Assembly: GCA_019059635.1 (NCBI GenBank)
Contig: JAGVRJ010000002.1
Span: 2,914,001 to 2,978,000 of the forward strand
DNA length: 64,000 bases
Reading direction: 5' to 3'
Source: Proales similis
Taxonomy: Eukaryota > Rotifera > Eurotatoria > Ploima > Proalidae
The position numbers and the translations under genes were made by a program. Positions within the stretch are counted from its first letter, which is position 1. Each line of letters opens with the position of its first letter. The notes beneath the pieces were generated by a model. That model saw only the letters and a list, made by a program, of their open reading frames with translations, did not search any database and was not told where the DNA came from. Positions 1 through 64,000 of the stretch are shown here, in pieces.

Positions 1-1
1 C

Positions 2-2259
2 CATCATCAGCAGCAACAACAACAGGCGCCGCCCCAACAGCAGCAGCAACAGTATTCAACTGGCCAGGCGGCCTATATAATTCAACAGCCAAACACCACA
101 TCGAATCAAATCTATCTGAATATAAATAACAAAATAGTACCTATCCAGTCAGTGAGTCTTAAACCGGCGCTTGCCACTGGGACCAATGGCGGTCTAGTGC
201 AAGCGCCAGTGCTGAACGCTCGACCGCCGGACGAACAGCCTGCCAAAATGAGCAGCAATCTAAGTGCTGAAATAACCGAAAAAATGAAGCTACTCGAACA
301 AATTCAAGGACAGCTGAAGCTGCTTCAGGCAAAGCTGAACGGTGGCTCTCACACTCATCAGAGCTCGTTTACCATGCAGCAAATCCAGGCGGTGCTCAGC
401 TTGTCAGAGCAAGAGCAGCTGCAAAAACTACTCAACCAACGTCGAACAGTTCATGCAGAGATTCAAGATCTGCAGAAAAAGCTACTTACACCAGGCGGCA
501 ACTCTCAGCCGGTCGTGGTCACACCGAGCAGCACGAGTGTGCCTACAAGTGCGCCAGCCACCATCAGTCTAAACAAAGCGCAGCTCATTCAACTTGTGGT
601 CTCCAAAATAACTGCGCTGAGCAAGCAAGAGTCGACGCAGCAGCAGACGAGCATGTCTCCGGCCGAGCTCGACCAGCTCTCCAAACTCTACGAGCTAAAG
701 AATCTTGTCGAAAAAGAGCCCAGCGGCGTGTCGAACAATCAGAATCTGATTCGACTACTCGGTCAGACCGGTATATTGCGATCGAAGCAGACGCCAGCTC
801 AACAGCAGACGCCGCCGACCTCGACCACGAGCAGCCAGAACACGCAGACCATCAAGCTGAGCGAGCTGAGCCTCGAGGACAAAATGAAACTCAACGAGCT
901 GATCAAGAAGCAAATAGAGCAGCTTAGAGGCGCAGGCCAAAACGGCGAACGGCTCGCAATGCTGCTCAAGAAACAGTCAGAAGTCGAAAAGGCGATTGAA
1001 CAGCAAGAGGCGATCGCGGCAGCGGCCAACAGGCCAAAACCGACGCCGTTGAAGATACGCAACGTGCTGTCGGGTCCTCCATCCAGTCCTCAGACGGCCA
1101 AGCCAATCACTCCCCTACGCACACTAGTCATAAACAATCCAGCGCCTTCTGTTCCTGTGGCGGCGGCGGCGCCCAAAGTAGAGCCCGCCCAGCTTCGACA
1201 GCATCACTATCCCCGGCTGCAGTTCAAATGCCTGAATTTTGACGAGCTCGCGCAGCAAGGCATCATCACCAAACAGAGCGACCGGCTCACAATCACTCTA
1301 CTCGAGCAGCTCGACAGTCGAGTGAACGAGTTAGGCAACAAGCAACAGCAGCAGACCTTTCTCGCCAATCAAACTCGTCTGGTGCAAAAGTACTTAGAAC
1401 AGCAGCGAACATTAAAGTCGACAATTCGCAATCGTATCCGCGAGCAGCTTCATCGTGACCAGCAAGAAGCGTTGAGCACTGACGTTCGCACTCCGTTTGT
1501 GGACCGCTCGGACGCGGTCAAACGACTCTCTCGTTTCCATGTCTTCCAACATACCAAATTCGAGCCGAGCGAGACCGACTCGCTTAAATGTAAGTGCAAG
1601 CTCACTATTCGCTGAGCACTAGAACCAAATAAGTCTCTTGTCTCCAATCTAGTCGACGACACATTCGAACAAACATCTGAACGCCTTAATCGTATTGCGG
1701 ATGCAATGAAAAAACGCTTTCACTTGTTTCAACTTCGCTCGATGCAGGTATGGGAGCTGTTCGACCAGGCCGACTAATGTGTGGCTCATTAAAATCTCAA
1801 AAACAGAAAGAAACCGAGTGCTCCGAGGAGACGTTGATGCTGAAAATGTTCGTGGACGGCCTGCGCAACGATAAAAGGGAAGAGCCGGCGCCAGGCGACG
1901 ACGAGCAACAGCAGCGAGGAGTTAAACGAGAACACGTGCCCGACAGTCCGGCCGACGAAGGCCACGAACAAAAGAAACGAGCGAGCGAGGACAGCGAGCT
2001 GAGCGAAGAATGCGATCCGGTTAAGATATTAAACGCAAAGCTCAACCGCCTGATAAAGAACGAGCTGCGCAATCAGCGTCAAGAGCAGACTACGGCCGAG
2101 ACGAAAATTGCAAAGGCGAACGGCTCGTCCGACTGCATTGCCAGCAGCGCAGTGAACGACGATTTCGACCTGCTCGACTCGCAGAGCCCTCAGCTCGACC
2201 AGTACGTTCTGAACGACCACGATCTCAGTGTGGACAACATGCTCGAATTTTACGACTAA
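2..2259 (+). CDS. BICRA: BICRA/GLTSCR1-like subunit of the ncBAF (GBAF) chromatin remodeler, 5' end cut by the window
   Basis: Coding exons read as <2-1589, 1653-1747 and 1807-2259; the frame is open to the left edge, so the start lies outside. The visible N-terminal part is low complexity and rich in Gln (CAG/CAA runs at 5-52), followed by Lys/Leu/Gln-rich helical stretches. The GLTSCR1 conserved region lies at the end of exon 1 and in exons 2-3: a segment with TPF..R.DAVKRL followed by FHVFQ, then a basic helix ending RSMQ and continuing into exon 3. In known BICRA/BICRAL proteins this region joins the BRD9-containing non-canonical BAF complex, so a nuclear chromatin role follows from the family. 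The tail is acidic and ends with stop 2257-2259. AATAAA at 2275-2280 is the likely poly(A) signal. The two introns are 63 and 59 nt. BICRA and BICRAL cannot be told apart here. Confidence 0.85.
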
Positions 2260-2280
2260 TTCGGCTCGCTGTAAAATAAA

Positions 2281-2878
2281 TGTAAAAGCCGCCGCATTGC
2301 CAAATCATCAATGCGCCCTTGCAGCGTTTTACATGAACATTCGATTTCAACTCAGGACGCCGCATCTGTGCCTCACTCCTTTTCAGGACACTTGCTTTTC
2401 TTTCTTCGCATCTTTTTCTCTCTCTCTCTCTCTCCGCCGCGCCCAATCGATCCAGACCGTCTCACATTGAACTCAACACGACCGGATAAATTGTGCTACT
2501 TGTTTCAAAATAGGCAACCTCATTGCAACCTCTCTCTCTCTCTCTCTTCCTCTCGGCCTTTTCATTTATATTTTTGCCTAGACACACACAAAAATTATTC
2601 CTGTTCTCATTCTTTGTTTCCTTCATTCTCATTTTCCTCTATGTTTCTCTATTTTTCAACGAGAGGCGAGTACGAAAGCAGCTTAATACGATTTTCATTC
2701 AAGATTGTAAAATACAAACATTATTATTTAAGCAAATGTGAAACAAGCGGCCCTTTTCTCTGCTAGGTCCGAATGGGTTAAAGCAATTTATTCGACGACG
2801 AGTTACAAATCTAGGTGATCTTGTTTGGCAAAAGCCGAGAAGAGAATGAGACTCTGTTTTAAGCCAAAGAAAAGGGAC
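2281..2878. other. Intergenic, pyrimidine-rich, no gene seen
   Basis: This stretch lies between the BICRA poly(A) signal and the stop of the convergent MED29 gene. It is rich in C and T, with CT-dinucleotide runs near 2411-2432 and 2529-2548. ORFs crossing it are low-complexity Ser/Leu/Phe translations of those repeats and look non-coding. The right part should hold the MED29 3' UTR. Confidence 0.6.
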
Positions 2879-3567
2879 TCAGATTGTTGCTTGACCTGTT
2901 GGCACCGGTTCACTGCTGGCCGCCTCTCTGCTCGATTCTTTGTTCAGAAACGCTTGAAGCGTAGCCCTAAAGTCGGCTATGCGCTGATTCTGAATCGCGA
3001 TCGAGTTGAACAGGGGCGTTTCGTTGCGATTCGCGTCCATCGGGCCGATGTGAGCGTAATATTTGAAAAAGTAGTTCAACTCGTTTGTGATTGTCTGCGC
3101 TTCACACGCCACTCGAAGGTTGACTGTGAGCAGATCGCAAATTCGATAGAAGTTCTCCACTGATTTGCCAAGCAGTTGAAATTGGTTATCTGCGTTCACT
3201 CTAGGTTCGATTGCAGTTAATTGCCGCTCTGGCGTTTCCCTAAAAATCGTGCTCACTTGTGTTCACTGCTTGGATTCAGCAAGAGCGCCAGCTGACTGAG
3301 TAGAATCTGAGACCAAAAGAGAGAGAGAGAGAGGATTTGAGACGACCATGCAAACCAGACAGACCGAGATGAAATCACCTGCAATGAGGTCTTGAGCTGC
3401 GCGAAAAGATCCTTGCTCTTTAAAACTGGATCGGCCAAAAAGTCATTGGTCAGGTCCTGGTCGATTGTGGACGTCGCTGACGCCAAGACATTGGGCGGCG
3501 CTTGGCCCTGGGTTGTCGGCTGAGGCGTGTTGGCATAGAATGCCGGCGAATTGCTGCCCTGGCTCAT
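2879..3567 (-). CDS. MED29: Mediator complex subunit 29 (Intersex homolog)
   Basis: Three exons on the minus strand (3567-3379, 3306-3257, 3200-2879) give about 186 residues. After a Gln/Pro/Ser-rich N-terminus the protein has DPVLKSKDLFAQLKTSLQ, which corresponds to the DPV..FK.L...LKESLQ motif of MED29. A second conserved helix (SVENFYRICDLL followed by LRVACE) matches the LEEFYALCDQLE...LRLAYE region. MED29 sits in the Mediator tail and links activators to RNA polymerase II. Intron 2 (3256-3201, 56 nt) was chosen over an apparent 17-nt intron because it keeps frame, has normal size and brings the spacing between the two helices closer to the family. The first intron contains a GA-repeat (about 3318-3332). 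Its start is only about 150 bp from the divergent NUP188 start. Confidence 0.8.
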
Positions 3568-3716
3568 GTTTGCGCAAAAGTCTGCTTTAATCTCCCGCTA
3601 GAATCGGTCGCGGTAAGTTTGACGCTAATTTTTATTTGTCTCGTAGCGTATGCGGCGCCGGTTGAGAGTGCATGCGAAGAGCGGCAAATATAAAAATTCA
3701 AACGTGCAGTTTGAAA
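3568..3716. promoter_or_regulatory. Short divergent intergenic region between MED29 and NUP188
   Basis: Only about 150 bp separates the MED29 start codon (minus) from the NUP188 start codon (plus), so both promoters and 5' UTRs must share it. No TATA box or other specific site is convincing; the role is inferred from position alone. Confidence 0.45.
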
Positions 3717-6700
3717 ATGACGAAGATGTTCACCCTTTGGTATCAGTTCAATTCATGGCCGCTCGATCAAGTAAAGCGCTTTTTTTTTGTTTTATCTCAA
3801 AATCAATTTCAGTTGGAGAATGACTCATGTGCCGCTGGCAGGATGCGATCGACCATTACCTTTCAAACAGCAGCGACAAACTCAAGCAAGGTCTATCTGT
3901 TCACTACAAGCCGCGCAGCTCTTTTCCAGATTCGGTCAAATCTCAGCTGAGCAGCAGTCTAAAATCAAATGAAATTCAACTTGTCGACCGCTTCTCTTCT
4001 CACCTGGTACCCAATTTTTGGCCGCTCTTTGTCCATTTTGAATCTGCTCACATTCGAATATTTAGGACCTGGACCCAAAAATATGCGCCGATTGTTATTC
4101 AGAGTATCTCAAATCCGACATGAATCAGTTGAAAATAGCCGATGGCCTCGTTCAGGTGAGATTCCGTTTGTCTGGTCACTCGCAGATTGTCTGATAAAAA
4201 AAAAACCCAAAAAACTCAGAAACTGAGCGTAAATGAGCTCTTCAACGCCCACTTCTACCAGGTAAGGATGAAGCCTCTGTTTTGTGTGATCTTAACTGGA
4301 ATATGAGCATTCGATTAGTTCGTCGACTTTTATTTCCGCGAGAGGAACTCATTTTTAAAGAATTTAAAGCTTTTGTTGATTGTCTCACAAAGCGACGGAT
4401 CGACGGGCGACACCGAAACGGCAAGCGAGCCACTCTGACTTTCGATTCAATTGGTCACTTAATTGTCTTGCAGGCAGCCTATCATCAAATAGTCGGCGAT
4501 TGCTTTAGCCCTAAGGACTTTTCATCAATCTACGATGCGGTACGTGCGCCTCGTGATTCGCATCAAACATTCAGTTGGTTGATTCGTTTCGCTGATTTCG
4601 TTCGTTTGGCCAGGTGTTCAACGACTACAAGAGAGCGTGCAAACAGATTAAGCTCTTTCTGACCCGACAAAATGCCGACATTCCAAACGTAATCGAAAGC
4701 ATCAAACTAAGAATCGAGTTGACGAGTTGTATTTCATTGAGTTTAGTTCGAAGAGTTCGCCGAGAGACGCATTTACCAAAACGTGTGGGAAGTAGAGAAC
4801 ATTTTAGAGCTGCTCTTGCTCTTGTCAAAATCACAGCCAGCCGACTACAGGCTGTTCGCCGAGACAATAAGAGAATTTGCGGTTTGTGATTGCCAAGATC
4901 AAGTTCTGCTTCGATTGATTTAGAATTTGAATTCAACAGTCAAACCAGCTGATGCGCAATCTAAACTCGGTTTGCCAGCTCAAGCCGGACGAGTATAGAC
5001 TCTCGTCTAAACGCATCTCGTGGCTGCAGCAGCTCGTTCTCATCAATCTATCACAAGCGAACAATCTGGGCCACAGCTCCAACAAGATTGGTCAAGAATT
5101 CAAGAAGAAATTGCTCAGCAGCGAAAGCAAACAAGTAAAGGCACTAGCTGCTGTCTATAGCTTATTAGCACTCATGCATTTCGAAACAAGCTGGCCAACG
5201 ACTGGATCAATTCAGTGGGCAGCAACAAAGTCGCATCGCCGTTCATACTCGCCTGGTCGTTGATTTTGTTCGCTCTTTCCAGCGATCCAACGTGCGATCA
5301 ATGTAAGTGCCCTATTTGCGACCAGCCGAACAAGTGCGGCCTCTGACCTCTTTTCTTATTCATGTCCAGTCATGAGCCAGGAGACGAAAAATTTGATGAA
5401 ACGAATGTTTTTGTCCGCACTCAAGGAAGAGGCGTTCGAGTGCATGCTCGGCCTGTTTACGGCCGACCTCTTCCCGGGCAGCATTGATCCGATAAAAGGC
5501 GCCCAGGACGCGTTCACAAGTGTTGAAAAGAGTCACATTCGATGCAGCGTGCAGCAGATAGTCTACTCGTTTCTGAACGCGCTGCTGAACTCGTTTGACG
5601 AGAGCAGCGTCAAGAACCATCTGAGCTCCATCTACGAGCTCTGCTTCAATTGCCTCGATCGCAACAAAGCCCTGTGCCAGAGCTTCTGGAAGCTGTGCAC
5701 CCAGCCCGACAGAGACAATATAACCATATTGCTGATGCACGCGATCGAAACATTTCCGGCCTGCTTCCGCATTTCTTTGAATTTCTTCTCCATCCTGGCC
5801 CGAGCAGACACTCAGATCACTCGCGAGATTGTCGACTATTTGAGCCGCACTAGCTCCTACTGCGAATATCTCGACGATGTGAAGCAGGAGTTTCACTCTG
5901 ACAACGACACGGTTCGATTGATCAAGAAGCGAAACTTGTTCGGTAAGTGCGAAAAAGCGATTAGTGCTGCCAATGCGGTCAATTCCAATCTCTACTTCAG
6001 ATGGGCTCACTCTGCCCGCAGGCCAAGTGGGCGCCGTACTTACGCCCGAGAACGCCTACAAAACCCTGCTGGAGAGGACGGCCGTCTCTTGGACTCACCA
6101 GTTCAATCTATTTCGTCTCGTGAATATTTATTTCAAGCAAATTGTGCTTTTGAATCAAGGTAAGGCACGATCGAGTCAAGCTGCGGCCAACATCGACTAA
6201 TCGACGAACTGGTGAACCAGATCAGCTCACTTACGTCTCACACTTAACAGCCATAGTCAGACTCTACGCTGCACTGTTTGAGCACATATTTGAACTCAGC
6301 GACCCGGCAATTGAGCAGAACATTCTGCCGCTGATGAACGAGTTCATAGAAACGTCTTTTCGTCTCTTCGGCAACTTGATCAGAATGGAAAACGCCGACA
6401 GCTATGAAGTGATCGAGTGCATGCTCGAGATGTTCACCCAGCTGGAGCCGTACGTGGCCGACAAAGTCAGTTATTTGCCTTTTCAAATATTCCGCCTCAA
6501 TCGGTTCATTCACTGTGACGATCTAACAGATTGTCAATCTATTCGAGCAGTGCGAGATAATCGGGCAGCTGCCGGCCAAATTCAGCCACTACAATTTGAC
6601 CAAGCTGTTCAGGTAGGAGAGCGCAAACATGCCGCGTGTTCTTATCTCGAATTGTGATCCACACGACTCTTGGCAGCGAACGCTACGCTCTGCTCAATTC

Positions 6701-9700
6701 GATGCCCAAAATCATGTTCCTGCTAAGATCTAATCGACCGCGTCTGATGTTCAACTACCTGAGGCTCATTTCGCGACTTGTGAAAGTAAGCAATCTCCGT
6801 TTGCAGGCTAACCACTGCCGTTTGAGATGGCTTCATGTTTGGCAAAAGATGAATGAGCGATCGTTCACCGGCTGGACCTGCTGCTTTCTCACCGTCGTTT
6901 TTCCAAAAGTGCACAAATGGAAGTCGGCCAGCTTGTCCTACAACATAAGCATGTCGCATCTCTGCCTCGGCCTTTTGCACTCAATTCTCAACGCCCAGCA
7001 GACCGGCGCCGATCAGCAATGGTCAAACAAGGCCGACAGTTTAGAATCAATTCAGCTTAGTCAACTTCAAAGGTGAACCGTCAAGCAAATTGCCGAGTCC
7101 GTTCGTTCTTAAAGTTCATCTGCATCGTTTTAGTTCTGTGGCCGTCTGCGAAGCGATCCTGCTGAACACCGAATGTGCCGAAGCGCTGCTTGGCCTCATC
7201 AACGTCTCGTTCGAATGCTTCATGGACACTTATCAGATCGGCTACATGAAGCAGACAAGTCAGATATTGAACAAGGCCATCTCGCTGCTCAATAGACTGA
7301 CAATGGTGCGCAGTCAGACAGACTCATTGATTTTCGACGAGAGTCGACTGAAGCGCGTCTCAAACTCGCTTCTCTATTCCTATTTGGTGAACTCGATCAA
7401 AATGCAAAGCGACGACGAAATGATGCTCTGCACCAGCGAGTACGCCCAGCACACAGAAGAGGAGAAGAACGTGGATAAGCTTCTCATTCATTTAGATCTG
7501 TTGTTGTCCAGATCGCACACGAGCTTCAAAGACAACGGCAAGCTGGCCTCCAACTTCCTCGATCGAGTAGAAACCAAAATCTCCAGCATCAACTGGTTCA
7601 GACTATTGCTTCGCTTTCTTTTCACTCACAAATCCAGCCGAACCGACACAAGCCTTCTGTTCTCGACCTTTGACAGCATCGCGCGGCTCACTCCTCGTCT
7701 GTTTGGCTCATTGATTGGCGACGCCAATGTCAAAAGATTTCAGCGTCTTTTAATCGAACAGCTCAATGATCAGGACCATTGGCAAAAGCTACAGTCAATC
7801 TGTGAACTCGTCTGCACACTGATCGAGTTCCAGCCAGCGTTCTTTCAGTCGCTGGCGCCCATTGACACTCAGGAAGAGAAAGCAGACGAGAGAAACGTGC
7901 TGAAAATCTTGTTCAAGCAGCTCGAATATCTGAGCGGCAAGGCGCCAGAAAAGTGCGGCCTCATCTATCACCGAAGCGTCTGGTCAATACTGAGCGTGTT
8001 TGCGGCCATTTGGTCCAACAGAAAGATCAGCTACATGACGTACTGTCGAGAGATGGCCTCGTTCTGGCCCATATTGATCAAGCAGCTTCAAATTGTCAAA
8101 CGCGATCCGAACGAGCAGAGGCCCAATTTCAAGCTCATGTCCGTGCCGGAAAAATACGCCGAGTTCTTGGACGTCGACGATCTATCCAGCGAAGATCAGT
8201 GGCCCGATTTCGACGACGTTATTCCGTTCGAGTTGATGAGAAGTGCCTCGTTTGCCTTCAAGATTCTTACTCTCGAGCTGTTTGAGCTGTTCGCCTTCAG
8301 ACTCAAAATTGAGCAAACTTCGCCGGTGCTGCTCGATTTCTTGAGCAAACATCTCTTCGAACAAAGACTGGTGGAGAAGTGGCTCGACTATTTCAATTTT
8401 GAGCTGGAAAACGAGCTCTTGATAAAGCAAGAGCTGTTGAAATTCGAGTTTAAAGAAGAGGAAGCGAACGCAGATCAGCTGCTGGACGTCGAATGTCTCA
8501 CCCGATCCAAGCGACTTCTCGATCCGCTCACTGCCCTCTTTCTGATGCTGAACAAAATCGGGCGATCCGGCATTGAGAAGAAAGTCGACGAACCTGGCCA
8601 AGAGTCGATGGTTAAACAGTACGAGCTGCTGGCCAAAGTCAATCCGGCCCGCTTGGACCTTAACCTGTGCATTGAGCTCATATTGAACTCGATGTCTGCT
8701 CTGATCGATTATTTCGTGTTTGTGAACGATCTGGCGCAAGAGCACGTTCGATCCAAATGCGGCCAAATCGATCAATTAAAAGTGCAAGCAGCGATCAAAT
8801 CCAACGAGTCCATTCGCCAATTCAATTCACTTTCGAACACACTTCGAAGTCTTATAAACTCGATCGGAGAGAGGTGAGAACAAGTGACCAAGCGAGCCAA
8901 ACCAGTCATTTGTTCTAATCAAATTTTAAGGCAGGAGTCGGTCAAGTGCGGCAAAATCCTCGCCGGGCTCGTTCGCATTCTCGATCGGCTACTTGTCGAG
9001 GACTTTAACTATCACCCGCCAGTAGTCAGCTCGCTGCAGTGGTGCCTCCTTCACATCATCATGCGCTCGGAGCAGAGTTTAGACGAAAGCGTCCAAACAC
9101 TTCGAGCCGGTAAGCTTCGATCTCCTGGCTGTCTTGTTCAACGCGCCAATCAATTTGTGATCAGATGCCAATTTAACACGAAAGCTGTTGGCCATCTTGT
9201 CCAAGGTGTTCATCAGAACATGCAACAGCATGGAGCTCGCTTCCTCTAAGCCTGCGTTCGACGAGTACGTGCAGGTAAGATAGGTTTCAGTTTATCTGCG
9301 TGCAAATCTGCCACTTCAACTTTCAACCAAAGCTGTTCAACTTGAACGCCGACCTCATTACTTTCGTGCTGAGAAACATCGACAGCGACTACTGGCTCAA
9401 AGTGTTCGCCGAGTGCTCTTTGCTCAAATGCTTGATAATCATATTTCAGCAAAATATCAAAGTGAGCCATTTAAATGACCTCGCGCAGACTTTTGACTGA
9501 GCTTCACTCGTCCTAGAACGGTCCTGACCTCGATCTGATCAACTCGATCTTGAAGATGATTCACACGTTTGCCGACAAAAAGATGGACTACGTCGTCGAA
9601 TCTGATTTCAATTCAAACACGTGCCTTCATGTGGGACCTCTCTTCAGACTGGCAGTTATGAATCAGGCAACAAAAATAATTCCTCATTTGCTTGTTTGGC

Positions 9701-11221
9701 TGTTCAAGTCAACTTTTGATTTCTAGGACCCGAGCCAGGCCAAGGGCAACAAGAGAGTCCTTTCGTGGCCCACAGTTTTGGCAGCCTATATAAACATTCA
9801 GACTCTGCTGTTGAGCAAGCTGAAAAACTCGTACAAGCGAGAAGCATTCATGTTCATGGGCGCCTATTTCGAAGTCTTTACCGAGGTCAGTGAGCATTTT
9901 CGCCCAAATGGCCACTTGAGCTCGTTTTGAGTCTATGTTCTCATTTTAAGATTGTGTTCAGTCTTCACGAGAGCCTCAACTTCAACACGTTTCATCTCAT
10001 TCGAAGTGTGTGTCGATTTTTGAGCCAAGTGAGCTTTTTCAAAAAAGACCTCACAATTCAGCTCTCTTCCTCGATGCAAAACTTGGACGTAAGCTCATCT
10101 GACTCTTTGGTGCTTCGCCATCGGACACCAAACCTTATCTCGTTTCGGTCTAGAATCTGTTCGCTCAAATGCTTCAGTGCAGCATATTGAAGATGAGCCA
10201 GATTAAGATGCTCGTCCAGAAAGTCTATCACGGCAAACACGTGCCCAAGCAGATCAAGTTGGACTACGCGACCGGCTCTGAAATGGGCGTCGATCAGCTT
10301 GTTGTCTGTCAAAACATCCTGTTCGACATCATGTCCCAGTGCTTGGACGCAATCGCCAATTACACGCCCGATCTTGGCTCATTGACCTGCGGCGTTGCTG
10401 TCGAGGAGCACAAGCTGCTCTTGAGTGTGCACTTGACTCAGCCATCTTCATTCGACTTGAACACGTCGCTCTCTTTCGGAAGTATTCTCTGGCTCGTCGA
10501 ATACTGCCTTAAACTGATCGAAAAAGTAAACACATAATCTAAATCCCACTTCGACTTGGGTCAATAATCTGTTGATGCAGCACGACCAAGCAGCAGCGAC
10601 ATCAACTGGACTCAGCAAGCAGCTCAGCGTTCAGCCTTCCCAGAGCGGTGCCGAGTTTAAGAAATCTCAAAGCCTGAAATCTTCTCATTCAGAGAATTGG
10701 TTGACTGAAGGCTCGCCTCGAAAGAGTGTTACGATTGTGTCATCAGGCGACGAGACATCCGCCGCGGTGAAGCTGCCCGAGAAGTAAACTGACTCTGAAG
10801 AGGATCTCTACCGGCGCTTTAACATTCCTTCAATGTTCAAAAGGAAATTGGTTATCTGCGTCCTAGAGAAGTGTGTCTGCTTCTTACTCAGCCAAGTTAT
10901 TCTGTCCGACAAGTCGAGTCAGTTTTCTTCGCGCGATCGAAAACTTTTCAAGCGCGAGCTGAGCGCAGACCTGGTGAGTTTGGTCTAAATCTTGAGTCGT
11001 GACACCAAATCGAGAACTGACAAACTTGCTCAAATTAAAAGAACTCGATCCTAAAGGAGTTTAATCGAACAATGAAGCGAAGTTCGTCAGGCAAGCCGAG
11101 CAAATCGCCCAACAGCGGCCAGAACGAGGCCGGTCCGAGTCTTCTCTCATTCAAATATAAACAAATGAATGAGTTTATACAGTGCATTCAGGCCACCCTT
11201 CAGAAAGTGATCGAATATTAG
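3717..11221 (+). CDS. NUP188: Nucleoporin NUP188, inner-ring scaffold of the nuclear pore
   Basis: I read 27 exons: 3717-3770, 3842-4006, 4066-4155, 4220-4261, 4319-4420, 4474-4539, 4614-4688, 4747-4881, 4940-5134, 5191-5302, 5370-5942, 6022-6159, 6251-6465, 6530-6612, 6677-6785, 6849-7072, 7134-8873, 8931-9109, 9165-9274, 9333-9461, 9517-9666, 9727-9885, 9951-10088, 10154-10525, 10581-10783, 10844-10973, 11042-11221. The frame closes to about 1955 residues; vertebrate NUP188 has about 1750. Recognition rests on the N-terminal GLSVHYKP segment, the SH3-like AVSWTHQFNLFRLV stretch, FPKVHKWK...LLHSILN, and the C-terminal LSFGSILWLVEYCLKLIE and RDRKLFKRELSADL helices, all collinear with vertebrate NUP188. 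Introns are mostly 42-91 nt. Introns after 4420 and 9666 may start with GC instead of GT. An AATAAA lies near 11283. NUP188 is an alpha-solenoid scaffold pairing with NUP93. The start at 3717 is the first ATG of the matching frame; 3726 is also possible. Confidence 0.92.
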
Positions 11222-11272
11222 ATTCTGCTTCATTCAACATTGTTGGCTAATCTCAGCGGGCTCATCCGACTC

Positions 11273-11345
11273 GTTCGAATTAAATAAAATCGAAATTGTA
11301 TATTAAGCCGCTGGTGTAAAAATTGTAGAAAAGAAATTTATTAGA
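11273..11345. terminator. Close convergent poly(A) signals of NUP188 and the carboxypeptidase gene
   Basis: AATAAA on the plus strand near 11283 follows the NUP188 stop, and TTTATT at 11335-11340 is AATAAA on the minus strand for the downstream carboxypeptidase. The two signals are about 50 bp apart and face each other, so the two mature 3' ends should abut or overlap. Confidence 0.6.
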
Positions 11346-11372
11346 AAGTCAACAGAAGTATAAAATAGCTGT

Positions 11373-12815
11373 CTAGTTTCGTGAACTCATCAGCCAACTT
11401 AAAAACGTAAGCGAACTGATGAGAGCGTTTTCGGACAAGTCTGCAGCAACGTTAATCGGATTGTTATCTGCTTGACCCGATGCACACGGGGCTGGACTGA
11501 TTCTACCTGAGCAGTACAAGGCGTAGCGATCGAGATTTTTAGTCTCATAGAGATTGTAAAGACTGTCCGGCAAGATGATGTCCACCCGGGTTGCCTTTTG
11601 GCTACTGGCAATGCTGATAGTCGTCTCATAGACGCTATCGCAGCCAAACAGGACTCGAAGCTTGTAATCACCTGCTGGCAGCAGACGGTAATATTCTCCT
11701 AGCTCGTTTGTTTTGAATATTGGTTCGCGTGAGTCAAACGCAACAGACACTCGTTTAGCCAATTGGCCATTTTCGAATTTAACCAAACCTCTGACTCCCG
11801 AGTCGGCTGACTTGAGGAACTCTATCAACGAGCGTTTGTTCTGAGACCAAAACTGCTCTAGCTGCTCTTCGGGCGGGTACTTGCAGCAAGATACCTCCAG
11901 CGTGATCTCGTAGGATCCGTACTTCCAGTAGTTTATGTCTTGCATGCTTCCCTTCACCGGGTACCAATTGGCTTTGGTTCGCGTTAAAGAGCGTAAATTA
12001 TTTGGCCCAAGTTGGCTTTAGTTACCTCCGTTGGTGATTCCATCCTCAAACGGAGAGTCTCCGCATCCATCCACGGCCATTGTCGGATGGTTTTTGGCGT
12101 AGGATTTGGCCAATTCGACAAACACATCCTGATCGTCGGTGGGGTTTACTGCGTTTGATACCTGCGAGCTGGGATTGCGGTTGTCATACGGGTAATTGGC
12201 CACTAGAGCGCCTCCGTGTAAATTAGCCGACAGAACAAAGCTGTTCGAGTCGAGCCAGTTCATAACTGCCCTCGTCTCTGGTTGTATCGGATCCTTGTTG
12301 CATTCGAATAGGTCCGGAAAGTTCCTGTTCAAGTCATAGCCGTTCAAGTTATATCTGCCTTCGACACCATAGCAATCGTCCACTTGAGCATTTTCAAGTC
12401 CGTCCGGGTTGAGCGTTAGAAGGAAATGAACGCGGCTATTATTCATGATGTAGGAGGCCTCAGGCTCTCTGGCTTCGAGTAAGTAGTGAACAAGGTGGAC
12501 AAGAATCTCTTTGCTGATCACTTCGTTTCCGTGCATGTTGCCGATTAGCTTTACTTCAGGTCTCATGGCGACATGCTCGTTTGGCTGAGAGCCAGCCACT
12601 GCAAGCACCCATAACTCACGACCACCTACTGTTTTTCCTATGCTGTAGAGATGGGCTCTGTCGCGATAGAGCACCGAATAATCTCGAATCAAGGCCACCA
12701 GTTCATCGTAACTGTGATAGACATGGTCGGGCGGACTTGTGCCCGTACGACTCGGCAGCGGCTCAATTGATGCCAAGAGCGCCAATAACAATAAGGCAAC
12801 GAAAGCTTTCGTCAT
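11373..12815 (-). CDS. Secreted zinc metallocarboxypeptidase, M14 N/E subfamily
   Basis: Two exons (12815-12026 and 11971-11373) encode about 462 residues. A hydrophobic signal peptide (MTKAFVALLLLALLAS) starts the protein. The catalytic domain shows the zinc motif HGNE in NMHGNEVISKE, a substrate-binding NRNFPD motif, HGG, a second zinc histidine region in SANLHGGALVANYPYD, and the general-base glutamate in SYEITLEVSCCKYP. The splice join restores DGITNGANWYPV, a hallmark of carboxypeptidases E/N/M/D. A transthyretin-like C-terminal domain follows (GVRGLVKF...). Family members remove C-terminal Lys/Arg from peptides in the secretory pathway or outside the cell. The C-terminus ends in a short hydrophobic run followed by SSRN, which could be a weak GPI signal as in carboxypeptidase M, but this is uncertain. 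It is a single-domain enzyme, so it is not a multi-repeat carboxypeptidase D. Confidence 0.88.
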
Positions 12816-13359
12816 TTCAAAGCTCGAACCTATTTGAAGTCAAGCGAATGATCGACAACTAAATAACGAAGTTGAAAGCCAGTTAGCAATATTGCTCGCT
12901 TCCAATTCTAGGCCAAGATTTTAATAATAAATTCCGAAATTCACTGGAGCGTTTATGTGATTTGTTGGGAGAAAATGAGGCTATTAAGTAATATTAATGA
13001 TAAAAAGAGATGATAATGACTCGGTTGTGTTAACATTTTGACCCTGAAATAATACAAGGTGTCGAGTGTAAATGGTGCCCAACATATTGATCGATTGGCG
13101 GATTCATAACTCTGAGCGAGAAATGCCCAAGATGTAGAAGATTTAGAGTTGAATTGGTTGTTCAAACTAACTGAACATTCCGTTTTTAAATGGCCTCGTT
13201 CAGACGACAAACGGAGCTATACCGTCTGAAAGAAGAAATCTCTAAATAGGAAATCGACTCTCACATTTTAAGCGTTTTTATTTCATACGAATCAAGTTGT
13301 AAAGTGAAAAGTAGTGTATTCGATTTAAAAAAATTGGGATTTTCTCTGATTCGAATCAA
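12816..13359. other. Intergenic between carboxypeptidase and IQCH, no gene seen
   Basis: AT-rich spacer that should hold the carboxypeptidase promoter and the IQCH 3' UTR. A minus-strand ORF of 85 codons at 12953-13210 has a hydrophobic end but no recognisable domain, no splice context and no homologous feel, so it was not called. Confidence 0.4.
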
Positions 13360-16300
13360 CTACTCGTCCCCGGTATCGTTTATCTCTTTGACGGCGGCGT
13401 TCAGCTTCTCGGCTGCAGTCTGCACTCGTTTAGAAAATTTCATTTGGTTAAGTGAGGGGTCGGCTTTTTTTTTTTTTTTTACCAAGAAGTTTGTTTGGCC
13501 CTGCATCTTCTTGGAGGAGATCTCCTGATGCAGCGCCTGAAGGTTGTGTGCAAAATGCTGCATTGAAATGGTCAGTTCTTGAGAGATGGTGAACATTCCG
13601 ATATTCTGGTGATTGATGCTGTCTACTAGTGTGAAAATGGAGCCTTTCTTTGTCTAAATTGGCGAGTTAGATTGGCTTTAAAGCTGTTCTCGCTTCAATT
13701 GCATTATTTTCGCACCTTGAGGTCAAAGCCGATGCCCAGAGCTCGACAAGCTTGAAAGAAGACGCTGTAGTGGATCACGGACAAGTTTGAATGATGCAAT
13801 TTGGTGCTCAGAACCGCGTAGCGATAGTCGTCTTCAGTTTGCTTGCCACTGGCGTCACCTCCTTGCTCAATCGTGAATGTGTGATCTGAAGACTCAAACT
13901 TTCCGTTTGACATGTACAACACGAGCGATAGAAGAGCTGCGTGGTGACTTTTTCTCAAGTTGAGACCAGTTGCCCAGAGAATCTGCTCGTTCTTTGATAT
14001 TCAAGGACTTTTTTCATTATTTGCTCACTCTTCACCAAACTGGCGGGCACTTACCGTGTTGGCGTCGATAAATGTCAAAAAGTTTACGTCAGCGTAGCCG
14101 ATGATGTTGCGCTGTTTACAAGCGTCGGCGATTTTATTGCACGCGTTGTTGAGAACATCGGGGTCTACTGAAGCCTGAGGAAACGTTAGGCCCCAGCACG
14201 AGTATGGCGAGTCTGCGTGAATGTGATCGCCGCTGGCTATTATCTGATGCTGATTGTCTGGCTCGATGAGCAGCGTCACAGTTAAGGAAGTAACGCTGTC
14301 ACTGGGCGGATGCGCCTCGATCACTCCCCCTTTGCGCAAGAATTGAGCATGTTCGTTCATCCAAAGTGCAGTTTTCTCATTTACCTTGAGAAAGAAACGC
14401 TTCGAGAAATTGGTCCCAATTTTTGAACACTTGGGTGTTTGCCGGCCTACAATGGCTTCGTAAGAGCTCGGGCACTTCGTCAAGGATCTTTACATAAGTT
14501 GGCTCATGAGCCCAGCGCTTGTTCCATTTGGCCCCGAATTTGGCCATTTCTCGAAGTGCCCACTGATAACTGGGAAGATGCTTGGACACGTCACAATAAG
14601 CAGTCCCGCGTCCGTCGCTCTCCGAGTCAAGTTTAAAAACCCATCGTTGAACAATCAGATTTTCAGTGATCGCTTGTGCCAGACATTCATACAGCTACCA
14701 ATTAAGTTCAAAGATATTGTTCGCTCATTCACACTCAAGTTTGACCTACTTGCTCTCGATTGTAGATGTCAAACTCGCCGAACGGCATTTCAACTTTGGC
14801 AGCTGTGAATATCCTTTTAGAGCCTGACTTTGAGCTATACAATTGTCCCACTTCAGGCTCTGGGGCTTGGGTTTAAAAGTAAAGCAGATGTGAGCCTGCA
14901 TTGGCAATAAATAAAAAAATTTACCCAAAACGGGAACGTCGAGAATATCGGCGACGTGAAGGTCGTCCTGATTCATTACTCCCGGAACGATGTAAGCGTG
15001 TCTGCCTTTTATGAGGCCCTTGATTCTTTTTTTTTGGTTTTTCTCGAAATTAATGGACCAAGTGCGCAGACTTTGACGGAGATGTATTACCTCTTAAGGG
15101 ACCTTGGACTGTATTTGAGCAGAGTTGACAGAGCCATGTTGTGCGCCTTGAGATCCGATATAGAGACGCTGTGATTACTTTTACTGAGAGCATTGCTTAC
15201 CGGAAAGGAGTCGACAGCTTCGGGGATAACTATTTTATAGCGATTGCTCAGATCGACTGCATCTTTTGAATCGCCGCTTATCACAGCCGGACGCAGGCCA
15301 AACAACTTGGAATAATACTGGAGAGTTTCTTCGCTCAAAGGCAGCGCGGACACGTAGATCACATCAACATTCTCATCTTGAACCAAACTTAACGAACGCA
15401 AGGCAGCCACATGCACTGAACGAAAAACCGCCAACCTTGAATGTCACATATTCGACTCATGTGATAATTTTCCCTCAAGGTGAGATCGTTCATTCGAGTT
15501 CGAGTCGTCTCGTTGTAGCCAAGCGAAGGTATGTGAATGACGACGCGTTTCGATTGCTTGATTCGCGGCCAGTTGGCTCTGAATTCTGCTTGGCGACGTC
15601 GAAAGTTGTCGAGCTCGTTGAGGCGGGTCTGGCGAAGTTTTTCTCGCGCTTTGGAAAGCTTCACGTATGTGAGCCATGTGAGAGCGATCACTCCGGCCGA
15701 CCACTTTCTCTTTCTATACTCCAAATATGCACTGCGGTCTCGGTACCTTCGCCAATTCCGCTGGATGATTGTGGCGGCTTCGTTCAAGTCCGTGTCCAGC
15801 TTGAGCGCCTGTTTCAACGCTCAAACTTTTGATTCAAAACTCGGCGGCAAATGCTCACTAACCGGCTGGTTCATTAGGTTTCGTATTTCGTCTTCGTTTA
15901 CAAACAGATGCACAATTTCGTGAGTTTTAGGCTTCAAGTCCATTTCGACCGTCCGGGATAAATCGGCCACTCTATGAGCGTGCAAGACGCCCTCATGAAT
16001 TCGATGTTTGAGACAAAAGTTCTCGATTATTTGCAGCATGCTGATAATGCTTGGTGGCAGAGTTTGAATAAATTAAAGAATAGCGCGCTGAAAAGATCGC
16101 TATATTTACCTTCCCCATCGCGCTTTGTTGGCCATTTTAAATCGAAAGAAGTTCTCCTGCTCTTTGTGAACGCGGCCATTTTTGACCAATAATTTCAAGT
16201 CAAACTGATCCAGCGCATTGACCCGAGTAGGTATCAGCGGAGTTGTCGGCGGCCTCTGGCCAATTTTGTCAACGATTATTAGCGTTCAGACACATCTGAT

Positions 16301-17548
16301 GTTGAAGGACTACCAGAAGAGTCTCTTGAGCGAAACCATCCGAGACCATGCTCGGATGCTGCAGAGAAGGGTCTCGGTTGCTTGACTTGAATCTAGGATC
16401 GTCGTCTAATTTGCTTTTGCTTGATGCGCCTTTAGATCAAGTCTGTTCGAACCAAGAAGAAACCGACGAGCAAAAGGGAGAAAAGAGTTACTTTTGTTCT
16501 TGGAATGTTCGTTGGTCGTGGCTGCACTTGAAAAACGAACAGAAGAGCTGGTAAATGGCTGAATTTTCAAATCATCTTGCTTATTCGTTTGGTCAGCTTT
16601 TTCCTTAGTTGCCAACAATTAGGAGCCCGTTTGACCTGAACTTTACTCTCAAATCGAATGCTCACTTGCTCTTCTAGATGGCTGGGTAAGAGACGAGCGA
16701 GTTTGTCCACCGTGGATCCAGTTATGAGGTGAGTTTTAAGCTATTTCTCTCTGTTCTGAGCCCAGTCGCTTTAAATGACGAATGCTTACAGCTCACCTTG
16801 ATGGGCTGGCGCTTTTCAATCAACGGCAGTTGAATGTTGTAGTTTTCATGCAAAGCGATTCGGTTGCGAGGATTCAGCGGGTCGAACAGGGCCTTCTTTT
16901 CTCGCTCAATCTTGACCTATTGGCATCAAATGGGAGCATTCAAACAGGCGTTTTGGGCTATCTATGCTACCATTTGACCGGGCGATTGTTCAAGCAAATG
17001 GTCCCTCTTGACTGGAACCAGAGCTTGCAGAGATTCATCTGCCTCTTTTTCTGGCTGATAAGGCACCACGATGTTCGAGAGATTAGAGAATTGAGGACTT
17101 TTGTGGACGCTTGAGACGTTCGTCCTTGGCTCTGAGTTCTGCTTGGTGTGCCTCAGCTCGAGCAAATGTCGAGGCTGAATTGAAAAACTTGCCGCATTCT
17201 GCTCGTCTATGGGCGGAAGAGTTCTAACTTGATTGTCCAGTTTTCGCAGAATTAAATCGCATTTTTGCTTTCGATTCAAATTTTAAAAAGCGATTTCTTC
17301 TTCCTGTTGAACAAGTGACGCTTACTTTCACCTCTTGCTCAGACTTTTTAATGGCCTGCTTTATTTTGGAGTAATCTACGTTCGACTCACCGTCGCCAAT
17401 CGACGAGCGAAGTGTACTCAGATCATTACAGACCTTGAGAGAAAGATTTGAATCGAACGTGCACACAAAATGAAGGGAACTGGAGGCCAACTTTGAGCAG
17501 TAGCTGTCCAATGTCTTTTTCCTGGCCTTCGTTGGTGATCATGGTGCT
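13360..17548 (-). CDS. IQCH: IQ motif-containing protein H (IQCH), sperm/ciliary calmodulin-binding protein; 5' end uncertain
   Basis: A minus-strand gene of many short exons. From the N-terminus: a helical segment from about 17510 ([13 protein letters not shown]), further exons between about 17110 and 16200, a segment near 16039-15821 ([17 protein letters not shown]), an IQ motif in [15 protein letters not shown] near 15760, and [16 protein letters not shown]. Next comes [19 protein letters not shown] with KIVIPEAV (15434-15180) and the DILDVPVLG region near 14950. The last parts are an ATP-grasp-like C-terminal region (WVFK...[10 protein letters not shown], then [28 protein letters not shown]) and a final coiled segment ending at stop 13360-13362. 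These match IQCH, which in mammals binds calmodulin and is needed for sperm development. Exon joins in the first kilobase are unresolved: an ATG at about 17546 is possible but does not continue in the frame of the first conserved helix. The poly(A) run of 18 near 13469 probably lies in the last intron rather than coding poly-Lys. Confidence 0.82.
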
Positions 17549-17848
17549 AGGTTGCATCAATCAATCGAATTGACTCGCAGACACACATTCAAAGAAAGAA
17601 TTAAGATGCAACAACGTAACTATGGGCAACCGCTTTAGTCCTCCGCTTCGAAGGCGAGCATGAATGCGTCAACAGAGCAGCTCAGTCATTCTGTGTAGCA
17701 TCATGCAATCATCATGAATCAAGCTCTCGAATGATAAGATAGCGAATAGTTTGATCAAATGACTTTTTGAGGCTTAAGGTGAACGCGTCTAGTCATAAGG
17801 GCCGCGCTGCTTTAGTTGGGCATTCAGAAAGTTGAATTTTACTCAAAC
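17549..17848. promoter_or_regulatory. Divergent spacer between IQCH and SMIM30
   Basis: About 300 bp separates the likely IQCH 5' end (minus) from the SMIM30 start codon (plus). It must contain both promoters, and possibly an unrecognised first IQCH exon. No specific motif is claimed. Confidence 0.35.
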
Positions 17849-18025
17849 ATGGATACCGTCCTATTCTATCAAGTCGCTTGCTTTATGCTGCTGTTCGTGG
17901 TGCAGGGAGCGTCCGCGTTCGACTTTGGCGACACTCTGGCCCTACTGCTCGGACTGGCTCTTGGAATCATCGGAATCTTCGCCTGCATCGGATGTTACGC
18001 AAGAAAGAGTGGCCAAGCCCGATAA
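17849..18025 (+). CDS. SMIM30: Small integral membrane protein 30
   Basis: A single-exon ORF of 58 codons starting at the ATG at 17849. The N-terminus is a hydrophobic signal-like segment (LFYQVACFMLLFVVQGASA), followed by FDFGDTLALLLG and a second hydrophobic helix with the pattern GIIGIFACIGCYARK, ending in a short basic tail. Length, the D..ALLLG..L...GI.AC.G.YAR pattern and the basic end all match human SMIM30 (59 residues), an ER-membrane micropeptide. AATAAA at 18080-18085 follows the stop by about 55 bp. An upstream in-frame GTG was ignored because the ATG begins the signal-like peptide. The gene is short enough to be missed by automatic annotation. Confidence 0.85.
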   Translation: MDTVLFYQVACFMLLFVVQGASAFDFGDTLALLLGLALGIIGIFACIGCYARKSGQAR

Positions 18026-18386
18026 ACACCATTTTTCACTTTGGATCATCTACTTTGTACCCGAGTTCGTCAAATTTCCAATAAATCGACGTTTGATTTG
18101 CTTTTCAACATTTCTTTTAGACTAACAGGATTCTCACAAGTAGCAGCTTTTGCTTTTTAAGACGAGTTTAACAACGGTCTTGAGAGTGACGCTTCCAAGG
18201 TCACTGCATTTAAAGTAGAACGATTGTTATTTAAAAAAAAAAAGAGCACAAGAGATGACAGATGCAAAATGATTTGAGAAAACAAAAGTTGAGAAGCCAG
18301 AGCGTTTCAAAGCGATGAGACTGTTTGATCGAGTTGGATAAATAATGAGGTCGGAGGAAAAAGCTTTTGTTTGGTCTGTGCGCAAG

Positions 18387-19634
18387 TTAGGGTCGGAGCT
18401 TTTTAATGGCCGAGCTTGTGCCGCCGGACTCTGAGACTCCCGAGCGCTTTTTGAGCTTGGCCCTTTCAAGTCGCTGCTGCTCTCTGAGCTCTTCTTCGCG
18501 GTCTTCTAGCATGCCCATGCGTAAGCTTCGCGATTCCTCTCGCAGTTGAGAGTGGAAGTCCGTCTCCATGTTGTCTATGTCGTCGTCGTCGGCGTATTTA
18601 CGCGGATCGTATTTAAACAGGCGTCGAATTTCATCACTGGGATTCAAACTCAGAGAACAAGCGTCCTCGCCGTCGTCGATGAAATCATCCAATTCAGAAT
18701 CATACTCTTCCTCTTCGTCGAACTGGTCAAAATACTTTTCTCGTCGATAGTCGCTTGACTCTTTTGTCTTTTTCTTTCGTTTCACATCGGCGACAGCTCG
18801 ATCCCATACCGACTGTCCGTTTGAACCGGTCGAATTTTTGACCAAATCTTCGATTCGATTGTTCGACTTGGGCTGATCACGCTGGCTCGCTGGTTTGGTC
18901 TGCTGTGGAAGCGCATCTTTTCGCTTTAGCTTGGCTATTTGCTCGGCAGTCAATTTTCCGGCCTCTTTTCTCATGTCCAATGAATCGGGCGGTTTCGATG
19001 GCCTTGGCTGCTGAGGTTTGTTCAATTGCGGAATGGAATGTGTCCTATCGGCTCTGTCCAAGGTCAACGTAGAATTTTTAACCTCTACTACTCTACTAGG
19101 CTTTGCCACGGGTGCCTTCTTGGGTCCTTCGACCAGCTCTTTGTGTTTGGTGTCGGCCAGCTTAAGCATATCCTCATAGCTTAACTTTGGCTTGGGCTTT
19201 TTAACTACTGGGGCTGGGGCAGTCGTTGCTTTTGGCTTTTGAGGACCTCGAATGGTTCGATTATTCGATTGGCTTGTGGACTTTTCGTTCAACTTGGCTT
19301 CTTTTGGCTTTTGGATCGGCGGATTGAGGGCCAGATCCCTTTGTCGCTTCTTCTCAAGTAGCTCTTGTACTTCGAGACGGGTTCTTTGCCTGGCTTCTTC
19401 GGTTTTCTGTTTTATCAGCGCGATTGCTGCCTCTTTGTTGGCCTGCAGTCGCTTTTGCTCCTCAGAGCGTCGTTGTGCCAGAATATCTTTCTCTTCGATC
19501 AACTGAAAGAGGCAGAAATTTGAAGACTAAGGCCAACATAAACTACAGAGCGCCAACTAAAATACCTTTTTTGCTTGGCTGGCATTCTTCTCCGCTTTGG
19601 CCAAGAGCGAATTGAAATCAACCTTGGAGGCCAT
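18387..19634 (-). CDS. SPTY2D1: SPT2 homolog, histone H3-H4 chaperone
   Basis: Two exons (19634-19566 and 19502-18387) encode about 394 residues. Exon 1 gives MASKVDFNSLLAKAEKNASQ, equivalent to the conserved SPT2 N-terminal helix. The middle is a Lys/Arg/Glu-rich charged region with coiled-coil character. The C-terminal SPT2 domain is clear: YDSELDDFIDDGED, DEIRRLFKYDPRKYADD, then ESRSLRMGMLEDREEELRE. That acidic/helical module binds H3-H4 tetramers in the family, acting in transcription-coupled chromatin and rDNA. Stop is at 18387-18389. It is followed directly upstream by the 3' end of CEP350 on the same strand. Confidence 0.88.
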
Positions 19635-20144
19635 GCTTCAGCGCCAATTAGACAAACAAAAAGACTTGAGCTCAAACTGGCACAAGAAAAGAGCCAAGTT
19701 CACTGGCCGACTTGCTCGCTTGAAATATTTGCCTATCAAAATAATTTATACTATTGCCTTGCAGATTATAGAATGTTGAAGGGATGGTAGCCAAGAAATT
19801 GTCTTCACCGTCTTGAGAGCGGTAAGGTCCCGCAAACATGAAGCCACATCGAACACGCTCTATTTCAGTGCCCTAGGCAGTACAGCCACAGGCCGAGCAA
19901 ACAGTTGGGCTGAGAATCGTGGCCAATTAATGTGACCCTCATTTGTTTATTGAACAGAACAAAGTAAATCTCTATAAAACTCGTAAATAAATAAAAAATT
20001 TCTCGCTTGCTCGCTCATTTTAATTATTATAGATGAAACTACGCTGAAATTAAATAAAGCTTTGGAGGACGAAAATTGCCATGAGAGACGAGTGGACACA
20101 GACAGAGGCTGGGCGGAGAGCGGGTCGGCATGCAGGTGTGGCTC
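19635..20144. other. Spacer between CEP350 3' end and SPT2 start
   Basis: About 0.5 kb between two minus-strand genes. A TTTATT near 19944-19950 reads AATAAA on the minus strand and is the probable CEP350 poly(A) signal, about 195 bp after its stop. The remainder to 19635 would be the SPT2 promoter. No additional gene was seen. Confidence 0.5.
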
Positions 20145-23100
20145 TTATTCGAGCTGCTTTTTGGCTAGAATGCGTCTGAACGACTCAATTGTGTCGTCGA
20201 GCAGCATATCGAATATGTTGTTGGCAACCAGAAATTTGGCCTCGTGCTCCTCTTGCTCGTAGCTGCACCATTCGATGTCTTTCTCGCGCATTTCAGCGTC
20301 AAGCAGGCCGTCGACCAGATCCAGTTGCTTTTGCATGCGCCATTTGGACTTGAGTTTGACATCGTTGGCTGACGCAGGCAGCTTCAGAATGCTGATCACT
20401 TTGTTTCGTATCAACTCTTCTGCGTGCACCTTGCTGGACGGACCGCGAGTCATCGAGCGAAAGAATTGCTTGAGCGGCGCCTTCTTGTACGCAGGCAGCA
20501 GTTCGATCGGTTGTGAAATGGACGAACTGTAATTTTCCCTGTACAAGTCTTGCATCAACTCGGCAACCAGATTGAACAGCATCAGTTTAAATCCGAGCTC
20601 AGCTTGTTGGCTCGATTCTTCCTCGCTCATTTTGATCGCCAAATAGTCACTAAGCTCAGGCTCGTCTGCCAATGCTTGTGTAGTTGAGATGGCAAAGAAA
20701 GACTCGCCACTTTCTACTTTTGGCCAGAAATAACTGCTGAATAGGCAGGTCGACAAGGCGCTTGTTTGCTCTCTGCTGTAGGGAACGTTCAATTTGACCG
20801 GCTGCTCTGCACGTTTAGGGTTTACATCTTCCAGCTCGTTGAGATTTATCGAAGGCACTTGGACTCGAGAAGTGGCCGCCAAGTCGCCACTGTCATTGGA
20901 GTCCCATTCTAGTTCGACAGTCGAATGAGGCTCGATCTTGTCTTCATCGCTCTCATGCTCTTCAGCTTCTTGGTCTTCTTGCTGCGCAAGAGTGTCCTGC
21001 AGCACTTTAGTCAACTCGGCCGCATCATTCTCGCTATCCTCGTCACTGGTGCTGCTGCTACTGCTTGAGCTCTTCTCAGTCTTGCTCGTTTGTTGGCCGG
21101 TGCTGATTTCTTCGCGGGCCACCGAGTCAGTTTTCACTGGCTGCGCGCTCGCCTCAGACTCGTTCAGTCGGGGAGTGCTCACACTGGTGGCATTCAGCTT
21201 CAAAATTTGCGTATCAGTCGACGATGTGCTCGACTCGCTTGCTGTTGTCTCCTCATTGTGGTCAGATTTTCTCAACTTATCTTCGTGTCGCGTAGATTCG
21301 GCGACCAATAAGTCTTCGCTAATCTCGCTGGCCACACTCGTGCTAGCCTCGTCGTCTCTCACCGACTCTCGAGGCTTTTGCGACTGCTCAAGAGGTTTGC
21401 TCACTTGCGAAGTTTCTTCTTCTTCTTCGTCTTCTTTGGCGTCTGTTGCTTCGGTCGGGGCGAAATCTTCCTCGTAGCGCTCGCTGTCAATTTTGACCAG
21501 CTTCACGTCAGAAGTTTCGATTGGTCCACTCGAGCTGCTCAAAGACTTGTTTGTCTCACTCAGCTCCTCGGCAATCGATTGTGTAACGACCTCTTCCAAC
21601 TGAACTGGCGACGGCGATTTAATTTGAGCTGTGTGGACTTTGGACGCAGGCTTCGATTTAGTGGCTGCCTTGGGAGAGTCCAGAGCGCTTTTGATCTTCT
21701 CAATCAAATTGTCGTAGGAGTTTATCTTGTTCCTGAGCAGTTGCTCCTTTTCCTTCAGCTTGAGCTTTTCCTTTTCTTTCAGCGAGTTCTTCAGCCGTTC
21801 GGCTTCACTCTTTTTCTTGTTCAACTCTTCGCGCAGCTGGCGAACTTTATGCTCGAGCTCGCGGGCGGCGCCACTGCTACTCGACTCGCTCGGGTCCGAT
21901 TCAGTGTCCGGCTTCTCAGTGTGAATGAGCGCAGTCTCCGTCTTGTCGACGATCTCAGTTCGAATGGAATCGTCCTCTTCGACGTTTAGGGTCGAGCTGT
22001 TGGCCACACTCTCCGTTTCAATGTGCGAAGTGGTCTTGTTGTTCTTGGTGCGGTCTGTTTCAGTCTTGATCTCGTCCTCTTTGGATTCAGAGAGGCGTCG
22101 ACGTGCGGCCACCTCTTTGGCTTGTTTCTCAATTTGCTTGATCTGCTGCTCTTCGTCGTCCAGCTTTCGCTTCCAAGCCAGCATCTCCTCGGCCTGTTTA
22201 CGCCTCTGTCTGAGACGCTTCTCGCGCTCGGTCAAATACTTTTCCGAGTTCAAATGCTGCTTAACGTGCTTCATCAACTTGGACTCGGTAATGCTCATGC
22301 TGGCCGTCGACTCGTCTAGTCTGCTGTCCTCTTCGTCCATGCTTGTGGCCGCCGCTACCTCGCTTTCCACTGTTTTGGCTTTGCTCTCAACAATCGAGTC
22401 TGACTCTAGTTCGCCATCGCCTCCTTTTGCCTTATCGCGGACCTTATTCTCATACCATTTTATAACCTCGGTGTGTTGCGATAGCATCTTAATATGCCTT
22501 TCGGTCGCTCTCTTCTGCATCTCTTTCATCTTGTTTATGTGGTCTTGCTCTTGCTTTAGCTTGAGCTTTATTCCTTTTTCTTTGCGCAGTATGGACGGCA
22601 TTCGGTCATCTTCACCCTTTTGAATGAGTCGCTTTTTCATCTGATCGAGCCAGGCCAGCTCGGCGTTTGTTTTGTCGATCAGCGCCTTCTCTTTCAGTTT
22701 GAGCAAATAGGCCTTTGATTTGAATCGAGTTTAGTTCGGTCCAGAGTCGCAAACCAACGAGCAAAGCAATTGACGACTTACCTGATGCTTGGCCCTCGTC
22801 TCTTCTTCTTGCATGTATTTCCTCACTATTTCGCCGGTGAACTTTTTGAACGAGTCGTTCTCGAAATTTAGCCGCGAAGTCGAATAATTCGAATCGAGAT
22901 TTAGCAGAGAAGAGTTCAGACTGAGCTCGTTCATGCTCATGTCTTTGGACACGTCTTGTTTGCTTCGCTTCAGATGACTTTCGGACGGCAGCAGCTGTCT
23001 GAACGACTTTTCCATTTCCTCGTCAACCTCGTCAGCGACGAAGCTTGTGCCGATGGCGCTCGAACGGCGCCGCTCACTTTCTGTCTTGGAGCGTTCGCTT

Positions 23101-26051
23101 GATGAAGTGCTCGACTTGCCGTTCCATTCGTTTGACTTGATTGGTCGCTGCTTGAACATTTGACTGAGCGCCACCGTTTCTTGCTGAGCGATGCCCACAC
23201 ATCTGATCTTGTCAAGCTCTTCCAGTTGAACCGCCGAATGGCTGAGTGTGTCGAGGTAGTTCAGACCGGCGTTGAACATGCGCTCAAGCGAAGAGGGCGA
23301 ATATCTTGGTTGGCTTTCGATCGAGACCGGGCGAGCATGGCCATCGACGCCCAAGCCAGGCCGGCGACTCGAACTCGAAGATGAATAGGAAGAGGACGAC
23401 GAGGAAGATTGGCTCCTTAGGGTGGACGATGAGCTCGAGCCGCTCGCTACCTTTCCTTGGAATGTGAGCGAACTCGAGGAGGCCGACGAGGAAGAAGAGC
23501 TGGATGACGAGGCGTTGGTCTCTTCGACCATGTCGGCGCTGCTCTCCGTTCCGCTATGATGCTGCGACTCAGTACGGCGTCCTTCGCTCGTCGCTCGGGC
23601 CACACTCTCTTTACTTTTGGTCATGTATTTGGAAATACTGGTCGAAGTTTCAGACGACGACGAGGAAGAGCGGGCCGTGGTAAGTCGACTTGCAGTTCGC
23701 TGTGAACTGGCGATCGCTGCACTTGCCGCCCTTTTCACTGCGTCGGCATTCTTGCGCCTGAATGAGTTGAAAAAGTTGAACTCGTCGGGCTCGGCGCGCG
23801 GTTCAAATACAGACTGACGCTCTAGGCTGCGTGTCTCCTTCTTGCTCGGCGTCGGCCTGTTGATTGATCGAGCAGACGGCTGTGGGAACCAGCCACGTCG
23901 CTTGAGATGTGATCGGTAGGCCAACTGAATACGAGTGGCGGCCGACTCTCGCGACATAGAACTGTCTATCTCGAGCTGGTTAAGAGCTCCGGCCCCGGGC
24001 AAATCTGCACTCTCAAGCGGAGACTCGCTCAGCTCAAGAACCGACTCCATGGTCGGTTGTATCTGAGCCAGACGATGCTTGAACTCTTTTTCCAGTGCGA
24101 TTAATCGCTGCCTTTCGTTTTCAAGCGAGTCGCTCGCTTCGTCACCCTCCTCTGCTCGTAGGGTAGACTCGGCCGCAGGAAAGTAGCCGGGCGGCAGCTG
24201 GCGAGCGCCTCGACTAGGAATGGCGAACGACTCTTCGTCAAAGTTGTAGCCGAACAGCTTCATAGTTGTCTGCGGCAGTTTGTTCTGAAGGTCGAGCGCA
24301 ATCGAACAGATCTTTTTCAAGCGATCATGCTTCGAGTTGTTGTTTCCGGTCGACTCGTCGGCATCGCGCCAAGCTAGAGCACTGGTGCCTTCGTCGCTCT
24401 CGTTCACTCTGGACTTGGCCTGTAAATGTTGCCTTCGTTTGCCTTCTACCACCCGGTCGTTGTCAGTGAGCAAGTGGCTTATTTTGTCGTGCAGAATCTT
24501 CGACATGTCTTCGTTGGCCGGTCCCGATTCAGACAGTGCGCTCGGATCGGCTGTCACCGAATGAGCGTGCACCCGCTGCCGCTTGCTGAGCTCTTCCAGG
24601 CGCCGCTTTCTGTCCTCGCTCTCTCGCTTGAGCTTTTCGCGTTCGCTTTTGTTCTCTTGAATTCGCTGCAGCTTTTTGCACTTTATGTACTTTTGAACAT
24701 CGCCCGGATCGTACGGTTTAGCCTTGGGCCGATTGCAAGAAGCAGGCGGGATACTCGCTTCCGGCAGACCGGGCGAGACCAAGTAGGAGTCGACACGTGA
24801 TTTGGTCTTTCGGCTGATGGCGATTTTGGAAGCTTGCGGTGATTGAGATTCGTCTAGCCGAGTTTTCGTCTTGAGCACGCTCGGCTTTGTGCCCACATTT
24901 GACAGAGTCCGTTTCACTTCGGGCTCTGATTTAAGTATGTGCTTGTGAACTAGGGCCTCGGCCGTTCGCCAAGAGCTCGTGGTAATGAAGCTTGGCTTTG
25001 AGAAATTTCGCCGCTTTTCTTCTTCTTCGCCGCTTAGACGCTTCGGCTCGCTTTCACTTTTGGGAGCGGCCACTTTGCGATTGAATATTTTGGCCAGCTC
25101 GAAATTGTTGAGCAGATCGCCGGTGGCGGCGGTCTTGCGCTTGCGAATCGTCACCGACCGTTTGTTGTCGTCGAGTTCTTCGCCATCGACTGTACGGCTC
25201 AACATTGTGTCTGTGCGACGGTTCACTCGTAGCTCGTCAATCCGGCTCTTGTCTTGTTTAAATTAAATGGCGTAAGAATAAGACAGAAAAAGAGTAAACA
25301 AAGTTTATGCCCGATTGGCTTCGTTCGGACCAATCGGTCATGGCCGCATTGGCTAATCGTCTTACATGATGATGCATCGTCACTTCGATGCGCCACCTTC
25401 CGGCCCGGCTTCTCTGCTTATGTTATTAACGCGATAATTAGTCATCTGGCTGAGAGCGTGCTGCGAGAGGGAAAGCTCATACCAGTGGCAGTGGGCACAA
25501 TCACGTCCACTGTGTTTAGCTTCTTACTTGGCTTGGCATCGTGCTCGCGTGTTGTGACTACATCGTTCAGATAGCGAACGTGAAGCTCTTGCTCGTGTCC
25601 GGTAAGCCAATGCTCAACGTGTCTATCCTCTGGCCGAGCTCTGATTGTCGGATTAAACAGACTCGTGTCGCCCGCTTCTATTGTGCTGATGGTCGCGTCG
25701 GCGAATCGCCTCGACGACGCCATTCGTTCCGTGTGATCAAATCTGTTTGAATCCCAAGTTGACAGCTTGCGCTCCATTTCTCTCAGCTACCACGCGCATG
25801 TGTCTTTTTAGAGAGCAGCGTGCACAAACATGGCAATAGCATTCAACTACCTCGTTTCGCACATGATCGAGAGGAAGCCAATCGGGACCACCACCACCGC
25901 CGCTGCTGCTGCTGCTGCCGATTTGATTATCTAAAGGATGCGAGACTTGACAAAGATCGGCATTTGAGGAGGAAAACGTCCATGTGAAGTTACCTGTAGC
26001 AGATTTAGTCTTGCGGCTTACAGTACGCTTAGTGTCCGCCGGATTCGGCAT
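20145..26051 (-). CDS. CEP350: CEP350-like centrosomal protein, apparently without a CAP-Gly domain
   Basis: Five exons (26051-25994, 25930-25851, 25786-25483, 25252-22782, 22712-20145) give about 1826 residues; the human protein has about 3100. Collinear landmarks are an N-terminal helix LDHVRNELREMERKLSTWD, FITTSSWRTAEALV, the YDPGDVQKYI...ERE coiled coil, an IQ-like AATRIQLAYRSHLKR near residue 550, and LLKLKEKALIDKTNAELAWLD followed by a long coiled coil. The C-terminal domain is also present (LMQDLYRENY, then a final helix NIFDMLLDDTIESFRRIL). Long Ser-rich and acidic low-complexity stretches separate these. In vertebrates CEP350 sits at centrosomes with FOP/CEP19 and anchors microtubules. 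I cannot find the CAP-Gly signature expected before the C-terminal domain. The intron between exons 3 and 4 is about 230 nt, long for this window. Confidence 0.87.
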
Positions 26052-26845
26052 TTATTCATTCATTCAGTTCTTATGAATGGACAAGCAGTCGCCAGTCAGC
26101 GGTGAAAAACTATTTCGCTCGACCTGAAATGAAGAAAAGAGCCTGGCAACGGCGGTCAAAGCGCGCGCGACGGGTTCTAATCAACAGTTGCTGTATTTCT
26201 AGCGGCTATCCTCTTTCTCTCTTTGCTCCCTCTCTCACACAGTTCGTCTGACTGTGACTCACGCTCGTTACTAGGCACGAGCATTAACCAATGCGAATCA
26301 ATACAACTAACTTTACAGTACTTTTCGATTTTTTTTTGTTGTTGCAACCGAGCTAAGCCTAATCGTTTCTGGGCTCGTTACTTTTCAAATTCTTTCGATT
26401 GGTAGATTTGGCCTTAAAATTGTTTACTTGCCCCCCATACAAAATCAGGTTGCTTCTTCCAGGTCAGTCGAATTTCAGTTAAAAAAAAACCAAATGGTTC
26501 GAATAGATCGGCGCCATTCTACTTTTTTTTCTCAGCGTTGTAAGCGTGTTGGCAAATTCAAAGAAACTAATTGTCTTCCGCTAAATGGATCATAGTCCGG
26601 TTGTCTTCATCAATCTCGCGGCCTCAGAATTGGGGCGAGCATATTTGAATTTCAGAGTTCTATAGCTGGAGAGAACCAAGCTCGCAAATCGATCGGGCAT
26701 GTTTTAGGAAGCAGAGTTTAGGAGCAAACGTAACGTTAGTTGCGCTGCGTGGCTCGGATGAACGGATGGGGAAGGGAGCGAAAAAGGAGAATTCGGCCGC
26801 AATATCGGAATGAGAATTTGATCGACTGGGAAGCGCACAAGAGCG
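26052..26845. promoter_or_regulatory. Divergent region between CEP350 and the BOD1-like gene
   Basis: About 0.8 kb between two outward-facing start codons. It is expected to carry both promoters. It contains a CT-rich stretch near 26210-26240 and homopolymer T and A runs, but no core promoter motif that I would defend. Confidence 0.4.
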
Positions 26846-27961
26846 ATGGAATCTCAGCTGGTGCTGGATGCAGTTCGAGAGTTCAAAGCCACTGGGGACT
26901 TCGACTCATTCCGAAAAAGCATATTCAACGAAGTCACGTCCAAGGTTCGTTTCCACTTTTCTTGCTTGTACATTCAATAAACGTAAAACCAATTGTCCAG
27001 GCTTCGTTTCAGGCGTTGTCCGGCAAAATTGAAAATTTTGTTCATTCATATTTACGCGAGCAGAGATGCAATTACTCAACCCGAAAGAGCGATCTACGCG
27101 ACGGTTTGAGGCGTCGACTAAACGAGTAACTTGAAAGAAAAATTAGATTGCGCACCTTCGACTAGATTATTGCCGTTAAGGAGCTTTCTGCTGACTCGTG
27201 GCATAGACGATTTGATCAACCAAATAATTGAAGCCAAAGTTGAAACCGATTTTCGACCGATCGTTCAACAAATTGTTCAACGAATAGCAGGTAATCAAAA
27301 ATAAGCAAAAAATGCGGACTTGGCTTGAAAAAAAAACGAAACGGCAAGAAACGAAAAGCTCACAGTCAAAAAGCAAAAGAGACGAAGAAGTAAAGGAGAC
27401 GACCACTTTGGAGAGCAGTTCGAAGCCACCAAAACTCGCCAAGCCGAGTGTTTCGGTCGAAGATTTTATTTGCACAGAAAAGTCCATGTCGCCGAAAACA
27501 GCCATCTCATCGAACAGAGCTCGACTCGTCTCAGCATCGGAGACCGAGCCCAAACAAAGCCAATCGCCACGTGCAGACAAATCAAGCACATCGGCGTTGC
27601 AGGCCAAAACCGGGGACAGACACCAGGACAATCGAATCGACCAGAGCAAAGCGCAGAACAAGTCGGCTCCACCAGACGAAGCAAAGAAGACAAGCAGCTC
27701 GGCCAGAAGCAAATGTAGCTTCGACTTTTACAAGAATCTGGGCTCGCTGAGCGATATGGCGCTCTTTAAAAGTGCGAGCTCAAAATACAAGTAAGAACTT
27801 GAGAAGAGACCAATCTGGACGATTAGCTCTGACCAGTTTATCTCAAATCAAGTTTCGATTGGAAATTGGAGGACGGGCACGACGCAGAGCAAGTGTCGGA
27901 TGAGAGCTTGCTGGATTCAATATCCATAAGCAGTGTTAATACGAGCGAACTAAGCGATTAG
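26846..27961 (+). CDS. BOD1: BOD1/BOD1L-type protein with an Shg1 domain
   Basis: Five exons (26846-26944, 27001-27125, 27181-27290, 27349-27790, 27853-27961) encode about 294 residues. The Shg1/BOD1 domain covers roughly residues 1-111: EFKATGDFDSFRKSIFNEV, then ALSGKIENFVHSYL, LRDGLRRRL, and GIDDLINQIIEAKVETDFRP. These align with BOD1 positions from FDSFRRDCLADV to IFRPQIER. A Ser/Lys-rich linker follows, then conserved C-terminal bits (FDFYKNLGSLSD, FDWKLEDG, and DSISISSVNTSELSD at the very end) resembling the BOD1L C-terminus. Family members regulate PP2A-B56 at kinetochores or act in COMPASS/Set1 complexes and fork protection. AATAAA near 28116 follows the stop by about 155 bp. Exon 4 starts at 27349 because this acceptor alone keeps phase. 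Confidence 0.82.
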
Positions 27962-28950
27962 CGCCAGGGCAGAGTTTAAAATTTCGCGCCCAGCTAAAGC
28001 TATCACAACACAGAGCCTCCCTTCGCCTTTTGGCTTGTCGCTTGTAAATAAGATTAGAAGCACAACAACTCCTCTAGAGCGTATCTAGCTTCGTTGTTCT
28101 TACTTTTGAATGTTAAATAAAGTCAATATATGTATGAGACGTCGGACTTTTTTTTTCTATCTAGACTCGAGGCGCGACAATAAAGTGATGAACAATGATG
28201 GCACACGACCAAAGACGGTTTGATGTATCGTCAAGACTCGTCTAAATCGTTGTGGAAAGCACGTGCGATAAGCTTAATCGGCTCTAATCGTGTTTGCTCT
28301 ACTCGACTTGGATACAATATGAAAATTCAATTCGTGCTCTCGTTCGCTTAAAGTATTAAATGCTCCAAATTAAAAATCGAAACGGCTCATTTGCCAGCCT
28401 ATAATTTTATTCGTCTCTTCTTCTCTCCCCTCCTTCTCTCGTCTCTTTATATATTTTTCTTCTCTTTGTTTCATCGTCTAAAATCGCCAGTTATTCTCTT
28501 CTCTTTCTCTCTCTCTCTCTTTTTTTTGCTTCATTTGCTCTTAATATTCAAGAGGAGAAAAAATTAATAACTCGAGGAAAGGTGCCAAGCAAATATTCAA
28601 AACGTGCAATGTTTGAGCCGATTCAATCGAATTTCGAATCGTGTTCCATCACACACACACACACACACACAGCTATCTATTTCTTTGTGTTTGCTTGCCC
28701 TATAATCAATGCGCTTTTCGAGACCGTATTCAATTTGGCCACATTCGCTCTTTTCTCAATTAGATTTAAACTTGAGGGCACATGCTCTCCTCCGAAGCTG
28801 GCCGCTCTCCACTGCTTATTTGCCCATCGCCAATTTGTATTCATTTTTTTATAGCGACAGTTGCGTTTATTTAGATTTTTGTTCGATCGAGTTCTTTTAA
28901 AATTGCTGCTTAGAACATCTTTTTCAAGTGAACTGCGCGCACTCGTCAAC
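27962..28950. other. Intergenic region upstream of the EGF-Hog gene
   Basis: About 0.99 kb. The first 160 bp is the BOD1-like 3' UTR with its poly(A) signal. The rest holds pyrimidine-rich stretches near 28420-28530 and a CA-dinucleotide microsatellite at about 28650-28672. It should include the promoter and 5' UTR of the gene that starts at 28951. Confidence 0.5.
28650..28672. repeat. CA-dinucleotide microsatellite
   Basis: About eleven tandem CA units in the spacer ahead of the EGF-Hog gene. Seen directly in the sequence. Confidence 0.85.
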
Positions 28951-30728
28951 ATGCTTTCATTTAATCGGCTGACTGCGCTGGCATTTGCCTGTTTCTGTCA
29001 GCTCTTCCTCTATTCAGGTTTGACTCGGTCCAGTGCGTCTCGCATTCCAATCTCAAGAGGAGAATTTGCTTTTAGCTGCTCAAGAATGCTTGAACGGAGG
29101 AGTGCTGGTCTCTAGACCTGCTGCGTCAGTCAACCAAGTTTGCATTTGCCACAAAGACTATATCGGACCAAGATGTGAGCAACGAGTAAACTTTCTAACT
29201 CCGATCGAGCGTCAAAAATTCGGCTGTGAGCTCAGACCGTGTTATATCGGCTCTACGTGTGAGGACCGAGGTGACTCTTTTGTGTGCCATTGTTCAGCGG
29301 TAGGCTCGCAAGCATTCGCTGACTTGTCAACGTGCAGTAATGGTCGTTGTTTCTAGAACACGTTTGGCGAATACTGCGAACAGTCTTCATTGATCAACAA
29401 CAATCCGTGCATTAGCAAACCTTGCTACAACTACGGCACATGCATCCAGCAAGACCAGAATTCGTACACTTGTGCGTGCAACGGCTCGTACGGCGGCCTC
29501 GGCTGCAAGCAGAACCTGGTCGGCGCCTGCGCTTCCAATCCTTGTCTTCGTGACGGCATTTGCGTTCCTGTTGGCCTCACTGGTAATCAACTGCCTCCTT
29601 CATAATCTTGACGTTGATTGCAATTCTCTCTGGCGAGTCAGATTACAGGTGCCAATGTCCCGATTGGACAATCGGAAAGAACTGCGAAGTCGTTTTCAAT
29701 CCGTGTAGCCGAGTGAGCTGCATGAACAACGGAAATTGTTTGAAAAAGCGAACATTGGCCTACGAGTGCAATTGTACAGCCGATTTCACAGGACTGCTCT
29801 GCGACCAGCCTCGAGTTCAGTCGTGTCTGACCATCCCATGCGCTTACGGCAGCTGTCAGCTCAACTCAAGAGGACAGTACCAATGCTTTTGCGCCACGCA
29901 GGGCTATGAAGGAACATACTGCGAAGTTGAAAAATGCAATCCTCGCTGCGTGAACGGCTATTGCAATCGAGACGAGGCCGGCAATTACTATTGCGTTTGC
30001 GCATCTGGTTACACAGGCCCTAACTGCGGCAGCTTAGGTAATTTGCCATCTCACTTATGCCCAGACGAATGTAAATTTCATCTAATTGGCTTTGAAAAGT
30101 GTGCTTCTCGGCAGCCTCGACTGTAGAGACGGCCAATCGAGGCACAATCAGCATCGGCGAGCTCAGGAGAGGCGATTTGGTGCGAACCTACGACGAACAA
30201 AAAGGCGAATGGATTTACAGCCGCTTTGTGAATTTCATGCACAAGGACGATGAGGTGGTCGGCCGCTATCTGTCTATAAAGACCGAAGACCAGCGCCAAT
30301 TGCACATATCTGAGAAGCACTATATTGTTCGTGTCGAATCGCTGGACGGGAATAAGCTGCTGACGGAAAAAGTGTTTGCCAAAGAGCTCAAGCTGAACGA
30401 TTTGCTGATTGTCGACGACGAGAACAAGCCCGTGCAGAAGATAGTCGAAATTAAAGTGACTTATGAGCGAGGGGCCTACGCGCCGCTCACAGAGCAGGGC
30501 ACCATTTCGGTCAATTCGATATTGGCTTCTTGCTTTGCCAACACATTCACAAACGATTTGGGCTATTATGTCATGCAGCCGTACGTGATCTGGTCGCGGC
30601 TCTCTCACGCACTGTTCAAATCTTCCCAAGAGGAAGCTGATTACATAAACGGTATTCATTGGTACGCCGAGCTCTTCCGCCGCCTTCTTCCGTTCATACC
30701 GTTCTCAAGCCACATTGCTACATTCTAA
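28951..30728 (+). CDS. Secreted EGF-repeat protein fused to a Hedgehog-type Hog (Hint) autoprocessing domain
   Basis: Five exons (28951-29017, 29058-29299, 29357-29582, 29642-30037, 30100-30728) read as one frame of about 519 residues. Residues 1-22 form a signal peptide. Seven EGF-like modules follow, the first degenerate, each with the C.C...G.C pattern (for example NPCISKPCYNYGTC and CVCASGYTGPNC). The Hog domain starts at residue 312 with CFSAASTVET and runs to the end. It has G.LRRGDLVRT, an H384 in ISEKHYIV, YAPLTEQGTISVNSILASCFA with Cys455, and the sterol-recognition end with GIHWYAEL. In Hedgehog proteins this domain cuts itself off and attaches cholesterol. There is no Hedge signalling domain. 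The position normally Asp in FMD/FLD is His358, and the usual Thr of T..H is Ser381. The last intron joins EGF7 to the catalytic Cys, and reading through it gives a stop, so fusion requires this splice. AATAAA lies near 30864. Confidence 0.85.
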
Positions 30729-31306
30729 AGTAAGCTCATTGCATTCAGCCATTCAAATTTTTTTTTTTACAATCTCATTCACTCGCATCTGCCATTTGAT
30801 GTTTAAACCTTGTGGTTTGATGATGTTGTTGCTATATTACGATTAATCGTTGAGAACAATCAAAATAAAAAATTTCAGCTAGCAACAGTTTACCAGGCCT
30901 GTTCTAACTTGGACGTGTGCAGCAAAAGCCCGTCAGTCTTGGCCAAATTCGCGTTTATTTATTTCCTCACTGCACTTAAGAGTAAAATGAATGCGCAAGT
31001 AAATAGAACGCCTGCTTTAAATGAGTAGAACAAAACAAACGGTAAAGAGAAGAAGAACACTCTCAAACAAGAGTGAAAGAGAGAGAAAAGAGACGAAGAA
31101 AGTGAGATACGGGACAGAGAAAGAGGCCAAACTAAAATTTAAAAGACGACCGGAAAAAACGTATTTAAATAGAAATAATATTACAACAAGAGAACAGATT
31201 GAACAAGAGGCCAATGGTAAATCAAAACGGTTAGAAATTCGTGGCTCGATTGCTTTTCGATGGATCTCTGCTTGAACATATTTACAAACGAGTGAAGTCT
31301 CTTTCT
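30729..31306. other. Convergent spacer between EGF-Hog and EGR genes
   Basis: About 0.58 kb holding the two facing 3' UTRs. AATAAA near 30864 serves the EGF-Hog gene. A purine-rich run (31020-31160) is read as low-complexity Arg/Lys/Glu ORFs and is probably the EGR 3' UTR. No gene was seen. Confidence 0.5.
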
Positions 31307-33182
31307 CTATTGATTCTGCCCATTCGGCTGGCTCAGATCGCGGTATGGCGCAAAATTCTGCGGCAGAAGATTTTTAAACGATGGATGAATGCCCATTGGC
31401 CCGAAAGGCATCTCATAGGCCATGTTTGCTGGCACTTGGTTGACACTATCAATTCGTCTCATGTTGGCTAGTTGACTGGATATGTGATAGTTGTGATTGG
31501 CGATATCGACCGACATGGCATCGACCGCCGCCGGCTCGTTCATCTGGTTGAATGCGTACGGATGATTCATCAATAGCTGATTGCCCAGACTGCCGAGATT
31601 GGCACTAGGACGAAGGTTGTAGCCAAGATTTTTGTAAATGTCCAGATTGAGTCCGTTGTGTGTGTTGTGACCAATCTGCTTGGCGAACGGCGAGTTCAAG
31701 GCGCCAAACTGAAACTGACCGACCTGAAAGGCGGCCTCATGCCCGTTTTGTTCGCTCTGCTCCTCTTCTTCTTTCAGTTTTTCTACTGCTCGCTTCTTGT
31801 TCTGCTTTCGCACTTCGCCGCTAGATGTTCTTTTTAAAGATAATAGGCTCTTGGCTTCGTCGTTTGTGCTGTTGGCCGAACCATTTACTTGACTCGACGA
31901 CTTTTGGTTTTTTGACTTTGAATGGACCTTTGCGTGCCGCTTTCGCTCATCTGAACGAGCGAATCGCCGATGGCATATTTCGCAGGAAAAAGGCTTCTCA
32001 CCAGTGTGCGTTCGAATGTGCGTGGTCAAATGATCGGAGCGGGAGAATGCTCGCGAACAAACGTTACACTTGAACGGCTTGTCGCCGGTGTGAATTCTCA
32101 AGTGCCTGGTCAGCTCGTCAGAACGTGAGAAACGCCGCGGACATCCTGGCACAGTGCAAGCGTGCGGCCTCTCGTTCAGCGGTGTCTTGCTCGGTCGATT
32201 CACAAACTTGCGATTTTTCAAACCGGGCGTGGGTGCTTGCTCACTGTTCGACTGGTCATCGCCGTCAGCGCTCATATTCTGCATTGAGTCTATGGAATGT
32301 ACAAGGCCATCACTCGAAGCATCATTCTCAGCGGTCTGTAGCTCGGCTGCCTGAGCCATGGACTCATGCGCTTCAGTCTTGACTATTCCAATATCACTCT
32401 CATCGTATCCATATATGTTGGGACCCATCTGCTCGATCGACGACTGCACGTCAACTTGACTATAATCACTGCCTTTGAAGTCACTGCTTGAATTGAGACT
32501 CCCTTCGGCTTTTGTTGTCTCGAAGCTTTCATTTTCAAACTCTTTGCAAATTTCAATGTTAAACAAAGGCTTGTTTGCTTCTGTGTTGGAGACTTCAGCA
32601 GCAAAGCCAACTATCGGGCCGCAGTTGGCCTCTGCAGCCGCTTTTATTGAAGCGTTCTGGTCTGATGACTCGTCGATCAGAGACGACTGCTGGGCAGCTT
32701 GGGTTTCATCAGCCAAAATATTCTCGTTTTCTTGACCAGACTCCACTTGAGTTTGATACGCGACCAGATCGACCTTGATCACCGGAGTACTGGGCACAGC
32801 AATTGCTTTTCCTTTACTCTCTTAACGAATTGAACATTAGCGTAGAGGAGCGTGGAGGAGAAGAGTTCCAAAAGATTCGAGGCTCACCAGAGTGAGGAGA
32901 AGACGGCTCGTCCACATCCGAGTTGGGAGAAGGTGAAAGTGGAAAGAAAGTAGTGGCCACAGTCACTGTTCGTGGCGTGTTCAAATTGCCGTTCGGAGTG
33001 GTAGGCTCTTGCGAGGCGATGATCTTCAACTCATTCGGATCGAATTTGAAGCGACTACTCGCTAGCTTTGAGCGACTTGAGTTCTTATTTTCGTCGCTTG
33101 GCAGCTTGACTGCAGGCACAGCTCGGCTTTTGATAGCGGCTTGCTGAGAAGACTGTTGGGCTTGTTTGGCGTTTATTGACAT
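31307..33182 (-). CDS. EGR: EGR-family C2H2 zinc-finger transcription factor
   Basis: Two exons (33182-32888 and 32820-31307) encode about 602 residues. Three consecutive C2H2 fingers follow [16 protein letters not shown], itself a signature of EGR proteins. The recognition helices [24 protein letters not shown] and [12 protein letters not shown] are identical in key positions to EGR1-4, so a GC-rich EGR site (GCGKGGGCG) is predicted. The N-terminal half is acidic and Ser-rich, as expected for an activation domain; the C-terminal part is Asn/Pro-rich. In other animals EGRs are immediate-early genes driven by activity. I looked for an SRE-type CArG box in the 400 bp upstream and did not find a convincing one. 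The acceptor at 32821-32822 was chosen because it keeps phase 1. Confidence 0.9.
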
Positions 33183-34286
33183 TTAATCTTTTAGGCTGGG
33201 TCAAAAATTCATTTGCCGCTTATTCCCTCCGTTCTCGCTTGCTCGGCGATGAGCTTAATCTAGTTTTTTAAAAGAAGGGACGTTAAGGCCTCCCGAAGCT
33301 TAATTGAAGGTGAGTCGTTATTTGGCCCAACTAAATTAAACGAGCGAAAATGAAGAATTTGAAAAAGGAAAGACAGGCGTGAGGGGAAATAGAGAGAGAG
33401 AGAGAGGGAGAAAGTGAAAGAGAAAATGATGATTATGGGGTTGGACGAATCAATGAAGGCTTAGGTGGGCCCAAGACTGCTTGCCTGCCTGATAAGATTG
33501 ACGTGCTGGTACAGACAGCAGCTGCTTGCTTTATCTCAACCGAGAATAAAAATCGCTTGCATGCAAATGACTCTTTCATTAATGTTGGCAAAAATTATGA
33601 AAAATTATAAGAATTGACTCTCGATTAGATAATTTTTATTCAGATCTGCGCTCTGCCTGTTAAGCGCATAGAGAAGAAAACGAATGAACATCGAGTCGAC
33701 TTGAGGCGATGCTTTAAAATGCAGCCGAGGCGCAGAGAGTTTGGCAATGAGGGAGAGCGAGAGAGAAAAAGAGAAAATAAAGAAAGATGTTGAGAGTTGA
33801 GGAGGGTATTTATTTTTAGACATTTCTCTCAATAACTTTCAGTCAGTCAAGCATAATCGATGAGCGTGAAGCATAATTTTCGATTCAGATTGAGTAGAAG
33901 GCCGATGTAAAAGTGAAACATTTGCAATGTTTGCATCATAATCGCATTCTTATGCAATTGCGGCTAATTCAGCGCACTGCTCAAAAAATGCATAAGCAAG
34001 TGCAAACAGCCACTGTGTAAATCCTTAAGCCATCAGCGTTAATTCTTCTGATGAAAACGCTGGCGGCGTGCTTCATTTATTTCCTTCTAAAATAGAGTTT
34101 AGCCGAGCGAAGATCGCTATCAATTGCTCAAGAGCTGCTTTAATCTCGACGCTAGAGATCAAATGTTAAATTGGCAGTGAGCTCTTTCGAATATTGAATT
34201 GCTCTAAGGCTCTTGTTATACATGTAAATACCGAGCATCTCGATTGCGCGTAAAGCACACAAGAAAAGGAAAAAAGCCAGAGAGGA
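33183..34286. promoter_or_regulatory. Divergent 1.1 kb region between EGR and MRPL35
   Basis: Gene-free, with a GA-repeat near 33390-33420 and a second purine-rich stretch near 33750-33780. Its left part is the promoter/5' UTR side of EGR, its right end the promoter of the bL35m gene. The size is above average for this window, consistent with extra regulatory DNA for EGR, but no binding site is claimed. Confidence 0.45.
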
Positions 34287-34790
34287 ATGCTTTCAAATCT
34301 GGCCTCTCAGTTTACCAGGTAGAGTGCATCGAGCTTACCTCATGAAGAAAGAGCAAATGTAGAAAGAGATTAAAATTGTAGATTGCTGCCCACTTTACAG
34401 TGCAGCATCGAACAGGTCAGAACCAGGGTGACTTGCTCGATGAGGAAGGGATGCGAGAAATCAGTCAAGACCGCCATGCAACGCTATTTTCGACTAGAAG
34501 AAAAGGTCTGGATCAAATCTCAGCCGGGTAGGTGGACCAGAAATCTATGCTAAATGGATTAGACTGACAAGAAATGCGGATCAGGTTATCATTATAGACT
34601 GTACATGAAACCGCTCGAGAAGAGATTTCTGCTGCAGCAAGCGGTTTTGTGCGGCAAAAAGGAGTCGCGAATGCTTGAGCGAATGGCCGGAAAATATTAC
34701 AAGAAAATCGATTTGAACAAGTTTGTTGACGAGCCGTTCTCTCTCTACCAGCCTTACGTTCGCCGCACAGAGAAGCGAATATTTCCCTGA
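34287..34790 (+). CDS. MRPL35: Mitochondrial ribosomal protein bL35m
   Basis: Three exons (34287-34318, 34406-34527, 34585-34790) give about 119 residues. Exon 1 (MLSNLASQFT) begins a short basic mitochondrial presequence. The mature part has MRKGCEKSVKTAMQRYFRL followed by VWIKSQPGYHYRLYMK and MLERMAGKYYKK, collinear with human MRPL35 (RKGKRKTVKAVLKRF, GLWVR..AGYKKKLWKK, LLDKM...YWK). It is a structural protein of the large mitoribosomal subunit. The downstream ATG at 34440 would skip the presequence. The exon 1 splice (acceptor ending 34405) is the one that keeps the frame open, so the first exon is likely but less certain than the rest. AATAAA at 34802-34807 is 12 bp after the stop. Confidence 0.85.
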
Positions 34791-34944
34791 TACCTCGTGC
34801 AAATAAATCATTATTATCGATTTTATATTCATTTCATTTTGCCTCTTGGACATTTATTTTCAATTATTTTTTGCTTTTAAAATGCTACATTTTAATTTAG
34901 AATGTAAAAACATTCACGATCGAGAAACAGAGGTCCGTCTCGAT

Positions 34945-37189
34945 TTCATCTGGATTCAACCATGTTTTGTCTAAATGTCGACTGGTTGATTAAGGAGTCT
35001 CTTAGCTTGCTAACTCTTGTCCAGCTAAAGCAGCCAATAGTGCTTGATTTAGACCTCCGGAGTTGGGTTTTACTAAACGAATTGAGCTCGTGAAATAGAC
35101 CTGTCTCAATGAGCTAGAAAGCAAACATTTAGGTTAATGAGCTGCCAAGGTTAGACCGCAGACCAAAATGAGTTTACCTCTTTTTGAAATGAAGCCGACA
35201 CGCATCCAATGTTGAACTTGGAGAACAGGACTTCATCAGCTGGTTCTAGACTTTCCTCATTTATGCTCGAAAATGGCTCTAAATCGTATTCATCTCGGGC
35301 GTAGATTTTGTTCGGCTTTTAAATTAATTTAAATCAATGATAGAATGGTAACTTTGGCATTATCAAAATCAGATACTTACGTCTGGTTTAAAGGGCGGGT
35401 CCTCGAGTTTGGCTTCTATTCGAGTCCAATTAAAACTGAAGGCCGCATGATTTTTTAGCGGCATGAAGCCGTTCTTTCCGAGACGTTGCTCAGGACTGTA
35501 AGCCAAGAGCTGGAAGCATGTTGTCTTTATAAGCAGCCTCATGACAATTTGATGCAGATTCAAACTTACCTGGGAACAAAGATCTGCGGTCGCTTGAGAA
35601 AATCGATCGGAAAATTCGACGCGCTCACCGTCTAAGATTCGTCTCTCAATGAGATCTCTTTTGAACGCTTCATCCCTTCTCCTGAAAGGTGTGCGGCCTT
35701 CGATCATTTCATAGAGAACACAGCCCAAGCCTAAGTGACAAGAAGCATTGCTTATAGGGATCGACAAACGAATTTAACCCTAATTCATCGTCTCACCCCA
35801 AAAGTCAACCGAAAAGTCATACGGCTGCCCGGAGAGCATCTCAGGCGCCATGTAGCCCACCGTGCCTAACTTGCCATCGGTGTACGATGCGTCACCCAGC
35901 TCAACGGCCAGTCCAAGATCGCCTATACGCAGATGACCTTGTTCATCCACAAGAACATTATCGGGCTTGAGATCCCGGTAAATGATACGCAGCGAATGCA
36001 AATACTCGAGACCACAAATGATCTCGGCAGTGTAGAACAGAGCCCGGCTCTGGGTGAACCGTTTGCCGTAGTTCAAGTGGAAGCGTAAATCTCCGCCGCT
36101 CATCAACGTAAGAAACATAAAGACCTCCTTCTTGCTCTCTAATGCATAAGTCATATTGACCACAAACGCCGAGTCGATTTTCTTCAATATGTTCAACTCT
36201 TTCAATGCCATCTGACAAGCCTTGCTTGCTTTGATTCGTTTCTTTCTCATTACTTTGCATGCGTAAAGTTTTCCGTTTATTCTTGACTTGAACAGAAGCT
36301 GCTATTTAAACAAGTTGATTAAAAAAAGTTTATTTCAAAAGACTTTTACCTGGCATGCTTTGATTTCGCCGAAAGCGCCGCGGCCAAGCAGACGATAGAA
36401 ACGAAATGCATTTTGAGTGACGGGAATGTTTTCCAAACTTTTAAATCGCAAATACTGTTTAAAGTGCTCACTGCCGTCAAGGAACGAGGCGAACGGTTTC
36501 TCGTACAATTTCGCATTTATTTTACTTTGAAGAGCATTTTAAAGGCAAGTGCATAGGACGGCAGTGTCTGAATCGGAACTCACCATTTCAAATTGGCCAA
36601 AAATTCACTGATCTTCTCCGGCGAATCTAGCCCTTCTGGCGCTTGTTCATCGCATTCGCGTTTTAGAAATGCGCTTGCCTCAATCATTTGCCATAAGTAG
36701 AGACATAGCTCCTTGCGATCTTCTAATTTGGCCGAGAACTCAAACGCTTCCTGATTTTGGACCGCTTTTCAATTGGACCGCTTGCGACTGATCATACAAC
36801 CCAAGTCTTACCATTGCGTTCAAGCACTTGATATAAACTCTGTACTGAGGATGCTGAAGACAAAATTGACGAAATAGCTCCCTGCAGACTGGCTGCGAAT
36901 CAATCAGGTAGCTTTTGGTCATGTCTTTTAAAGTTTCAAATGATGCTGCGTCATGAACGAGCACTTGATAGAGAATAGTTGATTACCAGTCGGCAGATTA
37001 GAGTAGATGCTTCCATCAGGATCAGGCAGACTCATGAGGCCTCGCCATTTTTTGCTGATTACTTGCCCAGTGCGGAATTGCCCTTTTCGACAGAGCTCTT
37101 AGAACATCGTCTGATTTTGGGCGCAAGAGACTTTTACCTTTTTTGGCTCTGATGTAGGCCGAGTCGTATCCGATCTGGTCCAGTTCCAT
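34945..37189 (-). CDS. G protein-coupled receptor kinase, GRK4/5/6 subfamily
   Basis: A multi-exon minus-strand gene starting at ATG 37189 (MELDQIGYDSAYIRAKK), the amphipathic GRK N-terminus needed for receptor docking. The RGS homology domain includes CRELFRQFCLQHP. The kinase domain has the P-loop GRGAFGEIKACQ, lysine in YACKV, catalytic YRDLKPDNV, DLG (as in all GRKs) and GTVGYMAPEML, then RRDEAFKRDLIERR. AGC-kinase tail motifs EDPPFKPD and LIETGLFHELN follow, and the protein ends at the stop at 34945-34947. There is no PH domain, which separates it from GRK2/3. The family phosphorylates active receptors at the membrane and recruits arrestin. The second intron is best read as 69 nt, which gives the same spacing as human GRK5; a 23-nt alternative was rejected. 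It diverges from a possible small gene about 120 bp away. Confidence 0.9.
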
Positions 37190-37306
37190 AAATAAGAAAT
37201 TTTCTAAAATTCGCTTCTACTTTGATAATACAAAGCCTTCAAGCGAAATAACGCAGCTAAATAAAACACTCAAGCTGAATAGGCAAAGTTGCCTTATCAC
37301 TCTTGA

Positions 37307-37533
37307 ATGTCAGTGGCGGCAATGACCCGTTATTTTGAGTGCTTAATCAACAAGCACTTGAAAGAAAATGAAAATTGCTACCTAGAAGAGGAAGCGGCGG
37401 CAAAAAGGCCAACGCCAAATCTACACAAATGCATTGAGCGGTAGGCAATAGTAATTACAGCCTACTAATCAACTCCTGTATGAGCTCACTTTGTTCAGCT
37501 AGCAAGAAGAATTATGCTAAGAAAAGGGGCTAA
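37307..37533 (+). CDS. Possible small protein of unknown function
   Basis: Tentative two-exon ORF (37307-37440, 37503-37533) of about 54 residues, starting MSVAAMTRYFECL and ending in a very basic NYAKKRG. The peptide is highly charged, with three Cys. It does not match a family I recognise; small size, Cys and basic end would suit a mitochondrial accessory protein, but that is a guess. Without the splice the ORF stops one codon after the donor. AATAAA near 37733 lies downstream. It faces the GRK gene across a short divergent spacer of about 120 bp, which supports transcription here. Confidence 0.3.
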
Positions 37534-38006
37534 TTCCTGCTTTTGAGCAAGAGGAGGACGAATTTAGTCAAGTCGACAGAAAATAGATGTTTTGTAACGA
37601 TCAGACGCAATATTATAGACGCGGGATTGGGGTTCCTAAATTAGAAGTGAGTCAAGCCATTAATCTGAATCTAGAGTGAGACGCAAATCGTCATTCGAGT
37701 GGCTGTCTCGAGAATGACAAAAATTGTCTGTGAATAAATGATGCTTTCGGCGGTGGCATGAAGCATGTCGATTTAAACATTCTGGCTCCAGAATCGGCCA
37801 GTCTGCTTGCCGTTCGTCAGACAGATCAATTATTTAAGAAGCTGAATTGAAATATTTATTAAAAACTGCTTATATACAAGTCGAGACAGATGTGTGCTCA
37901 TAATTGCGACTAGATGCCCTCAAATATGCTTCGAAAGAGAAAGAATGTCGTTCTAGACAAATGGATTAGAGGCAATGAAAATAATCGGATTATAATTGAA
38001 CGGGGC
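37534..38006. other. Spacer with facing 3' ends, no gene seen
   Basis: AT-rich. AATAAA near 37733 would serve the small plus-strand gene, and TTTATT near 37856 would be a minus-strand poly(A) signal for the coiled-coil gene. Nothing else is recognisable. Confidence 0.4.
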
Positions 38007-38518
38007 CTACTCTTTCTGCTTAAAACATTCCCTCTTCTCCTTTATCTGGCTCGTATATTCAACCAGACGTGAGTGAGCTTCGCTCTCCGACTGCTCGTTC
38101 TCAAGGTTTTCGCTCAAATCTTTCAGCTTTTTGTCTGTCGGTCGACAAAATAATTATTTGGCCGCTGAGCACAAAATGTCAAACATGTTCGAATCTACTC
38201 CAATTTACTTTTGGCCTCGAGTCTCCGCTGCTCTTCTTGCATTATAACTGTCAACGCTTTTTGATTCTGCTCTGCTAGCTGTCTGCTCAATTTGATTGCA
38301 TGCAGCTCTTCTTTCAGCTGTTCAAGCTCGATTTGAGCCGACCAGAGATCACGCAACATTTTCTCGTGCAGTCGCTTGGAAACATTTTTCAAATTTTGCT
38401 CCTCGATCTCGGCAGCGTTCGCCTCTGTTTAGTGAATCTGCCAATGAGACACACTCGTCGCAATAAAGAAACGGTCAATTAACGCACCCTTAATAAGCTC
38501 AAGCGGCTCAAAGTCCAT
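38007..38518 (-). CDS. Small coiled-coil protein of unknown function
   Basis: Three exons (38518-38488, 38424-38209, 38134-38007) encode about 124 residues. All three joins keep frame. After MDFEPLELIKE the protein is one long predicted coiled coil with heptad Leu/Ile spacing (WSAQIELEQLKEELHAIKLS and following), then a Glu/Lys-rich tail ending in CFKQKE. Size and composition resemble small kinetochore, ciliary or meiotic coiled-coil subunits, but I cannot assign a family. It shares a divergent spacer of about 0.5 kb with the C1orf131 gene. Confidence 0.6.
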
Positions 38519-39060
38519 TTTCTCAATATTGTGTTTGTTCAATTTACAAAAGCATACGTGTTTGACCGGAGTCCGATTCAAAATTTTAAATAATCCTGAT
38601 ATGCGTCAAAACATAGTTTCCAATTAAATAACAAGCAGCCAATCAGATTAAAATTCATTTAAAAAAATATTGGCCATTGTTCAATTCGACAAAAAAATAT
38701 GAATTGCAATCGAGCACAGTCTTGATCTTAGAGCCTGGAGCTTAGAGCCTAGATGAGGCGACATCATTTAACAAGGCGATCTGGATTTAACAGCTTTCCT
38801 CCTGCCCAACCAACCATCAAAAAGTCATCAAATTAAGCAAATCTCCTTGCGGAAGTACTCAAATAAGAGTGAGGGGGCTTATTGCGGAAGATAATCAAAA
38901 CGCTCTCTGAAAAAAATTTTCAAATAAATTGAATTTGGATGGAAGAGACAAATTTGCTGCGCCGTTAGTTTTCAGTTGCATGCATGTGAATAATTAGAGA
39001 CAGGGACGAGCAAAGCGAGTTGGAGGAGTAGAAAATTCAAAGTGTACGAAGGAGGCAAGG
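38519..39060. promoter_or_regulatory. Divergent spacer between coiled-coil gene and C1orf131
   Basis: About 0.54 kb, AT-rich, position implies both promoters. A 14-base element is present twice in tandem at about 38727-38754 (CTTAGAGCCTGGAG then CTTAGAGCCTAGAT). No core promoter motif is claimed. Confidence 0.4.
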
Positions 39061-39732
39061 ATGAACGAGAAGCTGCCGGCGCCGGTTAAGAAGAAAATCT
39101 GCTCAAACGTAATTGAGTTCAACTCAAAGAAGAAAGGAATCACGAAAGGAAATAAGCCTGAGCTGCACAAATCAGTAATTTAAGAAGCTGAAACGTTATG
39201 CAATTCCAAAAACGTGAACGAAAAAGGAAGACCGGATGAGAACAGTTGATGAGCCGACAGAAGCCACGAAAGAGATCAGCTTCAGGGAAGCCAAATTCGA
39301 CGTGTTCAAGTTCGGTATAAAAGGGTTCGACAAAGAAGAACAAGAAAAGGCGAGAGTAAATCTTGCCATTCAGCTGGGCGCTAAAGTAACTTGATTTGAA
39401 AACAGCCGCTGTTAGGCTCTTGAATTAAGGCATGTGAATTAATGAAGCCGCCGAAAAATAGTTATATAAACTACAAAGAGCTGATGAACCAGAAGAGAGC
39501 GGAGAAAGAGAAACGCGAAAGGCTGATTAAAGAAAATCGTCACCGCGAAGCTAAAATGATCGCAAGTAGCAGCGGTAAGCAGAAGCAAGAAAAGGCCACA
39601 ATGAACAACAAGGTGCGAAAAGCCAAAATCAGCAAAGGCCAAGTCGGAGCCATTAAAGGTCATTTGGGTTCGTTTTCGAATGGCGTCCTTAAACTGAACA
39701 AGCAAGATATAAAGAAAATGGGTCTTAAATAA
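39061..39732 (+). CDS. C1orf131: C1orf131-like (DUF4602) ribosome-biogenesis protein
   Basis: Three exons (39061-39174, 39254-39385, 39448-39732) encode about 176 residues, very basic. Conserved blocks are FDVFKFGIKGFDKEEQEKA, LAIQLGAKPPKNSYINYKEL, and the C-terminal HLGSFSNGVLKLNKQDIKK, matching the human C1orf131 pattern FGISGYD..K......LGAKPPKKEYINYKEL...G.F.NGVL.LSK.DV.K. The human protein is a component of the small-subunit processome in the nucleolus. The three splice joins are all phase 0 and restore the conserved block exactly at GAK|PPK, which makes the structure firm. Confidence 0.88.
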
Positions 39733-39856
39733 ATTAAAAATCCAATCAGCCAATTGACTTTTCACGCTCTTACGTTTCATAAAAATGGAAGTTAAAGTCC
39801 AATTGTTGCTTTAATGTCTGCCCCTTGCACTCATAGAATTTCAAGAGTTCGACTCG

Positions 39857-41483
39857 ATGAATAATTTCAATGGACAATTGGAGCTCTATCCAGAAATTTG
39901 CATAGACAACTTTGGCTCTGATTTGATATGCGATCATCGAGTGAGATGCTTCATTCTGACTCACTTTCACGATGATCACATGCGAAATCTGGAAGACGTC
40001 TATTTCTATCGTCTGCTCAAGCAAAACGTCCAGCTAATTAAATTCTACTGCTCGACAATTACTCGCAAGTTCATTCAAACGTGTGACAAGTTTAAGCATC
40101 TGGATGACTATTGCACCGAAATATGCAACGAAACTCCTTTCGTCATTCAGATTTCATCCACCGAAACTGTGACCGCCACATTCTGTTGCGCAGGTTCGCT
40201 CCACACAAACGAATCAGAAATGTTCTGAAAATTGATTTTTGCCCAAAGGTCATTGTCCTGGATCGATAATGGTGTTTCTGGAAGGAGCTCGAGGCAACGT
40301 TCTGTTCACCGGCGACTTCCGTCTTCCATTAAACTGTGCGTCCAGACTCGGCGTTTTCAAGCCTTCATTGAACGCATCAGTGTCGGCGACCAAACGAGCT
40401 TGTGAAGAAGCCAAGAGCAGCATGAAAAAATGCAATCAACTCTACATCGACATGACTTTCTTCAAGCCCGAAATAAAACACATTCCGACCCGAGAGGAGA
40501 GCGTTGATGCTCTCATTGAGTTTCTTGGCAAATTTCTTTCCAGCAAAAAGACAGCCGGCGCCAACTACTTTACAAATCTGGTCTATTTGAAAACGAGCGC
40601 TCGAATCGGCTTTGAATTCATCTATCAAGAGATCTACCGCCGCACCGGACACAAAGTGCACGTAAATGCCTTAATATTCAGCATCTATGAGCAACTGCCG
40701 GCGATTCAGGCGAGCTTGACTCTCGATCCATACGAGACGCCTATTCACGCGTGCATCTACGAGAGCCGCAAGCGAGACGCCGCCAAAACAGATCTCATGT
40801 CGAGTCCGTTCGGAGGTGCCGAGAGGCGCACCTATATCCAGCCAAATGAGTGCAGAGTAAAAGCCGGCCTGCCAATACTGCCGTGTCTAATTGACTCTGA
40901 CAATCAGGACGAGTACTATGGAAGCCAGCGGTTGAATGCCGTCAAGATTATTCTATCCGCCATGTGGTTCACAGACACAGCCGGCGTCGACCGCATATTT
41001 GTCGAGTACAAGCCACTTGCCAAAGAAATGTTCACTCCGGCCTACAGACCGTACAAGAAGATCTACCGCCTTTGCTATTCGTTTCATTCGTCGTTTGCCG
41101 AAATAGTCGATTTCGTGCAAAAGATTGCGCCGGACAAAATGAAAGCGATCGCTCTGCCCGAATCGACCACTGAAGCAACGATAAATGAATACTTCTACGA
41201 CCATAGGGGCCAATTTGTCGGCTTCAATCCGCACAGTCTAGTCCGAGCCAGATCTGAGCAGTCGTCGGCAAGTTTTAAATCAGCGCCAGACGAGGCCAAA
41301 TTTCTGATTAAAAGCTCGCTGGTGCTACGAAAAAGAAAATCATTCTCCAAAACAATCGATCAGCATTCGAGCAGTGCCTCGTCTTCGTCTCAAGAAAGCG
41401 ATTCAAGTCTGAACTTTGGCGACGACGACCAATTTGACCAAGATCTGCAAACTTCAAAACGAACTAAAAAGTCAATCAAGTAA
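39857..41483 (+). CDS. DCLRE1C: Artemis nuclease (DCLRE1C), metallo-beta-lactamase/beta-CASP
   Basis: Two exons (39857-40193, 40249-41483) encode about 523 residues, starting MNNFNGQLELYP, like the Artemis N-terminus. Catalytic motifs are present: THFHDDHMRNL (motif 2, H.H.DH), GHCPGS (motif 3, recreated exactly at the splice), TGDFRL (motif 4), and beta-CASP motif YIDMTFF with a downstream KVHVNALIFSIYEQLP. SFHSSFAEIVDFV matches the SFHSSYSEI region of Artemis rather than SNM1A or Apollo. The enzyme opens hairpins and trims ends in non-homologous end joining with DNA-PKcs. The C-terminal tail is short, Ser/Asp-rich, with a basic end. AATAAA at 41543-41548; the next gene's 3' end begins immediately after, in the opposite direction. 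Confidence 0.92.
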
Positions 41484-41539
41484 CAAATTCTGTTTGTTTT
41501 TCTCTTCCTTGTAAAATGTAAACTATTTGCTCTGCATTT

Positions 41540-41575
41540 TGTAATAAATTCATTTTTTTTTTATTTTTTTTTTCA
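41540..41575. terminator. Overlapping 3' ends of Artemis and the SMYD gene
   Basis: Artemis AATAAA at 41543-41548 lies about 25 bp from the SMYD stop codon (41573-41575, minus). A TTTATT within the T-tract near 41559 reads AATAAA on the minus strand. Cleavage of Artemis RNA 10-30 nt after its signal would fall inside the SMYD 3' UTR or coding end. Confidence 0.55.
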
Positions 41576-44500
41576 ATTTTCATGCCAACGGCTTATTTGT
41601 TGCTCAAGCTGATGCTCAACAGAGGCGAATTGGCTCCAAACTGTACCCTGCCTCGTTGAATGGGTTTTTCTCAACTTTTCACGGGCCTATATAAAAACAT
41701 AGATTTGATCAACTGACTGATGTGTCTGTCAAATTGGTCGTCTCTATTTACTTGACTGAGCCGATCTTTGGCCACATTCAGTAGGAGTAGATCGTCGCTG
41801 TAGAGCGCAAGCTTGGCCAACTTGAGCATCAGCAATGAGATGGCTGGATGATCGCTTGGATAGAACTGACTTGAAACAGCATCTGCGATTACTAAAATTG
41901 AAATCAGCTTTGGGCTCAGCTGGTTTTACTTGTAGGCGGGCAAAAGCCAGTCTTGGCCGACTTGAAGGGCTTTGCTGTACTGAGAGGTGTTCAGATACAT
42001 TTCGAACAGATTCTCGCTGAGGCGAGCGCAGAATATGTTAACAAAGCTCGAATCGGGATGAACTAGACGAGCGAGAAGCCTTTCGCCTCTAATTATTGTG
42101 TCATTGATATGACCACTGCGAAGGGTGTTGAGCTTCAATGCGGCCAGGCAATCGTCGCCTATTGCCGGCGTTACTTGTTTGCAATTGTTGCAGGTCGACT
42201 CGATGTCTGCTTGCTGCAGCGGGTCAAAAGGATCTAGATCGGAAAAGTGCGATTGACAAAAATGACTTTATGTGTTCACAATTGGCAATTAGCGCTTTCA
42301 TGCAACCAATATGTACAAATAGTCAAAGTGTTCGGAAGGTTGATTAGACCGCGCGCGTTTCTATCGCTCGAGCTTATCGACTAGGCAATGCGCATTGACG
42401 CGATTAGGAGCGCGCCAGATGGATTTCGGCAAATATTTGAATGGATAAGATGAATAGCGAGCAACAATGTTGACCACGAAAAGTTAATTAACAGCGAGAT
42501 GTGGATGGCGGCGACACACGAATTAGCAGTGGCCAGTGGGATTAGGAATCGAGGCAGAAAACGAGGCAAAACGCGAGATCGGCCAAGAAACCAAAGAGAC
42601 GTACGAGCCATTCAAAGAGTATGTGCAGTACGCGTAAGGAGGACTAGATTGGACTTATCGCCAAGTAGAACCGAACTACACAGACACAAGAAATGAAGAC
42701 GAGCGGCCAGCTCTTACTCTTGTTCACCGTCGCAGCCGGTCAGTCTGTCTATTATCCGCCAAGAGAAGAGCAAGCTCGAGCTCCGATTGGCGCTCGGCCA
42801 GCAGCTACCCTGCCACCGGAATACTACAACTATCCGTACTACTATGGATACGATTCGTACAACATTTGTCCCGAAAAGTTCTATTACTTTGATTACGAGC
42901 CGCTCATAACAAGAGGCGCGCCGTCGTTTCCATTCGATCGACGAATAAATAAACAGAGAAACGCAACCAACAGAACACAAGCCACAGGCCATCAAACTAA
43001 ACCGCTCGCGTCTCAAATTCTGCTCGGCCAAGATCTTCAAGGCCCTTTCTGGCTGATATTCAAGCAGACGTACGACACGTGCTGCTCTCTGAACAGAGAT
43101 CGCCTGCAAGCCGAAGTAGTCGGCGACGACGTCACGCTCTACGAAGAGCTGTTCATCTCGTTCGTCAACCAGACCAGGAATTTGGCGCAGAAAATGGAGG
43201 GCATGTTCGGCATAGTTGAAATGGGCAATTTGCTAGAACAAGGCGAGGACGAGCCAAGCCATCACGTACCAATTTTGACCTCGAGTGGTAAAGCTGCTCG
43301 AAAATCGATTCGATCGACCAAATTGTTAAACCTAAACCAACTTGAATAGGCTTCTACCTGATAAGCAACCGCGAAGTGAACGGCTATCCGACTGTGACTC
43401 CGATCGCTCTCTCAATATTGCTCAACGCTTGGCCGTTATTGGTCATCATAATTGTGGCCAATCTGTACGCGGCTATAACCATCTGGTTTCTGGACCGGGT
43501 GCTCAAGACTCATCAAATGCACAAGCCGTTCACAAAAGGAACTGCCTACGGCCTCCTCTGGTCTTTTTTCTTGTTCACTGCCACCAGGTAGGATGATTGC
43601 CTTTCAAAACAGCCTCCGCAGTTGAATGCATTTTGGCCTGATTGTAAGCATTCCGCCTCGGATCAGCATTAAAACTTGGGCGATCAGGTTTTTCACGGTC
43701 CTCTGGCTGATGGTCAGCTTGGTGATTGTGGTCGTTTTTATCGGCATGTTCACCACCAAGTTGAACATGTACGCGAAGAACGGCGAATCGCTGGAAGAGA
43801 AAACCGTGGGCATTAACCGCTACTCGGTGGACAGTGTTTGGCTCGAGTCGGAAAATGCTATTCCAGTCGGTGAGCTCTCCCTCGCCCTTAACTTTTGTCA
43901 AAGCAGACACCATCAAAGCTTTCCTGGCCATTTCTAGTTTACAACTCAATGATCGACATGTTCCGCGACCTTGACGAGCTCAAACTCGACTACATCCTGC
44001 TTGACAGGATTTACGTGAATTTTTACTCCGAGCTGATAAACGACCAGTTTTACATAATGCGTCGCGTTGACCGAAAACGTCGATTCAATCTCGTTCTCAG
44101 AGGATTCAATAGCGAGCAGCTCTCCTGCTTCAAAAGCAGTGCCCGAATCTACTTCCAACAGTGGCTCAAGTCGAACTTGACGACCAACAACAACAAGGTA
44201 GAGTTGTGAATTCTTTTTCGATTCGATCTGAACCCTTCAAAAACGCTGAATCAGATCAAAGACAAAACCGATTATTTTGACATCACCGATGAGCTGCTTT
44301 ATCCGAGCCGAAACGGATACTTGATAACAGCGATTGTAGTCCTATCGCTTCTAATCACTCTGGGCGTATCATGGCAAGTGACTTGTATGAAGACGCCCGG
44401 ATTGAGCAGTGTAACCAGTGGACTGCCGTCTGTGGCCGGAGCAGTCGGAGGCCGTTCTCTGAGTGAGTTTACATAAAATATTGATTTAAAACAATGCCTA

Positions 44501-46925
44501 AATTAATGGATGAATGAAAGGTGCCACCGGAAGAGGCCGTAACGCTGGTTCTCGTGGTGGCAGTTTGGGTCGACTAGGATCAATGCTTGGTGGCGGTGGC
44601 AGCGGCGGAACAGGAAGGAGAGGAGGACGCGGCGGTGGTGGAAGCGGTGGCTTGAGCAACCTCTTAAACCAGACGCCGATTAGCGGCTTGATGGACAATG
44701 TCAATGTGCGCGGTCTCATTCCCGGAGGCTTCCTAAGCGGCAACCCAGAGAGACCTAGCAACCATTTGTTCAATAGATCTGTCAAGTTCAATCCATTGGT
44801 GCACGACTCTTACTCGCCGAGATCGAGTCAAATCTATGATAGAGCGCTGATCGACGCTCAACATCAAGTTCTAAGAGAACGACCGAGCCGATGGAGTTCA
44901 TTCGTTGCGGGAGACGTGCAGCCGAACGAGAGCCAAAACTGGAATCTGCGAAGATTTGATCTGTATGGAGACCCGCAGGTGGCGAGGCGAGGACGAGAAC
45001 CATCCGGGCAAATACGATCGCCAGTTCAGGATGATCGGCGAGCCCTGAACGAGGTCGATGCATCGACGTCGACACGAGAGCTGGAGGACAAGTCGATTCA
45101 GACTGAGCTATTCGCAAAACATGATAACGAGCAGAGAACTGTGCCGTTCAGATCAAACCAGTTGAACATAACCAGAGTAGACCTGGCACCCAATAGAATG
45201 AGACCGTACATGGCACCGCCGCCGCCTCCTCCGCCGCCCAGTTACAGTCAGCATATGAACCACTCGAGGCCCGATCCGAGACAGGGCATAATTCTTAGTC
45301 CGCCGAGCGCCTGGTCCCAGCTGAACGAGTCGAACACAGACGAGATTCGCGACTTTGACCGATACGGCGGCAAGAGCTACACGGTGAGTCAGAGAAGCGA
45401 TTCGTTTAGCCAGAACCGAGACAAATTCGCGAGTATAAAAAGCGAGTTGAATTCAATTCATCTTAAACAGCAGCGAGAGAAGCCAATGAACCTGGAAGCA
45501 GCATCGATGATTTCAAATCCAACTCACAAAGAGCTGGCGCGCAACGAATCGTTCTATTTGAGCGAGTTCTCAAGCGTCAAGCTTTGAACTCTGCCTCTTT
45601 CCATTTAAGACCGCTTATTGCACTCACCTGGCATTTGAATGGCGCCAATTAGACACTTCTCACATCTGATGCACAACATGCGTTCGTCCTTTATTTACTT
45701 GACCATTTGATAAAATTGATTCATTCTGCTTGAGCTTTCTTTACCAGTCTGTCTTTGCCGCCTGCGCATCGCCGGCACTCGCATTCAAAGTAATAGCCAG
45801 ATGAAAGAAACAGATGTCTCTCGGCCCTGGTGGCCATCAGCTCTGAATAGGACAATGTATGCTGTTTGATTTGGGTCAATTGACAGACGTTGCCAGTTCA
45901 AGCTGTTGCGTGTTCGCCTACCTCCTGCTCAGACGGTATTTGACGCAAAACTCTGACGCTTGCTCGGATTCCGTCGAAAATCAGCACACAACTCGGATCG
46001 CACGAATGATTTAATGAGGCCACACTTTAAAAAGAGTTGTTTATTTAATTTTTGGCCCTTATCGTTCTTGGCCGCGTTTTGTTTAAGTTTAAAATAAAAC
46101 CATAAAAGAAAGCCGGACTGGAATGAAGCATTAAACAAACCTTAAATACAAGCCAGTGCCCAGAGTCTCCGACAAATCATCGTTGCCGATGTCAAACGAA
46201 TTGATTACCATCTTTGGTCGATTTTTTTGGATCAGAGACTTGACCAGACCGCATACAAGTAGGAGCTTACTCGGCCAAAGTAGGAAATGAGAGTTTTGAT
46301 GCCAAACTGAGAGCAGAACTCAACGCCCATTATAGTTCTCACGCTCTCCATACAACGCTGCATCAATCTGATTCGTTTCAAGTCGTTGGTAATCTCATTG
46401 TAGTCTATGTCATCAATTTGCTGTTTCTAGGGCCAAACCGAACAAGAAAATTGAACAAGTTCTGTTTACGATCCATGAGAGTGTCGAAGCTCTTCAGACC
46501 GGCCGGATCTGGCTTATCAGTCTCGTTCAACTAGCTTGCCGAACGGTTTATTAAAACCGAATCAATCGTTCAGTGAAAATGAGCTCACTTGGCTTAGAAT
46601 TAAAAGTCGAATGAATAATCGCACCATGTCATCCTCTAGGCCGCGCGCATTCCCAACATCTTTGAAGCGAGCGCATTCCGACTTGTGCAGACGCCAGTCT
46701 GTTCTCTGACATTCAACACCGCAATAGTGCATCAGTTTGCAACGCGAGCACTTGAACAACGCCTCTTTCCTGTCATTGCCTGCTCAGACTCGTCTATCGA
46801 ATGCATTCAAGCGGCGAATGTTACTTTTGAAAACAACGGTCACATGTGCTTCGTTTGTGCTCCCATCTCAGCACGTGTGCATAGGGCTGCAGGTTCATGA
46901 GCTCGCTGCCTACCGGCTGGTTCAT
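41573..46925 (-). CDS. SMYD3: SMYD3-like SET/MYND protein methyltransferase, split by a 3.5 kb intron
   Basis: The N-terminal half lies at 46925-45745. MYND finger: CDRCFQK, then FKCSRCKLMHYCGVECQ, DWRLHKSEC. SET core: INSFDIGND, GTGLYLSVASLNHSCDPSC, then SYSELMATRAER; post-SET cysteines are in YYFECECRRCAGG. The C-terminal TPR-like domain lies 3.5 kb further, at 42213-41573 (DIESTCNNCKQ, then YLNTSQYSKALQVGQDW, FYPSDHPAISLLMLKLAKLAL), collinear with human SMYD3 (GLLEEALFYGTR, FFPGSHPV..VQVMKVGKL). A GTAAAG donor after KDRL and a phase-0 CAG acceptor before QADIES join them and rebuild the C..C...C..C post-SET pattern. The start is unsure: the usual first SET strand with RG.GLRA is not in the first visible exon. 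SMYD3 methylates lysines on cytosolic and nuclear proteins. Other introns are about 55-110 nt. Confidence 0.8.
42693..45587 (+). CDS. Divergent ionotropic-glutamate-receptor-like channel, nested in an intron of the SMYD gene
   Basis: Six exons (42693-43287, 43350-43587, 43649-43869, 43938-44197, 44255-44462, 44521-45587) encode about 862 residues. It starts with a signal peptide and a Tyr-rich stretch. Membrane plan matches iGluRs: M1 at about 220-246 (LLNAWPLLVIIIVANLYAAI), a pore-loop region GLLWSFFLFTATSIPPRIS, M3 at about 291-313 (FTVLWLMVSLVIVVVFIGMF), an S2-like segment of about 140 residues, and M4 at about 459-478 (GYLITAIVVLSLLITLGVSW). The spacing and the LW.S....IPPR pattern follow iGluRs (LWFS...ISPR). 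The SYTANLAAF gate motif is replaced by FIGMFTTKLN. There is no room for an amino-terminal domain. The tail is about 380 residues, Gly/Arg-rich then disordered, with a run of eight prolines, ending SSVKL, a possible class II PDZ ligand. It could be an IR-type chemoreceptor subunit; ligand unknown. Confidence 0.7.
45588..45744. other. End of the SMYD large intron with a minus-strand stop and AATAAA
   Basis: Reading through the SMYD donor on the minus strand adds LVKKAQAE and stops, and TTTATT at 45690-45695 (AATAAA on the minus strand) follows within about 25 bp. This could end a short SMYD transcript. The nested channel gene stops at 45587 with no obvious plus-strand AATAAA nearby. Confidence 0.5.
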
Positions 46926-47783
46926 TTCTTCGAGTTCAAGAATCAATTACTCTTCTCCTTATTCGCTCTCTCTCTCCTCTCATGGACTTGATTTGATCAT
47001 AGAAGCGAAAAATTTGTCTTTTCTCGTTGATAGTCTCAGAATCATCCGAGAGTCAACTCGAGCTCGCCAAACAACAATTAGAAAAGTCAAATAATTCTAT
47101 TTGTTGATTGAGCCGGCTAATCATCAGACGGTTGCAATTCCTTCATTCTGGATGCCTGTCCGGTTGTGATTCGGTTTATGAAAATTTCTTAATTTTCAAT
47201 ATTTGATCATCTCAAACATTGACTTGACCGCTTTCTTTCGTCTAAATCGTCGTGTGGTCAGATCGTCTTAAATTCCAAACTGAGCCAACGGGTCACTCGA
47301 TTCGCCATAATGAGCGAGCACAAAAAGGCTTCTCTGTTTCGTTGTCTCCTCTGACAAGTGGACAACACGTGCTCGCTACCTGGCTCGGTTGTTGAGTTTT
47401 GGTTTTTTTTCTCTTTAACACTTGAAACAATATTGACCCGTGCGCGGACAAAAATTGAATATTATCGAGTCCCCCCACCCTCAGGTGTAACCATGGCAAC
47501 CAGCTTTATCCATAATATGACCGACTCGAACCTGATTATTAGACGAGCGAGACGACGGCTTGCATGCTTGAGCCTCTATGGCCGTAGTCAGATGACGTGC
47601 ATACAAACATCGAATATTACATTTTGACTCATTAGTATATTTGGTTCATAATTCTATTTGGCATTTGATCCAAGTCGGAACTCTACTCTGCTTGGATGTT
47701 ATCACTAGCGACGACTGATCAATGACTGTTGCGACTTTAGATAGGCAAGCAAACAAGGCTCAATCCAAACAGAAAGGACAAAA
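46926..47783. promoter_or_regulatory. Divergent region between SMYD and ARL3
   Basis: About 0.86 kb. It should contain both promoters and possibly an unrecognised 5' exon of SMYD, since that gene lacks its first SET segment in the called exon. Several open frames on the minus strand (for example 47040-46940) show no SET-like motif. Nothing else was recognised. Confidence 0.4.
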
Positions 47784-48585
<802 letters not shown>

Positions 48586-49049
48586 TCGCAGCTGACTATT
48601 TAAAGCTCCTTCTTTTACTCGGCTAAAATTAATTTTCTCTTTAATTGAACGTTTTTCGTTAATATTTTTGTCACTTATCTCTCCCTCCGTCTCTCTCTCT
48701 TGCTCCCTCCTCTCTGTGCTACTCTCTTTCTTTTGCTCTCTTCTTGTAAGTTTCAGCCAAGCCATTACTGGCAGTGACTTTGAAAATCGGATTTTCAACA
48801 TAGCTATCTCTCATTCTCAAAGCAAGCGAATTAATGAATAAAAACTGGAGAAAGAGCGACCTCTTCTTTACATCGGATTTGATTTATTTCGAAATGTTTA
48901 AAAGCTTGTCATTTGTCTCTTGAAACGACGATCAAATTTGATGTGGAAAAGAGCTATAAAACGTAATAATCAAATTTCGAAACAAACAAATGAAGTATTA
49001 AAAATTCTTGGCTTAAAGCGTTGCTGAACAGGGAAGCTCAAATGTTGGA
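48586..49049. other. Convergent spacer between ARL3 and GPSM genes
   Basis: Contains the two facing 3' UTRs; AATAAA near 48836 (plus) for ARL3. CT-rich tract at about 48680-48745. No gene seen. Confidence 0.5.
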
Positions 49050-50770
49050 TTATCGCCGCTTGCAAACTTGAGCTTGATTGTTGGTTCGAATTGAAGTTCG
49101 CTGCTCGTCCATGCGTCTCGACTGGGCTCTTTGGAGCATGTTGAAAAAATCTTCGTCGGCCGGCAATGTGATTCCGCTCTTGACTGGGCGTGACCTTGCC
49201 ACGTCGTCGAGTGTAGCCTCTCTCGAATGAGCAATGCTGAGTCGCTGTTCTCGCAGCTGGTTGGGCTGCTGTTGCGAGCGCATTAGCTGCTTGAACAGTT
49301 GCTCGTCGCTTGCAGGCGTTGTTGACTCGGTGGCGCTTTTCTTTTTCGTCTGTGGCCTGGGCTTTAGAGCGCAGCGTTGATCGTTCAGTCGGTCACCTTG
49401 CACACGCGAGAGCACGTCAAAGAACGATTGCTGATCGTCCGTGTGATCGCCGACCGTTTCCGCTCGCTTTTCTCTACCAGTGAGCGAATCGATCGACACT
49501 GCGCGGTCATGAATCGGCTTCATTGATGCTGCTGCTGGTGCTTTACAAAGCGGTGATTTAGCACGAGTGCGACATTTTCAAAAAAATGAACCTTAAATCT
49601 CTTACTGAACAGCTCCGATTCATTGTCATGGTGGTTCATGTTGTACAATAGGTTTTGAAAGTCTCGCAGGTTCATACGAGCGGCAAACTCCGACTCTTGG
49701 TCGCCAATCAGGCGAGCAGAATGCAAGTGCTTGCTGGCGTAATTGAGTGCGTTTTGCAGGTCTCCGAGCGCAGCGAACGCGTTTCCCAGGGACCAGTAAG
49801 CGCGTGATTCGCCGACCCGGTCCTCCAGCTCTTTGGCAATATTCAAATGTCGAGTGTGGTAGTCGATGCTGGCGCAGAAATTATTCATCAGGGCGTTGAC
49901 ATTTCCCAGGCTAAAGTAGCACTGAGCTTCGACAGCGGTGTCGCCGATAAGCTGCGTCTGTTTGAGCGCTTGCTGATAAAACTCAGCCGCCTGGTCGTAA
50001 TGGCCCATGAAGATGTGCGCGTTGCCTAGATTGCTGAGGGCGCGCCGCATGGCGGCATGATCGTCTAGCTGCCGCGCGATTTGAAGGCGACTGCCATGGC
50101 AGCGAATGGCGTCTTCGAAGTTGCCCAGCAGATAGTGCGTGTTGCCCAGGTTACCGTATGTGCGGCCCTCGGCGGCTTTGTCGCCCGTCTGGCTCACGAT
50201 TCGCAGGGTCCGTTCGTAATAGTCGACGGCCCTGAGGAGAACTTGTTTGATCTCGAACGGGAACTCGCGATCGTCGAGCTCGTCGCACGATTGAAATCTG
50301 ATCCGACCGAGGTGCTTGCCTTTTGACTGGTGAATGTTGGCGAGATTGTAGAGCGCACGCGCTTCGCCTGTTTTGTCTCTCAGGGCGATTGCAATGTCCA
50401 GATTGCGCAGACCGTATGAAATGGCCTGATCGAACTCGCACAATAGCTGCAGAGTGTTGCCAATGTTGCCGCACGCTTTCGCTTTGCCCGACTGGTCGTC
50501 GAGCTTCTCGCACAGATCCAGATCCCGCCTGTGCGCCTCCAGTGCGTTCTGGTAGTCCTGCAAGTAGAAATACGCGTTTCCCATTTGATTGAACACAATG
50601 CTCATGATCTGGAGAAGATTTTCACTGATCTCAGCAGCGGCCAGCTCTTTCTCATAGAGCGCGACGGCCTCTTCGAACTTGTGCAAGCCCTCGACGCACT
50701 CGCCTGATTTGCAAAGGCGCTCGCCGGCCGCGGCCAGCTCGCACAAATCTTGCAGCGGATCACTTTCCAT
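49050..50770 (-). CDS. GPSM2: GPSM/LGN/Pins G-protein signalling modulator
   Basis: Two exons (50770-49606 and 49540-49050) encode about 551 residues. The N-terminal two thirds is a TPR superhelix with repeated G[NR]A[HY]..LG.Y..A signatures, for example FNQMGNAYFYLQDYQNALEAH, YGNLGNTHYLLGNFEDAI and SNLGNAHIFMGHYDQAAEFY; I count at least six clear repeats. The C-terminal part has three GoLoco motifs, FFDVLSRVQGDRLNDQR, LFKQLMRSQQQPNQLREQR and FFNMLQRAQSRRMDEQR, each with the key Gln-Arg end that contacts Galpha-i-GDP. Proteins of this family bind NuMA/Mud and Inscuteable through the TPRs and orient the spindle. Three GoLoco motifs equals fly Pins; vertebrate LGN has four. GPSM1 and GPSM2 cannot be distinguished. 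Confidence 0.92.
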
Positions 50771-53604
50771 TCGCTTCGATTATGTCAATTGACCCCTGGC
50801 GAGTGTTGGACGTGTTTACTACTATGCTCTTATGTTTTCGTATAATAGAACGCTCATTAACTGAATTAGTGCGCGATTAGATCGGATTTAGGGCGCAACG
50901 TACAGACGACGAGGCGAGTTCGGACCACGATTGTCCGCTACATGCAGCGTCCAGTTTATTATGAATTCGTGCGTGTCCGAGCGCCTTTGCCTCCGCCTCT
51001 GGTGGACGCTTTTAAGCCTCGACAAGCTTAGTCCCGATCTAGCCCGCACACGGTGTTGTGAATGTGGGCCACGAAAAGTCGATTCAACATCAACAACAAC
51101 AACAACCTTTTCCAAACATGAACCTCGGCTCGTCAACGACCATCATAATTCAGCCTTGAGTAAAATTCAGTGGCCAAATCAAACGGAAGGCTTCATTTCG
51201 CGTAATAGAGAAAGGCTGCGCTCGGCAACACCGGGGGTCGAAAGCAATCGCTTCTGGCCTTGATCTTGAACCAGAAATGTGAAGGGAAAGCGAGAGAGAG
51301 AGTGACAGAAGAGAGACCAGAATTGTCGCACATCTTGTAAATTCAATTAAATAAAAAGGTGCAATAATCGAGTTTCAATCAGACGATGGCGCCAAATTAG
51401 ATTGGAACTGTTCACATGCTTAACGAACGAGATCAAGCATTGCGGCGCAGTCAAGAAGTTAACACTCTCTTCTTGACAAACGAAAATTAATCTTGTGTTG
51501 TGCGATCTGACGCATTGGCTGCTTTCGTCCTGTGCCTGCACATATTGGATTAGCGACCGACGACAAGAGAGTGCAAAATCTTCTGAAAAAGAGAGAAATG
51601 GATTGATTAGAATTGTCTAGTTCATCAACACCAAGACGGTTTTTTTTTCTCCTCCCAGGCCATCTCCGCTCTCTGGCAAGTCAATTAGCCGAGTGAGTGA
51701 GTGATGACAAGAGGCTAAAAGAGGATGTTTTCACAAGTGACAAAACGCCTAACTGAATCCAATTCTTGCCATCTCGCTTGTTTCAATGGTCATGTTCTAC
51801 ATGTTGTTCGGTATTTCCGCCAAATAGCTAAGGTATCACTTCCTCCTCTTCAGAATTCGGAATAATTTTTTTTTTCTATCGATACGAATAAATTGCTTGC
51901 AACGCAAGGCCACAAGGTGAAAGAAAACGACAACCATGACGTTCATAGGTTCAAAGAGATAGGTTCAAATACGTTTGAGCGTTAAATTTCGTCTCAAATA
52001 TTTGATATTGAACGAGTAGAAAAAAGGCAGAGTTGAACTGGGAAAGGATGCGTGCGTGCGGCATGTGCACGTCTGCTAGTGTGTGCAAACGTGAAAAACG
52101 AGATTAGATTTAGAAAATTAGAAATCGATTATGTGGCCCGGTATGGGCTACACCTAGCGTTTCGGTTGGCTTGCTCAGACTTGCCTCTCACATGGCAGCG
52201 GAATAATCGAGCAGCAAGAGCTCTCTCCTTCGCTCTTTCCTTTAGCCGAGCATAAGGATACAGAATTTGCTCTGTTGCTAATTGCCTTATTAATTATGGC
52301 CTTGTTAATATTATTATCATGCTTGTTAAGTTGACTACACTGATCGAGCAGCAGTTGTCTAGCTTTAGCTAAGCTAGCACGGCATCTGTCCGTGTAAGAC
52401 CATTTCGCAGCGATGCCCATAAGCGACCGCCTTTCTTATAATCTCAATTTTTCAATTATTTTAATGCACATTCCTTTGTAGGGCTTTGCCGCTCGCCCAA
52501 CGCTATTATTTAAGCCTTTGTTCGTCGCATTTGCCCCCGTTCTATTTCATTCTTTCGGGCGGCAGTCTAAGACTTGTTTCACATGTTTTGTTTCGGCCAT
52601 GAATCAGAAGAGGCTTGTATTTTCAAGACCGTGCATCCGACAAACATCTCTATTACAGCGAGTGACTTTCGAGAGCCACATAATTGAATTGATTAATAAT
52701 AATAAGAAGAAAAAAAAGAGCCAACAAAAGACCCAAGTGGCGTGAGTCGGCCACGTCGGTTAAGATGCCAAAACAAGCGGATGTGATGAACGAAAGCGAC
52801 CAGACTCGCCATGAGAATGCTTAAACAACTGCATAATTGCAACTCAGATGACGAGACGCAATTTGAAAACTATCAGACGGCCGCATTCAACTGAATCGAG
52901 ATCGGATAAATTCGGCACGCAGCATTTGACTGTGATGATGACGATAATTAAGATGAAGCTGAGAAGATAACTGTTTCAAGCAGGCGAGCCAAGAGGCCTT
53001 TTTTGGTTCAGATCCAATTAAAGCTCGCTTGCTGTGTGTACTTGGATGCTGGAAACGAGTGGCTGCTGCTGCCTGCTCGCTTGTATTCTGGCACTCGGCT
53101 GTTTCTAATGAGCTATTTACATAATTGCGGCCGATCGCGCTCGCTTCTCAATTAGAATTTCTACCTACTCACGAACAGCAAATTGCTCAAGCGCAACCGC
53201 AGCGATTAGCCGCAGTTGCTAGTCTCGATCGTCCGGATGCCAAGTCATTAAATTAAGGAGAAGAAAGAGCGGTTTGACTGCGGCGTCCGGAGTGCGGGCT
53301 TCTATTCACCTATTCAAAGACAACATCCTCTTTCCGTGATTTGCGTCTATTTTCTACGCTCTGGCACCAGCGAAATTTGAAAATTTCACCGTTCTCTAGA
53401 TTTTGGGCTCGCGTGAACCCGGCACAAAACTCATCCTGATGCGTCACTTTTATGCTTTTTATTATGCTCTGCGCATGCAGCTAATTACAGCCGCCAATAC
53501 ATATCATAATATTTGAATAACTAAATTTTGTGTTTTTCCTTCTGCCTAGTTCCACTTCTTGCTTATTGCTTCAAAATTCTCGGGCGCTAATGTGCTCCCT
53601 ATGT

Positions 53605-53630
53605 ATGTGTGTGTGTGTGTGCGCGTGTGT
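53605..53630. repeat. GT-rich microsatellite
   Basis: Tandem TG/GT units interrupted by GCGC, in the spacer upstream of rabphilin. Seen directly. Confidence 0.8.
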
Positions 53631-54684
53631 GCTCGTGCCCTAGGCTTGTCGCTCTTGCAGCGATTGCGGCGTTGCAATTCTCCTATTTTTGCAACTCGTT
53701 AAAAACATGAGCCATTCTCCAAAGGCGCAAAATGATCGAACGCTTGTTTTCGATCGTACCGTTGTTGCCAGTGAATGCAAACGGGCAGATATGCAGTTTG
53801 AGACAGAGCCCTCGATCATTCATTCATGCTCGCACAACACAAGTCACTCAATCAGTCAGCCAGTCATTCAGTCCCTCCCGCTCGATCTTTCCGACACATA
53901 GAACAATAAAGGAACTATTTTCCATCATGCACGAACAAGTTGGCTCATCTCTCTCTCTCTCTCTCGATCTCTCGGTCTCGAGAGAATAAGTGTGCGTTGC
54001 ACAAAAAGTAGCGCGAGACAAGCTTTGACTGCATGAACACTGTTCACAAGAGTTATACTTAAAAGAGAAGCGAGCAAAGACGGAGGCGAGATGACGGTGA
54101 CGAGTGAAGTTGAGTGGTATAGTGAGAAATGATTGAGGCGGCTGCAGCATTGGCCGCGAGGGCCCCTCAGCGTTCTTTCTGATTGAATCGAGCCGAAGCG
54201 GCCGCATCAAGAATCAACCGTTGAGTAATGTGGGCTCGTTTCATTGAGAATTAATGACGCGAATAAAGCAGAGCGGCTGCCACTCGTCTCCGCTCCTTCT
54301 GTATTTATTTCGTTATTTCTCTCTCTCTCCCTGTCTGTCTGTCTTGGCCTATCCCGCCATCTCTGTCATCCGATTAAGCATAAGTGAATGCAACTCGGAG
54401 ATTGATCGCGCTTTGAGTTGAGGATTGTGATCGGCATAAGAGCCGATTCTCTGATACTTGCTGGTCCATTCATTCGCTTTATTCCTTTCCTCTCTCTCTC
54501 TCACTCTCTTTATTTCTCTCTCTCTCTCTCGCTTTCTTGCTTACATAAACCACAGCGACGTTTGTTTCTGTCAATTATTCGCTCTCAGTCAGATTATATA
54601 TTATTCTCGTTCATCCTATTTTTGACTTTGTAGAAATCATCATTCATATTTTAGAATTTTATTCAGAAAAGAAGCTCACAAACA

Positions 54685-54720
54685 GACACACAAGCACACA
54701 AGCACACACACACACACACA
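54685..54720. repeat. CA-rich microsatellite just before the rabphilin start
   Basis: CA units with AG interruptions ending about 30 bp before the rabphilin ATG, so it lies in the 5' UTR or core promoter. Confidence 0.75.
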
Positions 54721-54748
54721 TACGGGGACACAGAGAGATAAAAGTACA

Positions 54749-57700
54749 ATGAGTAAGCATGAGCCAAACGGGCTGAGCGAACAAGGCACCTGGATACCGC
54801 CGAACGATCGCGAACTCATCATGCGAGCCAAGTAAGGCGAACGACAACTCAAGAGCAGAGAGCGGCTTGATAATCGATTTTTGTAGGCTAAAAACTGGCT
54901 GGTCCTCGCGCGGCAACACCAACAGTAATATAACGAACACTAACGCTACTAACACTAACGACGCAAATCCGCCTCAATCCGCTTCTAAATACGAGCACAT
55001 TTCTAAAGAAGAGAACATGATAACCGACGCCGAATATCAAGAGATTGAGCAAGTGATGCAGCGGGCATCGCAGATCGAGTACAAAGAGCTCGAGCGAATC
55101 GAGTAGGCGCTTCTAGTCAACAGAAATCACTCATCCACTGGGACATTGTCCTTTTCTCTCTCTTTCTCTCAGGAAACTCTTTCAACGCTACAAGTCGATG
55201 AACAGGCCTCAAGGAAACGGACTGACAAGCTGCTACATATGCAACAGTCACTTTGGTCTCTTGGGCGCCTCGCCTCACATTTGCACAAATTGCCTCAAAG
55301 TATGGATCCTCTGGTTCCTTGTTAAATTGCTTTGCGCGGGTCTAATCGCAATCTACAGAATGTCTGCGGCACTTGTTCAGTCGACTGCCTGTCGATTTCA
55401 AGACACAACGCCGTCTGGCTGTGTCGCATCTGCGCCGAGTATAGAGACGTGAGTAAAACGCTCGCAAAATTGGCTACGCGGCCACCTCATTTTGGATTGC
55501 GGTCGATTTCAGCTGCTGAAAAAATCCGGCGCTTGGTTCAATAACCGGTTGCCAACAGTGGGCGGTGACCAGACCAGACCAAGTATAATTGAATCGCCCT
55601 CGGTTCGAATTCAAAAGCAGACACGAAACCTCACACAAGCGAACGAGTCTAATCGGCTGCTGCCGTCTGCTGGCCATCAAAATGAGAACAACAAATGTAA
55701 CCAATTAGGTGATTTGTTGAGCACACAATGTTGAATTGATTGTATGCTATGTAGTCGGCGGCGAGCAAAAACGCGAGCTGTTCAACTCGTCGATTTCATT
55801 CGAAAGCGAAGAGGACGACTCGCGTAACCGCTCGGTCGCTTCAACTGAAGCGGTCCATGCCAACAACGAAGAGATGGACGAAGAGTTCGGACGAACTTCG
55901 GACGACAAATCTGACTCAAACTCGTTCAGCGAGCAAAAGCATTCTACAAAAATGTTTGAAAAAGGTATTTAAGCGGCGCTATTCTACTCTGTCGCTCAAT
56001 TAAACGAACGAATTAAGACGAGGCGAATGTGAACTTTGAAGCGGAAAACAAGCGAATGTATGAGCAAATAGCAGCGTCGCGTTGTGTTGCTCCGAATCTC
56101 AGCGACGCGTCGACTCTCAATCCGAACAAAACTCCTCTGAGCATCATTCCAAACTCACATCCGTACGAGAGCGCCTCGAGCAGTTCCATATCAAATATTT
56201 CAACCGCGTTCAAGCAGTACATGCCATCCAAGTCTGGCGGAGGTAGGTGCCACTTTGCCCGGTCCCTATAGGCTGCAGCTAATTATCCGTCCTCAAGCTC
56301 TGGGATACCTTCAGTTCTCGGTCGAATATGTCGAGTCGCTAATGCAGCTCAAAATTCATCTATTAAGTGCCACCTCTCTGCCGTCCAAAGACTCGAACGG
56401 ATTCTCCGATCCGTACGTTAAACTGCACCTACTGCCCGGTATTGCCAAGGTAACTGCCGAGCCGCTCTGCGAACTTGGCCCAATTTGCACATTTCGGTTC
56501 TAATCAAATAAAAAAAAAAAACAAGGCCACCAAGCTGCGCAGCAAGACCGTCTATAAAAACTTGAACCCCAAATTCGACGAGTACTTTCACTATGACGGA
56601 GTGACAAGACAAGATTTGGACGCCAAAACTCTGAGGTAGGCGAAGCCTCAACTCTGCTAGAGCTCGTGTTTAAACCCGCGGCCAAAAAAAGGCTCACTGT
56701 GTTGGACGAAGACAAGTTCGGCTTTGATTACATTGGCGAATACCGCTTGCCGCTCAAGACCCTGATCCGAAGCGAAGTGAATCATTTTAATGTTGCGCTC
56801 GAGGAGAAACAAGAGGTAAGTTGCCGGTGGCGCCGATCGAATCGATCAATCTAGTTTGCGCATTCATTCTCTTTCGTCATCGTTCATCAACGCTCTTGCT
56901 CATCGTCAATGTCGATTAAATTGCTTCAGAAGCGCAAGCTCGGCTGCGTAAGTGAGGAAGAGCGAGTTGATGAATAATTTGCATGTTTTGCGGCTATAAA
57001 CCCTGCTCGAGCCGAACTGACGCAACCGATGACGTTGATGATGATGCTGATCGTCGGCTCTTAATTTGCTTCAATCGCAAAATCCTTACTAACAACCGAA
57101 TGACCTTGTTTTTCAGCTCGGCGATGAATCTGACACTCGTTTCCGCGGCAAGATTAACTTTGCGCTAAAATATTCAAAGAGCACAAACTGCTTGTATGTG
57201 AAAATTAACCGCTGCATCCAGCTCTTGCCCATGGACAATGGGAAATCGTCCGATCCGTTTGTTCAAATGTAAATTTCGTTTTAATTGCTTTGAATGAGGC
57301 CTGGGCTGACTTTTGGTTGAGGCAGCGATTGCACGTCGCTTTCTTGACAGTTGATTTCACTCATCTGAATGTATATTCGTTTTGTTTTTCAGAGCACTTG
57401 TGCCTTGTTCCAAAGAATTTAAGCATCGTTTCAAGACATCGACCAAATGGAAGACACTCGACCCAGAGTTCAATGAAGTGAGTGGACACGCTCACTTGTG
57501 ATTTCACCCATTTCCGAACTAAACTCTCTTCGTCTTCAAAGGAGTTCAAGATGACAAATGTGGACCTCAAATCACTATTGACCAAGTCCATCGAAGTGAC
57601 TGTTTGGGATAAGGACTTGGGAAAGAACGACTTCATTGGCGCCGTCTATCTCAGTCAAATGCGTCAGGGCGATGAATTGAAGCACTTTTTCACAATGGTC

Positions 57701-57781
57701 AAAAACCCGGAAATCTACCACGAGCATTGGCACAATCTTCAAGACAAAGAGCTCGACATCAGCGAGAACATTTCTTTCTAG
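54749..57781 (+). CDS. RPH3A: Rabphilin-3A-like synaptic vesicle protein
   Basis: Fourteen exons (54749-54831, 54887-55102, 55173-55299, 55359-55448, 55513-55696, 55755-55964, 56018-56242, 56298-56449, 56526-56635, 56692-56815, 56930-56947, 57117-57268, 57393-57477, 57542-57781) give about 671 residues. An N-terminal Rab-binding domain has the helix ITDAEYQEIEQVMQRASQIE, a zinc finger from CYICNSHFG to WLCRICAEYRD, and the diagnostic SGAWF. A Ser/Asn-rich linker follows, then C2A (NGFSDPYVKLHLLPG, LTVLDEDKFGFDYIGEYRLP) and C2B (PMDNGKSSDPFVQI, EVTVWDKDLGKNDFIGAVYL, ending W.NLQDKE). Most calcium-binding Asp residues are kept in both C2 domains. Rabphilin binds Rab3/Rab27 and SNAP-25 in exocytosis. 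The 18-nt exon 11 (KRKLGC) joins C2A and C2B. AATAAA near 58022. Confidence 0.92.
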
Positions 57782-58289
57782 TCGATCTGTCTGTCTGGCA
57801 AATACAAAGCAAATACAAAACTGAATAATTGTAAAAAAAAAACAATAACCGGCAATAACGACAATTATTAGACTTGCAGACTTGAAGATAGCGGCAACAA
57901 GCTGCCGACAATCTAGCATTTTCTATATCCACCCGGATGGCAGTCATCGCAATTAATTCAATTTTTTGAGAAAAATTTTTCTAATCTCCTTTGCGCGACA
58001 TGAATGAGAATTGTCTTCCACGAAATAAATTATTCGATCAAAGCACGCGTTTGACTAGATTTTTTAACGTCTCGTAATTTTTTGCAAACTCGTCATGTTT
58101 ATTCAAGTCTAAGAGAGTTCTATAAGCGACACTTGATTCTAATTTAGCATGAAAAAGAAGCATATGAATGAATTTCTATTCACTTGCTCTAGCTACAAGC
58201 GTTCTGCAAGAGAAATCGAGTAAAGAGAGAAGAAAAGTCGAGGCATCGCAGGTTCCAGTCCTTGCCAAGATTCAAAGCAGTCAAGCCGG
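57782..58289. other. Convergent spacer between rabphilin and the EF-hand gene
   Basis: Facing 3' UTRs, with a plus-strand AATAAA near 58022. No gene seen. Confidence 0.5.
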
Positions 58290-59010
58290 CTAGTTGACTA
58301 GAGGACCGAAAAATAGACCAGAAGCCTCGTCCTCTGCGCTCGTGGTGAAAAAGTTGAGGCCAAATGAGGTGAACTCTGTGAACAAAGAGAATTTGAGATG
58401 AGAAAATTGAACTTTTAAATTTGAGTAATTTATGTGCAAACCGTCTTTGTTCAGCTCGCCGTCTTTGTTTAGGTCCATGGCGTCGAACACACTGTGGTGC
58501 ACCGAAGTGTCAATAATATTCAGGCTTTTGAAGTAATTGCCGAATTCGCTTTTCGATACGCTGCCGTCCTTGTCGCTGTCGATCGCCTCAAACACAAGCG
58601 GCAGGGTTTTTTTCAACGCTGCGATTCGTTCCTGATCATTCTGGGACTAAAACAAGAGAATTAGAAAGGCGCGACCACGGTCAAAGTCGAGTTAATTGAC
58701 CTTTTTGAAATGAATTGCGAGCTCATCGCAAGTTACGTGTCCGTCGTTGTTCACATCAGCGGGCGCAAAGTACGCATTCCACAGCGACTTGACGTTTTCT
58801 CGCAAGGCCCCCTTTTGCTGCTCATTCATGTTTCCTAAATCAACAATTTGGTGACTAGACAGCTAGCGATGTACTAGAAAAGCTTGCTTTACCGAATGCA
58901 ATCAGCCTATTGGCCCATGTCTCAAAATCGCTCTCCTCAATCGTTCCGTTCTGGTCCGAGTCGAAACGTTGAAAGAGTGTGCGAACCTTGCGTTCGAAAA
59001 AGCTGCTCAT
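58290..59010 (-). CDS. Sarcoplasmic-type calcium-binding protein with four EF-hands
   Basis: Minus-strand gene of several short exons starting at ATG 59010 (MSSFFERKVRTLFQRF) and ending at stop 58290-58292. Four EF-hand loops are visible: DSDQNGTIEESDF, ADVNNDGHVTCDEL, DSDKDGSVSKSEF and DLNKDGELNKDGEF. Loops 1, 3 and 4 follow the canonical D.D.(N/D)G.(I/V/L)...(E/D) pattern; loop 2 begins with Ala in my reading, taking the Asp at the next position. The total is near 190 residues, as in invertebrate sarcoplasmic calcium-binding proteins and calexcitins, which buffer Ca2+ in muscle or neurons. The exon joins at about 58440 and 58700-58650 preserve the EF-hands. Confidence 0.82.
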
Positions 59011-60505
59011 CGTGCGCTGGAGTTCTAGGATCTGATTTGTTGACTTTTTTTTATAATGCGACGACAGAACTCGTTTCTAAACTGAAAGCATCCCGCGCAA
59101 ATAAGTTGCAGAGATGAAGAAATGGCTCGAGATGTAATCAGAGCAAATTAAATCGGCTTGTTTCGTCAAGCGTCAACAAAAAGTGATCGAGCTGCCAGAC
59201 AGATCCAGTTCACCAAGCATCTAGTCTCAAAGCTCAAGAGTCTAGCGAGCAAGGCGGAAGCAATCTATTTATAACTGTTTAATCGGCTCATTTGATAATT
59301 CTCATAACTTGGCATGATTTATAGCCAAAATCTTTGGCCAACAAACTCAAAATCGTGCCTACGCTCTCACACAAACACACACACACGGAGAAGGAGCTAC
59401 ATAAATATGAAAAGCATGCGACGATCAAGCACTCCACGCACAGCGAGCGCCAGCATTTCGGTAAAAGGTGAACTGTGCGTTAGAGAGATTTTTTCCTCAT
59501 TGTAGCGCGTTATTGAACGTGTGCTGTTGGAAGCGTTCTATTTAAAGTGATCCGCGAGATTCCTGCCTGCCTGGCATCTCGCGACGAGTAGACGGATCAA
59601 GCGATCGATGACATTTTGCATCTTGGGAATCGCAAACGATTTGAGTTTTATTGTTCAAAGCAGCACGATCGGCCCATACACTCCTTGGCGATTAATAGCT
59701 CCCATGCCTTGGTTATTTGCCGCACTTCCGCTCGCATCCTTTATTCCCCTCTTGGTTCGATTGTGTGCTTATGGGGCAAATATCATCGGTTTATTAAGAA
59801 TCGTTTTATTGCCGAGACTTGTTTCGATCGGAAACTCTTGCCATGTCGTTTCAAATTCGAGCCAGACGACGCTCCGCTGTCATAATATTAATGAATATTT
59901 TCACTCGCAAGCAAGACCGCTGCTTTTCTTTTTCGCTTGTCAAATAATAGTTTAATCTAAGTGGAGCGTAGCGTCAAGGCTCAACTTGGCCACCGTGTCT
60001 TACCGTAGTTTGCGATCGCATTCGCTTCCGCAATCAAAATTAAAAAATACATAAGCTCATTTGATTGGCAAGAGCCCATTGAGAATAAAGCAAAATTTTC
60101 CCAAATCAAAATCGTTAATTAAAACCGAGGCAGCAGCAGCAGCCCACGAGCTGATGCTTGTGGGCCAACTAGAAACGGCTTGTATCGGCTCAATATTTGC
60201 CAGGTCTAATTAAATGTCCCAAGTGGCGCAACTTAATTGATGCTTTGATTCGAAGCTTAGTCGAGAGAAAATCGGCCAAGCTTAATAAACGCCCGAGTTG
60301 GGTAAATTTTGCGATGGCGTGGGACAAAATCTCCAATTCTGAACTCGTTTTCTCTTCATGTTCACAAATTTAAAGGCAAAAATGCCGACTATTTCTCTCT
60401 TTCTTTGAAGAATTTTTTATTAATTTTTTTAGTCTCGTAAAATAAATGGGTGCAAGTCGATCGAGAAGTTCTAAATCTAAAAGATCAGCGTGAAATGAAA
60501 TCACG
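59011..60505. other. 1.5 kb intergenic region, no gene seen
   Basis: Promoter side of the EF-hand gene and 3' UTR side of MIC60. It has a CA-rich stretch near 59366-59386 and TTTATT near 60413 (minus-strand AATAAA, about 90 bp after the MIC60 stop). A 115-codon plus-strand ORF at 59608-59955 is hydrophobic but matches nothing recognised and was not called. Confidence 0.45.
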
Positions 60506-63282
60506 CTATTTCACTTTGGTGCCTATGTAAACGCTGGCGATGTAATTGCTTAAGATTGCGCAGGCTTGCTTAATCTCGAGCAGCGCAGTGGCCTCTCGAA
60601 TCCAGTCCTTTGCGAGTCGATGCGGCTCGCCCTGCAACTGGCTCATGAGCCTGATGGCCATCTCTAAATTGCCGTTTTCAACATAGTACTGACTGTAGTC
60701 CAATATGCTGAACGCGTTCAAACTAGTCTGCTCGTCAATGAGAAGTGCTTCGTCTTTGGGATCAAGCTTGCTCTTGTCTACTCGAGTGTGGATAATGAAA
60801 AACGACTGAACGTAAGAGACAAAGTATTTGAACAGCGAGCCGCCTCGCTCGTCAATAAGAGCCACTCGGTCGCAGATTTTCTTTAGATTTTGAAATCGTT
60901 CTTTGATATCTGGCTGCGACCAGACACCTCGCTGCACCAGCTCATGGGGGATCGTGTTGACTATGAGTTGAACAAATTCGTTGTCAGGCGCGGACTGCTT
61001 GATTTTCTCAATATTCGTTCTGATGTCAATGAGCTCGCTCTTTCCGTCGGACACTTCGGCCGCACGGCTGCTCAATGCCGCGTTCAAGCTCTGAATGGCC
61101 AGCCAGAGTTGTCTTGCATTGTTCGCTTGCAGTTCCAGATTTGCTCGATCTATATTCACCAAAAACAATCAAAAAACACAGTTACTTGAAAGGTCAAATC
61201 AAGTCGCTTGCCATTCAACGCTTTCTCGAGTCCCTTGGCTCGGCCGTATGCTGAAGCGACCTTGTTAAAGAACTCTTGACGAATCTTCTCTCTTTCCTGG
61301 ACAAGAGTTCTGAGCGCATTGTCAATTAGGCTTAGTTCGGATGAGCGAAAACAAGCTTCTCTTACTTGTCGAACGCAGCATTTAGCTCATCGTGCTGGAT
61401 TTTGAGCATTTGCGCCAAATGGTTGTTGTGAGCGGCCGCTTGTCGTGCCAGCTCCTTCTTCAGCTCTTCGTTTGCACGTGCTCGCTCCTTTTCCAGCTTG
61501 AAAATGGATTTTAATTTTAGTTCATACGAGGCCAGCAGCATTTGGATTAAAATTTACAATTTTCTCCTTTTCGATCTCAAACTCTCTGATGTTGAGATCC
61601 CGAAGTTTAGCTTCCATCTGCTTGAACAGCTCGACTGTTTGCTTGTGCTGGTCGTCAAGTGCCGCTTGAATCTGCTTATTCTGATTCAGCTGGAAGTTTT
61701 CGAGCTGCTTTTGCAATTGCAGAACTCGCTTGTGCGCGTGAATAAGCAAACTGTTCAGCTCGTCGTTGGAAAGCTCTTCCGCTAAACAGAACGTTAGCTC
61801 TGAATGAACAAATGAATAAAAAATCTAAATGGCACTACTCGAAGAGCTTTTGGCCGGAGATATGCCCTCTGGCTGCAAGGCTTGCATTTCTTTAAGGAAC
61901 TGCGCTCTAGCCTGCTTTTGGTCAGTCGTGTAGTTTCTCAGCACATTCGCGTGCATTATCGCTTCCTCGAGCTGTTCGAAACCAATAAGACGATTCTGTG
62001 GAGTCCAGATCGACCGGGAAATTCAGACTTGCCTTGGCTTGCTCAAACTGAAGTTGTCTAAACTCGGCCAGAAGATTCTCTTGCACTTCGCGAGTGTTTC
62101 TCACGTTGCCCGTAGACGGATTCGATTTTATGTCGCGCAGCAAGTTGTCCAATTCATCGATCACTTTTCTACAACAATTTTGTGCTCAATTTCGACATTT
62201 GTCGAAAATCGGCGATCAAGCTAGATCGATACGAACCGAGCAATTGAAAACTTTTCCTTTGCTTGGGCCACGTCATTCGCTTGAACGTCGAACGCGTCGG
62301 TCATTTGACGCCAATGGACCTCCTTTGACTCGGGATTGGCATTTTCATCAAGCGCCCTTCTCAGCGCGGCCCGGTACTTGTTCAGACTTTCGATGGCCAC
62401 GTACGAGTTGTTTAGGGCTTCGGACACTTTCAGCTTGACGTCTAGTGCCAGAGATTGAAGCTTATGCTGAAGGGCTTTGGCAACGTTTGAAAGAAGCGCA
62501 CAAAATTGAGTTGATCTCTATTCAATCTTCACCTTCAGAAGCAGCTTCTTCCTTTAAGCTATGCTCTTTCATGGTGGCTCGCCAGTCTGTTTCCACTGCG
62601 GGCTTGTCGACAGCCACAGTTTCTTTGGGCTGGGCTTGACTCTTGGGCGCCTCTGGCTGTCGAACAGGTTCGCTCGGTTTGGCTGCCGGTTTCTCAATTG
62701 GCGCCGCCGCCACCACCGGTTTACTCTCAACAATTGGTCGGAGCTTGGATTCTGGCGCTCTGGGTCAAGTTAATGAGAATTTGATGCCGTTCTCGCTTCA
62801 GATCAGATTGGATTTGAGTTACTTGGGCTTGACTTCGCTCTTTGGCGCTTGAATGGCGGGACTATTTGAGCCGTTGAGAATTGAGTCCAAGTACTCGAGG
62901 AGCGGGCGAGACTGAGGAACAGATGATTCGAACTGCTTTCGGGCATCAGGATTCAAGGTCACAAATCCGAGGCCAAGAGTGAAACCGGTCACAGCGAGCA
63001 AGGCCATTTTGAAGCCGCGTCCGCCTCCTCCTCGTCCCCCTTGGTAAGAACCGGTCGGACTGGCATTTTGAGTCCCTGCTTGGGCCGGAGAGTCGAACAA
63101 AACGCGACTCGCGCTCAACGATCGAATCGCAAATGACGCATTCTGTTCAAGTGATTAATTGAATTGACCGAGCGCTTTGCGCTTTCAAAAGTCGAACAAG
63201 TTCTTACATTTACTTGGAAGGCGAGTAATTTGCGAGAGCTGGTTGCACGGAAACTTGAGACAAGCATCCACTTCAGAGTCAT
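60506..63282 (-). CDS. IMMT: MICOS subunit MIC60 (mitofilin/IMMT)
   Basis: A multi-exon minus-strand gene. It starts at 63282 with a mitochondrial presequence (MTLKWMLVSSFRATSSRKLL). A Gly/Arg-rich linker precedes a membrane helix (MALLAVTGFTLGLGFVTL, near 63005-62950). A Lys/Pro/Ala-rich region and a long coiled coil follow (exons around 62427-61520). The C-terminal mitofilin signature domain at 61168-60506 contains ARQLWLAIQSL, the FLVNIDRANLELQ segment and the final helices QGEPHRLAKDWIREATALLE. Stop is at 60506-60508. MIC60 organises crista junctions in the inner mitochondrial membrane. Exon limits in the middle were not individually fixed; the coiled-coil segments are all in exons of 100-250 nt separated by introns of about 50-80 nt. 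Confidence 0.9.
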
Positions 63283-64000
63283 TTTATTGTGGCCCTAAAT
63301 GAACCGCGTCAAATTTTCTTTAATTTAGCTTTTTTTGAGCGCCTGGTCAGCTATTCGCACATAAATAATTGGCCCCGAACGAGACAAACGAATGCGCAAG
63401 AAAACGCCAGCAAGCAAGTTGCATTGCGATCAGATCGACGCTTCAGCAAGGCTCGAATCAGCATTGCAAATATTTCTTCTATTTATCTCATATCTTCATG
63501 TAGCTAGTTTTCAATTTTCATTTTCAACTTTTTTTCTCTTCTTCCAACCCAAGAGAGAGAGTTTAAGAGGGTTCTGTGGTCAAAGTAGAATAAAGAAAAA
63601 AAAAGTTTGTTTTTTCTTCTCGGGCGATGGGAAACGCCAATTGTTTTGGGTTGATGTGAAAATATTTTCGGCCGTTTAAGGTCAAATGTGTGATATTCGA
63701 GAGTCTATTCAGAGTCGATATGCATTACGGCTTAAATTAGCTACCGTCAATTTAACTGGCTAATGATCGAACAGGCTTGAATTCGGACGAGAGCTCGTAG
63801 ACGTGCGACGACACTTTAAACAATTACTTTGAAATTACTAATTGAGTCGGGTCGACGACCGAGCAATATGATGATGCAGAGACCAGAAACACTGAGAGCC
63901 AGAGAGCGAGTAAAAGGGAGAAAGACCGAGCTAGAAGGAGAGGCAGAGCAATTTGAACTGATTGATAGCAGGGCCAGTTAATTGATGAAAGAACACTTAG
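63283..64000. other. Region upstream of MIC60 to the window edge, no gene seen
   Basis: Promoter side of MIC60 (minus). Contains pyrimidine tracts near 63500-63550 and purine-rich sequence near 63880-63950. ORFs are short and low-complexity. Confidence 0.5.

Follow-up and report, generated by a model that had tools for sequence, protein, structure and literature searches.

To our knowledge, Hedgehog is the only protein whose tagging with cholesterol by a Hog domain has entered the textbooks. In that reaction Asp46 acts as the general base for cholesterol, and the D46A change blocks cholesterolysis, according to a preprint that also describes the Hedgehog C-terminal part (HhC) as functional with unrelated N-terminal polypeptides (PMC13060885). 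For the Hint domain of Drosophila Hedgehog, a review reports that the D303H variant has a near-identical structure and a similar catalytic efficiency, with activity increased more than 200-fold on coprostanol and more than 300-fold on epicoprostanol (PMC9163320). Hog domains joined to unrelated N-terminal domains occur in the warthog, groundhog, quahog and other proteins of nematodes, animals without Hedgehog (PMC2362128), and Lophohog of Lottia, Acanthochitona and Capitella is a spiralian Hog protein without a Hedge domain (PMC9695228, PMC5103448). The main text of PMC2362128 mentions "EGF" twice, each time in connection with a protein that lacks Hog, and never mentions "trypsin". An EGF-Hog family was not known to a first-pass annotation of the DNA studied here, and we likewise found no earlier description of an EGF-Hog or a trypsin-Hog protein among the titles and abstracts listed in searches of an open-access library.

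Gene structure of the EGF-Hog locus

The window, the whole stretch of 64,000 nucleotides of Proales similis DNA that was analyzed, contains an EGF-Hog gene at 28951-30728 on the forward strand. Its five exons join in a single frame and encode a protein of 513 residues, as had been proposed for an EGF array followed by a Hog domain; all four introns are of the GT-AG type and are 58, 57, 59 and 62 bases long. Exon 1 (28951-29017, ending in phase 1) carries the start codon and a signal peptide that is apparent by eye, as first noted, but the N-terminal stretch stays below the 1.6 threshold of the hydropathy scan. Exon 2 (29076-29299, ending in phase 0) encodes a four-cysteine EGF-like module together with the greater part of the first complete one. 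Brachionus plicatilis protein P0001 matches from residue 63 onward; the part upstream of this residue has no counterpart in P0001 and is drawn from the Proales genome alone. Exon 3 (29357-29582) encodes further EGF modules, and it is at about its start that two environmental proteins, P0015 and P0016, begin to resemble the window protein (NTFGEYC/NTYGEFC). The remaining EGF modules are encoded by exon 4 (29642-30037), which ends in phase 1 within codon 305. The phase 1 intron of 62 bases that follows lies at 30038-30099, exactly where it had been placed. Exon 5 (30100-30728, stop codon included) encodes the Hog domain, composed of Hint and a sterol-recognition-like tail. The codon of the Hog cysteine, previously numbered 312 and residue 306 in the present model, is at 30102-30104. 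An AATAAA polyadenylation-type signal, a sequence match only, is found on the same strand at 30864-30869, 136 bases 3' of the stop codon. The convergent neighbor on the reverse strand (31307-33182) encodes C2H2 zinc fingers that by eye resemble the EGR family.

Two other ways of reading the locus were rejected. A separate start within the Hog exon is one of them: no Met precedes Cys306 in the open frame of Hog, so an internal start would lose the catalytic cysteine. The other is a hidden Hedge exon between the last EGF module (EGF7) and the Hog cysteine. Since the last EGF cysteine is separated from Cys306 by four residues and an intron of 62 bases, compared with about 160 residues for Hedge, no such exon has been missed.

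Domain composition of the window protein

The Hint domain was mapped by Pfam to residues 303-500 (E-value 9.6e-41; 140.1 bits against a curated cut-off of 29.7). The Cys-Phe pair at its start occupies residues 306-307, in agreement with the complete Hog domain noted at the outset. A phmmer comparison of the Hog part with Drosophila Hedgehog (chain of 6td6) covered residues 1-198 of 208 (E-value 4.6e-16), including the sterol/adduct recognition region with its NGIHWYA tail. Both catalytic motifs can be recognized, namely SEKH (T/S-x-x-H, with Ser in place of Thr) and ASCFA (the Cys143 motif SC[YF]A). By its Hint domain, motifs and tail, the protein fits the Hog (Hint plus SRR/ARR) class, with predicted self-cleavage and a predicted lipid adduct. 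The reported absence of a Hedge domain also stands, as Pfam found no HH_signal in the protein and the gene has no room for a Hedge exon.

In the N-terminal part, Pfam detected EGF in six stretches (E-value 5.6e-13). Cysteine grouping gives one four-cysteine module at residues 27-56 (Cys 27, 45, 47 and 56) and six six-cysteine EGF modules at 73-104, 115-147, 155-187, 194-226, 234-266 and 271-301. Thus, six of the seven modules originally counted are complete, beginning with the cysteine at residue 73, but the first one has only four cysteines. Past residue 40 there is no hydropathy peak of transmembrane size (the highest 19-residue mean is 1.03), and the Hog step is therefore the only visible anchor. 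Pfam found no DSL domain either, so that neither the DSL domain nor the transmembrane segment of Notch ligands is seen. EGF receptor ligands have a single EGF module near a membrane anchor. The window protein has six complete modules in tandem and no transmembrane-size peak; because of this tandem array we rejected an EGF receptor ligand as an established fact. The earlier wording "EGF ligand" or "EGF signal" is too specific for tandem modules with Notch-type sugar motifs, whose target need not be an EGF receptor.

The same fusion in other proteins

P0001 of B. plicatilis, the closest homologue with a species name, has the same EGF-Hog fusion, and three environmental proteins (P0015, P0016 and P0021) combine EGF repeats and Hint in a single chain. 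With residues 24-303 as the query, 14 of 202 candidate proteins matched at E-values of 1e-15 or lower. Hint is present in four of them, which are also the four of highest identity: P0001 (78%), P0021 (66%, with 38% of the query covered), P0015 (58%) and P0016 (52%). The other ten are 30-36% identical and have no Hint. When the Hog part alone was used, P0001 was the sole match among 1516 candidates, and a six-row Hog profile matched 14 of 4990. In one of the profile matches, P0006, the end of an EGF-like module runs directly into Hog as judged by eye; Pfam assigns Hint only. No bdelloid protein was found by name in the protein searches, which depend on shared five-residue words and similar length and are uninformative on absence.

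Predictions from sources of this kind usually ignore introns; if that holds for P0015, P0016 and P0021, EGF and Hog would share a single open frame in them. At the level of sequence, the occurrence of the same fusion in P0001 and the three environmental proteins confirms that it is neither a chance nor a gene-model artefact. An assembly chimera was rejected on the strength of these four further EGF plus Hint proteins.

Over the stretch shared by Proales and Brachionus, identity amounts to 79% in the EGF part (75% when shared cysteines are set aside), compared with 46% in Hog. This is what would be expected of a product, the EGF array, and the tool that processes it, Hog. With shared cysteines counted, EGF identity exceeds Hog identity in all ten pairwise comparisons among the five EGF-Hog proteins, whose Hog parts are 36-46% identical to that of the window. 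Without shared cysteines, EGF stays ahead by 12-29 points in four pairs and by 3-7 points in five, and falls behind in P0001/P0021 (52% versus 56%); this unevenness counts against the explanation that we prefer below.

Five Hog loci in the P. similis genome

The Pfam Hint search of the genome (32,716,893 bases in 15 contigs, with the window lying in contig C2) revealed five loci (six exon matches), and the same five were recovered with Drosophila Hog as the query. They comprise two EGF-Hog, two Cys-rich-Hog and one trypsin-Hog gene; the window gene is not a one-off. The other four, all on the reverse strand of their regions, were modeled by hand and then analyzed with Pfam. EGFHogB (L008, C7:866300-876200, at 4386-6506; 649 residues) has Ser/Thr-rich linkers between its EGF modules; Hint matches with an E-value of 7.9e-36, and EGF_2 scores above its cut-off, EGF and EGF_TEN below theirs. 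TrypHog (L009, C7:1415700-1425600, at 4623-6545; 538 residues in a six-exon model) combines Trypsin (E-value 4e-60) with Hint (E-value 5.4e-36). The catalytic motifs TAAHC, DIA and GDSGGP, recognized by eye, make it a complete trypsin-like protease, possibly one that is secreted and sterol-tethered. CysHogA (L007, C15, at 5547-6555; 316 residues) and CysHogB (L010, C1, at 5770-6903; 319 residues) have Cys-rich N-terminal domains that look alike by eye and belong to no Pfam family. Two proteins, P0013 and P0014, match CysHogA with 54% and 53% identity over 47% of its length and are 60% identical to each other. None of the five Hog models has a Hedge match in Pfam.

In all five models, which are not independent cases, the nearest intron upstream of the Hog cysteine is in phase 1; human SHH also has a phase 1 intron, about ten codons before its Hog cysteine. 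Exon shuffling could therefore have carried the Hog exon from an ancestral hedgehog into other genes. A phase 0 intron just past the CHC of an EGF module is common to EGFHogB and the window gene, and this shared position suggests that they are old duplicates. No weight attaches to the phase order 1, 0, 1 as such, which TrypHog also shows. In the Hog tree, which is weak (8 of 13 inner branches open, long branches including that of CysHogB, bootstrap unsettled), TrypHog shares a fork with the Hogs of the window type (89/88), and CysHogB joins Drosophila Hedgehog (91/93).

Active-site residues

In the alignment of the five EGF-Hog proteins, Val305, Cys306, Phe307, His352, Ser375, His378, Cys449 and Trp492 of the window protein are invariant. 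The same is true of Cys1, the SxxH motif (Ser for Thr69 in every row), Cys143 and APLT..GT, and the tail pattern [GS]-[IM]-x-W-[YF]-[AC] is kept in all five. Three of the five Proales Hogs lack the HW pair of HWY. Position 46 (Drosophila D303), which is Asp in both Hedgehog rows, is His in the window Hog and in 18 of the 19 non-Hedgehog rows altogether; these rows are related rather than independent events, include P0012 (Hint fused to other domains) and leave aside three fragments that stop short of the position. The one exception is CysHogB, which alone among the Proales Hogs keeps Asp46 and which has Ser at position 143. In P0012, a protein of 530 residues with Hint, PF26146 and PF26178 that looks phospholipase-C-type by eye, positions -1, 46 and 143 are occupied by Gly, His and Thr, respectively.

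The residue preceding the cleavage cysteine is Val in all five EGF-Hog rows and Arg, Arg, Glu or Ser, never Gly, in the other four Proales Hogs. Intein work indicates that Val in place of Gly at -1 could slow thioester formation. We regard this substitution as the main chemical doubt about Hog activity. His46 is no argument against a sterol adduct, because D303H retains catalytic efficiency; it may even hint at broad sterol use, which would fit an alga-fed animal. The "cholesterol" tag proposed earlier is plausible as a sterol tag in view of the D303H data (PMC9163320), but with His for Asp46 and Val at -1 the sterol need not be cholesterol.

Hedgehog pathway context

The pathway survey was a six-frame family search of one assembly in which only the best candidates were scored. 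HH_signal had no match in the genome, nor in any control genome, which makes this result weak alone; the case for the absence of Hedgehog draws mainly on the five Hog loci, every one of which has another kind of N-terminus. Of six Patched-family matches, the one at C15:846449 (L015) is Dispatched (E-value 9.4e-97 to DISP1). The match at C7:263596 is closest to NPC1 (E-value 1.9e-43), followed by Patched-1 (E-value 3.4e-32), and was read as a putative Patched-related transporter; alternatively, it may be a very divergent Patched. By eye, two matches in C3 are NPC1-like, one in C8 is SCAP-like and the one in C6, at a weak 28 bits, looks unrelated. The sterol-sensing family matched at the first five of these six places. 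Thus, Patched was not found among the six matches, one of them being Patched-related. Similarly, the two Frizzled-family matches in the genome are both Frizzled-like by eye, and Smoothened is not among them. SUFU gave one match of 48.8 bits; this family was also matched in two bacterial control genomes. The genome further contains two LNR matches (in one frame), four DSL matches and two receptor L-domain matches close together.

Proposed mechanism and alternative explanations

We consider it probable that the product of the gene is a secreted EGF-array protein in which Hog serves as a C-terminal lipid-tagging cassette, the sterol-tagged array being released or held and acting locally. The architecture and conservation, which are firm, and the active-site residues were observed directly; from them we infer that Hog self-cleavage is very likely and that a sterol adduct on the EGF array is the likelier outcome. 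In the secretory pathway, Cys306 would attack the Val305-Cys306 bond to form a thioester, with His352, Ser375, His378 and Cys449 substituting for Hedgehog Asp46, Thr69, His72 and Cys143. The C-terminal tail would hold a sterol that attacks the thioester, so that the freed EGF array would carry a sterol ester at Val305; the Hog part would be discarded. Besides Val at -1, the presence of Ser for Thr69 and of His for Asp46 counts against this explanation. The lipidated array could then be kept on membranes or released by Dispatched, and would act locally, perhaps on Notch-type partners. The retained Dispatched fits a sterol-tagged secreted product, but it could serve another client. Of the original interpretation, the architecture, the absence of Hedge and the identity of Hog hold; the cholesterol and the EGF ligand or signal are its weaker parts.

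What the array acts on is a separate matter, and a Notch-pathway modulator, lipid-anchored and akin in kind to the soluble DSL/DLK type rather than a growth-factor-like ligand, is a possible though doubtful answer that is compatible with our preferred explanation. It would be in keeping with the tandem EGF modules, the LNR (Notch) and DSL matches in the genome, a C-x-S-x-P-C O-glucose consensus found in the same module in all four rows that cover it, and an O-fucose consensus in two window modules, motifs that we take to be Notch-type sugar sites. Nevertheless, the window protein has no DSL domain, P0016 has no O-fucose match in these modules, and such sites are also found outside the Notch pathway.

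The other alternatives concern Hog itself. An unlikely one is that Hog cleaves itself off with a non-sterol adduct (water, or another alcohol or lipid), so that it only cuts and releases the EGF array. His in place of Asp46, Val at -1 and a tail that varies among paralogues, down to the loss of the HW pair, could be taken in this way, and the tails of nematode Hogs are named adduct recognition regions, cholesterol addition being unclear (PMC2362128). Against it speak the wild-type-like catalytic efficiency of D303H in Drosophila Hint (PMC9163320), the tail pattern common to all five EGF-Hog proteins and the retention of Dispatched, the exporter of lipid-tagged Hedgehog. It is still more improbable that Hog is a decaying relic and that an uncleaved precursor is secreted or membrane-held, its EGF part acting alone. 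Such decay would agree with the faster evolution of Hog than of EGF between Proales and Brachionus and with no Hedgehog being found, but it would not keep the invariant catalytic motifs at 36-46% Hog identity, and four further Hog loci are retained in this 33-Mb genome. Finally, the link between EGF and Hog in the Proales genome depends on one predicted intron, and two separate genes, one for EGF repeats and one for Hog, might have been read as one. In view of the same fusion in Brachionus, the three environmental proteins with EGF repeats and Hint, and a Hog frame that offers no Met before Cys306, such an artefact is hardly credible.

The rotifer Hog set, with no Hedgehog found beside it, is more interesting than the window gene alone, and suggests that the Hog tail may have been re-used as a general lipid-tagging device. 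Taken as a whole, the following scenario is tentative, and we would stop short of even odds for it: Hedgehog and its receptors would have been lost, the Hog exon, lying behind a phase 1 intron, would have been attached as a free-standing cassette to EGF arrays, to a Cys-rich module and to a complete serine protease, and the sterol-tagged products would be exported by Dispatched, with a natural His base accepting dietary sterols. The products would include sterol-tagged adhesive or signaling EGF proteins and sterol-tethered proteases. If this is true, tagging and export machinery can outlive the Hedgehog pathway and gain new clients, as in this bilaterian, in which no Hedgehog, Patched or Smoothened was found but Dispatched is kept and Hog is joined to other cargoes at five loci. 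It also offers testable chemistry, namely whether the natural His46 acts like the engineered D303H of Drosophila Hint, and further types of cargo with which to study how extracellular proteins are affected by a C-terminal sterol.

Comparison with known systems

The window protein resembles Hedgehog (Hh/Shh) in having a secreted N-terminal part and a C-terminal Hog with Cys1, T/S-x-x-H, Cys143 and an HWY-type tail. It differs in lacking the Hedge domain, in having His for Asp46 and Val for Gly at -1, and in its predicted released part, the EGF array. The nematode Hog proteins, which likewise carry Hog on other domains, have Wart, Ground and others as their N-terminal domains. Lophohog, the spiralian parallel, has a unique N-terminal domain and is set apart here by its description only (PMC9695228, PMC5103448). 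The D303H Hint of Drosophila Hedgehog (PDB 6tyy) shares His at position 46 with the window Hog, but there it is an engineered change in Hedgehog. Extracellular EGF modules in a hedgehog-related protein are known from Nematostella Nv 200640 (Hedge-VWA-cadherin-EGF), which the hedgling proteins of sponges and cnidarians resemble. This protein has Hedge and no Hog, and is thus the mirror image of EGF-Hog (PMC2362128).
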